The notes under the pieces are model-generated. The model was not told where the DNA came from, ran no database searches, and was given only the letters and a program-made list of their open reading frames with translations. This document shows, in pieces, positions 1-64,000 of a DNA stretch of 64,000 nt (position 1 is its first letter; every line of letters begins with the position of its first letter). The translations under genes were made by a program, and so were the position numbers. Source of the DNA: Apoderus coryli (Eukaryota; Arthropoda; Insecta; Coleoptera; Attelabidae); contig OU452199.1 in the NCBI GenBank assembly GCA_911728435.2, positions 15,572,860 to 15,636,859 of the forward strand. The letters are read 5' to 3'.

Positions 1-722
1 AATGAATTGGAATCTCAAATAAATATCTTAGAGTCAACAAATATGGAATTAACGTCTAAATTATAACGAATTGAAATAATACAAGTAGAAATAAGCTATG
101 TCTATATGAAGTTCCTGAATATGAAGACCTCTGTGAACCACTCCATAAGCTTTTTGTCGATAAACTAAAAGTTCGAAGCTGTCTTCTAGATTCTTGTTAT
201 CGAATAGGGTCTAGACAAAACATGCACGTCAAACGAAATCTCACTTTGGAAGGTGAGGGAGGATAATAATATAAATTTGAACTACTATTACTTTGTTGGA
301 GTTTCGGGAACATGGCTGACTGACAAGGCACCAGCCGAATTGTTGCAAACAGAGGGGTATAACTTTGTTAGATGTAATCAAGATGTAAATCAAGTCTGAA
401 AAAATAAGCTATGAGGCGGTTGGTGAGCTTACTTCGGATGTACTAGAACATCTTTGGTTTAAATTCAAACTCAATAAAACATTCTACACCATTGGTGTTA
501 TATATCGTCCTCCATCTGGATCATTTACTGATTTTTTGGAGCTTTTTGAGAATGAAGTATCTCAATATGTAATTTTAGATGTAGTAGATTTTGAAAATAA
601 AAAGAATCCTGATTTTAACAATATTATTGTTGGATTAAATTTAAAACAGATAATTCATACTCCTACACGTATTACTTCAGGTTCAGCCACTTTAATAGAT
701 ATAATATTAATTATTATTTGAA
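1..722 (+). pseudogene. Decayed non-LTR retrotransposon fragment (end of ORF1 plus endonuclease)
   Basis: Broken translation in several frames. The first 60 bases read as a short charged, coiled-coil-like stretch (NELESQINILES) that could be the tail of an ORF1. From about 290 the frames give pieces of an apurinic-type LINE endonuclease: a TWL-containing stretch near 310, then IGVIYRPPSG near 500, then TPTRITSGSATLIDIIL near 660. These match the order of conserved blocks in the EN domain of Jockey/CR1-type elements. At least three frame changes and internal stops separate them, so nothing here is functional. The left part is cut by the window edge and no RT domain follows. Confidence 0.6.
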
Positions 723-1160
723 GTAATCCATAACAAAGAGGATGTACCGATAAATGTATTGATAAATTGATGATAAATTGTTTTAGAACAACTTAATAAA
801 CGCTTAAATTTTCTCTTTATCCAACAATAGGATGATATGTAAATGCAAGCCAACATCTTTATATGTTGTGCAATTTAATTGTATTCATTTTACTTCATTT
901 CATACTAGATTTTTTCACAAGGTGGCATATATGCATGCTTATGTTCCATATCTAAGTTTAACAAATCCACCAATTTAACTACCTACGTAAACCTGTATGT
1001 CATGCCACTGATGATGGAATAGTCTTTACGAAACATGGCTGGCAATAACCCCATCCTGAATTAAACCTAGATATAAAGAACTTTGTGGAGCAAACTAGGT
1101 AGCGTTGACCGAGAATTATTGAGTGAATTGCTTTTGGTTACACCGTTTGATAATGTGCTA
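723..1160. other. Unassigned AT-rich stretch
   Basis: No open frame, repeat or RNA signature could be recognised. It lies between the LINE fragment and the next inverted-terminus element. Confidence 0.4.
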
Positions 1161-1719
1161 TACAGGATGTCCTGAAATTAACTTAAATTAAATTAAGGGG
1201 ACATTCTACAAGCTAAAATAAGATTTTTTTTTCATATGAAGATATATCGAAAAATACTCGTTTTTGTAAATTCCTGACGATGGGTTTTTAGTAATATTTC
1301 CGAAACGCGTCTCGCTATCAAAATGAAATTTGGCACACTTTCGTATCTTTGTAGAATTATAGATATAATTGCAGTTTGTTTCCAAAGCCTACTTGTTAAA
1401 AAGTTGTGAAGGTTGCGAATTTTTGATACAAATTCCTACAAATTTGCTTATAATTTTTTAACGAATGAAGATAGCAATTTTTTTTTTTATAAAATTTGCT
1501 TAGAAAAATTAGCTCTTTTGAACTATGTAAAAATATAGGTATGTTTCTGGAAAAAAAAGTTGTTGACGTCATTCACTTTAGGTTCCAAATTTGGAAACAA
1601 AATCAAATGTGGGTAAAATGAAGCTTACTTAATCCCATCTAAGAACCTCTTCAGAATTTTTTTATCGTTTTTCATTTTCTCATAACAGAGCTGGGACATC
1701 GAGTTTTGCTCACCCTGTA
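1161..1719. mobile_element. Non-autonomous DNA element bounded by TACAGGRTG / CACCCTGTA
   Basis: Left boundary reads TACAGGATGTCC and right boundary reads CTCACCCTGTA, an inverted pair with TA at the outside, as in Tc1/mariner-type elements. The interior has no coding capacity. The right end (about 1620-1717) is repeated in inverted orientation at about 7406-7470 (TACAGGGTGAGTAAAACTCG), which shows that this is a dispersed family and not single-copy DNA. Confidence 0.45.
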
Positions 1720-2603
1720 CATCTACGGCATCCGCAAAAGTATGAGCCAGTCTCCCATAAACTGAAAGATGGTCAATGGTTGAGTATGGATGATCGAAGG
1801 AGATTTCACTCGGATTGTTTATATCATTCAATTTTAACACTCTCATAACAGTGCAATATTTCTCAGATCATTTTCTTTTAAAATACAGGGTGTATCAAAG
1901 AGACGCGGCAATATTTAAGGTGATGATTTCTCAGATCAAGAAAAAAAATTGTCATAAACATACGTCCGGAAATGGATTGTTTCCAAGATACAAGGTGTTA
2001 AAGTTGAGAGGATTGGATTCATTGATCAGAGCTAGAAGTGGTCACTTTTAACAGTTTTTGTATTAGGTAAATGTTAGTTTTAATTATTTATTTTTATCTT
2101 GCTTCGAAATGTTTTATTTTGAGTTGAATTATTATTCGCAAATAATCTTAGTATGCTGAAAAATGTTTTAAATTTTTATCTCGTAAATGAAGCCACATAT
2201 TATGAAAAAAGTACAAGAGATAAAAAGTTGTAGTTTTATTTATAAATTAAATTATTGTAATTTTAGTTACTTTATCTCAGGACAATATCGAATTTAAATT
2301 AGTCAGTGTCGTACATTTTTTGTCCCCCTAACGCCACTGGTCTTAATAATTTTGATCTAATTAGGGTCATATAAGCTGCCTATTTCTAGCAACAAACGCT
2401 ACCAAATTCCAAAGAAATCATTAAGGAGATATTTGACTTAATTAAAAAAAACCTTTATTTCGAAAAAAGCTTTAACATCTTGAATATAAGATAAAATATC
2501 AATTGTGTCAGAGCGCAAACGGTTCGAAAAATGGCAAACCCGCTGGTTTGCTATAAAATTTATATTACAGTAACATTAATGATAATTAAACATTTGTTTT
2601 TAC
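1720..2603. other. Intergenic DNA with another TE edge
   Basis: A second terminus-like motif, TACAGGGTGTATC, occurs at about 1896 and may mark another fragment of a mariner-type non-autonomous element. The rest is AT-rich. Short open frames here have no recognisable content. Part of it would be intron of the gene whose exon is at 2604-2925. Confidence 0.3.
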
Positions 2604-2925
2604 CTTCTGGTGTATGTGCTTCAGTTGTTGAACCAACTTCCTCTTCTCTTTTCATAAATTCAGGTACGAACAAATTTGGTCTAAAACTACTTATTCCGCT
2701 GTCACACATGGGAATATTATTCAATTGAAAATCAATTGTCTTGTTTGAATTATAACTATTTTCACTATTAAAATCAGTACAGAAAGAAGTTTCCACTTCA
2801 TTATTAGCTTCCTGGAATGATGTTGATTCGATTTCTTTTGACAGAATTGAATCAATACTAAAATTTTTAGCATTTTGTGATCGCTTTTTGACCGTATCAT
2901 TTTCTATTGACGCACCGTCCGCCAT
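2604..2925 (-). CDS. First coding exon of a putative eh1-motif transcription factor (gene partial, runs off left edge)
   Basis: A 107-codon exon begins at an ATG in good context (AAAATGGCGG) and ends at a GT donor (CCAGAAG then GTAAAA). An in-frame TTG slightly upstream is not needed as a start. The N-terminus carries KNFSIDSILSKE at about residues 19-30, which fits the engrailed-homology-1 (eh1) Groucho-binding motif, FxIxxIL. Such motifs are typical of the N-termini of repressor homeodomain proteins (for example Gbx, Nedx/lms, Tlx and Goosecoid classes) and of some forkhead factors. The remainder is acidic, Ser/Asn-rich low-complexity sequence, as is usual for such proteins. No homeobox is visible within the 2.6 kb left of the donor, so the DNA-binding exon would lie outside the window. 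The family is inferred from the motif only. Confidence 0.5.
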
Positions 2926-3816
2926 TTTCCACAATAAAATCTAAATTCAACTGTGGTTTATGTTAAATTAGCACGCTCATCAAATTATAAACGCCCTATT
3001 AATAGAGACTGAAAGATTTTCAGCGCAACTAAACGATGATTTTATGTAAATAGTTGAAAACGAATTTGAGTTGTCTTAACGTCGTTATAATATCAGACCA
3101 ATAGAAAGGCGAGAGGCGTGTCTTTAAATGATTTGTTATGATCACTGAGATAATTAAGACAGATTGCAGTCTAAAAGAGGAGTAATATAACATGTGAAAT
3201 ATATGAGACCATAAAGCTAATTAGATCTTGGTTTATGGGTTTATTTTTATTTTTTGATTAATGCCATCACTACCCAAAAAAATCTAGATCAAACTGAGAT
3301 CACCATACATATAATGAATTCTATTCTTCTTAACATTTAAAGTATATTGTTTATTGGATCTTGGTGGACGGGTATTCTCCACAAAATTATAGTCCTATCC
3401 ATCGTAAATATAAGGAATAGCATAAGCACAGTTTAAAATTAAACATTATTCTTACGAGGGCGGTAAAAATTATATACATATTCGTTGGTATTTAAAATAA
3501 GTAGATAATTTTTAAATTAAAACCATTGGTAGGTACATAAAAGCTTGCTTTTATTTATTTTACACAAAATTAGCGATGTTTGATTTAAAAAAAAATGTAA
3601 CAAAGATATACTCACAAAAGAAAAATAAATTGAAAAAGTACAAAATTACATATACTTAACTAAGTATTTAATAAATTAAAACATAGCTAGGTATGAAACA
3701 CAATATTTTAGCACATAAAAAAATAGAAAAGGTATATTTGTAATCCTAATATATATTTTATATAGACCTTTAATCGATCAGCTATATTGTATATAAACTA
3801 AATAAACGTTATTATA
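2926..3816. other. 5' flank of the eh1 exon, unassigned
   Basis: AT-rich sequence without an open frame. It could hold the promoter and 5' UTR of the exon at 2604-2925, but no specific element can be identified. Confidence 0.3.
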
Positions 3817-4178
3817 CAGGGTGGTCCAACGAAAAGTTTGCACCTAGCTTTTCTCTTTTTTTTGTAGTCGAATGCGAAAATGCTCGGACACGTCGATTTT
3901 GCTTTTGAGGGGGACACATTTTAAACATATTTTTCGATCTGCGCCTTTAACCCCCTAGCGGGGGTGAGTAACAACCCTAAAATTTTAAATGGAAAGAGGG
4001 GTCTAATGACATATCATTTGAAAGGACACAAAATTGTCTTTCTAATGATACCCTATTTGTCGAATTTTACTAAAACAGTTAATACGAAAACGACTTTAAA
4101 GACATTAAGCCGATAATTTTGGTATTAATGAGAAATACAAATAAGTTTTAATTATTACGACTGAAAACAACTACAATC
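3817..4178 (+). repeat. Left terminal inverted repeat of the mariner element
   Basis: This 362-base stretch is matched in reverse complement by 5542-5903 with only scattered mismatches near the inner end. It is far longer than the roughly 30-bp repeats of classical mariners. Confidence 0.9.
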
Positions 4179-4385
4179 ATTTCTAAATTATTTACTTTGA
4201 AGAAAAACGGGATTTCAAAAACACTATCTTATTTATCAGAACTAAATTCCTCACTAATCGTTTGCGTTTTTTGTTGAAATAAAAACTGCAGATACGTGTA
4301 GGAAAAGAATTTACACCGTTTATTTTAGTCTTTTCATTGATTCAGTTTGGTTGCTTCTCAAGTTATTTTACTTTTACCGTACAAA

Positions 4386-5459
4386 ATGATTTATTCCATT
4401 CTAGAACGAGTTGAAATTGTTAAACTTTATTTTCAAAATAATAGTAGTGCTAGACTTACGGCTCGCTTATTTAATGAGAGACATCCCGATAAAAATGTGA
4501 ATGATGTGTACGTTGGCAAGTTAGTTAAAAAGTTTGTAGATACCGGATCTGTCTGTAATGTAAAACACCAGCCGCAGAAACCGATCAGAAATGAAGCTGT
4601 GGAAGTCGCTGTTTTAGGGCATGTTGAAATGGATCATAGTCAAAGTACCCGTCAACTAGCTGAAGCCTCAGGTGTCTCCCGTTCGTCCATAATACGAATT
4701 TTAAAAGCGTACAAATTTCATCCGTACAAAATTAAATTAGTACAGGAACTAAATGAGGATGATCCTGATAGAAGGCTGCAATTTTGTGAAGCAATGAACC
4801 AGCGTTTAATTGAAGATCCGCAATTATTATTTAACATTTGTTTTTCCGACGAATGCACATTTTATTTGAATGGAGCTGTAAATAGGCACAATTGCCGTTA
4901 CTGGGATGACAGTAACCCACATTTATTCCGTGAGGTTCATACCCAGTATCCTCAAAAAATAAACGTCTGGTGTGGCATATTAGGAAATCATATTATAGGA
5001 CCACTTTTTATTCCTGGAAATTTAACTGGTGAAGTGTACCTAAACATGCTTGAAGACACAATTGATCCTTTAATAACACAAATAATAGAAGATGACCAAA
5101 ATCATACTGCTGATCGGCTTTATTTCCAGCAAGATGGAGCACCTCCGCACTATGTGGCTCCTGTAAGACAGTTCTTAGATGACCGGTTCCCTGGACGGTG
5201 GATTGGAAGGAGGGGCCCAATTGAATGGCCTGCCAGGTCACCGGATTTATCGCCTTTAGACTTTTTTCTTTGGGGGCACTTAAAAAATAAATGTTTTGCC
5301 ACGAAGCCCGAGTCCATAGAAGATCTTCGCCAACGCATTACAGAAGAGTGCAGAAACATAACACCTGATATGCTACAAAATGTTAGAAATAGATTTGAAC
5401 AAAATCTGTATTATTGTATGGAATCAAATGGGTCACATTTTCAACATTTGTTAATGTAA
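4386..5459 (+). CDS. Mariner-type transposase, DD41D
   Basis: A 357-residue frame starts at the ATG at 4386 (MIYSILERVEIV) and ends at TAA. An in-frame TTG at 4347 is a less likely start. The N-terminal 130 residues contain two helix-turn-helix-like segments (ERVEIVKLYFQNN and TRQLAEASGVSRSSIIRIL) that should bind the inverted repeats. The catalytic core shows three aspartates in FSDECTFYLNG, YFQQDGAPPHY and SPLDFFLWG, with 41 residues between the second and third by my count. The IS630/Tc1/mariner superfamily performs cut-and-paste into TA sites. The length and the lack of stops or frameshifts suggest a functional enzyme. It is the only transposase in the window with all landmarks intact. 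Confidence 0.93.
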   Translation: MIYSILERVEIVKLYFQNNSSARLTARLFNERHPDKNVNDVYVGKLVKKFVDTGSVCNVKHQPQKPIRNEAVEVAVLGHVEMDHSQSTRQLAEASGVSRSSIIRILKAYKFHPYKIKLVQELNEDDPDRRLQFCEAMNQRLIEDPQLLFNICFSDECTFYLNGAVNRHNCRYWDDSNPHLFREVHTQYPQKINVWCGILGNHIIGPLFIPGNLTGEVYLNMLEDTIDPLITQIIEDDQNHTADRLYFQQDGAPPHYVAPVRQFLDDRFPGRWIGRRGPIEWPARSPDLSPLDFFLWGHLKNKCFATKPESIEDLRQRITEECRNITPDMLQNVRNRFEQNLYYCMESNGSHFQHLLM

Positions 5460-5541
5460 CGTTTTAATAAATCAATTTAACAGCTTGTTTACTTTTTTTA
5501 CAAAGCAATGTTAAAACTAACAAACATTGGAATGTACTAAC

Positions 5542-5903
5542 GATTGCAGGTGTTTTCACTCGCAATAATTAAAACTTATTTGTATTTCTCATTAATACCA
5601 AAATTATCGGCTTAATGTCTTTAAAGTCGTTTTCGTATTAACTGTTTTAGTAAAATTCGACAAATAGGGTATCATTAGAAAGACAATTTTGTGTCCTTTC
5701 AAATGATATGTCATTAGACCCCTCTTTCCATTTAAAATTTTAGGGTTGTTACTCACCCCCGCTAGGGGGTTAAGGGCGCAGATCGAAAAATATGTTTAAA
5801 ATGTGTCCCCCTCAAAAGCAAAATCGACGTGTCCGAGCATTTTCGCATTCGACTACAAAAAAAAGAGAAAAGCTAGGTGCAAACTTTTCGTTGGACCACC
5901 CTG
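5542..5903 (-). repeat. Right terminal inverted repeat of the mariner element
   Basis: Reverse complement of 3817-4178. It ends CCACCCTG and is followed by the TA duplication. Confidence 0.9.
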
Positions 5904-5905
5904 TA

Positions 5906-6559
5906 TATTAAATCACCTAGCTGCTTAGACCAAAATTAATATAGTTTGATTAGAGTTTCTTATACTAATTCTGTATAGAAACTGGGGATGTTACTTTTAT
6001 AACATGGTAAAATCTAATGGATCTGTTCCTTGTTATTTATTTTCAAGATCTAAAATTGTATTATTAATGTCACATATATGTTTTTAAAGATTTTGCAAAA
6101 TTCTTAATTTTACATGTGATTTTACTAGTTTATTATTAGAATTTCTTGTTTTGATTTGCACCTTTAAGTCGCGATTGGCAAATTTTAAATTATTGTATGA
6201 AAACATTTGAAATTTCTGGAAGTAGGTATATAAATTTAATAAACTGCAGATCGTTATTGAAATATTTTAACTTTAGTTCAGCTTTTTAAATTGTTATACT
6301 ATTTAATCTCATACAACAAAGTATTATTATACTCTTGTGCATGCTGCAATACAACCGGTATAAATCAGAACCAAGCGCGTTGACTATCTGCCTCCCGAAA
6401 AGAGTGGCGACCGATAGACAATATTTCGGGTAGATTTTCATAGTGGTTTTACTGTCTATATTTAAATATATTGTGTCCTATCTCAATAGTACCGACCATT
6501 GTTAAAATTATTATTATTCTAACAGAACGATTGTTCAGTTACTTCGAATATTTCCCTCA
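5906..6559. other. Unassigned AT-rich intergenic DNA
   Basis: No coding, RNA or repeat feature recognised between the mariner and the next element. Confidence 0.4.
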
Positions 6560-6739
6560 TGTGTAAAAAATACTATGGGAGGAGTGCAATTATCGATTGA
6601 TTACAGCGGTAACTGCACTGTAGAAACCGAAAGAGCACTGCGATAATTGCATTGTTTACGTATCCACGGTAATCTCATTGTGAATCCATGATAATTAAAA
6701 ATAAAATCAGACAAGTAAAGTCAAAAAATATTTTTAAAA

Positions 6740-7066
6740 ATGTCTCGTTTCGGATGTGATTCATTGGTAATTATAGAAAATAAAGTGATGGAAAGCGAAC
6801 CAAAGAACACCAAACACAACAGACAATACGTGTGGCGACAGTTTATGAGCTTTTGGGCTGAAAAAAAATATACATTGGGTGAAACAACACAAATCAACGT
6901 TTTGGCAGAAATATTAACGGACTGGGCTTTCAATATGCGTAAGCAAAATGGTGAAGAGTACAAGGAATTCTTTCTATTAAAAATAATTATGAACAAATCG
7001 TATTTTTGGGTCTTTTTATTTTGTTTGTACCTAACAGCATGTTTTAAAATGGATATTTTGTGTTAA
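6740..7066 (+). pseudogene. N-terminal fragment resembling a tyrosine-recombinase (Crypton/ZMYM-type) core-binding region
   Basis: A 108-codon frame begins at an ATG (MSRFGCDSLVIIENKVME). Residues 30-75 read VWRQFMSFWAEKKYTL, then AEILTDWAFNMRKQNGEEYKEF. This pattern (W..F..W..., then LL..W....R...G..Y) resembles the SAM-like core-binding region of Crypton-derived proteins as I recall it. After the KEF the frame loses this character and ends in a hydrophobic tail, so it is a truncated or decayed copy, or one exon of a longer gene. A second short ORF with a similar opening is at 17799-17903. Confidence 0.35.
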
Positions 7067-7124
7067 AAAAAAAAATAGGAATTTAATATTTAAACCAATA
7101 GGTATTTGTATTCGGGAAATATTC

Positions 7125-7350
7125 CCTGGAATTACACTCGTGCATCAAAATAACCAGATAATTTTGCATTCGAGCGTGTTGTCTTGGAAAAACTACATTC
7201 GGGCATTTTCATATTCTGTTAAAAGACTCCTCCATCTTCGGTGTCGGACTCTTTCTCCAAAATATGAAAATGCACTCATGCAGTTTTTAGACAACACGCT
7301 GTCATGTAAAATTATCGGTAATTTTGATGCACTTGTGCAATTACTTCCGA
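7125..7350. repeat. Imperfect foldback (MITE-like)
   Basis: The left side (TTACACTCGTGCATCAAAAT, GCATTCGAGCGTGTTGTCT, GCATTTTCATATT) is mirrored on the right (AATATGAAAATGC, AGACAACACGCTG, ATTTTGATGCACTTGTG). The arms are about 100 bp and imperfect, around a centre near 7240. Confidence 0.7.
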
Positions 7351-7405
7351 GAAGAATCAAATATTTTGCCCTTTAAAATCTGAGTTTCGTCGAGAGATGT
7401 TTACT

Positions 7406-7500
7406 GTACAGGGTGAGTAAAACTCGTTGAGAGAAGTTCTTAAATGGGATTAAATAAGGTCAATTTTATCCGACATTTCATTTTTTTTTCAAATTTATTT
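7406..7500. mobile_element. End fragment of the same family as 1161-1719
   Basis: TACAGGGTGAGTAAAACTCG followed by TTCTTAAATGGGATTAA matches, in inverted orientation, the right end of the element at 1161-1719. The remainder is missing. Confidence 0.5.
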
Positions 7501-8202
7501 TAAGTTACGAACAACAGAAATGATGAAAATTTAAAGTATCGCTCAATTCCAAAAGATAAACACGAAGATGTACTGAAGTGATTTTCAGTGGGACAAAAGA
7601 CCACAAAATAAAAACAGAACTTCAAGCCATTCGCGTGAAAAATCATAACATACTTATTTCAATTATTACAACTATTATAATCTCGCATTTAATTTTGTTT
7701 ATTGAAGCCACAAAATGTACCTTCGTATAATTATACCACATAATGTAGGTATTTTGTCTGTATATTTTATTTCTGATAATGGCTTTGAACTTAAATATAA
7801 TTGTTTAATTTCAATGGTTAACTTTGCATAAAAATTCTATAATATCCTAAATACAACTTTCTATTGCAAAAAATGCTTTGATATATTAAATCATCTAATT
7901 GAAATTTATATCAGGTGAGACCATTATTTTTTAATTAAGTATAATACCCCAATTTCTGACACATTGACACGCAAGACTTCCCACCATTTCGTTCAGTTTA
8001 CCTAATTGGTGGCGCCTCTTATACAAGTATTTAAAATATTTTTTCTCTAGCACATGTGAAAATTATCTTATGCAAAATTTAAATTGTCAACAAAGTAAAT
8101 GATGCTTAACAATTTCTAGTGCCTTATACACTACTAGACCAAAAACCACATTTATATCAAGATTGGTTATATCTTTTGCTAAATTATATTTTATTATTTT
8201 AT
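7501..8202. other. Unassigned AT-rich intergenic DNA
   Basis: No gene, RNA or structured repeat recognised. Confidence 0.4.
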
Positions 8203-8285
8203 GGCATAGCGGACAATATTACTGGCTTAACATATCGCGAGATTTGGTTTAAATTAGCAGTGCTTCAGTCAAAATTTGGATCGAC
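8203..8285. mobile_element. MITE fragment of the GGCATAGCGGACA family
   Basis: GGCATAGCGGACAATATTACTGG followed by GAGATTTGGTTTAAATTAGCAG resembles the element at 58188-58273. The right terminus (GTCTGCTATGCC) is absent here. Confidence 0.5.
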
Positions 8286-8684
8286 AGATACTAACGATAT
8301 ACGAGTAGTTTCGCTCTTATTCTGAGCTCGTGAGAGTACTATAGTCGTGACCATTTACAACATCAACCCATCTATTTAAACACAGTCAGATATATACACG
8401 GTGTCCAAGATAAGAATGGGATAGCATTGGAATCATGGAAACGGTAGAAGCTACAATGTGGGTTAAATAGGGAAAAGTTGTACAATTTAAACACCATTTA
8501 AATGGTGGTTTCAAAATGAAACTAACTTTAGCGGTTTTCGAGAATTTTTGAAAAAACAATTTTTTGCGATTTTAGTTTTTATTCTACTTTTACTACTCTG
8601 CATTCAGTCAGTGAAGTGCCAAACTATATGACGATTTTTCTTGAATAATTTTAAATAATAGCTAAAAATACTGAAAACTTGTTT

Positions 8685-11660
8685 ATAATAATAATAATAG
8701 TCTTTATTGTCTAACAGGTTACAGACCCAATTACAAGACAATATAACTAAATAAATAAGCTACTATAATAATAAACTAATTTATAATACTACAAAACAAA
8801 ATACGCACACACATCAGATGGCCAGATTTTGCAGGAACCGAGAAAATTGAGCGCAGAAAGATCTTACAGGCTCATTGAAATAGTTAATTTCTTGACTAAA
8901 TCCTTCTATGTTACATGTTTGGCATGCTCGAAGTAGTTGTGCTTTGGATTCATAATTAGTACGAAAAACAGGAACGTGAAATAGTCTGCTACTCCTAGCA
9001 GAGGGGCGCGGTATGTTAAAATTTAACGATCGGAGTAGATTTGAACAGTCCACCAAGCTATTTATAATCTTAAACAGAAAGAGTTGTCCGGTATACACTC
9101 TGCGAGCAGCCAGCGAAACCATTTGAAAGCGATCGAGCAGTGCTCTATGATCGAATCCTCTACATGGGAATCTACCGTCAATTTTAAACGCTAAATATTT
9201 AAGGAATTTGCGCTGTATGTTTTCAATGTGTCCTGCATGAGATTGGTAAATGGGAGACCATATTATAGATGCGTACTCAAGCTTAGATCTTACTCGAGCA
9301 CAATACAAATTGGTTACACATTCAATATCACTAAAATCTTTGGTAACAGGAAACAAAAACCCAAGCATGCGTAGTGCATCTCGGGTAATACTTTGAATAT
9401 GATAATTAAATGAGAATTCAGTGTCGACGTAAACTCCAAGATCCCTGACAACATCACAAGACTCAAGCGCAGTGTCACTCAGCTGATAGCGATATTCAAA
9501 AACAGTTTGCGATTTCGAAAATATGACAAACTTACATTTATTAATATTTAAAGGCAATTTATTATAGTTACACCAATCTTCAAGCTTAGATAAGTCGCGC
9601 TGCAACAATACGCAATCCGAAGTGTCTCGAATAACACGATACAACTTCAGATCGTCTGCAAACATCAAATGGTTGCTTGTAAGTTCCTGGGATATGTCAT
9701 TAATGAAAATTGAAAATATTAATGGTGCCAAACAGCTGCCCTGAGGCCCGTTGGTGGGTGTGAAAGTTTCCGATTTATGACCATTGTATTCGACATAGTG
9801 TTGTCGATCAGACAAGTAGGAGGCAAAAAACGTTAAAAGATCCTCATGAAAACCCAACCTCGACATTTTCCGTAGGACAAGCGAATGATCCAGCTTATCG
9901 AAAGCCTTCGAAAAATCTGTATAAATCGCATCGATCGGCAGACCCTCCCCGAGGGTACGAAATACCTACATCCTCTAGAAAACAGGTTAGGTTGGTTACT
10001 GTAAAGCGGCCTGGGAAAAAACCGTGCTGCTGTGGATAAATCTGATGCTTAAAGAGTAAACATTTTTCGGTGTAATGCCGCTTCAAAAACCTTCGAGAAG
10101 TTGGGCAGGAGCGAGACGGGTCTATAATTTTCAACATGATCATTCTCAGCAGATTTATGGATTGGGCAAATGCGGGAAATTTTCCAAGTTTTTGGGAATA
10201 TAGTGGATCTCAGAGACCTATTAAACAGAGTCTGCAGTGGAACGGCGAAAACAGACGCACAATCTCGTAAAATGAAAGCCGGAATGTCATCCTGTCCCGA
10301 AGTCATTTTGGGCTTTAATTGTTTGAGTGACATGAGAACATCATCGATATCAAGCTGACCCACCGATATGCGGGAAGAAGAAGAATGCACCTCCTGAGGG
10401 TTGGCACCATCAACATATACGCTATTGAAGTATTTAGCGAAAGCGTTTACTATGCCTTGGGGTGTTGAGTATTCAGCACCATCTGCACCATACATGACAC
10501 CCGGGATTCTGGATTTGCGCTTCTTATTCTGTACATAGCTCCAGAGCCTCTTTGGATCTGTTTTCAATGAATTTTGAACTTCCACCAAGTAATTGTTATT
10601 TGCAGCAGTTATCTTATGTTTGATCCTGACTCTTTAATCCCTAAAAATGTTAAAACTGTTCAAACACTGCGTAGATTTCCATCTTTTCAGATGTTTTGAC
10701 TTTTCCCGTATGTCGCAGATTAAGTCCCATGTGTACCAACATGGATATTTGTATTTTTAGAGTGAATTTTTTTAGTTGGAACACACATACTAAATATGTC
10801 ATCAAGGATCCTGTAGAACGCCGACACGGCATCATTCACATCACCGATGCCATTAATAGAGGACCAATCCTGAAGCAACAGTTGCTGATATAACAGGGGG
10901 TAGTTTGCCTTTCTAAAGTTGTACATTTTATTGTTGGTGTTGACCGGAATATTTTTTCTATGTGACGCAACTTTGGCGCAAAAAGAAATATGCAGTGCAG
11001 GATGATGCGAATACTCATCCACTAATGGCGGCGATTACGAGTTGTATTATATTGATCCAATTCAAACACAGACATGAAATTCTGCACGGCCCTCCGCTGA
11101 GAAACACAAGGACCTAATAGATCTTCTTCGAAATGGACATTGAAGTCTCCGATAATCATCAGTTGTGCACCGTACAAGTACGTCAGTTGCTCCAAGAATT
11201 CGAAAAATCCAATATAGTGATCAGCATTTAGGCCAGGTGGGATATAAACACAAAAACAGAAAACCGAAAAGTGATTCGCACTCAGCCTACATCCAATCAT
11301 ATCTATTGACGGGTGCAGAAAAGGGGAGTCGTGTATGACAACCCTTCTAGAATTCAGGTCTGACCTGACGGCCAATAGCACGCCCACGCCTCTAGTTACA
11401 CCAAGCGCATCATTATCTCGGTCCCTGCGATAGACGACATAATTGTCATCAAACAATTCACTGTTTAAAATATTTTCCTGGAGCCAGGTCTCAGTGATTG
11501 CAATTACGTGGTATTCGGCAGATGATGTAGATGCGTAAAACGTACCAGTCTTTGTATTCAAGCCCCTGACATTTTCATACATAATATTTAGATCCATGTC
11601 GACACCGTTAGACAAACAAGTTAGTTTAAAGAGCGCTCACTTATCTTAATTATTGTCGGA
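8685..11660 (-). mobile_element. Non-LTR retrotransposon (Jockey/CR1-like) inserted in the 8397-12097 element
   Basis: On the minus strand the order is endonuclease, linker, reverse transcriptase, then a short 3' UTR ending GACAATAAAGACTATTATTATT. This is a simple-repeat tail of the kind seen at the 3' ends of Jockey/CR1 elements. The host DNA element continues on both sides. The precise 5' junction near 11660 is uncertain. Confidence 0.8.
8814..11615 (-). pseudogene. LINE ORF2 (endonuclease-reverse transcriptase), frame-broken
   Basis: The EN segment at 11022-11615 shows ITETWL and IGDFNVHF. A linker follows at 10720-11022 (EYSHHPALHISF, the position of the usual SDH block). The first RT segment at 10049-10588 has SGQDDIPAFILRDC and ENYRPVSLLPNFSKVFE. 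The second RT segment at 8814-9866 has NGPQGSCLAPLIFSIFINDI and the catalytic FADD, then the thumb and C-terminal region. The pieces are in different frames, with breaks near 11022, 10600-10720 and 9870-10050, so no full-length protein can be made. No RNase H domain is visible. The family role is target-primed reverse transcription. Confidence 0.85.
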
Positions 11661-11670
11661 ACACCTTTGT

Positions 11671-11714
11671 GCTATATCACATGTAATGGTTTAAACCATT
11701 ACATGTAATATAGC
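11671..11714. repeat. 44-bp palindrome
   Basis: GCTATATCACATGTAATGG and its mirror meet at TTTAAA. The arms are 22 bases with a single mismatch and no loop. It lies in the right arm of the 8397-12097 element, just beyond the LINE 5' end. Confidence 0.85.
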
Positions 11715-12204
11715 AAATAAAAAATCCAGGGCCATATTTAAAAAAAACCAAGTTGATGATGGTTTTTTTTTGAAAAACGAAACGTCGTAGTGAAAATTTG
11801 TAAACGCTATCTTATTCTCCTCAAAAAGTAACAATGAGAAAGTGCTATTCATTTTTTTATATCTGTAAAAATAATTTCATAAATAAATAAAAACTAAAAT
11901 CGCAAAAAATTGTTTTTTCAAAAATTCTCGAAAACTGCTTAAGTTAATTTACTTTTGAAAACACCATTTAAAAGGTGTTTAAATTGTACAACTTTTCTCT
12001 AATTAGAGAAAAGTTGTACAATTTAAACACCGTAAATTTACCCGACATACCGTTTCCAAGATTCCAATGCTATCCCATTCTTATCTTGGACACAGTGTAT
12101 AATTGTACGACTTTCTGCTCTATATTCTTTTATTTTAATCCTGACACCATTCTTATAAACCTTGGGATTCCATTAACACTTGCCTTTAACTAATGGTCCG
12201 ATAT

Positions 12205-12722
12205 TTAACACGTTAACTGCCATGCGTACCATTTCTGGACACATGTCATTTTAATTGTGCGCCATGTGTACCTTACGAGGGCACATGCATTTTCAGTCTG
12301 GCATGGGACTGTATTATTTATCAATGGCCCCCCGATTTTTTGAATTATTTTAAAATTAAAGCAAAAAACAATAGGTAATAGAAAAAACGTATAATAATGC
12401 TTGTTTAAAAGTACATAGTTCAACTTAAACACTGGGAAAAAGCCTAAACATGTCCAATATCTAGATACATAGGTATACCGCAAGGAAACATAATACTAAA
12501 AAATATTGCTAAGAAAACTGAACTGCCAAATAGAAACTCATTCTATTATAGCTAAACAGGACTACGTCAAAAAGGTGTTTTGTTTTATTTATAAACTTGA
12601 TAACTAAATCAATGATGAACTGAAGCAGAACAAGCTGCCCGCAGACGTAAATACACCTCACTTAATAGTGACTTTGATGTGTCCAGATATGGTACGCATA
12701 GCGCAGGACACAAATCCATTAA
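12205..12722. mobile_element. Possible piggyBac-type non-autonomous element
   Basis: TTAA occurs at both edges (12205-12208 and 12719-12722). The left end reads CACGTTAACTGCCATGCG. A subterminal inverted pair, ATGCGTACCATNTCTGGACA, lies at about 12222 and 12675. TTAA targets and such subterminal repeats fit piggyBac-type MITEs, but the outermost 15 bases do not match each other well. Confidence 0.4.
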
Positions 12723-12745
12723 AGATGTTGTGCGCTAAATGGTCA

Positions 12746-12773
12746 TTTACCGCCCGCATATACGGGCGGTAAA
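12746..12773. repeat. GC-rich hairpin
   Basis: TTTACCGCCCG, a six-base loop (CATATA), then CGGGCGGTAAA. The arms are a perfect 11 bp and GC-rich against an AT-rich background. Confidence 0.85.
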
Positions 12774-12821
12774 ACTCTGTTTAAGTGCAGGCAGGCGAAA
12801 TTAGTATATTAAGTATTGAGA

Positions 12822-12894
12822 ACAGTAAGTGTAGTTTACCGATCGACGACAATGTTTGGCCAAAATTGGAGGAGATCGGTAAACTACTTACTGT
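12822..12894. repeat. Hairpin with ACAGTAAGT / TTTACCGATC arms
   Basis: Left arm 12822-12844 and right arm 12874-12894 are complementary over 21 bases, with a two-base bulge, around a 29-base loop. Related TTACCG/CGGTAA motifs recur near 17981-18030 on the far side of the pogo insertion. Confidence 0.8.
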
Positions 12895-13369
12895 TTGAGA
12901 TGCTTATACTATTTTTTGTACGATCGAAATAGCTGAAATTGCAATTTTAGTATTTCTAATAATTATTTTTAATTAAATACAAATTCAGGTTAGCTGAATA
13001 CCCTCTACAAAGTTGCAGTTGAACGTTGCCATGGAACTAATTGTTATTGTTATGATTGTTATCGTATTTTTTATGTCATGTATTTGTCAGAACTTATTTA
13101 AGGTAAATGTCCCAATTATCGACACCTTAACATGTTTTTGCTATATCATATGGTAATAAAAAATTACATATTTAAGTTATAGTTTTAATATTGTTACTAA
13201 GCATTGTTATACTATTATATATTTTGATACAATAATTAAATTTTAAATAGCAATACAGACTATATTTCCAGAAAATAAATTAGGTGAAAACTGCCATTGG
13301 GCCCAATTATCGACATCGGATTTTTTTTCTTGTACCAAATATCAACATACGTTAGTACATAATATCGAC

Positions 13370-14299
13370 AGTAACATACACAGTACAGTACACATCAAGT
13401 GGCTAAAAAATATGGGTGGCGTTGGCTATAAATGAGATTAATACTATCCCGTTCTTGCTGCAAAATTCACTAACTGCCATTGTTAAATGGGATGTATGTC
13501 CATCGACAAAAAGTATGACAGGTAGTTCTACTTTATTAACAACCAACCACGGATGGACAACATTGGCCACATATTCAAAAAAGGTTTCACCTGTCATCCA
13601 TCCGTTCTCAGACCGTCCTACACCCCATTGTGACGGAATTTTGTTTGTTGTACATCTTTTGTAGCTATAGGCGACCATAGGTGGAGGAATGTTTCCTGAG
13701 GCGCTACAGATGACCATTGTCATTCGGCATTCTTTTTCATCGTTGTTTATGAAAGAATAAATCGCCTTTTCCCCCTTCTTAAACAAAACTTTATCGTTCT
13801 TAGGGCTTAAAAAGAAAGCCGTTTCGTCACAGTTGTATATCAGAGAGGGTTGAGTGGTTATATGAAAATTTCATGTGTCACATAAATATTGCTTCACTTC
13901 TTCAAACCAACGGCGGATTCTGATTTCAGTTTTAGCAGGTCGAGCATTAGTTAGATTTTGAGATACTCTTTGGGAAAGTTCCGTTTGTCAAATTATTTGC
14001 TCGATTTAGCTTTTCAATAATAATTGTACACTGTCTATTAGCTGCAATTTAGTCGCAGGAAATCCACATCTAGCAATGTGAAACATCCATTTTACCAATA
14101 AGCTCTCTTCAGCACTGGTTCGAGTTGTATCAGGACCAATTTTCCTTTCCACCGGCACTTTTCCTTTCACTTTCCCTATTATTGTTGTTGGAACTTTAAA
14201 AACTTTACTAGCTTGAGCAGTCGGCATTCCCCTTTTAACAGCACTGGCTGCTTGTTCCATAGCTTCCGCCGAATATTGAAATCTTTTGGCTTTGTTCAT
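13370..14299 (-). pseudogene. Pogo-type (CENP-B/DDE_1) transposase, decayed
   Basis: The N-terminus begins at the ATG at 14299 (MNKAKRFQYSAEAM) and holds a psq/CENP-B helix-turn-helix: AASAVKRGMPTAQASKVFKVP. An internal piece reads NARPAKTEIRIRRWFEEVKQYL (about 13880-13960) in another frame. The catalytic region has CDETAFFLSPKNDKVLFKKG, then FVDGHTSH. A TAG then stands between NATHIF and PLDV, where a Gln is usual. Spacing from the second to the third aspartate is 35 residues, as in pogo/Tigger elements. Frameshifts and this nonsense codon make it non-functional. Any reading of the N-terminus beyond 14299 runs into the LINE and is an artefact. Confidence 0.8.
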
Positions 14300-14370
14300 G
14301 TTATTTTCTACAGAAAAAAGGTATGTACCAGTTATTGACACTCTTTGTAGCAGATATCGACACACAAAAT

Positions 14371-17275
14371 ACATATACATATCCTCTAACTTTTGTACGT
14401 GTTTCTTCAGGAACAGAATTATGACGTGGTTTGCCTGAGTGAACATTGGATGTGTGATCCTGACAGGCTTAGATCAATCAACTTGGTGAATTATGAACTT
14501 GTTTCTTTTTTTTGTAGAGCAAATAATGGACATGGTGGGGTATGCATGTATGTCCGCGGGGGTATTAGAGTCAAACCTGTGTGTGTGCATAGATTTTGCA
14601 TTGAGCTTGAATCTGAGTTTTGTGCTCTGGAATTACCTGAGTTGAGGCTGTTGGTCATATGTCTGTATAGATCAACAAGTGGTAAAAGAGAAGTTTTTCT
14701 AGAGCAGTTTGAAAATTTGCTGGAGACCCTCTCCAGTAAATTTGAAAAGGTTATTATCTTGGGCGATTTTAATTATCATTTTAACAAACCTTCGGGACAC
14801 CTTACATCTTTGGTCTGTATGATTAATACTTTTGGCCTAAGGATCACAATATTTGAGACTACTAGACGTGGCGGGATAGCGCAGAATTGTCTGGATAATA
14901 TATTGACCAATTTGAATGATGGTGACTGTGGTACTTCTGTGGTCGACCCCTGTATTTCGGACCACTATGGACAGGTTGCGGAAATTCAGAAGGTCTCTAA
15001 ACCGTGTATTGAATGTTCAATGCGCCGAGTAATATCAGATGAACGTATTGGTGGAATGGGCCAGTACTTAGAGTCATTAGACTGGGAAATTTTTTATTCA
15101 TCTGAGGATGCAAATTTTCTGGCTTCGTTTTTGTTGGGAATTTTCGGTGAAGGTATTCAAAAAAGTTTTCCTTTGAAGGGGCATACGGTTAATAGGACTC
15201 CTTTTCGGTGGTTTGATGAGGATCTGCGACAACAGCGTGACCGGCTTTCTGCAATGAAGACAATAGCCGCGGTATCCGGAAATGCTCATCATAGAACTGT
15301 TTATAATTATATGCACAGGGAATACAGGAGAAATATTGTTGAGAAAAAGAAGGCGGCTTGTGATAAGTTTATACGGAATTCTGATAACAAGGCTCGAGAT
15401 GTGTGGAAGGTTGTGAATTTTGAACGAAATTATAAGAAGAACAACGTTGCTGATTGCCAGATATCGGCTTCGGAATTTAATAACTTTTTTGTTGAGGTTG
15501 CTAAGATTATAACTGAATCACTCTCTGTCAATATGATTGAACAGCAGGAGCTGCTGGAAAAAATCCCGATAAATTCTAACTCTTTTTTTATAACACCTAT
15601 ATCGGAGAATGATATTCTCGACACCATTAATAATTTAAAAAATTCCAAATCCACAGATTTGTTCGATATCAGTAACTTTTTTGTTAGAACTTTTAAGGTT
15701 CAAATGTGTAAACCACTAGCACATTTATTTAATGTGTGTATTAGCAACAACACTTTTCCGGAGCCGTTTAAAATGGGTAGGGTCGTACCAATATTCAAGT
15801 CAGGAGATGTTAATTCGCCGGATAATTATAGACCCATTTCTATCTTGCCAATATTTGGGAAGCTTTTCGAGTCCGTTTTGAAGGTGAGATTGTATTCTTT
15901 TCTGGAGGATAACGGTTTACTGTTCGGTGGGCAGTACGGGTTTAGACGGAAACACTCAACGATACAGGCTGTTGCTAGAGTGGTGGAGGAGATTGTGCAG
16001 GGTTTTGAGAGCGGTGATCTGGTGGGGGCTACGTTTTGCGACTTGAGCAAGGCGTTTGATTGTGTCTCTCACGGTCTGTTGCTGGAGAAGCTTGGTAGGT
16101 ATGGTATTAGGGGAGCTCCTTTGGAGCTCTTCAGATCATACCTGTGCAATAGAAGGCAGTGTGTTTCCCTGGACCGGTCGATTTCAGGCCTTAGGCTGAT
16201 TGACATGGGTGTGCCCCAGGGGTCGGTTCTCGGCCCATTGCTGTTTATCGTTTACATCAACGATTTATATCATCATCTGAGCCCGGCCGCGGGGGTCTTT
16301 TTTGCGGATGACGTAACTTTAATAAATAGAGCGGGAGGCGTGGATGCACTGAAGACCGGGACTATGCAGAGTGAGAGAAAGGTTGAAGATTGGTTCTCAA
16401 ACAACAACCTTAAACTTAATGCTAATAAGACACAGCACTTGCTTTTTTCAAGTAACCAGAGCGTGACTGATGGCAGTTCGGCTAAGCTGTTAGGAATCAC
16501 GTTGGATGATTCTATCAGCTGGTGCCAACATATATCTGACCTGAACAGAAAACTGTCTACTAGTATATTTGTTATTCGCAGACTAAAACAATATTTGGCT
16601 AGAGAATCATTACTGTCTGTGTATTTTTCCCTTTTTCATTCTCACATTTCATATGGGGTCCTATTGTGGGGAAATGCGTCCTCTGCTGCTAGCATTTTTA
16701 TTTCTCAAAAAAGGGTGGTTCGAATTCTGGACGGAGCTGGTTTTAGGGACCACTGTAAGCCCATCTTCATGAAATTGGGTATTATGCCTCTACCTTCGCT
16801 ATATATTTATCACCAACTTATTGAGATACATAGGATAAGGCATACGATGCCTACAAATGGAAGCTTTCATCGCTATCCTACAAGCATTCAGGGTTCTGTG
16901 CGCCCGCCTCGCTATAGACTCAGAAAGTGCGAGAGAAATTCGTTGCAAGTTTCTCTATTTAATGCTCTGCCTAATTATATACAGATAATAGCTGATGCAA
17001 GGTTGTTTAAAAATAAAATAAAACGTGTGTTGCTGGCGCACGCCTTTTACTCCATTGGGGAGTACATGCATACTGTACATACATTTTAGCTATTGTAATA
17101 TTATCTAGGCTAGGTACGTGTGCGTTGTGTTTTTCTCTTTTTTTTTTCTGTTAGTGTATTGTAAACTTTATCTTTCTGTGTTTAATTGTTTGTACTTTTG
17201 TTTTGATATTTGACATACTACAATTGTTATTTTTTTTATACAAATATGTGGCAAATAAACTAAACTATAGACTAT
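14371..17275 (+). mobile_element. 5'-truncated LINE inside the pogo element
   Basis: The insertion is bracketed by ACAAAAT at 14364-14370 and 17276-17282, a candidate 7-bp target duplication. Removing it restores a mirror-like pogo sequence, TATCGACAC then ACAAAAT then TAGGTGTCGATA. The 3' UTR after 17089 is T-rich and ends without a long A-tail. Confidence 0.75.
14393..17089 (+). CDS. LINE ORF2: endonuclease and reverse transcriptase, 5'-truncated but open
   Basis: An 898-codon frame runs without a stop or frameshift. Its first codon is TTG, and it opens inside the EN domain (DVVCLSEHWM), so perhaps the first 20-30 EN residues and any ORF1 are missing. EN landmarks: LGDFNYHF near residue 122 and SDHYGQ near 195. 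RT landmarks: DNYRPISILPIFGKLFE near 475, FCDLSKAFDCVSHG, GVPQGSVLGPLLFIVYINDL and FFADDVTLI near 640. The C-terminus has the usual thumb region and no RNase H. This is a CR1/Jockey-group architecture. The intact frame implies a young insertion, but truncation means that it cannot move by itself. Confidence 0.88.
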   Translation: MYVFLQEQNYDVVCLSEHWMCDPDRLRSINLVNYELVSFFCRANNGHGGVCMYVRGGIRVKPVCVHRFCIELESEFCALELPELRLLVICLYRSTSGKREVFLEQFENLLETLSSKFEKVIILGDFNYHFNKPSGHLTSLVCMINTFGLRITIFETTRRGGIAQNCLDNILTNLNDGDCGTSVVDPCISDHYGQVAEIQKVSKPCIECSMRRVISDERIGGMGQYLESLDWEIFYSSEDANFLASFLLGIFGEGIQKSFPLKGHTVNRTPFRWFDEDLRQQRDRLSAMKTIAAVSGNAHHRTVYNYMHREYRRNIVEKKKAACDKFIRNSDNKARDVWKVVNFERNYKKNNVADCQISASEFNNFFVEVAKIITESLSVNMIEQQELLEKIPINSNSFFITPISENDILDTINNLKNSKSTDLFDISNFFVRTFKVQMCKPLAHLFNVCISNNTFPEPFKMGRVVPIFKSGDVNSPDNYRPISILPIFGKLFESVLKVRLYSFLEDNGLLFGGQYGFRRKHSTIQAVARVVEEIVQGFESGDLVGATFCDLSKAFDCVSHGLLLEKLGRYGIRGAPLELFRSYLCNRRQCVSLDRSISGLRLIDMGVPQGSVLGPLLFIVYINDLYHHLSPAAGVFFADDVTLINRAGGVDALKTGTMQSERKVEDWFSNNNLKLNANKTQHLLFSSNQSVTDGSSAKLLGITLDDSISWCQHISDLNRKLSTSIFVIRRLKQYLARESLLSVYFSLFHSHISYGVLLWGNASSAASIFISQKRVVRILDGAGFRDHCKPIFMKLGIMPLPSLYIYHQLIEIHRIRHTMPTNGSFHRYPTSIQGSVRPPRYRLRKCERNSLQVSLFNALPNYIQIIADARLFKNKIKRVLLAHAFYSIGEYMHTVHTF

Positions 17276-17798
17276 ACAAAATTAGGTGTCGATAATTGGT
17301 ACGAATAGAATGTAATATAACATGTTTTAAATTATTCAGGCACGATGGGAGTAAGTTTAATAAGCACTGAAAAATTAAGAGGGAAAGAGAAAGTTATATT
17401 GTACCATTTATCGACACGAATGTCTATAAATGGGACAAAATCAAAAAATGGGTGTCCCAGTTATCGTCAGCCCAAAAAGATGTAACTTAATTAATTCTAA
17501 TTTAAACTATCATAATGAACTTGCATGTTTCTTAGCACTTTTCGTAAGGTTCTGCATCAACCACGTGTGACTGCAAAATGACCGAATTGAAATATTTTTA
17601 AAATAAACGTTTTCTGTATTACCAGCCAGATCTTTTTGCATAACATAAGATACACCTTACTAATTTCTTTTTAAAATACGACAATAGATCTAGCAAGCAT
17701 GAAATTCTTATTTCCGGGATTTATATTGCACAAATGTCGATAATTGGGTCAGTGTCTATAATTGGGACATTTACCTTAAATAAGTATTATTATTGAAA

Positions 17799-17903
17799 AT
17801 GAGTGACTTTGAATGTGAATCTCTTGATGAAGCCTGGAATGTTGGAATAGCCGCTATAATTCCAGAGAACGGTATGACAATGTTTATAAAAGTTCATACC
17901 TAA
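17799..17903 (+). pseudogene. Short ORF resembling the N-terminus of Crypton/ZMYM-type proteins
   Basis: A 34-residue frame (MSDFECESLDEAWNVGIAAI and on) starts 20 bases beyond the pogo insertion. It resembles in style the opening of the ORF at 6740. The text IIPEN lies where such proteins often have a LP.KS stretch. It ends quickly in a stop. It may be what remains of an element that spanned 12.7-18.1 kb before the pogo insertion. Confidence 0.25.
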
Positions 17904-17980
17904 TGCCGTTTAATATACAATTTTAAAAATCAAAATAATGACGTCAGCATAAATGCGCAATGATATACCGTCGTGAATTT

Positions 17981-18005
17981 ACTTACCGTTCTCTGAACGG
18001 TAAGT
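17981..18005. repeat. Short hairpin ACTTACCGTTC-TCT-GAACGGTAAGT
   Basis: Perfect 11-bp arms with a three-base loop. A further ACTTACCG follows at 18011. Confidence 0.85.
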
Positions 18006-18109
18006 GAATTACTTACCGTCGTGTTTGGGTTGTCAGCCAGTAAATGTCACTTACTGTCATAAAGACAGCCACGGTAAACAATCAAAAAAGGTCGGTCGTA
18101 CAAAAAACG

Positions 18110-18884
18110 TTTTTTTAAAATCTCCTTGGCATCTAACGTCTAACTATAAATGTTTTTCTTTGAAATACCACTTTTGACAAGTATTTACTCATGGAGCATC
18201 ATTTTGTTTTAAACTAGATGCCACAGTAACACAGCTCTAAATGTAGATATACTCGTACACTATTAATTATTATTATAAATAATAAACCGATCATTTTATG
18301 ATCTATCGTAATTTTACAGGTAGCCGATGTTTATGGGGTTTTATTACTAAGGGTATCATTTAAATTTTATCGCACTTAAGGAGTCAACGAATTATTGTGG
18401 AATTGACATACCTATGTAAACCATACAATTCACACATCAGTTAAATTTGCGATTTGGTTTCTTAGCTGCCAACGTTGATGCAGAGAGCAAGTTTCTATGC
18501 TACAACAAAAAACTTTTCCTTCAATATTAGGTACTCAAAGTTTCTACTCATCGATTACGATTAGCCAGATATCAAGAAATTAACACAAATAATGACAATG
18601 TTTCTATAGATAAAATTATAATTAATACCTAGGTATTACCTATCTAACAACAATTAAATATATTAATTCATTTGTTGGATACTATAGATAATTGAGTTTA
18701 CACCAACTGTTTATCTTTGCCATAAACTCATGTACCTACGAGTTTATGCAATTTATGCTTTAAGTAGAGCTATGGATGATCCTTTCCTTGCAACTAGATT
18801 TTCTTTTGATTCAACTGGTGTGATTTTCCTTTTATAAACGCTACTGTGGAAAAATGTTAAAATTGCCAAAAATTACACGCGCCA
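18110..18884. other. Unassigned AT-rich DNA
   Basis: No coding or structured feature recognised. Confidence 0.4.
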
Positions 18885-19621
18885 ACCATGGACACCGAAG
18901 AAGAATTAAAAGAGGAATTCTACTACCAGCTTAATAGAGTGACTCCGACAAGATCATCCTGCTAGGAGACTTCAACGCTCGAGTTGGTCGGCCTAATTCC
19001 ATCGGCAAAGAATTAGTAGGAAAGTGTAACTCCCACCAAACGTGCCGAACAAGATCTTGTATTACAAACACACTTTTGAAACAAAAATACAAGTTTAAGA
19101 CGACATGACAACATCCAATGCCCTGGCATATGATTGACTACGTAATTGTTCGCGCTGTAACCAAAATGAAGGAAGAGCATCAAAGGTTTAACGAGTGCTC
19201 ATGATGGCTGGACTGAATGACCGACTTGTGCGATCCAGTATGACCCTACGTCTACCTGCAAAATGACCACAACAATGAACGAAACTAATAAGGCGAAAGC
19301 TTAACATCGTGTATGCCTAAAGGACAACCGAGCCAAACTGTGATTCCAACAACACCTGAAGGACAAGCTCCTGGAAGAATATCTGGATGATATTGAAGAA
19401 CACTGGTCGTGGTGCTCTCTGCTGGTGAGGAGACGCTATATAGGTTATGTGCCACGAAAACAGGAGTAGGTCGACGAAAATGATGAAGAGATAGAAAGAC
19501 TAATAGACAGTAACCCTAAAGTATCTTTCAAATGGCGAAGTCTGAAGTACAACGAACATTATTATGTTCAATAACCAAAATATGGAACACCGGAACCGTC
19601 CCTGCGGAAATCCGCGATGCC
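18885..19621 (+). pseudogene. RTE-like LINE relic, 5' part (endonuclease to start of RT)
   Basis: Shifting frames give DTEEELKEEFYYQLNRV, LGDFNARVG, ITNTLLKQKYKFKTT, PWHMIDYVIVRA and finally ITKIWNTGTVPAEIRDA. This is the block order of the RTE-type endonuclease and the first RT motif, often annotated in insects as craniofacial development protein 2-like. Many stops and frameshifts show long decay. The sequence stops abruptly at the junction with the 10.57-kb insertion, and the next RT block resumes at 30193. Confidence 0.75.
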
Positions 19622-19740
19622 CTGTTGAAAATGCCAGATAGAACCATATAAAAAAAAATTTAATATGGATTAATACGGTTCATAGTGTGTATTTGAAACA
19701 GCAATTCCAAATTAAAAACATATTTGAAATAATTAGTATG

Positions 19741-21420
19741 AATCAGGATTGCCCACTAGAACCTGTTTACATCTAGAACGGATTTAATATGGTTTTATAA
19801 GCAAATCCAAATGCAAAAGCTATTGGGATTAATTTGTAGTTATCAGTTTCTATCAGGATTGCCCAATAGAACCTGTTTACATTTAGAACGGATTTAATAT
19901 GGTTTTATAAGCAAATCCAAATGCAAAAGCTATTGGGATTAATTTGTAGTTATCAGTTTCTATCAGGATTGCCCAATAGAACCTATTTACATTTAGAACG
20001 GATTTAATATGGTTTTATAAGCAAATCCAAATGCAAAAGCTATTGGGAATAATTTGTATTTATCAGATTCTATCAGGATTGCCCAATAGAACCTGTTTAT
20101 ATTTAGAACGGATTTAATATGGTTTTATAAGCAAATCCAAATACAAAAGCCATTGGGATTAATTTGTAGTTATCAGTTTCTATCAGGATTGCCCAATAGA
20201 ACCTGTTTACATTTAGAACGTTTTAATATGGTTTTATAAGCAAATCCAAATGCAAAAGCTATAGGGATTAATTTGTATTTATCAGATTCTATCAGGATTG
20301 CCCAATAGAACCTGTTTACATTTAGAACGGATTTAATATGGTTTTATAAGCAAATCCAAAAGCTATTGGGATTAATTTGTATTTATCAGTTTCTATCAGG
20401 ATTGCCCAATAGAACCTGTTTACATTTAGAACGGATTTAATATGGTTTTATAAGCAAATCCAAATGCAAAAGCTATTGGGATTAATTTGTAGTTATCAGT
20501 TTCTATAAGGATTGCCCAATAGAACCTGTTTACATTTAGAACGGATTTAATATGGTTTTATAAGCAAATCCAAATGCAAAAGCTATTGGGATTAATTTGT
20601 ATTTATCAGATATAATCAGGATTGCCCAATAGAACCTGTTTACATTTAGAACGGATTTAATATGGTTTTATAAGCAAATCCAAATGCAAAAGCTATTGGG
20701 ATTAATTTGTATTTATCAGATATAATCAGGATTGCCCAATAGAACCTGTTTACATTTAGAACGGATTTAATATGGTTTTATAAGCAAATCCAAAAGCTAT
20801 TGGGATTAATTTGTATTTATCAGATTCTAGCAGGATTGCCCAATAGAACCTGTTTACATTTAGAACGGATTTAATATGGTTTTATAAGCAAATCCAAATG
20901 CAAAAGCTATTGGGATAAATTTGTAGTTATCAGATTCAATCAGGATTGCCCACTAGAACGGATTTAATATGGTTTTATAAGCAAATCCAAATGCAAAAGC
21001 TATTGGGATTAATTTGTAGTTATCAGTTTCTATCAGGATTGCCCAATAGAACCTGTTTACATTTAGAACGGATTTAATATCGTTTTATAAGCAAATCCAA
21101 ATGCAAAAGCTATTGGGATTAATTTGTAGTTATCAGTTTCTATCAGGATTGCCCAATAGAACCTGTTTACATTTAGAACGGATTTAATATGGTTTTATAA
21201 GCAAATCCAAATGCTAAAGCTATTGGGATTAATTTGTAGTTATCAGTTTCTATCAGGATTGCCCAATAGAACCTGTTTACATTTAGAACGGATTTAATAT
21301 GGTTTTATAAGCAAATCCAAATGCAAAAGCTATTGGGATTCATTTGTAGTTATCAGATTCAATCAGGATTGCCCACTAGAACCTGTTTAAATCTAGAACG
21401 GATTTAAATGTAAATCCCTG
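19741..21420 (+). repeat. 110-bp tandem array, about 16-17 units
   Basis: The anchor GCCCAATAGAACC recurs at 19861, 19971, 20081 and 20191, with a strict 110-base period. Some later units are a few bases shorter, and the unit beginning about 20947 lacks part of its body. The first and last units share diverged variants (GCCCACTAGAACC and ATCTAGAACGG), while internal units are nearly identical, a pattern expected from homogenisation by unequal exchange. Confidence 0.95.
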
Positions 21421-22650
21421 TATATTATTATAAATAAATTATAACTCTTCAATTTTGTTGAAAAACGTTAAGGTCTATAGTATTATAGAATTACTTACCT
21501 CTTCGTCGAATTAATTTTCATTTATTATTATTATTTTTTATATATGTCTAGAATTATTGTTTTAAAAAACCATAACTTTGGGATTTGTGGAAGCAAAAAA
21601 CAGTCTGCACTCGGTTACATGTACTTTTTTTCTATTTTAAAATTACATGTCAATATTTATCTCAATGTTCACCTAAAACAAAATATAAAATATTAATAAT
21701 ACTTAATCGATGAGTAGAAACAAGTACGTTTTATCACTTCACCAAACAATTTTTTTAATGTATAGGCGCGTTTTGTTAACAATGTTAGCATCTTCAAAAA
21801 ACGGTAGCAAAACATGTTTCGTAAGTAGAAACTGTAATCATTAACATTAGGTACATACAAAAACAAAGATATCAAAATCATAATTCAATTATGTTTTATT
21901 TAGAACATATTAATAGTTCTTTGAGCTAACATATATTTTTTGTCATACATATATTATGTAAAATGATGAATACTAAATTTTTACGCGAAATTAATAATCA
22001 TAATATACCTAATTATTTAATTTATATCAGGCAAGTGTCTAGTCTTTTAAAATCACCACACTGGCGTAGGCGTAAAGAAGTTTAAAGACGTCTTGTCTTG
22101 GGTTTCAATAATAATCTGATTATGGAAATGTTTTAGAAGATATATATTGTGAACTAAATAAGTAGCTATTAAAGTTTTAGGGCTCCATAATATATTGCGC
22201 GGCTAAGTTTAATGAAAATTATTTTTGGAATGTTATCATAAATAAGTGTTTTAGGTCATTTTATACGTAAATAAGTACTTGTTGAACCAAATTTGGTAAA
22301 CCATACTACTGAACATTTCTAAGTTCTGAACTTTTGGCAAAATAAAAAAAAACATAACTACCTAAAAATCTTACTGGGCTTGCCTGAAGACAGCAGATAC
22401 ACCACATAGCCACGTAGTAAACTTGGTCTACATACGCGATATAAAATGAGTGCCTTAGAGAATCCCGTGAAAAGTGTATAAAACGGATAAAAAGTAAACC
22501 CAATATTTTTGTCGACTATAAAATACTAATAAAAAAAAAAGATGTTAGGACTTTTTTTATAGAAAAAATTATAACATAAAATTGTTATTGAATAATACTA
22601 ACTTTCCGTTCCTCATGTCTTATTGTCGAAAATATCTTCACTCTCTACGT
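21421..22650. other. Unassigned interior of the 10.57-kb insertion
   Basis: AT-rich, without recognisable coding or structured sequence. Confidence 0.35.
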
Positions 22651-22961
22651 TTATTTCTTCAGAGGTTTCCGTATTCTCTTTGAATTATTTTTCATCCCAT
22701 CTAAAAAAAATTTCAAGTCCATGACTAACTTTTTGTGGAAAAGTTAGACATTGGAATATTAAAATATCAGTTATGAAAATACTGTTAAGCAGTTCATTAC
22801 ATAAACAATCCTTTTATTTAATTGGTACTTACCACAGCTCTGCCGGGGCGCCCTATTAATATCGGATACCTTTATCCCAATCCAGGTATTTACTTTTGAT
22901 AACTGGGTACGCATGGCGAATTCATCAGTCCCTTTTTTAATTAAATAAAATGTTGTAATAT
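22651..22961 (-). CDS. Two candidate 3' exons of an unknown small gene
   Basis: Exon 22833-22961 follows a consensus acceptor (GCATTTTCAG) and ends at a strong donor (GTGGTAAGT). Exon 22651-22700 follows TTTTTTTAG and ends in TAA. Both are phase 1 at the junction, so they join in frame. The joined product ends DITTFYLIKKGTDEFAMRTQ..., SDINRAPRQSC, then DGMKNNSKRIRKPLKK with a basic tail. The upstream exon was not identified. I do not recognise the protein. Phase agreement supports real splicing but is not proof. Confidence 0.35.
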
Positions 22962-23532
22962 CTGAAAATGCAAAACGAATCAGTTCCATGTATTGGCTGC
23001 AGATATGCCATCTAAATATGCCCAAACAGAAATAAAATTTGAATAAATAGGCCATTCTTACAGCGAGCGGTGTACAATTTTAATAGCAAAGTAAAAAACA
23101 AATGTCACCACAAATATGTTTTATATTAACGCCTTTATAGAGACACGTTTCGAGAGTATAATACACTCATCATTGGCCTGCAGCAACCTAATGCTGGAAA
23201 ACCTAACAATTAAACATTCACATTTCAATGCAGAACCTGTACTGGGGAGCATTTCAGAGTTTAAATGGTAAAACGTAAGTATTTACAATACAAACATTGT
23301 AATGTCCTCGGACAGGGTTCTTGTTAATTTTCCAGACTGAATAAAAGATATTATAATTAGGTGGATGAGACAGAAATGTACTTGAAGATTAATATTGAAA
23401 TATAGAAAGAACAACAAATAAGTCCACAAACAAAACCTTAAATTGCAAACGTATAAGAATCATAGAACAACGGCAGACTTCTTATCGCACTGAATACAAA
23501 ATTTGTTTAAAAACATTGCAAATAATAATAAA

Positions 23533-23673
23533 TTAAATTATTGGTGTGGAAATAAAATAAACTTCCTGAATTGGTTTTTTTAACTTTGTGTCATAAGAAA
23601 AATCTGCCTCATGATCATAATGAAACCTATAAAACGGTAGCAAGTGAGAACCCAAAAGTTCTATTTTAGTCAT
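23533..23673 (-). CDS. Small unknown ORF, 46 residues
   Basis: A frame starting MTKIELLGSHLLPFYRFHYD and ending YFISTPII before TAA has mixed, protein-like composition in an AT-rich setting. It lies between the two exon pairs on the same strand. No family was recognised. It could be an exon, a small peptide or chance. Confidence 0.2.
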   Translation of the reverse strand: MTKIELLGSHLLPFYRFHYDHEADFSYDTKLKKPIQEVYFISTPII

Positions 23674-23740
23674 GATATCAATGATACTTGAACGTTCAAA
23701 ATTATACGGTTTTCAAAATACCAAAGCTACCTTCTAAGGA

Positions 23741-23778
23741 GAAACTGTGTTCTTGGTAAGGACCAAGAACACAGTTTC
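23741..23778. repeat. Perfect 17-bp hairpin
   Basis: GAAACTGTGTTCTTGGT, a four-base loop (AAGG), then the exact complement. It lies about 70 bases upstream of the 46-residue ORF on the minus strand. Confidence 0.95.
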
Positions 23779-23857
23779 TACAAAAATAGCAAGCAAACAT
23801 TTTATAAACTACTAAGTACTAGATGGATAAAGCTAAATAATATGATTTCACTCTTAC

Positions 23858-24261
23858 TTAGTTTTGAAACAACGTCGAAGACATTTTTTGCAACCATTGA
23901 ACATTTAATAACTCATTTGTTGCTTTCAGTTGTTCCCTCAAATTATTTAGTCTCATTGGCTTTCGTGAATTTTCTTTCAGAATTTCCTCTGGGTTTAACA
24001 TTTTAATTCGCTTTTCCCTTATCTGCGTTTTTTTCGCTTATCTGCGTTTTCAGAGCATCAATATCGTCTAAAACAACATGATTTATTTAGATTTACAGAC
24101 GAATATAAATTTAAAAAGTAATCAATAATAAAACTAGCAAAAATACCTTCAATATATAAAATACAAAGGTTTGTAAGTTTTTTATATCTTCGGTGATCCA
24201 ATCCAATCCAATCTCCTGTACTATATCATCATCAAGGAATCTGAGATAAGCATACCCCATA
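23858..24261 (-). CDS. Candidate two-exon small gene, about 92 residues, unknown
   Basis: Exon 24147-24261 follows TTTTTAG and begins TATGGGG; its ATG opens MGYAYLRFLDDDIVQEIGLD. It ends at AAG|GTATTT in phase 0. Exon 23858-24022 follows AACGCAG and reads IREKRIKMLNPEEILKENSR ... LREQLKATNELLNVQWLQKM to a TAA. The joined frame is open and the second exon looks helical or coiled-coil. The upstream acceptor at 24068 would give stops, so the choice of acceptor is mine. A donor at 25118-25119 (TTCCAG|GTAAGC) could end a 5' UTR exon. The family is not recognised. Confidence 0.35.
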
Positions 24262-26658
24262 CTAAAAAGAGTAAAAAGTTCTTAAATATTGTCATTAATT
24301 CTCAATTCTTAATATAATAATAAATTATCATTAATTCTTTAGATCTTCTTTCATCTCCCAAAAGTCTTAAATGTGTGTAAAAATTGAAGAAAATTTAATA
24401 AAATAAAAATTGTTAAAATAACTACGAATAATGTTCCATATTTCACCGTTTTGGAAAATTTAACACATTTGTTTTATTAATTGATTGTGGTGAAATATCT
24501 ATTATTACAGTACCTATATGTACAGGGTGTATTCTGGTTGATGGTATACACTTTGTTTTGTTGTTTTGGGAAAAGTAATTAAGTACGAATATTTTGAAAA
24601 TGTAAGTAATTACTTAAGTTGGATTTTTTCGATATAGTTAATTAGGTAGACAACTATTAAAACGTTTTTTTCTTTATTAACGTTGATAAAGTTCACAAGA
24701 ATAAATGTATTCTACCACTTCACCCAAATTACATATTATAGTGACAATATTATTGTATGCTGATAGATTAGGTATTAGTACAGCTAATACACACAATTAG
24801 CTGTCGTATTAGGTTGATCTGAATAATCACTTACATTTTCAAAACAATCGTATGGTTGCTTGTCGCAAAACTTCCAATATACCATCGACCAGCAATCAAC
24901 CTGTATCTTATACAAATAACCATAGGTACCAAAGATTAATATACATAATATATTATTTATATTAATCTTTGCCTATACTGTGTATTTAATACATTGCGTG
25001 CGTACTAATGATAATGAACACTATAATATTATATTAGCAGAGCATAGGCAATGTTTTTTATTCCTTATAAAGACAATGATATACCTTGGTAAAAAGAATA
25101 ATTTATTTGCTTACCTGGAATCAATTTTTTCACATGGTCGTAAGAAATCACAATACAACACACAACACAAAGTTATTTAGTTATTTTATGCTGTTAGATA
25201 GTCATAGATGAAAGATATTATAATATATATTTAGGTTAGCATTTACACTTATTTTATTACACAATTGAGATAGAGTAATTAACATATTATTGATAATGAA
25301 AAACAAAACATAAACCGACGCCATAACAAAACACGTGTTGTTTGTGTGTGGCTGTGTGGTATTAGGTTAGATTAAGAAAAAAAATTGTACCGCAGCAGTG
25401 TTGTCATAGGGAATTATCAAATTGTAACATATTTTATTCGACAATTCCAAAATCAAGATTATTACAGACTTTGTTGTCTGATTATTATGCATGAGTTTAT
25501 TCAGTTGACGATAGTTTTTTATTGTTTTCTGGAATATATATATAATGACGACATAGAGATTGCAACAGATGTTTTAATTACATTTAGATATTTTGACTTT
25601 TTATATAAAGGCAATAACAAAATATGCGCCATAGCAATTAATATAATAATAGATAATAGGTATATAAATATACGCTATTATTGTTATAGATAGAGAATAG
25701 TAGGTATTAAATAAGCTACCAAAATTGAGTTATGACGACATACATGTTGTATTCACACACACTTCTGGATGTGATTGTATTAATATTCATGTCTTCACCC
25801 ATTCTAGAATAATTTTGAAATATACTATGATATAATTCTATACCGTGTCAGAAGTCAGCTGCAATCGGCAACACTGAACTCTGAACTATTCACAAGCGTC
25901 AAGCATAAACCACTATACCTACTTACTAGTTGCCAGATTTACGTCAAATCCGCAGTTTTGTCGCGATTTTCTTAATGAAATATTCATATATATTTGAGAT
26001 ATTTATTATAAACTAAAATATAAATGGTGATATATTTTACAGGTTGTCCATTATTTCAATTTTAGTTTTTTTCTTATTAGTTATTTTTTTATTTATTTAG
26101 TTATCATGTCATAGGCAAAACCAGGAGCAAATGTATGTTCATGCCAACGCAATTGTGACTCTTTGGATATACTTTGCCATTTTTTCTTATGTAAAAAATG
26201 TAATTAAATTTTGAATACCTATCTGTGCGTTAGTAAAAATTACTATGTATATAATTATGTATATAGGTAGGTAATATCAAAGATTAATGTCTTTGGTAAT
26301 AGTGAAGACTATACCTCGGCAACACTGAGTATTAGTAAATGGTCAGCGTTGCCGGTTGTAACATAATAATTATTATTACAATTTTGCACTAAATCTGGTA
26401 CTAAATTTGTACTGTAAGATGAATTTAATGAATCTGTACTAGGATTTTTTATATACTAAATTGGCCAACAATTGACCATTTTTCTTGGTGACGTAACATA
26501 ATATGTTGTAAAATCTGAGCAGCTATAACATTATAATATTATGTTTAAGCATGTTATCGGCAACAGTGGATACGGTAAGAAAATCATAACTATTTTTTCA
26601 AAACACAAAAAACAAAGTAGTAGTTGTCTTTATAAAGACAATGACCTCACCTATCTAT
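24262..26658. other. Interior of the 10.57-kb insertion, mostly unassigned
   Basis: It contains a TACAGGGTGTATTC terminus-like motif at about 24522 and several copies of CGGCAACACTGA or variants near 25868, 26315 and 26560, with an inverted one near 26343. Short AT-rich open frames (for example 25385-25693) have no recognisable content. Confidence 0.35.
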
Positions 26659-27098
26659 AGGGTTATTCTTTCGTAGTGATTGGTCTGAACAAGTGAATGT
26701 GATTAAACTGAATGTGATTATACTGAACTGAATATTTGGCGAAACCGAAAGATCATCTTTTTTGTGATTGTCTTTCACTTAACCTCGAAAACAACCAAAT
26801 CTGCTCTGAAAACTGGAAAATTATTTCTTCCATGATATTATTATCCATGTTTTAAACTTTTACAATTTATTGGTTTGATTCGAAATCATATGCCAATTAT
26901 TATCTCTCAATACTTTTAGAGGTTAACTGTTAACTGAACGAACTAACCGGTACCTAGAGGTTGATCAGTAAGCGGCAACGGGGGTAGGAATTTTAATCAG
27001 TTTGTTAGAAGTGACCGATGTCGAAACAATACGCACAATCGTGAATGAACTGACAATTTTCAGATTGTTCACTTAGTTCAGTACGAAAGAATAACCCT
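26659..27098. mobile_element. MITE with AGGGTTATTCTTTCGTA termini
   Basis: The 17-bp ends at 26659-26675 and 27082-27098 are exact inverted copies. The interior has no coding capacity. TA-rich bases flank both ends. It lies immediately left of the 182-bp array. Confidence 0.75.
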
Positions 27099-27194
27099 TA
27101 CATTATTAATGTTTAGGTATATATTTTATTTTTTGCAATAATTTCTTAAAATAAGGAGCTCAAGAAATCTGCATTATTTAGGATAACGGACATG

Positions 27195-29905
27195 AATGAA
27201 ATTTTTTATTGAATCCGTATTGAAACCAATCGCATCGTGGAAATTCTTATTCAGCAATTCTATATTAAACGCAATTGAAATAAGCAGTTTTATGCCGCAT
27301 AAAAACTAATTCAAACTGATAAAACCAAATTAAACATTTGATTTGGAATACCTTATTGAAACCAATAAATTCCAAATAAAGAATTTCTTATTAATCCATA
27401 TTGAAACCAATTCGTTTCATGGTAATTTTTATTCAGTACTTCCATATTAAACGCAATTGAAATAAGCAGTTTTATGCCGCATAAAAACTAATTCAAACTG
27501 ATAAAACCAAATTAAACATTTGATTTGGAATACCTTATGGAAACCAATAAATTCCAAATAAAGAATTTCTTATTAATCCATATTGAAACCAATTCGTTCC
27601 ATGGTAATTTTTATTCAGTACTTCCATATTAAACGCAATTGAAATAAGCAGTTTTATGCCGCATAAAAACTAATTCAAACTGATAAAACCAAATTAAACA
27701 TTTGATTTGGAATACCTTATTGAAACCAATTCGTTCCATGGTAATTTTTATTCAGTACTTCCATATTAAACGCAATTGAAATAAGCAGTTTTATGCCGCA
27801 TAAAAACGAATTCAAACTGATAAAACCAAATTAAACATTTGATTTGGAATACCTTATTGAAACCAATAAATTCCAAATAAAGAATTTCTTATTAATCCAT
27901 ATTGAAAGCAATTCGTTCCATGGTAATTTTTATTCAGTACTTCCATATTAAACGCAATTGAAATAAGCAGTTTTATGCCGCATAAAAACTAATTCAAACT
28001 GATAAAACCAAATTAAACATTTGATTTGGAATACCTTATTGAAACCAATAAATTCCAAATAAAGAATTTCTTATTAATCCATATTGAAACCAATTCGTTC
28101 CATGGTAATTTTTATTCAGTACTTCCATATTAAACGCAATTGAAATAAGCAGTTTTATGCCGCATAAAAACTAATTCAAACTGATAAAACCAAATTAAAC
28201 ATTTGATTTGGAATACCTTATGGAAACCAATAAATTCCAAATAAAGAATTTCTTATTAATCCATATTGAAACCAATTCGTTCCATGGTAATTTTTATTCA
28301 GTACTTCCATATTAAACGCAATTGAAATAAGCAGTTTTATGCCGCATAAAAACTAATTCAAACTGATAAAACCAAATTAAACATTTGATTTGGAATACCT
28401 TATTGAAACCAATTCGTTCCATGGTAATTTTTATTCAGTACTTCCATATTAAACGCAATTGAAATAAGCAGTTTTATGCCGCATAAAAACGAATTCAAAC
28501 TGATAAAACCAAATTAAACATTTGATTTGGAATACCTTATTGAAACCAATAAATTCCAAATAAAGAATTTCTTATTAATCCATATTGAAAGCAATTCGTT
28601 CCATGGTAATTTTTATTCAGTACTTCCATATTAAACGCAATTGAAATAAGCAGTTTTATGCCGCATAAAAACTAATTCAAACTGATAAAACCAAATTAAA
28701 CATTTGATTTGGAATACCTTATTGAAACCAATAAATTCCAAATAAAGAATTTCTTATTAATCCATATTGAAACCAATTCGTTCCATGGTAATTTTTATTC
28801 AGTACTTCCATATTAAACGCAATTGAAATAAGCAGTTTTATGCCGCATAAAAACGAATTCAAACTGATAAAACCAAATTAAACATTTGATTTGGAATACC
28901 TTATTGAAACCAATAAATTCCAAATAAAGAATTTCTTATTAATCCATATTGAAACCAATTCGTTCCATGGTAATTTTTATTCAGTACTTCCATATTAAAC
29001 GCAATTGAAATAAGCAGTTTTATGCCGCATAAAAACTAATTCAAACTGATAAAACCAAATTAAACATTTGATTTGGAATGCCTTATTGAAACCAACAATT
29101 CCCAAATAAAGAATTTCTTATTAATCCATATTGAAACCAATTCGTTCCATGGTAATTTTTATTCAGTACTTCCATATTAAACGCAATTGAAATAAGCAGT
29201 TTTATGCCGCATGAAAACTAATTCAAACTGATAAAACCAAATTAAACATTTGATTTGGAATACCTTATTGAAACCAATAAATTCCAAATAAAGAATTTCT
29301 TATTAATCCATATTGAAAGCAATTCGTTCCATGGTAATTTTTATTCAGTACTTCCATATTAAACGCAATTGAAATAAGCAGTTTTATGCCGCATAAAAAC
29401 TAATTCAAACTGATAAAACCAAATTAAACATTTGATTTGGAATACCTTATTGAAACCAATAAATTCCAAATAAAGAATTTCTTATTAATCCATATTGAAA
29501 CCAATTCGTTCCATGGTAATTTTTATTCAGTACTTCCATATTAAACGCAATTGAAATAAGCAGTTTTATGCCGCATAAAAACGAATTCAAACTGATAAAA
29601 CCAAATTAAACATTTGATTTGGAATACCTTATTGAAACCAATAAATTCCAAATAAAGAATTTCTTATTAATCCATATTGAAACCAATTCGTTCCATGGTA
29701 ATTTTTATTCAGTACTTCCATATTAAACGCAATTGAAATAAGCAGTTTTATGCCGCATAAAAACTAATTCAAACTGATAAAACCAAATTAAACATTTGAT
29801 TTGGAATGCCTTATTGAAACCAACAATTCCCAAATAAAGAATTTCTTATTAATCCATATTGAAACCAATTCGTTTTATGGTAATTTTTATTCAGTAATTC
29901 CATAT
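27195..29905 (+). repeat. 182-bp tandem array, about 15 units, with higher-order structure
   Basis: The anchor ATGCCGCAT recurs about every 182 bases; two units are about 40 bases shorter because they lack the segment between ACCAATAAATTCC and the next GAAACCAATTCG. Private variants repeat at fixed larger distances. CCTTATGGAAACC, the short junction and ATTGAAAGCAATTCG each recur after 683 bases. GGAATGCC with CCAACAATTCCC, and ATTGAAAGCAATTCG again, recur after about 727-728 bases. Blocks of four units have therefore been duplicated as wholes. Confidence 0.93.
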
Positions 29906-30192
29906 TAAACACTATTCATTTTAACCTATTAAATCCGTATAAAACCCACTTTGTTTTGAATCTGTAATGGCATATTAGATCTAATCATATTTAAAACTTA
30001 TAGAGACCAATACAATTCCATTGATGTGTTTTATATGTATATCCAAATAAACCCAAACCATATTGAATCATATAAGATTACTATTAAAATAACATAGAGC
30101 TTGTCAAAGCCAGATTAAAACCTACATTCACTTATAGATACTTATAGATCCAGATCAAGTTTTAATATGATTCTATACGGTATTTTCAACAG

Positions 30193-30600
30193 GGTGCCTA
30201 TCAATTTTCACTATATTTAAGAAAGCAGGGGATAAGTCCGTATATGTGGAAAGTATCGTGGTATCTTTCTCCTCTCCATCGCCGGAATGGTCCTTGCAAG
30301 AATTTTGTCAAATCGAAGAAGGGTGCTCACGAAATCAAAAGAGGTACAAGGATGATGTTCTTCAGACCAACATAAAGAACTGTGCATGGCTTAGATGTGA
30401 AGAACAATTGGGAGCACATCGCGAACGATAATTTTGTGTAAAATTCGTGGCTCAAGGATCGGTCGGTTTAATTTAGTCATTTTAGGACTTACAACAGAAA
30501 TCCCTGAGTTGGAGGAATTCATACCCGTCAGCGAGTGAATGGTGATGATACATATAACTGTGCCTATTTCATCGATGAGATTTACCATCTTTAAAATTTA
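30193..30600 (+). pseudogene. RTE-like LINE relic, 3' part
   Basis: Frames give FTIFKKAGDKSV, CGKYRGISLLSIAGMVLARI and LSNR: the RT block that should directly follow EIRDA at 19615. Then, after loss of the middle of RT, come RYKDDVLQTNIKNC and LGAHRER, which match the C-terminal region of the same LINE type. KIRGSRIGRFN at about 30440 resembles the CGSRIGL zinc-finger-like tail. The internal deletion predates or is independent of the 10.57-kb insertion. Confidence 0.7.
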
Positions 30601-30737
30601 ATTATTATTTGATTTTTGTTATAAATAATATATCTCACCCAAACACTATAAACAAAATAATATTTTGCGTTAAAGTATATTATACAAATTTAATTTTCAA
30701 TACATTGCCTACACTTTTATTCGATTTTTATTCAAGT

Positions 30738-30809
30738 GCGATGGTGGTGTAATGGTCAGCATAGTTGCCTTCCAAGCAGTTGATCCGGGTTCGATTCCCG
30801 GCCATCGCA
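30738..30809 (+). tRNA. tRNA-Gly (anticodon TCC)
   Basis: A 72-base cloverleaf with a perfect 7-bp acceptor stem (GCGATGG / CCATCGC). The anticodon loop CTTCCAA sits in a TTGC/GCAG-type stem. The T arm is intact with GGTTCGATTCC as the B box, and the A box is TGGTGTAATGG. It is followed by a run of T, the usual pol III terminator. No intron. Sequence and folding fit a functional eukaryotic glycine tRNA. Confidence 0.97.
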
Positions 30810-30814
30810 TATTT

Positions 30815-31559
30815 TTTTTAATGTTTATAAAAATTCATAGCACATCTTTCTATATAAATGTATTTTTTCACCAAAACTAAATTAATTGAAAAACAATGTT
30901 TCAAGTGAAAAATACCATTTTAATTCAAAAGAAACCAATTATTATTTTTGCTCAGAATATCAATCTCTATAAATAATATGAAACGCATTTTTCACTAGTG
31001 AATAATAAAAGAAATTCAGTCTTGCGTTTCTTTCTGCAATTGAAGAGATGAACGGTAGTCAAAGCAGTATCATTGGAACATATCCTGCCCAGGACTGGGT
31101 GTTTCAAGCTTTAATTAGAAAATGAATTGGATAAATCCAAAACATTTTGTTCTGAAATCACGGTGTCTTATGAAACTGTTTGTTTAGTAAACCGCGGACT
31201 TTCTAGGGTTAAAATGTTGTATACCTATTTGTGACAAGTGACATAATAGATTGGAGTTATGCCAGTTTGGACTTACTCTGAAGGCATATTGTTTATTGCT
31301 ATTTTATTTATTTTTTTAAGGACCATTGTTTATTGCATTTTTTGGGAATTTGGGTCAAGTTGAGTTGTTTGTAAACCTATCATATAGAGATATATGTAGG
31401 TATTAAACATAAAATTATTGTTTGTATTTTATTTTACAAATATTTTTAAACAGTTTTTTGTCGTCTCGATGCTAATCAAATTGTTAAAATATGTCAAAAG
31501 TAATTGCTCATTCATCTATTTGTTTTCCTGTGCAGTCCACCTTAAACACGAATTAATAA
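30815..31559. other. Unassigned AT-rich intergenic DNA
   Basis: No gene or repeat recognised downstream of the tRNA. Confidence 0.4.
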
Positions 31560-32319
31560 CTGTTGTGTTAGTGACCTCTAAGTGTTTTCAAATTGAAGTT
31601 GGTTGGTTTTAGGTCAATTAAAGAAACAAAGTAATTCCTCTGTCGACGTTTCGACTTTTATTAAGTCATCCTCAGGACACTAAAATACAACAAAAAAGAA
31701 AAACATAAAGGGTGACTTGAAATTTACAATTAGTTGTTAAATACACAAATAAAAAAAATATTAAAAAAATATATAAAAATATAAATAAATAAAAACATCA
31801 AGACATGTAATGTATTTTTTTTCCTTTGTTTAAACACAGATAAAACTACATACTACAACGGGTTCTCCATACTCACGTGAACAATTTGTTTCTTTTGTCA
31901 ATGTTTTCAATTGTGAAGGATTTACATATGATGAAATCAAAAAGGGGGTTTCTTCTTTTAAACATATATTTTCTTATTCCTATTCCTATTAAAATAAGAA
32001 AATATATGTTTAAAAGAAGAAACCCCCTTTTTGATTTCATCATATGTAAATGTCCTTCACAATTGAAAACATTGACAAAAGAAACAAAAAAAAAATACAT
32101 TACATGTCTTGATGTTTTTATTTATTTATATTTTTATATATTTTTTTAATATTTTTTTTTATTTGTGTATTTAACAACTAATTGTAAATTTCAAGTCACC
32201 CTTTATGTTTTTCTTTTTTGTTGTATTCTAGTGTCCTGAGGATGACTTAATAAAAGTCGAAACGTCGACAGAGGAATTACTTTGTTTCTTTAATTGACCT
32301 AAAACCAACCAACTTCAAT
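31560..32319. mobile_element. Large palindromic retro-insertion, Penelope-like candidate
   Basis: A 760-bp insertion is flanked by the perfect 12-bp duplication ACGAATTAATAA (31548-31559 and 32320-32331). From 31592 to 32319 it folds on itself with arms of about 330 bases around a centre near 31985; about 70 bases near 31830-31900 are unique to the left arm. Each arm contains GTCCTGAGGATGAC followed by AAAGTCGAAACGTCGAC, a hammerhead-ribozyme-like core (CTGAnGA, stem, GAAA). Such motifs occur in the terminal repeats of Penelope-like elements. The long target duplication argues for reverse transcription and against cut-and-paste. Penelope assignment is inference; no RT is present. Confidence 0.55.
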
Positions 32320-32407
32320 ACGAATTAATAAGTCACCTCGAAATTGGAAAGTCAATTATTCCAAAACAACCCTATTGTTGTACCACTATAGAATTCAGTG
32401 ATCGATA

Positions 32408-32503
32408 ATAGTATATTGTGCAAAAAACATGAAATGACATATATTTCCTACGAGTATGATCGTTCGAGTAGGAAATGGTCATTTCATGTGAGTTTCACAC
32501 TAT
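32408..32503. repeat. Imperfect long hairpin
   Basis: The left arm contains CATGAAATGAC and ATTTCCTACGAG; the right arm contains the complements GTAGGAAAT and GTCATTTCATG. The arms are about 42 bases with small bulges. It could be a tiny MITE; a miRNA precursor is not supported by anything else. Confidence 0.6.
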
Positions 32504-34214
32504 ACTTTTTCAACGACTGTTTTAATGCTTTTGAATAAATTAAAGTTTAGGAAAATATTTGTTTTTCGAAACTTACCTATACTCGCACTGTTGGCGTAAG
32601 CGTAAGCATAAATAACTAATAATAAACTGTCAATTTAGTTTAATTGCATTGTCGGCATTGATATGGTGATTTTTCTTAACCGATGCTACTTTTTGTCATT
32701 ACCAGGAAATCTACCCGTGCATATTTAAATATTTCCCACTAGTTGCCCAGCAACAGCAACATTTTATCACTATGCACAAGTCTTAGGCGATAGCCAGTTT
32801 ATGATTCGTTCATTGACCTTATTTCTAGTATGTCATTGGATTCGTGACATTACATTCTCCCACTCATCTGAAGAAAAAACCCGAATTTCGCTCTATCCAT
32901 ATTTTTATTATTCATAAAAAGTACAAATATTTTTATTTTAAAATATATAAATGTCAGTAATACTTCAAAAAATAACATTCCTACTTTAATAATTATTATA
33001 TAATATTAAACTTCCTACTATCACATGACATAGGTAACCAGGTGATCCTATTCAAAAATCTCTAGAACTACGTATCAATCTACCTGATGATGTGATGAAT
33101 CATGGAAACGGGATTGATTACACAAGTACTATTTTTAGTATTATTCCGGTTATACTAGACCTACTTTATTGAAATGGTTAGACCCTTTTTTATGTTAATT
33201 GTTTATTTCGTGGATGATGACCTCGAACGTCAAAAAATATGTATTTTTGTAAAGCTTCTATAAACGTTTATTATAAAAAGAAAATATATAAAAATTAAAA
33301 TATTGAAAATACCGTACATTAAGTTATACATTGAAAAGAATACTAAAGTAGATGCCTGCTTCTCGTATAACCGGAAGTCTCATATTTATGGAGGTATTTA
33401 AGACTTTTGTGATAGCGATCAACTCCAGAAAGATAAGTTTGCTGGTTGTAGAGAATTTTGAAGGTGTCACTTATGAAGAATCAGCCTGTTTGCATAAACG
33501 CACTCAGAAGAGAACGTTTCTTATTCTACATTATTTTGGACCATAGCACTCTTTTTAATTCAAGAGTATTTATTCAGCTCATCTTCAATTATGAACCAAG
33601 CTTAATCCGGATTTACTAAATGTTTCCATAAACATATAACAAAAAAGCACTCATATTCTCACATTAACTGTACAAATAATAAATAAGCATAGATGTGACT
33701 TAATGAATTAATATAAAAGTTTGGTTTCATAATTATGCCCATAATTAGTAATAACTTTGAAGTTCAAAACTTTGAACTTTCATCAGTATAGATATGCGGG
33801 ACACTAAATACACCGACGCACACCATAAATAACTTTCAGTTATTTTAAAATATAATTTGTTTCAACAAAAGTAAGTAAATTTGTAATTTTTCCCATTATG
33901 TTAAAACTAGACATTTATAATTCCATTAACAAACAATAAAAACAATTTCAAAAACTTTCCTTATAATAATAATTACCCTTCTCTCGTGTAAAGTAACCAA
34001 AAAACAACTCTTATATAGTTATGAATATTTAGAAGTTTATGAATAACTCTACAAACTTAAACTATTTATTATGGTAATTTTGTCCTGTAAGATTAAAGAT
34101 TATCAACAGTAAAAAAAATCTAAGAAGTTTTTAAGAATATTAACTGTGAAGTTCATATATTTTTGTAAATAATTAGCAGATTCAACTTATAAATAGTATG
34201 ATTTCTCGACTTGT
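32504..34214. other. Unassigned DNA between the palindromic element and the Rab gene
   Basis: Mostly AT-rich. A 64-codon frame at 33352-33546 has no recognisable family content. The part next to 34370 would include the Rab 3' UTR. Confidence 0.35.
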
Positions 34215-34277
34215 AGTTTCTTCTCGACTCCCTAAAGATACTAACCAGGCGAGTGGGCGAAATGTCGAGAAGAAACT
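34215..34277. repeat. Hairpin with AGTTTCTTCTCGAC arms
   Basis: The 14-bp arms at 34215-34228 and 34264-34277 are perfect complements around a 35-base loop containing GCGAGTGGGCGAAATG. It lies about 90 bases beyond the Rab stop codon, so it may be in the 3' UTR or be a small repeat. Confidence 0.75.
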
Positions 34278-34369
34278 CTCTCACCATGAACGTACGAAGT
34301 GTATATCTTACATAGTTTATAGCGATTGATACACTAATTAGGTTATTGTCTCAAATACGTCATGACCAA

Positions 34370-37300
34370 CTAATAACAACACGAGTTTACAGTTTTGCCA
34401 TGTGCAATGCTATTTATACTTAAATTAACAGTCTCTTCATTAGCGGTGTCAGTTGCTTCTAAACTACTAGATTTCGCCATTATGTCGTCTTCATAAACTT
34501 TTAAGTTATGACTAAGATCCTCTCCTGAAAGTCTCACCAAGTCTCGTGCAATACTTTCAAACACTTGGTCGATGCCCTAAAATAATGTTATATATTGTTA
34601 ACAATAAAGTTAAACTACCAAATTTAAGGTCAGTACTCAAAACTGATGTAAAACTAGAATAAAGGTGTGAGTCAGATTGAACTGCAAAATTATAATAAAA
34701 CAAAGATAAATACAGACTATTATAAAACAATCTGAAAGCAATAGCAGCGCTTCAGGTGGTCAGTAATATGAATCACATCACATTCTTAGAGTATAGTTGT
34801 ATATTTTATATTAAACATCTTTTGTCTATGACTCGTAGTTACTAACATTTTTGCTGTAAAAAGAACAACATACGGTTACCATTTTCATTGGCCATATATC
34901 ATTTTTATGTGATATTTCAAACTTAACCGAAAATAATTTTTTAGAAGGTGCGATTTAGTGCAGTCAACTTTGAAAAATTTCTATAATTTTGTGAAATATG
35001 TGAGTACTTTAGCACTAATTCTCTGTAGTATCAAACGACTCTATGTCATCACTTTTAGGTTGAGAATGTACACTTTGTGGAAAATTATTCCATGAAATTA
35101 TCAATAATTTAAAATGTCAATTTTTCAAACAATGTTGATCTTTTTAAAGATATTTTAATATATTTTTTTTGGCACATTGTCGCTCATAAAACTACTCAAC
35201 TTTGCCAAATTTAACCTACCCATCTCCTATATAGGACACAGTAAATATTACCTGTGCAGTTTTTGCGGAACACTCATAGAAGCAAGCACCTATACTCTTA
35301 GAGTACTGTATAGCTTCCTCTCGTGATACCTAAAAAAAAGAGAGAACAAGAAAATTTTATGACTTTTAACACTCATATACAAATATCAAATGCTGCTTTG
35401 TCTACCTGACGATCTGCGGCTAAATCTGTTTTATTTCCCATAACACATAATACCATTGAGGACTCAACGTTTTTTCTAAGTTCAAGCACCCATCCTTTCA
35501 TGCTCTCAAATGATTTTGAAGATGTTATGTCATATACTAAGAGAGCAGCATTTGCATTCCGGTAGAACATTGGTGCCATTGCTTTAAATCTTTCTTGACC
35601 TGCAGTGTCCCATATCTGCAAAAATATGACAAATCTCAAATATATTTTGTTGGCTCCTTCATTATATTATGGTATAAAATACAAAAACGCTTTTTAAACA
35701 AGAATCACAAATACATTGAGGACACATTTTTCTAAGTATATTTTTCCCAAATTTTTTTTCTTAAAATCTTGGGGTTTTAAGTTGGTTTTTTAAAACAATT
35801 TTGGTAACTTAGATGTTCATTTCATTTCTTATTTAAGTAGTTGCAAAACACCAACGTCAAATAAAACACAAATGCTGAAATCGAATCAGTTGCGATGAGG
35901 GTGTTGAGGAAGATATCATAAACAGAGGCAGATACTTCAACAAATGTCTGAAAATTGGCTTTCGACTTTAACTGTACAAAATCGATAATATTTAGAGTAC
36001 CTAAAGAGCAACAATCACAACCCTCTCACCTACACAAAGTCCTCGCACTTCATTCTGAATCAATTCCACACAAACTTGATGTTCGATATGAACAATTCCC
36101 GTAATTATATCGGCAGTTGGTAATCCATATGCTTCTCTATTGTGATTCATCAGCAGCACCATTTTGATCTCATTGGGTTATTTGTATTGTACCGAAAGAT
36201 AACTATTTCGAATATAAAACAACTTTCCATAACTTTTATAATGTGAAACTTTGGACATAATACGTGATATATTTTTCATGTATGATGGCCTCACCGCATT
36301 TTATCTAGGATTTCAAGAACTCCTAAATATTTTTGTTGTGGGAATATTTATAAACTGTAGTGTATGTCAATTGAATTGGCACTAGAGAAAGCCAAGTAAA
36401 CAAATTTCATTATCTAATGTTGAAGTATTGTATAAGACCATAAATATAAAAAAAAAGTTATACGAACTTATTTTATTTTATTGGTAATCTATCCGAATGA
36501 TTGCTCACATATTCTAAGACATCTATAGATATACAAGAATAATAAACACAAAGTTGAACATTATCCTTACTTGCAATTTTACAACGATATTGTCAACATA
36601 CATTTTGCAACTAACAAATGATGCTCCCACTGTTGGAGACATGTGCTGACTAAATGTATGCTCCACATGCCTCAATACTGTTGAAGTTTTCCCAACTCCT
36701 AAAAACGATTGAATTTTTATTATTAGTAGGTATATAACAATAATACCTATATGTGGAGAAAAAGTTTAATCATACGAATAAGTTTCGCGACATTAGAGAT
36801 ACACTGTTGTGCAAACCACTACTGTACAATTTTTTGGGCTTTATAATAAGTGACAGCGAGTGATCCATTTTTCTCATGACATTGTTGTCTTCATAATTAA
36901 TTAAGTTGTTATACATTCCACTATAAGAGGAGTTTTATTTTATAAAACAAAAAGGCTTGATTTAATGTAGAGGGTCCATAATTATTTTATTATATTTTGT
37001 TCTCATCTTGTTTTATTAGGTACAGATTTGTACTATATATTCATGAAAAAATCTCTCCAACAATCGGTCGTGGCAATTATACAATAATTATAAACTCTGT
37101 TTGAATGTGAATTGAAGTGTAACGTGGAGCATTTGTTTGATATATTTTGCACTGTAATGCCCCACTGGTGCCTTACCAGACATTAATTTTGTTAGAAATA
37201 ATTTTGTAACACTGCGGGCATTAATTTTATTGTTCAAAGCTAATAGACATTGCAAGTAACGGTTTGCAAACTTTCGATAAGCGGTTCGCCGCAGTTAAAA

Positions 37301-38052
37301 CTGCTAGCACTAAGCATGTATGGGGACCGACCCGGAGTCGATTAAGAGTGGAACTTATCCGCGAGCGTAGAACTGTAACTAAAAATCCTTGACTTTGTAA
37401 CCCAGGAACATAACTGCTTGAATTCCACGTAGGTTGCTGATTGCTGATTTCCTAGACATGTTTTGGTTTTCTCATGGACACCCTTTAATATTCCTCAAAA
37501 TTAATACAACTCGTACCCATGTACTAGCTTCAATGAGACTTTGATTTCTAATTAAAAGAAATGGACAAGCATCGATTATCAGTTAGTATTATTGCCGTAT
37601 TTACGGCAATAGAAAATCGAAATAAAATATAATACTTATAGGTAGGTTTTTGATATAGTCTCTGCCAAATAAATTGCTTGTTAGTTAAATACCTTGTGCA
37701 TTATTGTAATTGTGCATTATGATTGTAAATACCTGATTAGATTAAAATGATTTAAAAATCTATTAATGAGTGAGTACTAGGTATATCCATAACTTGTACC
37801 GATACTAAATGATGGATACTTATATTGGAATGACATCATCGTCTTATAACTTATAACAAAACACTTAGGTAGGCATTTTTTAATAAAAACCAGTAGTATT
37901 TGGTATGTTAGGTTTTAGTTATTTTTTATAAAAAAAAATAAATTAACTAAGTACTATAATCAAAACAAGAAAGGACACCTTTAGTAGCTTAAGTTCTCAC
38001 CAAACTCACCTTGATATCCCAAGACAACCACTTTCCCAACAATTGTTTTCAT
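34370..38052 (-). CDS. Rab-family small GTPase, five exons, complete
   Basis: Exons on the minus strand: 38010-38052, 36571-36698, 35406-35615, 35252-35329 and 34370-34576. All introns are GT-AG and all phases agree; the total is 666 bases including the stop, or 221 residues. G-box motifs in order: P-loop GYQGVGKT (residues 12-19), switch I region SPTVGASF, WDTAGQE, GNKTDL and SAK. The tail ends NSCCY, a dicysteine near the C-terminus that could be geranylgeranylated. Rab proteins cycle between GTP and GDP states to direct vesicle transport on membranes. The sequence looks nearest to the Rab5/21/22/31 branch, but I cannot name the orthologue. Exon 1 codes only 14 residues and the first two introns (about 1.3 and 1.0 kb) carry repeats. 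It appears functional. Confidence 0.93.
36030..36162 (-). pseudogene. Possible arrestin-like exon inside a Rab intron
   Basis: An ATG in good context (AAAATGG) opens MVLLMNHNREAYGLPTADII, then TGIVHIEHQVCVELIQNEVR, ending at TAG|GTGAGAG. The pattern AY..., ITG.V.IE resembles the first strands of arrestin-domain proteins. It lies in the intron between Rab exons 2 and 3 on the same strand and would break the Rab frame if included. It may be a nested gene piece, a retro-copy fragment or chance. Confidence 0.22.
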
Positions 38053-38561
38053 TTTCAGTTTTTACTAATCACACCATGTATAATACAACAAAACATAATT
38101 TGAGGTGAGCGACTAACGTTAGATATAATTTATAAATAAAAATTAAACTAAATTAAGGTACTTTTAAGTATTCTGTTTTTCCCACAAAGAAACGAAAAAT
38201 GTAAAGCCCCGTAATAAGGTAGGTAGGTTGGTTTGTAATCTTTATTATTCGTATTTGTTTGTCTCTATAAATTTGAGGTTATAATTATTCAAATAACCCA
38301 ATCACAGATTTAATACAGCAAAGATTGTGTATAGTAATCTTTGAATACAGTAAATCTTTGTCCCAACATAGTTAGATATCTGTTGTAGAAAAAAAAATTA
38401 CTAGTCAGACTATACCCCAACAGATGGCACCGCTTGACTATTTAAAATCTGTATATACGAGGACTAATCACACCCTTTACTACGTTACCAAAGTCGATAT
38501 TATAATAAGTAGGATTTTCAGGTACTGTATTGTTTTTATCAATTTTAGGGATAGTATAAGC
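38053..38561. promoter_or_regulatory. Presumed 5' region of the Rab gene
   Basis: This is the sequence upstream of the Rab start codon. No core promoter motif can be identified with confidence. It contains a small inverted repeat of CAAAGATT near 38320-38345. Confidence 0.25.
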
Positions 38562-38730
38562 ACAGTTTAATGTACAGTTACTTCACTTCGTGTCGGAATG
38601 TTTTATCTCTCTGTCTTCAAAGCAATTCGCCGCTACTATACTTATAGCACAGTTTAATATACAGTTACTTCACTTCGTGTCGGAGCCTTTTATCTCTTTG
38701 TCGACAAAACAATTCGCCGCACTTATAATT
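38562..38730. repeat. 84-bp tandem duplication
   Basis: AGCACAGTTTAATRTACAGT, then TCACTTCGTGTCGGA, then CAATTCGCCGC appears twice with a period of about 84 bases. Confidence 0.85.
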
Positions 38731-38995
38731 ATAGTATAGTATCTTATGGTATATATAGATATAGTATAACATAGTAGCGGGCCAGAAATGTAGCTGGGAT
38801 TACGACGAGTCGATGCCGTTTTTAGCGTCTACTGACCCTTCGTATCTATAGTTATTATTCTATGCTTATAGTATAGTATCTTATGGTATATATAGATATA
38901 GTATATATAGTAGCGGGCCAGAAATGTGGCTGGGATTGCGGCGAGTCGATGCCGTTTTTAGCGTCTACTGACCCTTCTTATCTATAGTTATTCAA
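38731..38995. repeat. 137-bp tandem duplication
   Basis: ATAGTATAGTATCTTATGG ... GCGGGCCAGAAATGT ... GCGTCTACTGACCCTTC appears twice with a period of about 137 bases. The second copy is broken at its end by the LINE at 38996-41805. Confidence 0.88.
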
Positions 38996-41805
38996 ATCAA
39001 ATCATTTATTTTGTCATATGTTGTACATTTTGAGGTACATTGACACGTCAATACTTAATCTTGCAAGAACAATTACACAATATAACAATTACATACAAAC
39101 ATAACATAGTTTTACAAGTTATTAAAGAATTAATACGACATATATGTTGCAATCCAACAAAAATAAGGAATTCACAAGCAAAATTCAATAAAAAAAATAT
39201 GTATATATATATACAACAGATAAAATAAATAAAAATAACACAATACACAACACAACAAGTACAACAATTACTCTAGGGGAGCGCATTCCAGAATTGGTTA
39301 ACAGTCACAGCGATCGCAGCATCAATGTCTTGTTACAATAAATTCGGTAAAATCCCGAATGCTATAAAACGCATTAGCTGCTAACAATGTCTTTATTTTT
39401 TTCTTAAATAATGTCACGGATTGGCACCCCCTTATCTCATTAGGAAGCAGATTAAAGAAATACAATCCTGAGTATAGGGGTGACTTTTTGTAAAATTCAT
39501 GCCTCGGACGTGGTAGACAGAATTGTTCTCTTCCCCGGGTTAAGTGCGTATGCACATCACCTCTCCTCCGAGCTCTTCCCTTCTTCCTACAGCTAAACGC
39601 AGAAGACAACACCCTGTACAAATAAACACATGGAACAGTGAGTATCTGATTTCGAATAAACGTATCTTTACAGGTACCACCATATGGTATGTTAAAAATT
39701 AGTCTTGGTGCTCTTTTTTGTGTGATAAAAACTCGATCTGCCTCCGCGCATCTGCCCCACACAGCGATATTTCTGCAAATCGCAGAATACATTAAGCCAT
39801 AACACACTGAGAGCAATGATGCTTGGTTCATAAAGCTCTTTAAGGAATGTAAGATGTATATATTTTGATTCAGCTTACTGCAAAGCTTGTCCACATGCAG
39901 TGTCCAAGAGAACTTGGGATCCACCTGCAGACCCAACAAACCGGCAGAAGCCGACCAAGGCAAAGTTATGTTATTGAATGTGAGATTAAAACCCAACTCA
40001 CGCTTGTATCTGCTAAACTGCAATGCCACCGTTTTACTGGGATTCACCATGAGCCTGTTGCTTACACATCACGACTGAAATTCCTTAAAGGTAATGTTAA
40101 TTTTCTCTAGTAATTTATCTGGATCGTGGTCGCTGATTAAAATTGTAGTGTCGTCAGCATATATGTACAGAGAACCCCGTGTGACATACAGAGGAAGGTC
40201 GTTTGTATGCAATAAGAATAGCAAGGGGCCGAGAACACTACCCTGCGGTGTCCCTATATCCATATCCTCAAAATTCGAAACACATGAACCCACCTTGACG
40301 GCTATCTTTCTATTTGCCATATATGAATGGATCCACTTATTGACGGGACCCCGTAAACCCATCTTCTCAATTTTTTGACACAGAAATCCCCTATCCACCA
40401 CATCGAAGGCGCTGGATAAATCAAAGAGCAGTGCAACCACATATTGGCCCTGATCGGTTAAATCATGCACATGCTGAACGAATTCGTGTGTGCAGGTCTC
40501 TGTTGAGAAATTTGGTCTAAAACCATGCTGACAATTAGTTACCATGTTTGATGAATCAAGAAAACACAGTAGTCTTTGTGAAACTAATTTCTCAATGATC
40601 TTTGATACCGTACTCATTAGTGCAATAGGTCGGTAATTCTCAGGCAGCATTCGTTCACCCTTTTTAAACACTGGAACTATCAGTGCATCCTTAAACTCAT
40701 CCGGAAAAACACCACACTGAACAGACCTATTAGTGAATTCCGCTAATGAAGGACACAAAACATCGCAAGCACCCTTTAACAGTTTCACCGGAACATTGTC
40801 AATTCCCGTAGAATTCTTATTCTGTAATTTGGCTATGACCCGCATCACTTCAGTTTCCGTAACTGGAGCAAAAAAGAAACTCCTCAGATTTGTTGGACCA
40901 AACGTGCAGGTCTCCGACAGTGACCAATTAAAGTGAAAATTCATTTTCTTTTTTATATTTGTGCTATAAAAGTAGACGCAACCTCTTTTGGATCTGTTAA
41001 AGTATTACCATCAGCTTCGAGACGAACAATTGGTGGGTCACTCTTGTTGCGTCCAGTATGTTCCCTAAGTACACCCCAGATATGTTTAGATTTATTATTC
41101 GACCGATTAAATGCATCAGTAAACAATGCTGACTTCTCCGCGGCAATTTTTTTTATTAACATCTTTCCGAAGCTCCCTGTACCTAATCTGCAAGTCTGCA
41201 TCTTCAACGTCATGCCACAGTCAGTTCAGACTCTGCAGTTCTCTGTATTGCACGGTAAGCTCATCGGAGAAATATATTCTAAAAGTTGGCTGTCGATGCC
41301 CAGCTCGTACGGCCCTAATGGGAAAAGCGACCTCAAAACTCCACAAGAATTTACGCCAAAAAATAGAAAAAGCATCCGAAAACTGCATATGCCTCAATTC
41401 GTTGACATTCAATGAGCTCAACAAGAAGCTGAATTCGCTAATACCTGACCTAGTAAATGGCCTGCATTTTGTCTGACCGATCCTTCTGTCCTGGCCAGGC
41501 TTCGGAACGTACTCTAAGTGAGACAGCTGCGCAGTGTGATCCGAAAAGCCAATCTCAAAGTTCACTGTCACAACAGAGGCCGGAGTATTGGTAATAACAT
41601 AGTCAATTCTCGACATAACGGTTCTCGATGATACCGTAGTAACACGTGTTTGGGAGTTCACAAGCGATGAGAGGTTGTAAGAGTCTAAAATGTCACACAG
41701 TAGCTTATAGTTATAGTTAGAACCCTGATCTAACCCGTTGATATTAAAATCACCACAAACAAGGACACTCTCATAACAAACCAATACCCTAGACAGAACA
41801 TTATT
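38996..41805 (-). mobile_element. 5'-truncated LINE inserted in a tandem repeat unit
   Basis: On the minus strand it opens within the EN domain and runs through RT to a 3' end with AAATAAATGATTTG. On the plus strand the left neighbour is TCTATAGTTATT and the right neighbour is TTATTATTCTATGG. The intact sister repeat at about 38847-38865 reads TCTATAGTTATTATTCTATG, which is the empty site; TTATT is the likely short duplication. Confidence 0.8.
39322..41784 (-). pseudogene. LINE ORF2 (endonuclease-RT), frame-broken
   Basis: Segment 41221-41784 is the second half of EN (VLVCGDFNINGLD, RIDYVITNTP and SDHTAQ). Segment 40953-41213 is the linker. Segment 40069-40944 is RT with NSTGIDNVPVKLLK, PENYRPIALMSTVSKIIEKL, FDLSSAFDVVDRG, GTPQGSVLGPLLFLLHTNDL and the catalytic YADD. 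Segment 39322-40050 is the thumb and C-terminal region, ending NAFYSIRDFTEFI. Three frame changes, near 41217, 40949 and 40060, are the main damage. The first half of EN and ORF1 are missing by truncation. No RNase H is seen. Confidence 0.88.
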
Positions 41806-43977
41806 ATTCTATGGTATAAGTATAAGTATTCAATAATATGAACCGCAGGAAGCACGTCCAAGAAGACGACAGCTTTTGTACAATAAAAAATCCCGATGGC
41901 AGTCAGTCGGAAAAGTAGATTTTCGATTTATATATTTTTTATTTATACTTAGTCTACCACTGACACCCACTATTAATAAACAAATAATATAATATTCTGA
42001 CAGTCGCCAAATATAACCAAAGTGTCATATTGACAGTCATTTTAACTGAAATACCCATTACACTATAATACATACGTAAGCACGGTCTTATTGTTATTTC
42101 ACAGGTGTTCATTTCATTTTTAGGATCCAGGGGTCATGAAATGAAGAACTGCATAAAATTTTTTCAAAATTTCGGTTGTGTCGATCTCCTGAATAGTTAG
42201 ATTTTTTTTAAAAATCTACTAAAACACTGCCCAAAGACGTCACTGCGTTTCTTTTTCCATACCAAGAAGCAGAAGAGGTAAAACCACCACCAGTAAAAAT
42301 AGTAAGTAAAATCGGAAAGGAAGATGCAACATAATATTATGTAGTTCTCACAAAAATAATAAATCAACAGTTCCTTGTTCTACGAGTAGAAATTTTGTTT
42401 GCAAAGGGCATAGTGAGAGCACCGTCCAGTGCAATAACTGTCTGTAATCCACCAATGGAAGAAGACTAATTATTATAATATGTAGGAACCTAAATGATAT
42501 CGTAATATGAATATTTCTTTTGCAATGTTGGTTGGTTATCAAATATATGTTATAAAACCAAATAACGTTTTAGTTTAATGCTTATCAATATAGAATATTT
42601 AATTTTTAATAATTAGATTGCTGTTTTTTTGCTTGTGGTCCTCAGTTCTGCAACGCGCCCGTTCATGATATTTTAAAGGACGCGCCCGCCGAAGGGTTAA
42701 AATAATTTAGTCGTCTGACTCCCAAATTCTCATAGCTTTCCGATTTGTACTTGGTATAATACTTATCGCGATCTTACTCGGAGGGACACCGTGTATATTT
42801 TACACGGTATTTATAAAGCATGAACTACCTGGATGGTACATTAAAATTGTCCATACTGTTTCAAATATAATAAATAAAAAATAATTTCTTAAAATTGAGA
42901 CAACTCGCCCCTGTCTCCCCTACTTATCCAGTAGATATTTTTGGACATCGTGTATAAGCTTATAGATGCGACTGCAAATTGTCTCGATATTTTCACAAAA
43001 CATTTAGTTTGGTGGAGCAAATTTGTATATTTAACCGTGAATGATTTAAAATTATATTTAAGTGTACCTATATTACCCCTATCCCACACATACTCCATCA
43101 ATCAATCGACACATTCATAAAATTCGGTTGGTTGACAACTTTGTAACAACAGTTGAGTTTAACTCATACCCTTAAATAGCTATCTAAACAATAACTTATA
43201 CGTATCTCTTTCAAGCAGTAATATTCACGGAAGACGATCGTTGTTATTCCGTAAAAGTACAATCCGAGTGGCATTTTCCGCACCACTAGTCTCGTTCGCT
43301 GATTGGACCAGCAGCAGCCGAAGGGAAAACAATTACCAATCAACGACAGCCGCGGGCCGCTTTTCCACTATTTCTATACTGCTGCTGCGGTCGACTTGAT
43401 GCCCCCAGAATCGTTGCCAATTTCACGGCAGATCGGATTAGGGAAATGTGTGTTCAGTGATGCCTACTTAGATGCCGATATGCATTGCTACACTGGGTGA
43501 ATGTTAACAACTTTTAGATATAAGTTAAGGGATATTTCAAGATAACTTGCGACAATTTATCAAAGTTTGAAAAAATGTATAATTGATTTGTAATTTTACT
43601 CGCACTGTATACACTGATTAAAATTACTTCTTCATTATACAAGGTTATACAGCAAACTCTGAGGGATTGTGCCGGGTGATTCACGGTTGATGGTACTCTA
43701 GAAGTTTTGAGATAACTGAGCATACGATTGTTTTGAAAATCTCAGTAATTACTCAGGTTAAGTGAACAAATTTGGTAAAAATGTTGCTGAAACTGTTTTA
43801 ATCTTAGACAAGGAAAGAGAGTGGACCCGTAACGGTGCCGGTCATTGTGTTACCACCTAGCACTTATCCCTTAGATTCAGAGGCGTAACATACATAACTT
43901 ATGTGATATATTTTTGAAATTTTATTTAATTTTGATGATTAATAGTTTTAATAAAAAAAGATATGTGCATGTGGATG
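41806..43977. other. Unassigned intergenic DNA
   Basis: Mostly AT-rich. A possible element end, AAGGACGCGCCCGCC then GAAGGGTTAA near 42680-42700, resembles TTAA-flanked (piggyBac-type) termini. A GC-richer patch at 43290-43440 carries CAGCAGCAG and CTGCTGCTG in opposite orientation, and a 65-codon frame (43303-43500) of no recognisable family. Confidence 0.35.
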
Positions 43978-44302
43978 TATTAATAGTAATAATAACAATT
44001 CTTTATTTCAAATAAATCTACCTACATATCCATAATCACACGAGCATACAAATAAATGAAACGACGTCAAAAAAGAGAAAAACAAAAAAAAATTGATACT
44101 CCTAACTACATATCAAAATAATCCGCCAATTGATATGATTATAGTTCAACTAGTAATTTCCTAACTTCATTCTTATATATCTTCAATCTATTTATTTCTT
44201 TGATACTGATTGGTAGTTTGTTCACAAATCTAATTATCATATTATATAATGCTGATTTTTCGGTTAGTGATAATCTGTGAGTGAGAGGTACTGCAGTAGA
44301 CA
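43978..44302 (-). pseudogene. LINE 3' end fragment
   Basis: A frame on the minus strand reads VPLTHRLSLTEKSALYNMII, then RFVNKLPISIKEINRLKIYK, then NEVRKLLVEL and stop at 44139. This is the typical C-terminal end of Jockey/CR1-like ORF2 (a short NKLP..I....L..FK..V..LL pattern). The 3' end has AATAAAGAATTGTTATTATT. It may belong to the same family as the fragment at 48430-49910, which lacks exactly this part. Confidence 0.6.
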
Positions 44303-45079
44303 CAACACCAATACATAACGTTTTTATTGTCCTTTAAATAGAATGAGTTTTGTTAATTGATTTCGAGAATGGGATTTAATTTTTGAGACTGTAGTTTTGT
44401 TATGAAATATACACGAACATTAAGACATTTGACACAAATAGATTTTATTAAAAAGTATATTATGTGATTTGCTGGGCTATCTAGTGCATGTTGTTCTAAA
44501 TATTGAAATAATTAAAAAGCTAAAGTGACATTATTTTATTTACTTTTAACGCAAAAATGTGTAAAAAACAAATTTTTTGGAAAAATATAATGTCTACGCC
44601 CCTGGTAAAATAACCATCTATAGAGGTTTCTATCAAAAAATAATGCTTTATCATGTTGATTTTAAATGAATTGTTGTATCAAACAGTTTTAATTAGGTAA
44701 ACTGAAACCTGTTATACTACATACTAAAAGATAATAGCCTAAAGATTACTTATAATTATTAAAATCTAATAAAAACTAGAGGCGACTTGATACATCATTC
44801 TAAGTTTTACCTATGAAACGAAATTCTGGACTCCTTTTGTTCACTGCGACTTGGGCATCCAAAAGCCACACAATGTACCATTTTATTAATATACAAAATA
44901 AATTTCTATACCCAATTTTCACAAATAAAATCATCAAAAATGCAAACGTAGTTTTCTGTTTTTCAGCACATATAAAATGGCCGCCGCATTAAAAGCGTAA
45001 CACTTGCCATACATTCAGATATACGAACGTGCGGTATCCCCTCTCGTTCCTAATCTAAGGTTTTAATATTGAAAACAGT
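44303..45079. other. Unassigned AT-rich DNA
   Basis: No feature recognised between the LINE tail and the mariner relic. Confidence 0.4.
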
Positions 45080-45500
45080 TTACCAAAATGACGCTATGGG
45101 AAAACCTCAAGTGTACGAGTGGTTTGCTCGGTTTTAAAATGGCGACATGTCGATTGATGACAAACCTCCTTCTGGACGTCCATCAATTGCCCGAACCGAT
45201 GAAAACATTGCAAAAAATTCGCTTGTCCTCACAGACCGTAGACAGACAATTAATCAACTGTGTTCGTCAAAAAACGTGCGATTTGTGGCAGACAGGATTC
45301 TTCCACCACGACAAGACACCTGCACGCACAGCCATCTCTGTTGGCCAGAGTTTAGCTATAAATGGCATGGTTCTGCGGCCCCACGCACCTTACTCGCATG
45401 GCTCCGTGCGAGTTTTCTTATTTCCACCCATGAAAAGGGACATGAAAGGACACCGATTTGACATCATTGAACAGGTCAGGAAAAAAAAACGAGGGAGGAG
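45080..45500 (+). pseudogene. Mariner transposase relic with internal deletion
   Basis: Frames give MGKPQVYEWFARF, NGDMSIDDKPPSGRPS, RTDENIAKN, then after a gap FFHHDKTPARTAISVGQSL, APYSHGSVRVFLFPPMKRDM and KGHRFDIIEQVR. These are the helix-turn-helix region and the last third of a classical mariner transposase (SETMAR-like branch). The usual APYSPDLAPCDFFLF has become APYSHGSVRVFLF, so the third catalytic aspartate is lost, and the region with the first aspartate is deleted. It is inactive. Confidence 0.8.
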
Positions 45501-46119
45501 CCATTTCTAAATGTTGGTCCAAGGAACGCCACAAAATTAAATTTATGTCTACACGCTACAGGGTGTTTATGAGTCAGGCCAGAGAATGACTTCTCTGTAG
45601 CCACAACAGTGCGACAACTAAATGGACGACGTTGATCTCGTTATACGTCGCATCAGAGGGCCTCCATCCCATGCCCTCCAGCGTCATCTAGGATGCGAAC
45701 CCACCATGTTACTCACAATGCCATCGGGTCGGACTTCAGCTTCTGTCAGGGGTCGTGTGGTTGCTGATGTGCAGCAGTTTTACCACGTTAATCTCATGCA
45801 CAAGCGTATTCCAACGAATGAGCCACCCTCAAAAGCCTTGCGGTGATCGGGCACGTAGGCGGCGAGTGTGTGATGGCCGTTCAGCTTCAGGATTTGAGAC
45901 AGCTGCTCGTGTCCTCCTGCAGTTGTGACTGAGCAGTTCTATTTATATTTATATTTTTGTAAGAATATAGATTCCAACTACCTAACTGGTGAAATTTTAA
46001 ACGCTATTTTATCGAGAATTATGGTGGCAAGTATCAAAAGTGACCTATCGGTGTAAAGCAGATAAAAAATGCTTTAAAATGATGTATCAATCGACCCCTA
46101 CTGATATTTGAAAATTTAG
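45501..46119. other. Unrecognised GC-richer segment
   Basis: Starts with CTACAGGGTGTTTATG near 45556. The portion 45600-45930 is more GC-rich than its surroundings and has a 74-codon frame (45622-45846) rich in Arg, Ser and Pro. I recognise no family. It is probably another decayed mobile element. Confidence 0.3.
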
Positions 46120-46335
46120 CGGTTGTGTCCACCCGTATCACAGGGCTTAAACGATTTCAACCAAAAACTAATCGGTTCATCCTAGGACTGCCCCAACCTC
46201 ATATACCAAAATTTATCTCAATTCGTTAAAGCGTTTGGGCTCTATCGTGGTAGAATACATACAGACGTACACGCACATACAGACAGACGACAGACAGACT
46301 TCCATCCGGAAATGGTCTTCACTTCAAAATGGTTA
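46120..46335 (+). mobile_element. Dispersed repeat resembling an RTE/SINE 3' region
   Basis: A run of ATTTCAACCAAAAACTAATC-like text, then GCGTTTGGGCTCTATCGTGG and ACATACAGACGTACACGCAC with CAGACAGACGACAGACAG. The TAGACAGACAG-type microsatellite tail after a GTTTGGGC block is typical of RTE-type 3' ends in arthropods. No coding part is attached. Confidence 0.4.
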
Positions 46336-48429
46336 TATCCGTCTTTATCTCAATTTTTTTTTTTTACAGCGCGGTCACAATACTTTTAATAGCAGTTTCC
46401 AAATAGACCCATAAGGGTATGGTACCTATACTAGGTTATGTGGAGTTATTCTCATGCCTCTAGAACAGTAGTTTATTTTTCTCGGGAAATCATTGAAACC
46501 CAGACACTGCACTTGTCCTAATGGTTTTAATATATCTACATTGAATCTCCATGTATTTTCGAAGAGGTTGTTAAATGTTTAGATCGATTGGGACTATTAA
46601 CAAATTTAAAACCTTTTTACAAAAATTTACACACAAGGTAATTAATAAATTAAATAATTCCATTTCTTGAAAAATAGTGATTTTAACAATGGCATAATAT
46701 TCTTGTATTAGAAAATCCAATATTATTTGTTGGTTTTATACATTATTACCATAGATATAGCAATTATTTATATATTTTTATTAGATCAAATGAGCTATCA
46801 AACTATTTATCTGGTATATTTTACTTGGAATCAAAATTTTATCAAATAAATAAATCCTAATCCCTATTACAAAATTAACAATAGAAATAAAGGTTATGAT
46901 TTTTCAAATAGTTATTTATAACTGACTTTAATACGATAATATCAAAAAATATTATTTGGCGAGATTAATTTACAATTACTTTGTAGTTACACACAATAAA
47001 AATATTATGATAATCTCGTTTTTTATCTTATAAAATGACAGCAATAAAATGTTGGAATTAGTTTGTATTGATTGATCATTATAAATAACATTTTTATGTT
47101 CTAGTGAAATAAACATACACAGCAATTTGTAGAACATATTTATTGATTATTAGTGATAATTTGTAATAGTTCAATACACATTAACGATTATTAATATCAT
47201 ATGATTTATATATGCTGTGTAATAATATTATAAGCAGCACAATATCTCAATTCAATTAAGAACTTTGTTTAAGATTTTTGTTCAAATTCATGCGCATGCG
47301 GAAACATTCATATATACGAGTTTAATATCACTAAATGTCACGAAACTTACGGTTCAAGATATAAACAAAATAAATTGTACTTTTTATATTGTTAGCAATA
47401 AAATATTACAATAAAATCCCTGTGAGTCATGATAAGAATATTTTGTTTTTATATGATGAGCATATATTATGAGCAAATTAAATAAATTAACGCATGCTTC
47501 CTCATTACAAAGATTTTAGTTATACAAAATTGTCATCAAGTGAAACTTATTTTGACAAAATTATTTTGTTAATGTATGATTAATAACAATAATTTAATTT
47601 AAAATTTTTCATGTTTATTATTTATACATTTTAACTACTATATATCATGTATTTTTTTGAAGAATGCCCTAATAAATTAACCTTTTATTAAAAATTAGCA
47701 ATTTAATATAATTTAATTTTTACTAATAACTTTATCTGTCTTCAAATAACATATTTTTTCATTACATTTCTATGATTTCGGGTTTTGGTTGTACTCATAT
47801 ATTCAGTTAATTTGATGCGAAAAAGCTAAAAAAACATTTTAATTTTAGTATTTATTTAGAAAACTTCATTGTATTAGCCAGTGGGGTAGTTGTTTTGCGT
47901 TGTTCTCTAAATTTATACATAGCACTTTCGATAACGGGGACAGATTAATTTCTATATATTTCTTTAATGATAATAAAATATTTATACGAATAAAATAAAA
48001 ATTAACATCACATCAAAACAGGGAAAGCCGTTTCCCCAACTTTGAATTCTGTTGCTTGCGTTGTTTTTTAAAATTGTTGACGTTATAATGGAAGTATGGT
48101 TAAGTTAGTGGTATTCGAAATATGGATATACAATATACAACTTTTATTTAAATTTTACTAATACTTGTTTTTCGTGGATTTATTCTAGTAAATGTTTGGT
48201 AACTATTGAGTTGGTTTTAGTTTTTTGTAAGTACCTACTTGTTTTTTTTTCTCATATCTATTTGATATAAATAAATAAATTATCATCTGCTCATATTTGA
48301 TATCAGTGACAGTTTTTTGGGCAATAACTAAAACTATAGATGATTTATAACTTTGTTTGAGAACTCTGATTTATAAATTAATACGTTTTATAGGAAATAG
48401 TTTCTTATAATGTTAGACAGCATAATAGC
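46336..48429. other. Unassigned, very AT-rich 2.1-kb stretch
   Basis: No open frame of note, no tandem structure and no recognised repeat. Confidence 0.45.
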
Positions 48430-49910
48430 TTAAAAAAACCTATTACCACACATACCCCACACAGGAAATAGGTATCTGAAGTGGCTCAAAAAGTAGGCAT
48501 TATAAATGTTATCCTTACTTTTATTTGTTAAATAATTTCTACATCTGAATATTGTTGGGATCATCGACAGAACCCCTCGAGAAATATTATTTGTATGTTC
48601 AGACCAATTCAAGCTTTCATCCAGGTACAAGCCCAAATATTTTATTACGGAAACTTTTTGTAAATTTGAATCACTAATTTTTATGTTTATAGTATTGACA
48701 ACCTTGTTTTTTTGTTTCAAAAGCATATACTTAGTTTTCTCTATATTAATTTTGATCTTGTTAGAGAGTAGCCATTGCACGTAGACCTGGAGATCAGCAT
48801 TGACTTCCCGTTCGAGCTCTCGCTCGTCCGAAGCATCATACACCAGTACCGTGTCATCAGCAAATGTGAAATACCGAGCTCTGAGATTTGCTTTTTTTAA
48901 ATTAAGAACATAGAGGGAGTAAAGCAGGGGACCGAGAACGGATCCCTGTGGTACGCCATATGTATTTGTTAACCTACTACTGCACTCGCCACCATGTTTC
49001 ACATATTGCTCCCTGTCGCAAAGATATGTTTTGATTAAATCATAAATGTTACCTCTAAATCCCATTGTTTGAAGCTTGTTCAGCAGTATGCCAAAATCAA
49101 CAACGTCAAATGCCTTCCTCAGATCCACGAACACGGCCACCACTATATGTTTATTATCTAATGCCGCGGATATATGATTTACAAGATCTACCGTAGCACT
49201 CAGTGTACTACTATTTTTTACAAACCCGTACTGAAACACGTCCACCTCAATATATTTTTCTATGAATGCACATCCGTTTTTTTATTATTTTTTCTAAAAT
49301 TTTTGACAAAACACTTACAACTGATATTGGTCTATAATTATTTAAACAGTCTTTTTTCCACTTTTAAATATTGGTGTAATTCTGCTGATTTTTAGTTCCT
49401 GCGAGAAAGTTCCATTCGTTAAAATATTATTAATTAATTTTTTCAAAATAGGTTTTAAGTCAGTTTTTAAATTGTTTATATCTAATACCGAAATTTGATC
49501 ATGACCTTGCGCTGAGCTAGTTTTTAGTTCAAGTATAATTTCATCAATTTCTTTTTCGTCTGTAAGATCTAAGTACATACTTCTATCAAAATAAATCTCC
49601 TCAATTTTAATAAAATTTTGTATTAAATTTAGTTCGGATTCTACATCTTTAACAATACTTTCACCTACTTCTGCAAAATATTTATTTAAATGATTAACTA
49701 TCTCCTTTGTATCCTCTACACTTACATTATTAATATTTAAAGAACCAATTGCACATGGCTCAGATGGTTTATTTTTTATAAATTGACTTACAAAACTCCA
49801 TTGTTTTCTTAAATTAGTATCAGCCTGTGCCCACTTGTTTTGAAAATAACGATTTTTTAAGGTTTTGATCTTGTTGTTAACCCTGTTTTTAGTTTTATTA
49901 TAGTCGGTAG
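48430..49910 (-). pseudogene. LINE fragment (RT), truncated at both ends
   Basis: From 49910 down: RYFQNKWAQADTNLRKQWSF, NKYFAEVGESIVKDVE, then AQGHDQISVLDINNLK and ISRITPIFKSGKK. A frame change near 49342 leads to NNYRPISVVSVLSKILEKII, and another to the segment 48430-49245 with FVDLRKAFDVVDFG, GVPQGSVLGPLLYSLYVLNL and the catalytic FADDTVLVY. It stops after FPVWGMCGNRFF, so the C-terminal part and the 3' UTR are missing; EN is missing at the other end. At least two frameshifts make it inactive. Confidence 0.85.
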
Positions 49911-52559
49911 CTACTTAAAGGTAAGGCAAAAAGATTTACTTTATTTGTAGTGATTGAAGAAGTTTATTTATACGTAATTGAACAATACAATAGTAACAAA
50001 ATTTTCGGAATATTTTATTTTACTGTGTAAACATTTAGGTTTTGACAATGTGCCCCACTCTGAGATGGTGGCATTCAAACCGCAGACGGATTTAAAGTTG
50101 AAAAGTATTATTCTTAAAACTGGGAGTCAATTTAAAGTAAAAATTATCCAATACCTTAAACCTAGTCGATGGAAAATATTTCTATTTCTTTATATTACTT
50201 CCCATTTCATTTAGTGTCTGAATCTAATGAACCTTACGTATTGCCTAGCTTAATTCCGTAAATAAGACGGCGACATTGGCTAGGGATGCCATCCACATCT
50301 ACTCCAGGTTCTCCCAGGATGAATTCCCGTAAGTCCGAAAAGCATAGCAAGTCCCTTTCTTATGTTCACACGCTCTAACACAGACAACACAAAATCTTCT
50401 TATACGATGATTCCAAGGGAGCTTCTGATCATTACCACATATCTCTTTGCATAATCCTCATTTGGATATTTTAGAAGCTCTGAAGAGTTTGTTGATTATT
50501 TTTGTTCGTCCTATTTATTTATTGAGGCATGTCTTATAATACTTACAGATGATCAGTATATTCATTATTAATATAATAAGTTATCTGATTAACACACACC
50601 AACCCAGCAATATCGAACCATAAGTATCGCTTTTTCTCCCACTTACTATTTATGAACCTCCTTTTAGCGAATGAAATTTTAGTAAAAAAAATCATTATAG
50701 CAGAAAAAATATCAATTTCAACCCTAACGTGCGAAACAAAACTTTTCAAATCGCTGCTCATAATTTTCTCTAATCCGTAGAAAACCGAACATTTTCCCCA
50801 GCAATAAAAGCCAAATCAAAAACTAAGGGTCTTTTCTCTCGACTGTACTTCATACATATAAACATGATATCGAATCAGTTAAGCGCGAACTCCACTTTAG
50901 ACAAAACCTTTTAGCAAATTACATTGAGAGCGATATGGACCTGTAATACATACAATTCATTCGAGCAAAAATGTACAAATACGTGTATTTTGTTAGATAT
51001 TCACCGCAGGCGTATTAATGGGGGTGGGTAGCAAACATCAGAACTCTTTTATTTGTTAAATACATAAAAAATATTAAATTGAGTATAGTCTTTCGAAGCT
51101 TAATTTAAAATGATATAAAAAATCACAACTCGATATCCCTTTGTAATATCAATACCGACCGCAGCAGTCCATATAGGCGCATCCTTTTAACTTTTCATAA
51201 CAATACATGCCGTACAATATTTAAAAACATTATTAACAATTAATGTTAAATATATAACTGTTTTGTCATTTTAAAAATATTTTTAAAAACAAATATTATA
51301 TTATATACTTACACTTGTCACAAAATAATTCCCCCTCAAAACGAAACTACAACTGACTACATTGCAACCTAAGACCGGCGGTGTCTGATACAGTGACTGC
51401 AAAAAATTTCATCCACTTGAGGTATTATTAAATTATTATGTAATTTGATAGATCTTTCATTTTATTAATCTAAGAAAAACTATTGAACAAATCATAGTTA
51501 CGATATAACACTGTGGCAGAAGTCTTTTACGTCGGACACAAATTTTCTTGGTTAAATTCCACATTATGTCTTCGCCATACCATATGATATGTCCATCCGA
51601 TTATATTTAGATTAATCTGAGAAAATAACACGTTGCCAAACATTATTTGTTTTATTCATATCATATTTATTTGCAAACTCTAATCATTAATCCAACTTTT
51701 TCCAGTCACTGTAGTTATTTTTATTACTGTCGGTATCCTTTGGCAGGCATGATTTATTATAGGTCCTATATACGAGGGAGAAATGTATCAAAAAAACGCT
51801 GCATTCGATGCCCATTTCTAATGTAAAGAGGCATGGGAACGGATAGCCCCAGTAGAATCGTTAAATTTATATATTTTAAATTAAGATTAGAAATACTATA
51901 CCACCAACAAGAAAATCTTTAACAGAACAAAAATTATGTCGTATGTATAGTCTTTCCGGTCATTATAAAATGTAGATATGTAATATTTCCTTCTCTTTTG
52001 TAATTTTCATTAAATTAATTTTTGGCCATCCAGTGGTATTTTATTTATTAATATTCTCTTAAATAATAAATTCAGGAAACTTTACTCTAATAAGGTATAT
52101 AATAAATAAATCATACAAAAACAAAATATAAATGAAACAAAATGATTTTGCTCATGGCTGATGAAAAATATTTCAAAAAGTGCGAAACCAGACAGCAGTT
52201 AAATTTCTAGCAGTTAATTCCGAACATTGCCGAATTGGGTATACCGGGGCGATTGATAATTCATAATAATATACTCTTTAAATGCATATAACACGAGCAT
52301 CAATGTGTGAAAAATATATAATAATTAATATTAATAAAACAAATTTATTAAATATTAATATAGCAACATTTTTTTCCAATAAATAGGTAAATCGACATAA
52401 CATATTTGAAATTAGTAGGTATGTAGTCAAATAAAACAAGATTTAATATGGTTATATACTCGTATAGACAAATAACATAAATATTTCATTGATTGATGCC
52501 AGGTCCGTACTCTATGTCTATGCTATATGTTCACGAGAGTGTTAACTGTTCCTAAATAT
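49911..52559. other. Unassigned 2.6-kb stretch
   Basis: AT-rich with short frames only (49978-50214 and 50543-50761) and no recognised content. Confidence 0.4.
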
Positions 52560-52995
52560 CATATCTAAAATCTAAAAATTGGCAAAGCGTGCATTTGTTA
52601 AATTAAGACTGTAAGTAGTGAACCATATGTCCTTATTAAAAATATATGTGAGAATGACTAACACTCCGTCAGAGCCGTACTATATATTTTTTTCTTTCGC
52701 CAGCAACTTTTAACTGCTGACCTCATATCTAAAAATTGGCAAAGCGTGCATTGTTTAAATTAACACTGTAAGTAGTCGACCATATGTCCTAATTAAAATA
52801 TATGTCAGAATGACTAACACTCCGTCAGAGCCGTACTATATATTTTTTTCTCCGGCCAGTAACATTTAACTGCTGGCCTCATATCTAAAAATTGCCAAAG
52901 CATTCATCGTTTAAATTAATACTGTAAGTAGTAAACCATAATATGTACTTATTTAAAATATATGTCAGAATGACTAACAGTCCGTCAGAGGCACT
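52560..52995 (+). repeat. 156-bp tandem triplication
   Basis: TCTAAAAATTGGCAAAGCGT, CTGTAAGTAGT, CATATGTCC and ACACTCCGTCAGAGCCGTAC recur at about 52571, 52728 and 52884, with a period of 156-157 bases. The third copy is cut short where mariner-like sequence begins. Confidence 0.9.
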
Positions 52996-54229
52996 TTTTT
53001 AACTGGTGGCCATTTTTTCAGCGGTCAAATGATTTATGCTTAGTTTGGTTGGGCATTTCAACATGAATAGACTGAAGCTTGAACAACACATCCAAATTGT
53101 GCTAATTTGTTTTGGAAATCATATTGTTCTGTTCCAAATACGTATTGCGCACTACGTCCATTTTACGTTCAACATATTTGTCGATCAGAGCAATTAATTC
53201 GATTAACTATGGAACGTTTTCGCCCCACGTTTACACTAAATGATAATATGCAACCACAGAGACGTTGTACAGTGCGTACAGAAGAAATCATTGTTGCTGT
53301 AGAGCGTAGCGTAGAGGAAGACCCGAATCAGTCTATCCGCCATGGAATTGGATATGCGTTCATCCACTTTATGGAAGATTTTGCGGAAAGATCTTGGTTT
53401 GCGTGCTTACAAAATCCAAATCGTTCAACAATTGAAGCCACACGATCACCTAGCAAGGCATACATTCGGTCAATCGGCCCAAAACAATATTGACGTTGAT
53501 CCTGCTTTTCATAAGCGAATTTTGTTAAGCGATGAAGCTCACTTTTGCTTGAATGGATACGTCAATAAACAAAACTGCCGTATTTGGAATGAAGGTAATC
53601 CACAAGTGTACGTTGAGACCCCGTTAAATCCAGAAAAAACTGACTGTTTGGTGTGCTTTATGGAATGGTGGAATCCATGGTCCGTACCTACTTCTTTAAA
53701 AACGATGCTGGTCAGAAGGTTACAGTCAATGGTGACCGTTATAGAGCCATGATTACTGACTTTTTCGTTCATCAATTGAACAATCATGATGTGCTAGAGC
53801 TCTGGTTTCAACAAGACGGTGCAACATGTCACACAGCTCGTGCCACAATTGATTTGTTGAAGGAAACGTTTGGTAACCGCATAGTTTCACGTTATAGACC
53901 TGTGAATTGGCCTCCAAGATCGTGCGATTTAACGCCGCTAGATTATTTTCTGTGGGGATATGTGAAGTCGCTATTGTACGCCGATAAGCTCGAAACGATT
54001 GACCACGTCGCGTTATTGCCGATATACGGCCACAAATGTTGGAAAATATCAACGAAAATTGGACCTACAGATTAGACTACGTCCGAGCCAGTCGTCGCGT
54101 TCATATGCCAGAAGTCATATTTAAATTATAATGCCTTCATTCGAATAAAGTACATTTCATGTCAATTTAAAAAATGCATCTTTGTTTTATTTCATTTCAA
54201 AGTTCTATACCTCTATAAAAACACCCTTT
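52996..54229 (+). pseudogene. Second DD41D-type mariner, frameshifted
   Basis: Coding pieces in three frames: 53107-53340 (QLIRLTMERFRPTFTLNDNM, VERSVEEDPNQS), 53342-53690 (LRKDLGLRAYKIQIVQQLKP, LLSDEAHFCLNGYVNKQNCR) and 53690-54075 (LELWFQQDGATCHTARATID, NWPPRSCDLTPLDYFLWGYV). The three catalytic aspartates survive (LSDEAHF, QQDGAT, PLDYFLW), with 41 residues between the second and third, but frameshifts near 53341 and 53690 break the protein. The right end (ATAAAAACACCCTTTA) looks like a mariner terminus; the left terminus is merged with the 156-bp repeats. Confidence 0.82.
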
Positions 54230-55130
54230 ACTTCTAGACATGACCGTATGAAATATACTTTTGGAAAGCATACAGCAAATCATTGTTCTGGGCAAGAATT
54301 TATATCCATGAGCATTGTTTTCCTTTCCAAAAGAAAATACCAGATAGAGTAGGTACCTTTAAGTAGGTTTGACATAGCAAGCATAAGATTGATTCATTGA
54401 GGATCAAATAAACGCTGTTATAATATTGTTAAAAAGTTAAATAATTCTAATTTTATATCAAATTTATATGATTTGTTGTTTTATATATAGGACATCCGTA
54501 TACTTTTCGCGTTGTCATTATATAGAATTTTGTAATATCGTCTCATAAATTATATTATCTTTCATAATAAAATTTAATTTATTATAGGTCAATTTAAATC
54601 ATATTCCGAATTTATGGATGGTATTTAATCAAAAACTTTCTTGGAAACTTTTTCACCTAACTGTACTTTCTCGGAGTAAAATAAACTAACTCCAGTCATA
54701 AATTATGAGTTTGCCGACCAAAATACGCCAGAATTGGAACCAATCTAAAAGTTTTCAGCAATTTAACGGGCACCATTACAGTTTCCCACTGTGATGATAG
54801 TAGGGTAGTATCGTCGATTGTTTTGGATAAGCTTTATTAAATGGTCAACTTATCGAATAAAATTGCTATTTGCTTTTAGTGATATTGTTTCTCTTTTTTA
54901 TTTTTGTTATAGGGTTACATAAACATATTTCTCCCAGCAAAATTCCAATTGTGTTAAATGTATAGATTTCTTTGTAGACCAATATAAATATGATGGTGTT
55001 ACTTATGTATCGAGTAAGCCTACCTGTCTCAAAAACCCTAACTATGCGCTATAAACTCTACAACAAAAAGTTAAATCCAAAAGTTGCTCGAATTAGTTTT
55101 TATTTTATTTTACTATATAACCGTATATTA
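54230..55130. other. Unassigned AT-rich DNA
   Basis: No feature recognised. Confidence 0.4.
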
Positions 55131-55750
55131 TATACCAGTGGCGGCTATTCAGGTGTAGTAGTTGAAGTGCCACTGCACCAAAAATAAATAATACCAACAT
55201 AAAAATATATACTAATATTTTTCAATTTATAGACTTTATTTTTAAAGATAAAATGCATTTTAAAACGTATGAACATGAACCACTGGCGCAACAGTTTTCT
55301 TCCAAACAAAGAATACTACCGCATTAATCAAAAATTAATCACTGGCGCGAGAGGCTCCAGGCTCTAAATTCGAGTGTATTGCAATCGAAGGGCGGACGGA
55401 AAAATAGCCCGAGTCGCGCGCCGTCCTGGTTATGTGTACGTTATATATCTCGGTTGTCGACGGATTATGCGACTCGCGGCATCTTTTTATCAGGTGGAGT
55501 GCATTGCATGTGTGCGTGGATCTCCTACACTTCGGATTTATATTAGAAGGATAAGTTGTTTACGTAGTTTTCTTTTGATTATTATTATAGTTAATTGGAT
55601 GGTTTTTGTTTGTGTATTATTCTGTCAAAAAAATATGAGCTTTTTAAGGATAAATTTCCTTTAAACTTTAAATAAAAGCTCTTGTGTTTTTACTAATGAT
55701 AAAAGCTAAAACGAGAAATGAGGCGTTTTTTGTTCCCTGCACTACACCCG
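55131..55750. mobile_element. Possible hAT-like element piece and GC-rich patch
   Basis: CAGTGGCGGCTATTCAGG at about 55137 resembles hAT-type termini. CACTGGCGC motifs recur at about 55279 and 55339. A GC-rich patch (55370-55530) with CGAGTCGCGCGCCG and GCGACTCGCGGC contrasts with its surroundings. No matching right terminus was found. Confidence 0.25.
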
Positions 55751-55990
55751 CGGGCAATACCCAAGACATTGTCAACGGGATTGAGTGTAGTTTAAGTCAG
55801 TGTTGCTCCAGAGGATACGCGTGGGTTCGAAATTATTGAGAAGGAGATACTGAAAGCTGAAAAAAATTAAATACAGGACGACCCACGTTGGGATTCGACG
55901 GTTCGATGTTCTTTATTACGGACTGTCTAAGTAGTTGTTCTTGATAAGATTTATATGTTATTTAACATGTGGAATTGAAGAACACTATGA

Positions 55991-56368
55991 TTGTACCTGT
56001 ATTGTCTGGAAAAAATTCTCATATTACTAATTATCACCTTATATCCTTTTTATAGAATATTTCCAAAATACGAATGCAGTTCTGGGTCGCATATCTTTGT
56101 GTCAACAAGGTTTTATATCGAAAATGGGACTGATTTAGATTTGCGAACGATATTAACATATTTTTTATACCTTGTCCCTAGCAACAGATGTCAGTATGTG
56201 TCATATAATGGCTATGAGTTCTATTGTTACACGGCATCCTCTTGCATCCCTCAAGGATCTACTTTGGGGTCATTATTACTTCCGATATTTATAAATATCT
56301 TACCTTACCTAACACCACACCTTCCATCCGTAAAAAATTTACTCGCTGATTATTATTACGCAATATAA
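55991..56368 (+). pseudogene. Decayed LINE reverse-transcriptase fragment
   Basis: The frame contains RCQYVSYNGYEF, then SCIPQGSTLGSLLLPIFINI, then LLADYYYAI. The PQGS.LG.LL..IFIN block and a corrupted catalytic box (ADYY for ADD) identify an RT remnant. Neighbouring blocks are unrecognisable, so it is old. Confidence 0.65.
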
Positions 56369-58187
56369 AGGACTAAACTAAACTAGCTTTAAATCCTTTT
56401 TGCCATTGCTCAGAGTTTTCGTTTTCGAGTCATTTTTCGATTGGTGAAAAAAGCGGTTGACGTGAATATAATTATGGATTTATTGTCAGAAGGACTGAAA
56501 TCTCTTTATTTTAATTCTAATTTACGTTTTGTCAAAATTAAAAAACTAAATAAATAAATAATTAAATAAAATAAGTACCTTATATTATACAAAATAATAA
56601 TCATTTTGTAGACTAGACTTAGCAATTACCAGAGTAGAATTTGAGTTTCTCAATAATAAAATATAATTTTAATGTAATGTTGTCATATAACTGGCGATTA
56701 TGCTGATGGACATTAAATGATTTATTTATTATCAGTTGAACTAATCTGAGTCTATTTTTCAAACTCTTATGAGTTAACCGATGAATTATAAATATGCTAT
56801 ATTATTATGAAAGTTAGTTAATTATTAAAAAATTCTACTAGCAAAACACTTTCCAATATTAAAAAATATGTATGGTTAAAATTTGATTTAGGGTTTCAAA
56901 TATTATTTCACATAATTTTCGATTGACAAAAAATGTGATAAATTTGTAATTTTGGGATATTAATGAGAAATAAATATTTTGTAATGACAATTTCATTCAT
57001 TCGTCAAATATGACACTATTATATTGCTTTTCGCAAGTGTTGATTTAGAATTTAGACCAATAAGGTCGAAAATATGCGATAATTTTTGATCGACCCTTAG
57101 AATAACGTACTTTATTCTATTTCCTTATTTTTTTAGAAGGTAAGTCACTGAATATGTATTAGGTATTGATGAAAATTGAAGAATATGGATAATCGTAGTT
57201 GAATAAATTTTTAAACAGCAATAACATGCAAAACATCTCATTAAATAAAAATTTTATATTGGTATTGAGAATTTTTAATTGTTTAATTTAATTGTTTCGC
57301 AAAATAACAACATCCTTAAGGTTTCTATACACTAAACTTTACGGCAACTTTGTATCAATGTTGTACAGAATCTTCCAGAAAAAAAATGACTTAGTTCATA
57401 TATTTGAAACCCGCCGTACTTTTTAAAATTTCCTTAGAGGTGTTACTCATACAGTCATATGCTACACAATAACTCTAAAATCCCATATGCTGAATGGAAT
57501 GTATTATCATTAGAGCATTGTTTTCTGATCAAATAATGCCAAATATTTATTCGATTTCTTTCTTTTCCTCCACATAATTCTCGTGACTAACTTGAGGTTA
57601 ATACTACTCAAAGAATCAAATAGGTAATCAATATTGATTTATTTAGAATTAGACGAGTAATTCATCTATTATATCAAAATGGATTAGTTGTAGGTATATG
57701 GATTTGTTATATTAGGTATATTATATGATCTTAAAATCAGATTGATATTAACAGATGGGATTTTTTAAAGATTTATCGATTTAGAATTTTTGTTTTGTTT
57801 ATTCTGAAATATTTTTGATATTACACAAAATGCCAAATTGGGAAATGGATTATCTATACAAAACATGACATGTGATTAAGCAATTAATAAAAATGCTATG
57901 ATTGATTTTGAAAAATCTAATTTATTTTATATTTATTATGCACAGTACATAGTACCTAGATATTTTATAATATATTATTTTATTTATAGGAACTTGAAAT
58001 ATATACAAATTAATTTAATGGTATGTAATATGTACAAATATTATGAGGTAGCATGGGCAGCTAACTACAAAGCACTTATAAGATTTATAAATAATAAATT
58101 AATTAATAATGACACGAATGAGATCATAATTTACAAAATACATTAAGTTAATTTACAATATAATACACATAAAATTAAATAATTTCG
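56369..58187. other. Unassigned 1.8-kb AT-rich stretch
   Basis: Nothing recognised. An 82-codon frame at 57898-58146 is rich in Tyr, Ile and Asn from base composition alone. Confidence 0.4.
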
Positions 58188-58273
58188 TGGCATAGCGGAC
58201 AAAATTACTGGTGTTACTCACACAAGGGATTTTGTTTAATTTAGCAGTATTTTTGTCTGCTATGCCAAAATTA
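58188..58273. mobile_element. Tiny MITE, GGCATAGCGGACAAAA termini
   Basis: GGCATAGCGGACAAAA at the left and TTTTTGTCTGCTATGCC at the right form an inverted pair around about 55 bases. Related sequence occurs at 8203 and at 63915. Confidence 0.65.
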
Positions 58274-58914
58274 ATTTTCATTTTATTATATTTATGGACA
58301 CAAATTCATTGTATAATAATACACATATTTTGGTATTAGACATTGTAGCAAAATTGCTGAGCAGCGAAATTCATCACTAGGTGAGTTTTTACTATTGACT
58401 GTACTACGTGATTTGTCTCATGTAAGTCATTTTTGCTACTACTCTGTTAAATTAAATAGAATGCTGCTAGAGGGGTAATTAAGGTCAAGCAAAACGTTGA
58501 AGCGCGGTATTTCGTGGAATAGACCACTGAAAGTATTTATTAACAGAAAGAAAGAAATCAAAGTTTATGTTTGTTGCAAAAATCAATTTCCTTTCAACAA
58601 GATCATAACTATGTATAACTTTTTTTAACACTTGGACAATCACCAATTGTTAAAAGTATAGCAATATTTTCTTTTAGACAAAATACCTAATAATAAACAA
58701 GGAAACGTGAATTCTTTAGGTTATTCAGTTCTTCTTTTAGACCTCCAATTACCTAGATAGATATAATAATCATCTAAATAATAAGTAGGTATTTCGACAA
58801 TGTTAAGGACAGCTTTTTAGTTGAACTCCAGCTCCCAAGTGAATTTGATATATTTTCAGTCCCAGTCCGAGAGTGAATACAAATTAATACTTGTTCATCA
58901 ATATCAAATCTAAA

Positions 58915-60170
58915 GGAGCTCAAGAAGTGGCTTACACACAGATATTTTATTTACTTTATTGGGCGCTCCTTTCATTCTGCAATCCGACTGTGGTAGAGAG
59001 TTGGCCAACAAAATATAGGACTTAAAAACATATTGTCCTACTTTAAAAATTATGCACTCGAAAAATGCAAAAAGGGCGAACAAGGATATCGAAAATATGC
59101 AGACCATACGTGGATGGAAAACTATGAAAATTCAAGTTGGAATGAGCGCTTAAAATTTGTGCAGCTCATGAAAAACAGGCTTTTTTAAGTGTAAAATAAA
59201 ATTGAGTTTATCATTATCAATTGATTATTGTTGATTCCTGAAACAAATGGCAGTTCAGCAGAACAGTATTACTCTGACTTGGGTGCCAGAACACAAAGGC
59301 ATTGAGGGATACGAAACGGTTGACCAACTTGCAAAAGAGGGGGCGATTACAAAGGGCCATGTGATGGAGGAATTGCGTGAATGGAAAAAGGAACAATCAA
59401 CTTTCTACTGAAGGAAAACTCCAGCTCTGCGACATTGATGAGGTCTAATGCCTAATGCCCTCGGAATCAAAAGGCAAGAATCTTATCGAACTGGATATAA
59501 ACGAAGAGTCCACTGAACACGTGTGGTATGGAAGGGTGACTTTAACACCCGACAAATCAGGGGAATTGGCCCCCAGAGAGATCATTAACTTCATTAAAAG
59601 TTTGGGACGACTGGGCGAACTCTACTTTAGAATCATTCACAAAAGGTCGAAGTGAAGAAAGGCAAGAAGAGTTAAACGACTTCATACAGTCTATAATCTA
59701 TCAATTGATTTCGCGTAAAAAATCCAAACTGAAGAAAATCAGGTACCAGTTTGATGAAAACAAGGAAAATCCAGAAACAGCGTATGGTCACAAGTAACTA
59801 ATTAAGTTTACACTTGTAGAGAATACGGATGTGCCATCTACCCAATTTCTGCTTTTGCTGAAGAATCAACCTATTAAGAACATCCGGTGCCCATTGTGTT
59901 CCTAAAATTTAATGGAATGAAAAAATCGTAACACTACTAAAAAACCTTGAACAAAACGCAGAATAAATGTTGAAAACAAGTAACAAGAATCTTCATCCAG
60001 TGTGTATTGGAACATCTCTAAGAGTTTCCGTGGTCGATAGAGATTGTGATAATACACGAAATATCATAGGTTTTAGGTAAAATGTGAGCTTTATCAAATT
60101 GGTACAAATAATGGAATCATTAAACGAGCGTATTCTAAATTTGAGTTCAACGTTTGTTCAAGAAATTAAT
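58915..60170 (+). pseudogene. Decayed integrase-like relic (KRBA2-like/Ginger or gypsy type) with inserted sequence
   Basis: Plus-strand frames near 58960-59190 give ILQSDCGRELANKI, AKRANKDIENMQTIRGWKTM and LKFVQLMKNRLF, resembling the QSDNGREF and SV.RAN.DIE blocks of retroviral-type integrases seen in KRBA2-like insect proteins. The region 60000-60160 gives SLRVSVVDRDCDNTRN and CELYQIGTNNGIIKRAYSKF, resembling the chromatin-binding-like domain that follows the integrase core in those proteins. Between them lies unrelated coding debris (59246-59980). Stops and frameshifts are frequent. The match is from memory of the family pattern. Confidence 0.45.
59246..59410 (+). pseudogene. RNase H-like fragment
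   Basis: A short open frame reads MAVQQNSITLTWVPEHKGIE, then GYETVDQLAKEGAIT. This is the C-terminal block of retroelement RNase H (WVPGH.GI.GNE.AD.LA..GA). It ends in a stop. It is followed by an unrecognised frame at 59455-59655 and, in another frame, RQEELNDFIQSIIYQLISRK. It sits within the split integrase relic. Confidence 0.55.
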
Positions 60171-60907
60171 GGCTCACCTAGCACCGATATTTCACTACGC
60201 TCTATTTCTATATATACGAGTATATCTATAATCAACTGGAACCGGACAAGGATTTAAAAGTGCCTTTGTAAAACAGAATGTGGATCATCAAAATGATGTG
60301 CTTTAATGATAATATTCAAATTGACGTGGAACTCCAATTATTTGCAAAAATAAATAAGTTCTTCTATCGAAAATAAAATTAACAAACAAAATATTCATTA
60401 TGATTAATTAAGTTAGTTTATTTTTATTTTACTTTAAGTTGTAATGTCTTTCAATTTTCATTCATTTACTAATTTTGCGTTATTTACTAATTTTATTTAT
60501 TATCATGCTCATACATTTCCCAGTACTTTTTAGGAATTGCATACAATGTCTAGGAAATTACAGAATATGTAACAAATTATTTAACTCAACTCCTCAGTTT
60601 TACAGCTACATTTCCGGTAACACAAACATAATAGTTTCATAACACTGCTATCCTCATTTTCGACTTCTTCTGTCTTGTTATAAGTGTATTTTTGTCATAA
60701 TATTGATTTATTAATCCTCTTTGGCAACATTGGTTCTTAAAGTATCTTGTATACATTTTTGTTGTACAATTGTAATATAGATTTATTCTAATAAAATTTT
60801 CACTTGATAAATTTCCTATGATTTATATTTGGCTTCGAAATTATTTTAAATTGTATCTCTTTACAATCCTAAAATGTAATGTCTTATTTACAATCACTTT
60901 TCCTAAT
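60171..60907. other. 3' flank of the homeobox exon
   Basis: AT-rich; would include the 3' UTR of the minus-strand homeobox gene. Several TTTATT (AATAAA on the minus strand) are present and I cannot choose the poly(A) site. Confidence 0.35.
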
Positions 60908-61165
60908 CTATACAACATAAGGCCTATATAAAGCCTCATTTTCCAGAGACATTTTTCGCGTATCACTAGGTCCATTGTCTACAACGGATATAACGCTATC
61001 CATGCTTTCTTGATTTGAAATAGATACACTAGATTTTAAAGAGTTTTGTGAAGAACTTGATGCATTAGATTTATTGAGATCACTATCTTTAGAGGATTTT
61101 GCCTCTTGATGGGCTTTTTTGCTTCTTTTCCATTTCATCCGTCTATTCTGGAACCATATTTTTAC
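60908..61165 (-). CDS. exex: Last exon of an Mnx/exex (HB9)-type homeobox gene
   Basis: The exon follows a consensus acceptor (CTGTTGTTTCAG) and runs 85 codons to TAA. It opens with VKIWFQNRRMKWKRSKKA, the recognition helix and end of a homeodomain, from about position 45. An intron just before Val45 is a known position in several homeobox classes. The text KWKRSKKA followed by HQEAK is characteristic of the Mnx/HB9/exex class, whose members act as transcription factors in motor-neuron and endoderm development. The remainder is Ser/Lys-rich and ends LYRPYVV. No earlier exon is visible in the 2.8 kb to the right edge, so the final intron is at least that long. Class assignment rests on about 25 residues. 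Confidence 0.72.
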   Translation of the reverse strand, partial: VKIWFQNRRMKWKRSKKAHQEAKSSKDSDLNKSNASSSSQNSLKSSVSISNQESMDSVISVVDNGPSDTRKMSLENEALYRPYVV

Positions 61166-62868
61166 CTGAAACAACAGAATTTCAATATTACTTTTGTTGG
61201 ATTAGCAAACGTTCAAAACTAATTTTGTAAACGTAATTAATTATGGAACTCTGGAAAAATATCTAAATCAACTTATTCTAGAAAAAAAAATCACTAGCTA
61301 TTTAATTATCTAATAATTATGAATGTTGTTGATAACTATTATTCTAATGCTTCATAAAAAACTCAAATTATAAACTTTGAAACGTTGAAGTTGTCATTTA
61401 TTGTTTGACTTTTTTGTATGACCTGAAATATGTTACTGCAGAGCGTTACTCAATCAAGATTTAGATGTATTAACCTATAGTTGGCAACTAAGACAAATTG
61501 TAATAGAAAATTTATGAAGTCTACAAAGTCAATGTTTGAAGACGTGAAATCTAAATCACTTTAGTGATTGTTGGTATTTATTTCAATAGTGATAATAATG
61601 GCTTATCATAATTCAAATATCAAGCTGCAAAATTAAGAGCTGATTCATAAAGTACTTAAAGTGACCTACAACATATTTTTATAATTAAAATTATCTAATA
61701 ACTGATAAATTCGAAATTCGAAGCAAAACCACTTAGATAAAATGTTTTTTACCATTATTAAGCTAAGCTATTATGTTAATTGCCTCAATTTTGCTCTCAA
61801 ATTCATACCGGTATTAAATTTAATAGAGGTCGACAAGAAAAGTGAAATCTCTTTCTACGAGCACATGCTGTGGATTAGCTACAAGAAATATGATAAATTG
61901 CTCTCATATTTTGTACAGTTATTCATCTCAATCCTAAAATATGACCGGTGTCGTTTTGTTTGAATTTAGACTTAGCACCCTCATAACTCTTATAGTACAA
62001 AAGAAAACAGTTTTCGCTCTACTTAGCAAACAATCATGTGGTAGAGAATAATAAAATATAAAAGAATTTGCATGCGTAAGTTTTCATAATATAGTCATTT
62101 AGATATTATTTCCCAAAACTGTTTAGTTCGAAAGGTGGGAATTTCATTAATTTTGTTATCATCTTTAAACATTTTTGAAGGTAATTAAAATCTTACAGAA
62201 ACCAGGTAAACACTGTTCTAAATTGTTTGAGCGCAAAAGACTACATGGTATTTCAGTCAATATGTGAAGAAAGCACTCTATTAATTCATCAATATCTGTC
62301 ATGTGCATAGTCCAGTTTCATTGCATTGCAAATCTAAGGCTATAGTGCAAAATCTTCTTCAAAGGTGAAACTAGTGATTGACAAAATTATTATAAATGAT
62401 CCTAATTTGCTTACATAAAACTCAAGGAACAAAAACTATACAATACACAAAAAAAAAGAGAATTTTTAGAAATGATACACATAAAACAAAATAAAAACAG
62501 CTTTAATGACAGAACTGACATTCTACACCTAAGCAGTATCTACCACAATATTATAAAATTAAAAATACTCTTACACCCCCCTGTATTTATTGTAATAAAT
62601 GTATACTTTTTAAACATCTCACCTGTATATGTATCAAAAAAGCAAAAAAAAAAAAAAGAAAACGGAAAACGGAAAACGGAAAATCAAAATGCTTTCATAT
62701 CGAACTGTGCTACTACTATCATTAAGTAAAAATGAGTTTTATTATATGTGAATGTTTTAAATGTTTTATTTAGAATTATAAAGAAAATTGTTTGTTATTT
62801 TTGATATTAATGTGTTGAAATTTGTGTTAGGTAATACACAAAAAATAAATAAAAAAATATATATATTA
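61166..62868. other. Intron of the homeobox gene, unassigned
   Basis: AT-rich. It contains a short GAAAAC microsatellite near 62654-62682. No coding exon or RNA recognised. Confidence 0.45.
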
Positions 62869-63351
62869 TACAATGTATAGTTTGGAAGAGGAAAAACTTT
62901 TTTATTTGTAGATTTAGAAGAAAAAATCATTCTTTATAAAATAGTGTGCTGGTGTCGAAACTACAATTTCAAATACCAAATTTACGATTAGTGTACAGGG
63001 TATATCAAAAATAACATTTAATAACATTTTTTGCTTTGCTTTAATTTTATGAAAATATTTTCAAAACCGTGATTTATTACACCAATTGTGCAGAAAAAAC
63101 ATACACATTTTTCTCAACGTGGTTAATTTCATAGCTAATATTATAATAATAAAATCCAAAAAAAAAAGAAGAAAATCAAGATCATTAGAAATATTATTTT
63201 TGATATACCCTGTATAGTAATCGTAAATTTGGTATTTGAAATTGCAGTTTCGACACAAGCAGACGTTTTTATAAAGAATGACTTTTTCTTCTAAATCTAC
63301 AAATAAAAAAGTTTTTCCTCTTCCGAACTCTATCCGTGGACACATTGTATA
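62869..63351. mobile_element. Foldback MITE with TACAATGT ends
   Basis: The left arm (GGAAGAGGAAAAACTTTTTT, GTAGATTTAGAAGAAAAA, AATACCAAATTTACGATTA, ACAGGGTATATCAAAAATA) is mirrored on the right, ending CACATTGTATA. The arms are about 150 bp with a few indels; the left outer end lacks about 10 bases present on the right. It lies in the homeobox intron and is non-coding. Confidence 0.82.
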
Positions 63352-63914
63352 TAAAAAATTATCTAAAATAATATGTATGTGTATGTAATTTCATCAAAAT
63401 GTGTACAACCTGAAGAACTTACTAATTAGTATCGAAACGCTGTTGTAATTTTATTTAATTTATTTGACGTAAATAAAAATGCATGTTGTCTTTATATTTT
63501 AAAAAATTTTAAAAGAATTTTTTATAAGAACCGACCACCCCAAGAAAAATAAAGTGAAAAAAAAAGTACACGGATTTTGTCGAACACTATATCTTATTTA
63601 TCATTGATGCAATTCCAAATAACAATATGCTCAGAGTGGTTGCTCGTGAGTTGGCGCAGTTTACACTGTGTTTTGTGGTAAACTAACCTCCTTGGTCTTA
63701 TATTTGTCATACTGCATGAAGCAAAATTCGATTGACGAAATCGATATTTTATATCTGTATCAAATTAAGAATTAATATTTATCTTACTTTGATACTGTTA
63801 ATGATACACATATCAACATTATTGTTTGAGTTAATAATATTGCTATTGGAAATGGATTTTGGCAATCTTAATCCTGGATGATCATGTTCTCACTGAATGC
63901 AAAATGCGGGAGAT

Positions 63915-64000
63915 ATATGCTATGCCACAAAATTATTTTTCTTTTATTATATTTACGGACACAAATTCCTTTTATAGTTATATACATAATATTTGGCTAA
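63915..64000. mobile_element. Partial copy of the GGCATAGCGGACA family
   Basis: GCTATGCCACAAAATTATTT, then TTTTATTATATTTACGGACA, parallels the sequence starting at 58263. It runs to the window edge. Confidence 0.45.

Follow-up and report, generated by a model that had tools for sequence, protein, structure and literature searches.

A large insertion in a LINE relic of Apoderus coryli is very probably a non-autonomous member of a giant animal CACTA-type transposon family

The stretch of Apoderus coryli DNA analysed here (64,000 nucleotides, hereafter the window) contains the relic of a LINE that is interrupted by more than 10 kb of other DNA, and raises the question of what kind of element this block is and to what family it belongs. 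The initial annotation had left it unclassified and had suggested an undescribed family. From comparison with other copies in the genome (428 Mb in 129 contigs, the window copy lying on contig C5), it is concluded that the block is very probably a copy, itself non-autonomous, of a giant cut-and-paste DNA transposon of the animal CACTA type (TRC/EnSpm, CMC superfamily), presumably served by the tnp2/Transposase_21 protein of relatives that are 19–25 kb long. The coordinates of the element, its parts and its target are collected in Table 1.

Table 1. Features of the interrupted LINE relic and of the inserted element (positions are those of the window; a dot marks features without strand)
Feature	Position	Strand	Basis
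Left part of interrupted LINE relic (target), stretch tested	19380..19619	+	Joined-flank genome search
Target-site duplication TG, left copy	19618..19619	.	Paired copies, junction coordinates, empty-site paralogues
Very probable non-autonomous CACTA/TRC-type DNA transposon copy, 10,575 bp	19620..30194	+	36 paired copies, junction coordinates, 8/8 fetched empty-site paralogues
Left terminal inverted repeat, starting CCCTGTTGAAAATGCC	19620..19654	+	35-bp imperfect inverted match, 86%
Left subterminal array, ~110-bp units, with inward-facing TTTAATATGG and TGGTTTTAT	19742..21407	+	TRF, motif positions, 16/16 complete copies
Internal stretch common to the 19-kb transposase-bearing copy (its 7177–7892), 88% identical	22576..23290	.	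BLASTN
Internal stretch, whole or partial in window-type copies; 3.0-kb fragment instead in two complete L014-type copies	24008..26100	.	
Right subterminal array, ~182-bp units (TRF also 137- and 319-bp periods), same motifs inward from right end	27200..29910	-	TRF, motif positions, 16/16 complete copies
Right terminal inverted repeat, read inward CCCTGTTGAAAATACC	30160..30194	-	35-bp imperfect inverted match, 86%
Target-site duplication TG, right copy	30195..30196	.	Paired copies, junction coordinates, empty-site paralogues
Right part of same LINE relic, stretch tested	30197..30382	+	Joined-flank genome search; 8/8 fetched paralogues gap-free at join

The state of the site before insertion can be read from related LINE copies. 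The two LINE flanks of the window were joined at one TG, and the joined sequence was searched against the genome, giving at least 60 matches (40 of 883 candidates scored). Of these 60, two are the LINE halves of the window itself, 20 match other parts of the joined sequence, and at least 38 span the junction, with identities of 77–86%. Small gaps that occur a few bases past the join in LINE paralogues are differences within the LINE. At the join itself, all eight of the paralogues that were fetched from among the 38 read GATG/CC (the slash marking the join) without a gap. The two LINE pieces are therefore parts of one LINE, and what was added is the element together with one TG; the possibility that the halves were separate insertions or the result of a rearrangement, raised in the initial annotation, is thereby answered.

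That an insertion some 10.57 kb long, with inverted ends, splits one LINE relic is thus upheld, both by the terminal inverted repeats and by the uninterrupted LINE paralogues. The limits proposed for it (19622 and 30192) marked a real insertion, but each falls 2 bp short of the true end (true span 19620–30194), because the element also includes the CC that precedes CTGTTG and the GG that follows CAACAG, and so begins with CCC and ends with GGG (CCCTG ends). The 6-bp target duplication that had been read as GATGCC/GGTGCC must be abandoned, since its trailing CC and leading GG are element sequence and none of 36 copies has a 6-bp duplication at those borders.

An exact search finds the 14-base end 353 times in the genome, compared to 5 times for a reversed control, but this count overstates the family, as four of eight inspected loci (L001, L002, L005 and L006) are another repeated coding sequence. 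An extended 31-base end gives 247 exact matches and none for the control, a cleaner pattern that nevertheless misses diverged ends. Among the first 100 listed 14-base places there were 38 convergent pairs, and both flanks were fetched for 36 of them. One 36-kb pair (C1:17980k/18015k), the ends of which are L005 and L006, was left out of the 38, and the pairs C7:20948k and C7:21051k, for which both ends were not fetched, are outside the 36. Copies with the same ends, which the initial annotation had proposed to look for, were in this way found many times over (36 copies with both flanks; 40 convergent pairs in the second set described below).

Copies were chosen by CTGTTGAAAATRCC, and the two bases outside it played no part in the choice; nonetheless, CC and GG stand just outside it at both ends of all 36 copies. 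Directly outside CCC...GGG, an identical 2-bp duplication is present in 35 of the 36 (TA 20, TG 3, TT 3, TC 3, AT 2, CA 2, AG 1, CG 1), the single unequal pair being TA/AT. Identical flanks of 4, 5, 6 or 8 bp were found in none of the 36 copies, and an identical 3-bp flank in one. Two of the 36 (C5:21524k and the L060 copy) have flanks in common, leaving 35 independent sites. A second, overlapping set was drawn from the first 100 of the 247 extended ends listed, 20 of which were unpaired and were dropped; here 36 of 40 convergent pairs have equal 2-bp flanks and four do not, compared with a mean of 10.8 and a maximum of 19 equal pairs in 2000 shuffles of the partners. Copies in this set range from 6.1 to 24.7 kb in length, with a median of 10.5 kb. 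Over about 2.1 kb outside the arrays, nine complete copies differ pairwise by 0.00–1.51% (gaps excluded). The other seven of the 16 complete copies lacked a single aligned block over 1.8 kb and were left out of this comparison, and the 16 are themselves a non-random sample, nine having been picked for length. The window copy differs from its nearest copy by 0.19%. Judged at this sequence level, the window block is one of many recent copies and the family is young, and it is probably active at present.

That no recognised transposase lies inside the block, as first noted, holds for the window copy: the stop-to-stop frames of at least 80 aa wholly within it number four, are only 84–105 aa long, and a Pfam scan of two of them matched no family. 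Longer relatives are better equipped. Three copies, 19,063, 24,680 and 21,723 bp long, share their ends with the window copy, are flanked by TA duplications, and are 98.5–99.9% identical to each other in their long aligned blocks, with the exception of one 0.9-kb array block (93.8%). Two open frames recur in all three, one of 157 aa and one of 742 aa, and the 742-aa frame does not differ between them at a single position. At least six full-length open 742-aa frames are present in the genome, along with one broken copy (97–98%) and distant relatives (60 of 98 candidates scored); for three of the six, the ends that bound the element were checked as well. Most copies that lack the transposase are about 6–13 kb long and those that bear it are 19–25 kb, but a fourth long pair of 19.2 kb (C10:28138627-28157805) gave no transposase match among the 60 of 98 candidates scored, so that great length does not by itself make a copy autonomous.

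The 742-aa frame matches the Pfam families Transposase_21/tnp2 (E=1.8e-6; its 27.7 bits are just under the Pfam cut-off of 28.6) and DUF4218 (E=2.5e-4), and Transposase_21 is matched at E<=0.1 by 21 of 31 homologues of the frame. Its best relative is an 837-aa protein of the leaf beetle Phaedon cochleariae (46% identity over 97%, E=2.7e-204); the other named homologues are mostly from Hymenoptera. The frame contains the sequence IDYMHTVILG, which fits the eumetazoan motif [LVI]DX[LM]HX3LG, and M385, H386 and G391 of this motif are invariant in 20 aligned sequences, as are D295 and E231, while D210 is nearly so. Transposases of animal TRC elements are reported to have two aspartates about 80 residues apart in addition to this motif (DeMarco, PMC1636069), and D210 and D295 may be these two. 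For the closest homologue, a RAG1-like fold is predicted, with structure matches to RAG1 and Transib at 9–14% identity, where the absence of other fold families among the matches is no evidence against them. A BAH-like C-terminal domain, a separate structure match, is likewise predicted in the homologue.

Ends beginning with CCC and a 2-bp duplication are published marks of animal CACTA/TRC transposons (PMC1636069), and in combination with a tnp2 transposase they place the block in this family. All 36 copies have CCC-starting terminal inverted repeats, the 2-bp duplication recurs in both of the partly overlapping sets, the tnp2/Transposase_21 protein is found in longer copies with the same ends (not in the window copy itself), and the transposase carries the eumetazoan motif. 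The block can therefore be classified, contrary to the first impression of it. In the process envisaged, the window copy, being without a transposase, was presumably moved in trans. The transposase would be made by the larger relatives of 19–25 kb, and would recognise the CCC-ended inverted repeats together with the inward motifs that are repeated through both subterminal arrays. The element would then be cut out and inserted elsewhere across a stagger of two bases, which would produce the 2-bp duplication, TA being the commonest. An old LINE copy supplied the target in the window, a TG within it.

Other classifications fare poorly. An undescribed element class, outside the known superfamilies and making a 6-bp target duplication, was suggested by the window alone, where GATGCC and GGTGCC agree in five of six bases; it is now very improbable, being refuted by the flank comparison across many copies (no 6-bp duplication at those borders in any of the 36) and by the empty-site paralogues, and there is a tnp2-type transposase in longer copies whose ends are the same. 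The predominance of TA (20 of the 35 equal sites) might bring to mind a Tc1/mariner-type element. The duplication of Tc1/mariner elements is TA only, however, whereas 15 of the 35 sites have TG, TT, TC, AT, CA, AG or CG, and Pfam finds Transposase_21 and DUF4218 in the encoded protein and no Tc1/mariner family, which leaves this assignment with a negligible probability. It is also highly unlikely that the copies spread chiefly by segmental duplication or ectopic exchange instead of transposition: both flanks are shared in one pair among the 36 and in two among the 40 (seven bases per side being compared in the latter), but the other listed pairs have different flanks, and nearly all of these show a matching 2-bp duplication.

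Three known groups were rejected on their ends or duplications. The plant type of CACTA element is excluded by ends that read CCCTG and not CACTA, and by an identical 3-bp flank in only one of 36 copies. Polinton/Maverick elements make a 6-bp duplication, found in none of the 36. Transib elements make one of 5 bp, and an identical 5-bp flank was likewise seen in 0/36 copies; the likeness to RAG1 and Transib is one of structure comparison only, in which the predicted fold agrees with theirs. With the block kept as an animal CACTA/TRC element, there remains the matter of its arrays.

The initial annotation remarked on a different satellite near each end. The two sequences do differ, but mirrored motifs are common to both and they are not unrelated. 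In all 16 complete copies TTTAATATGG and TGGTTTTAT point inward from both ends, and in none do they point outward. When the two repeat units are both read inward they have ten 8-mers in common, compared with a mean of 1.4 after shuffling (0 of 2000 shuffles gave as many), and in opposite orientation they have none. The contrast is weaker for longer words, the 9-mers being matched by 8 of 2000 shuffles and the two shared 10-mers by 43 of 2000. A further sequence, TTATCAGTTT, was not found in the left arrays of the three transposase-bearing copies among the 16; it is thus not general, and not every shared motif is essential. The two satellites look like halves of one mirrored subterminal repeat system, similar to the subterminal repeats of CACTA elements. 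In maize En/Spm such repeats act in cis and are bound by the TNPA protein (PMC2613891), and by analogy the array motifs may bind the transposase or a partner protein.

Whether the arrays contribute to movement is a separate matter from the class of the element. They could be passengers of a CACTA-type element, satellite that has grown by replication slippage or unequal exchange and has no role in transposition, and we regard this as a real possibility, if one that falls short of even chances. It agrees with the several-fold variation in array size (9–40 occurrences of TTTAATATGG in left arrays and 6–25 in right arrays of the 16 copies), and a plant CACTA element with a captured satellite near its 3' end has been described (PMC8978399). 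It does not readily explain why the two arrays have motifs in common that point inward in 16 of 16 copies, and more of them than shuffled units share, nor why the listed 110-bp units travel with the element. A 49-base piece of that unit is found 1,598 times in the genome as an exact match. Among the first 100 matches listed, which are all on C1, 84 fall within elements bounded by both ends, and the remaining 16 form a single cluster at a distance of about 9 kb from an element end that has no partner. More speculative, and on balance unlikely, is a stronger proposal, that the satellites are amplified, mirrored arrays of binding sites for a RAG1-folded, BAH-tailed transposase, for which non-autonomous copies would compete by array length. 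The arrays would then be under selection and not passengers, and the BAH-like tail would steer insertion or silencing via histone marks.

CACTA transposons are best known from plants. Among animal elements, the TRCs (SmTRC1 of Schistosoma and those of Tribolium and Aedes; DeMarco 2006, PMC1636069) resemble the Apoderus element in their CCC inverted repeats, 2-bp direct repeat, Transposase_21 domain, [LVI]DX[LM]HX3LG motif and truncated copies, and SmTRC1 has a tandem-repeat region too. The Tribolium and Aedes elements measure about 5.2 kb and 9.2 kb, against 19–25 kb for the transposase-bearing copies here, and the available portion of that paper describes no mirrored subterminal arrays, whereas the Apoderus element has end arrays of 110- and 182-bp units. 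The CACTA/TRC element Spongebob (Tang 2015, PMC4298943) is similar in the CCC inverted repeats and 2-bp duplication of its Hydra form, and its insect relatives are non-autonomous, as is the window copy, but the consensus is 5.8 kb in Hydra and 0.43–0.50 kb in the insects listed, and satellite arrays are not described in the part of the report available to us.

Plants are known to harbour giant CACTA elements that have subterminal repeats and satellite arrays and that have captured pieces of genes (PMC2613891, PMC8978399). The 20.5-kb soybean element Tgmt* shares the great size, a tnp2 transposase and asymmetric subterminal repeats, but differs in its CACTA ends, 3-bp duplication and plant host, and its subterminal repeats appear to be short motifs and not long satellite arrays (PMC2613891). 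The Chenopodium element 'Jozin' has tandem-repeat zones mirrored at its ends, captured gene fragments and a satellite near one end, but differs by its plant host, CACTA ends, 3-bp duplication and a captured satellite that is near the 3' end only (PMC8978399). This combination in an animal, with long mirrored arrays at either end, did not turn up among the open-licence papers searched. Within the known animal CACTA/TRC kind, the size, the long arrays at both ends and the gene-fragment cargo set this family apart. This is an animal genome with a young CACTA family of plant-like size, in which six open transposase frames were found alongside many non-autonomous partners and long mirrored end arrays. 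The family shows how a DNA transposon can carry a satellite-like repeat through a genome, and offers a system for testing, in an animal, what subterminal repeats do, how satellites grow inside transposons and how gene fragments are captured.

The window copy and the 19-kb copy have both ends and several inner blocks in common at 80–88% identity, but not the transposase, and with only these in common the window copy is not a simple recent deletion of the longer one. Probing of 36 copies (20 by a 701-base piece, and 16 complete copies, of which nine had been picked for their length) found 23 of window type, three that bear the transposase and ten in which a 3.0-kb fragment, or the tested part of it, replaces the middle of the window copy. 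On its minus strand this fragment carries a piece of a DUF4806 gene (E=2.2e-7 with exons joined by eye) and the beginning of another tnp2-like frame, distinct from the first, which was named by eye and is not recognised by Pfam; single frames of the cargo gave no Pfam match above the cut-off. The L014-type cargo was considered as a nested transposon, but its outer 500 bases contain no inverted ends (best match 9 bases), which makes capture the more likely origin as judged from the sequence. Capture of fragments during repair or template switching has been proposed for animal Pack-TIRs (PMC8277862), and the cargo here may have arisen in the same way. Compared with the reference copy, the 701-base pieces of the 3.0-kb-fragment kind are 100% identical in six of eight cases, and 99.9% and 99.0% identical in the other two.

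The middle of some copies of the CACTA/TRC-type element is occupied by a 3.0-kb fragment, which was found whole in two copies and, among the 36 copies probed in all, was detected by a 701-base piece in eight more. On its minus strand, with introns retained, the fragment carries a piece of a DUF4806 gene as well as the start of a second, putative tnp2-like frame, named by eye. It looks like a multicopy fragment capture of the Pack-TIR-like kind. In one transposase-bearing copy (L019/L020), minus-strand frames have a likeness, by eye, to the start of a BEN-type protein and the C-terminus of a hAT protein, and this likeness suggests additional captured pieces. Two other frames in the same stretch gave no Pfam match above cut-off.

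P0001, a homologue of the L019/L020 transposase, has a RAG1/Transib-like fold in its predicted structure, and the same model places at its C-terminus a BAH-like domain that is undetected by Pfam. A genome search recovered at least three more long open frames (693–721 aa) with 29–32% identity to the transposase, which probably represent other families of its kind. Among the 60 of 98 candidates scored in that search, no transposase match fell within a 19.2-kb end-bounded copy.

Simple counts of the 14-base terminal sequence of the element are too high, because another repeated coding sequence (L001, L002, L005, L006) contains the same bases. Two pairs of elements share identical short flanks and are near-equal in length within each pair; these are likely to be segmental duplications that take in the element.

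Other short tandem arrays in the window (87-, 136- and 156-bp units) are not linked here to the element. A tRNA-Gly gene sits slightly past the right LINE fragment.

Coordinates of features in element copies, the genome assembly (G000) and the window
Feature	Location	Strand	Basis
3.0-kb fragment, whole	L009:4336-7354		
3.0-kb fragment, whole	L014:4472-7483		
Possible captured frames	L019/L020 element, about 9.2-11.1 kb	minus	by eye
Frames of 693-721 aa	G000:C1:27160973-27162055; C22:7956448-7957482; C16:12260936-12261922		genome search
Same-flank pair	G000:C5:21523k + 21600k		
Same-flank pair	G000:C7:22370k + 22434k		
End-bounded copy, 19.2 kb	G000:C10:28138627-28157805		
Other tandem arrays	window 38559-38992; 52570-52990		
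tRNA-Gly (TCC) gene	window 30737-30810
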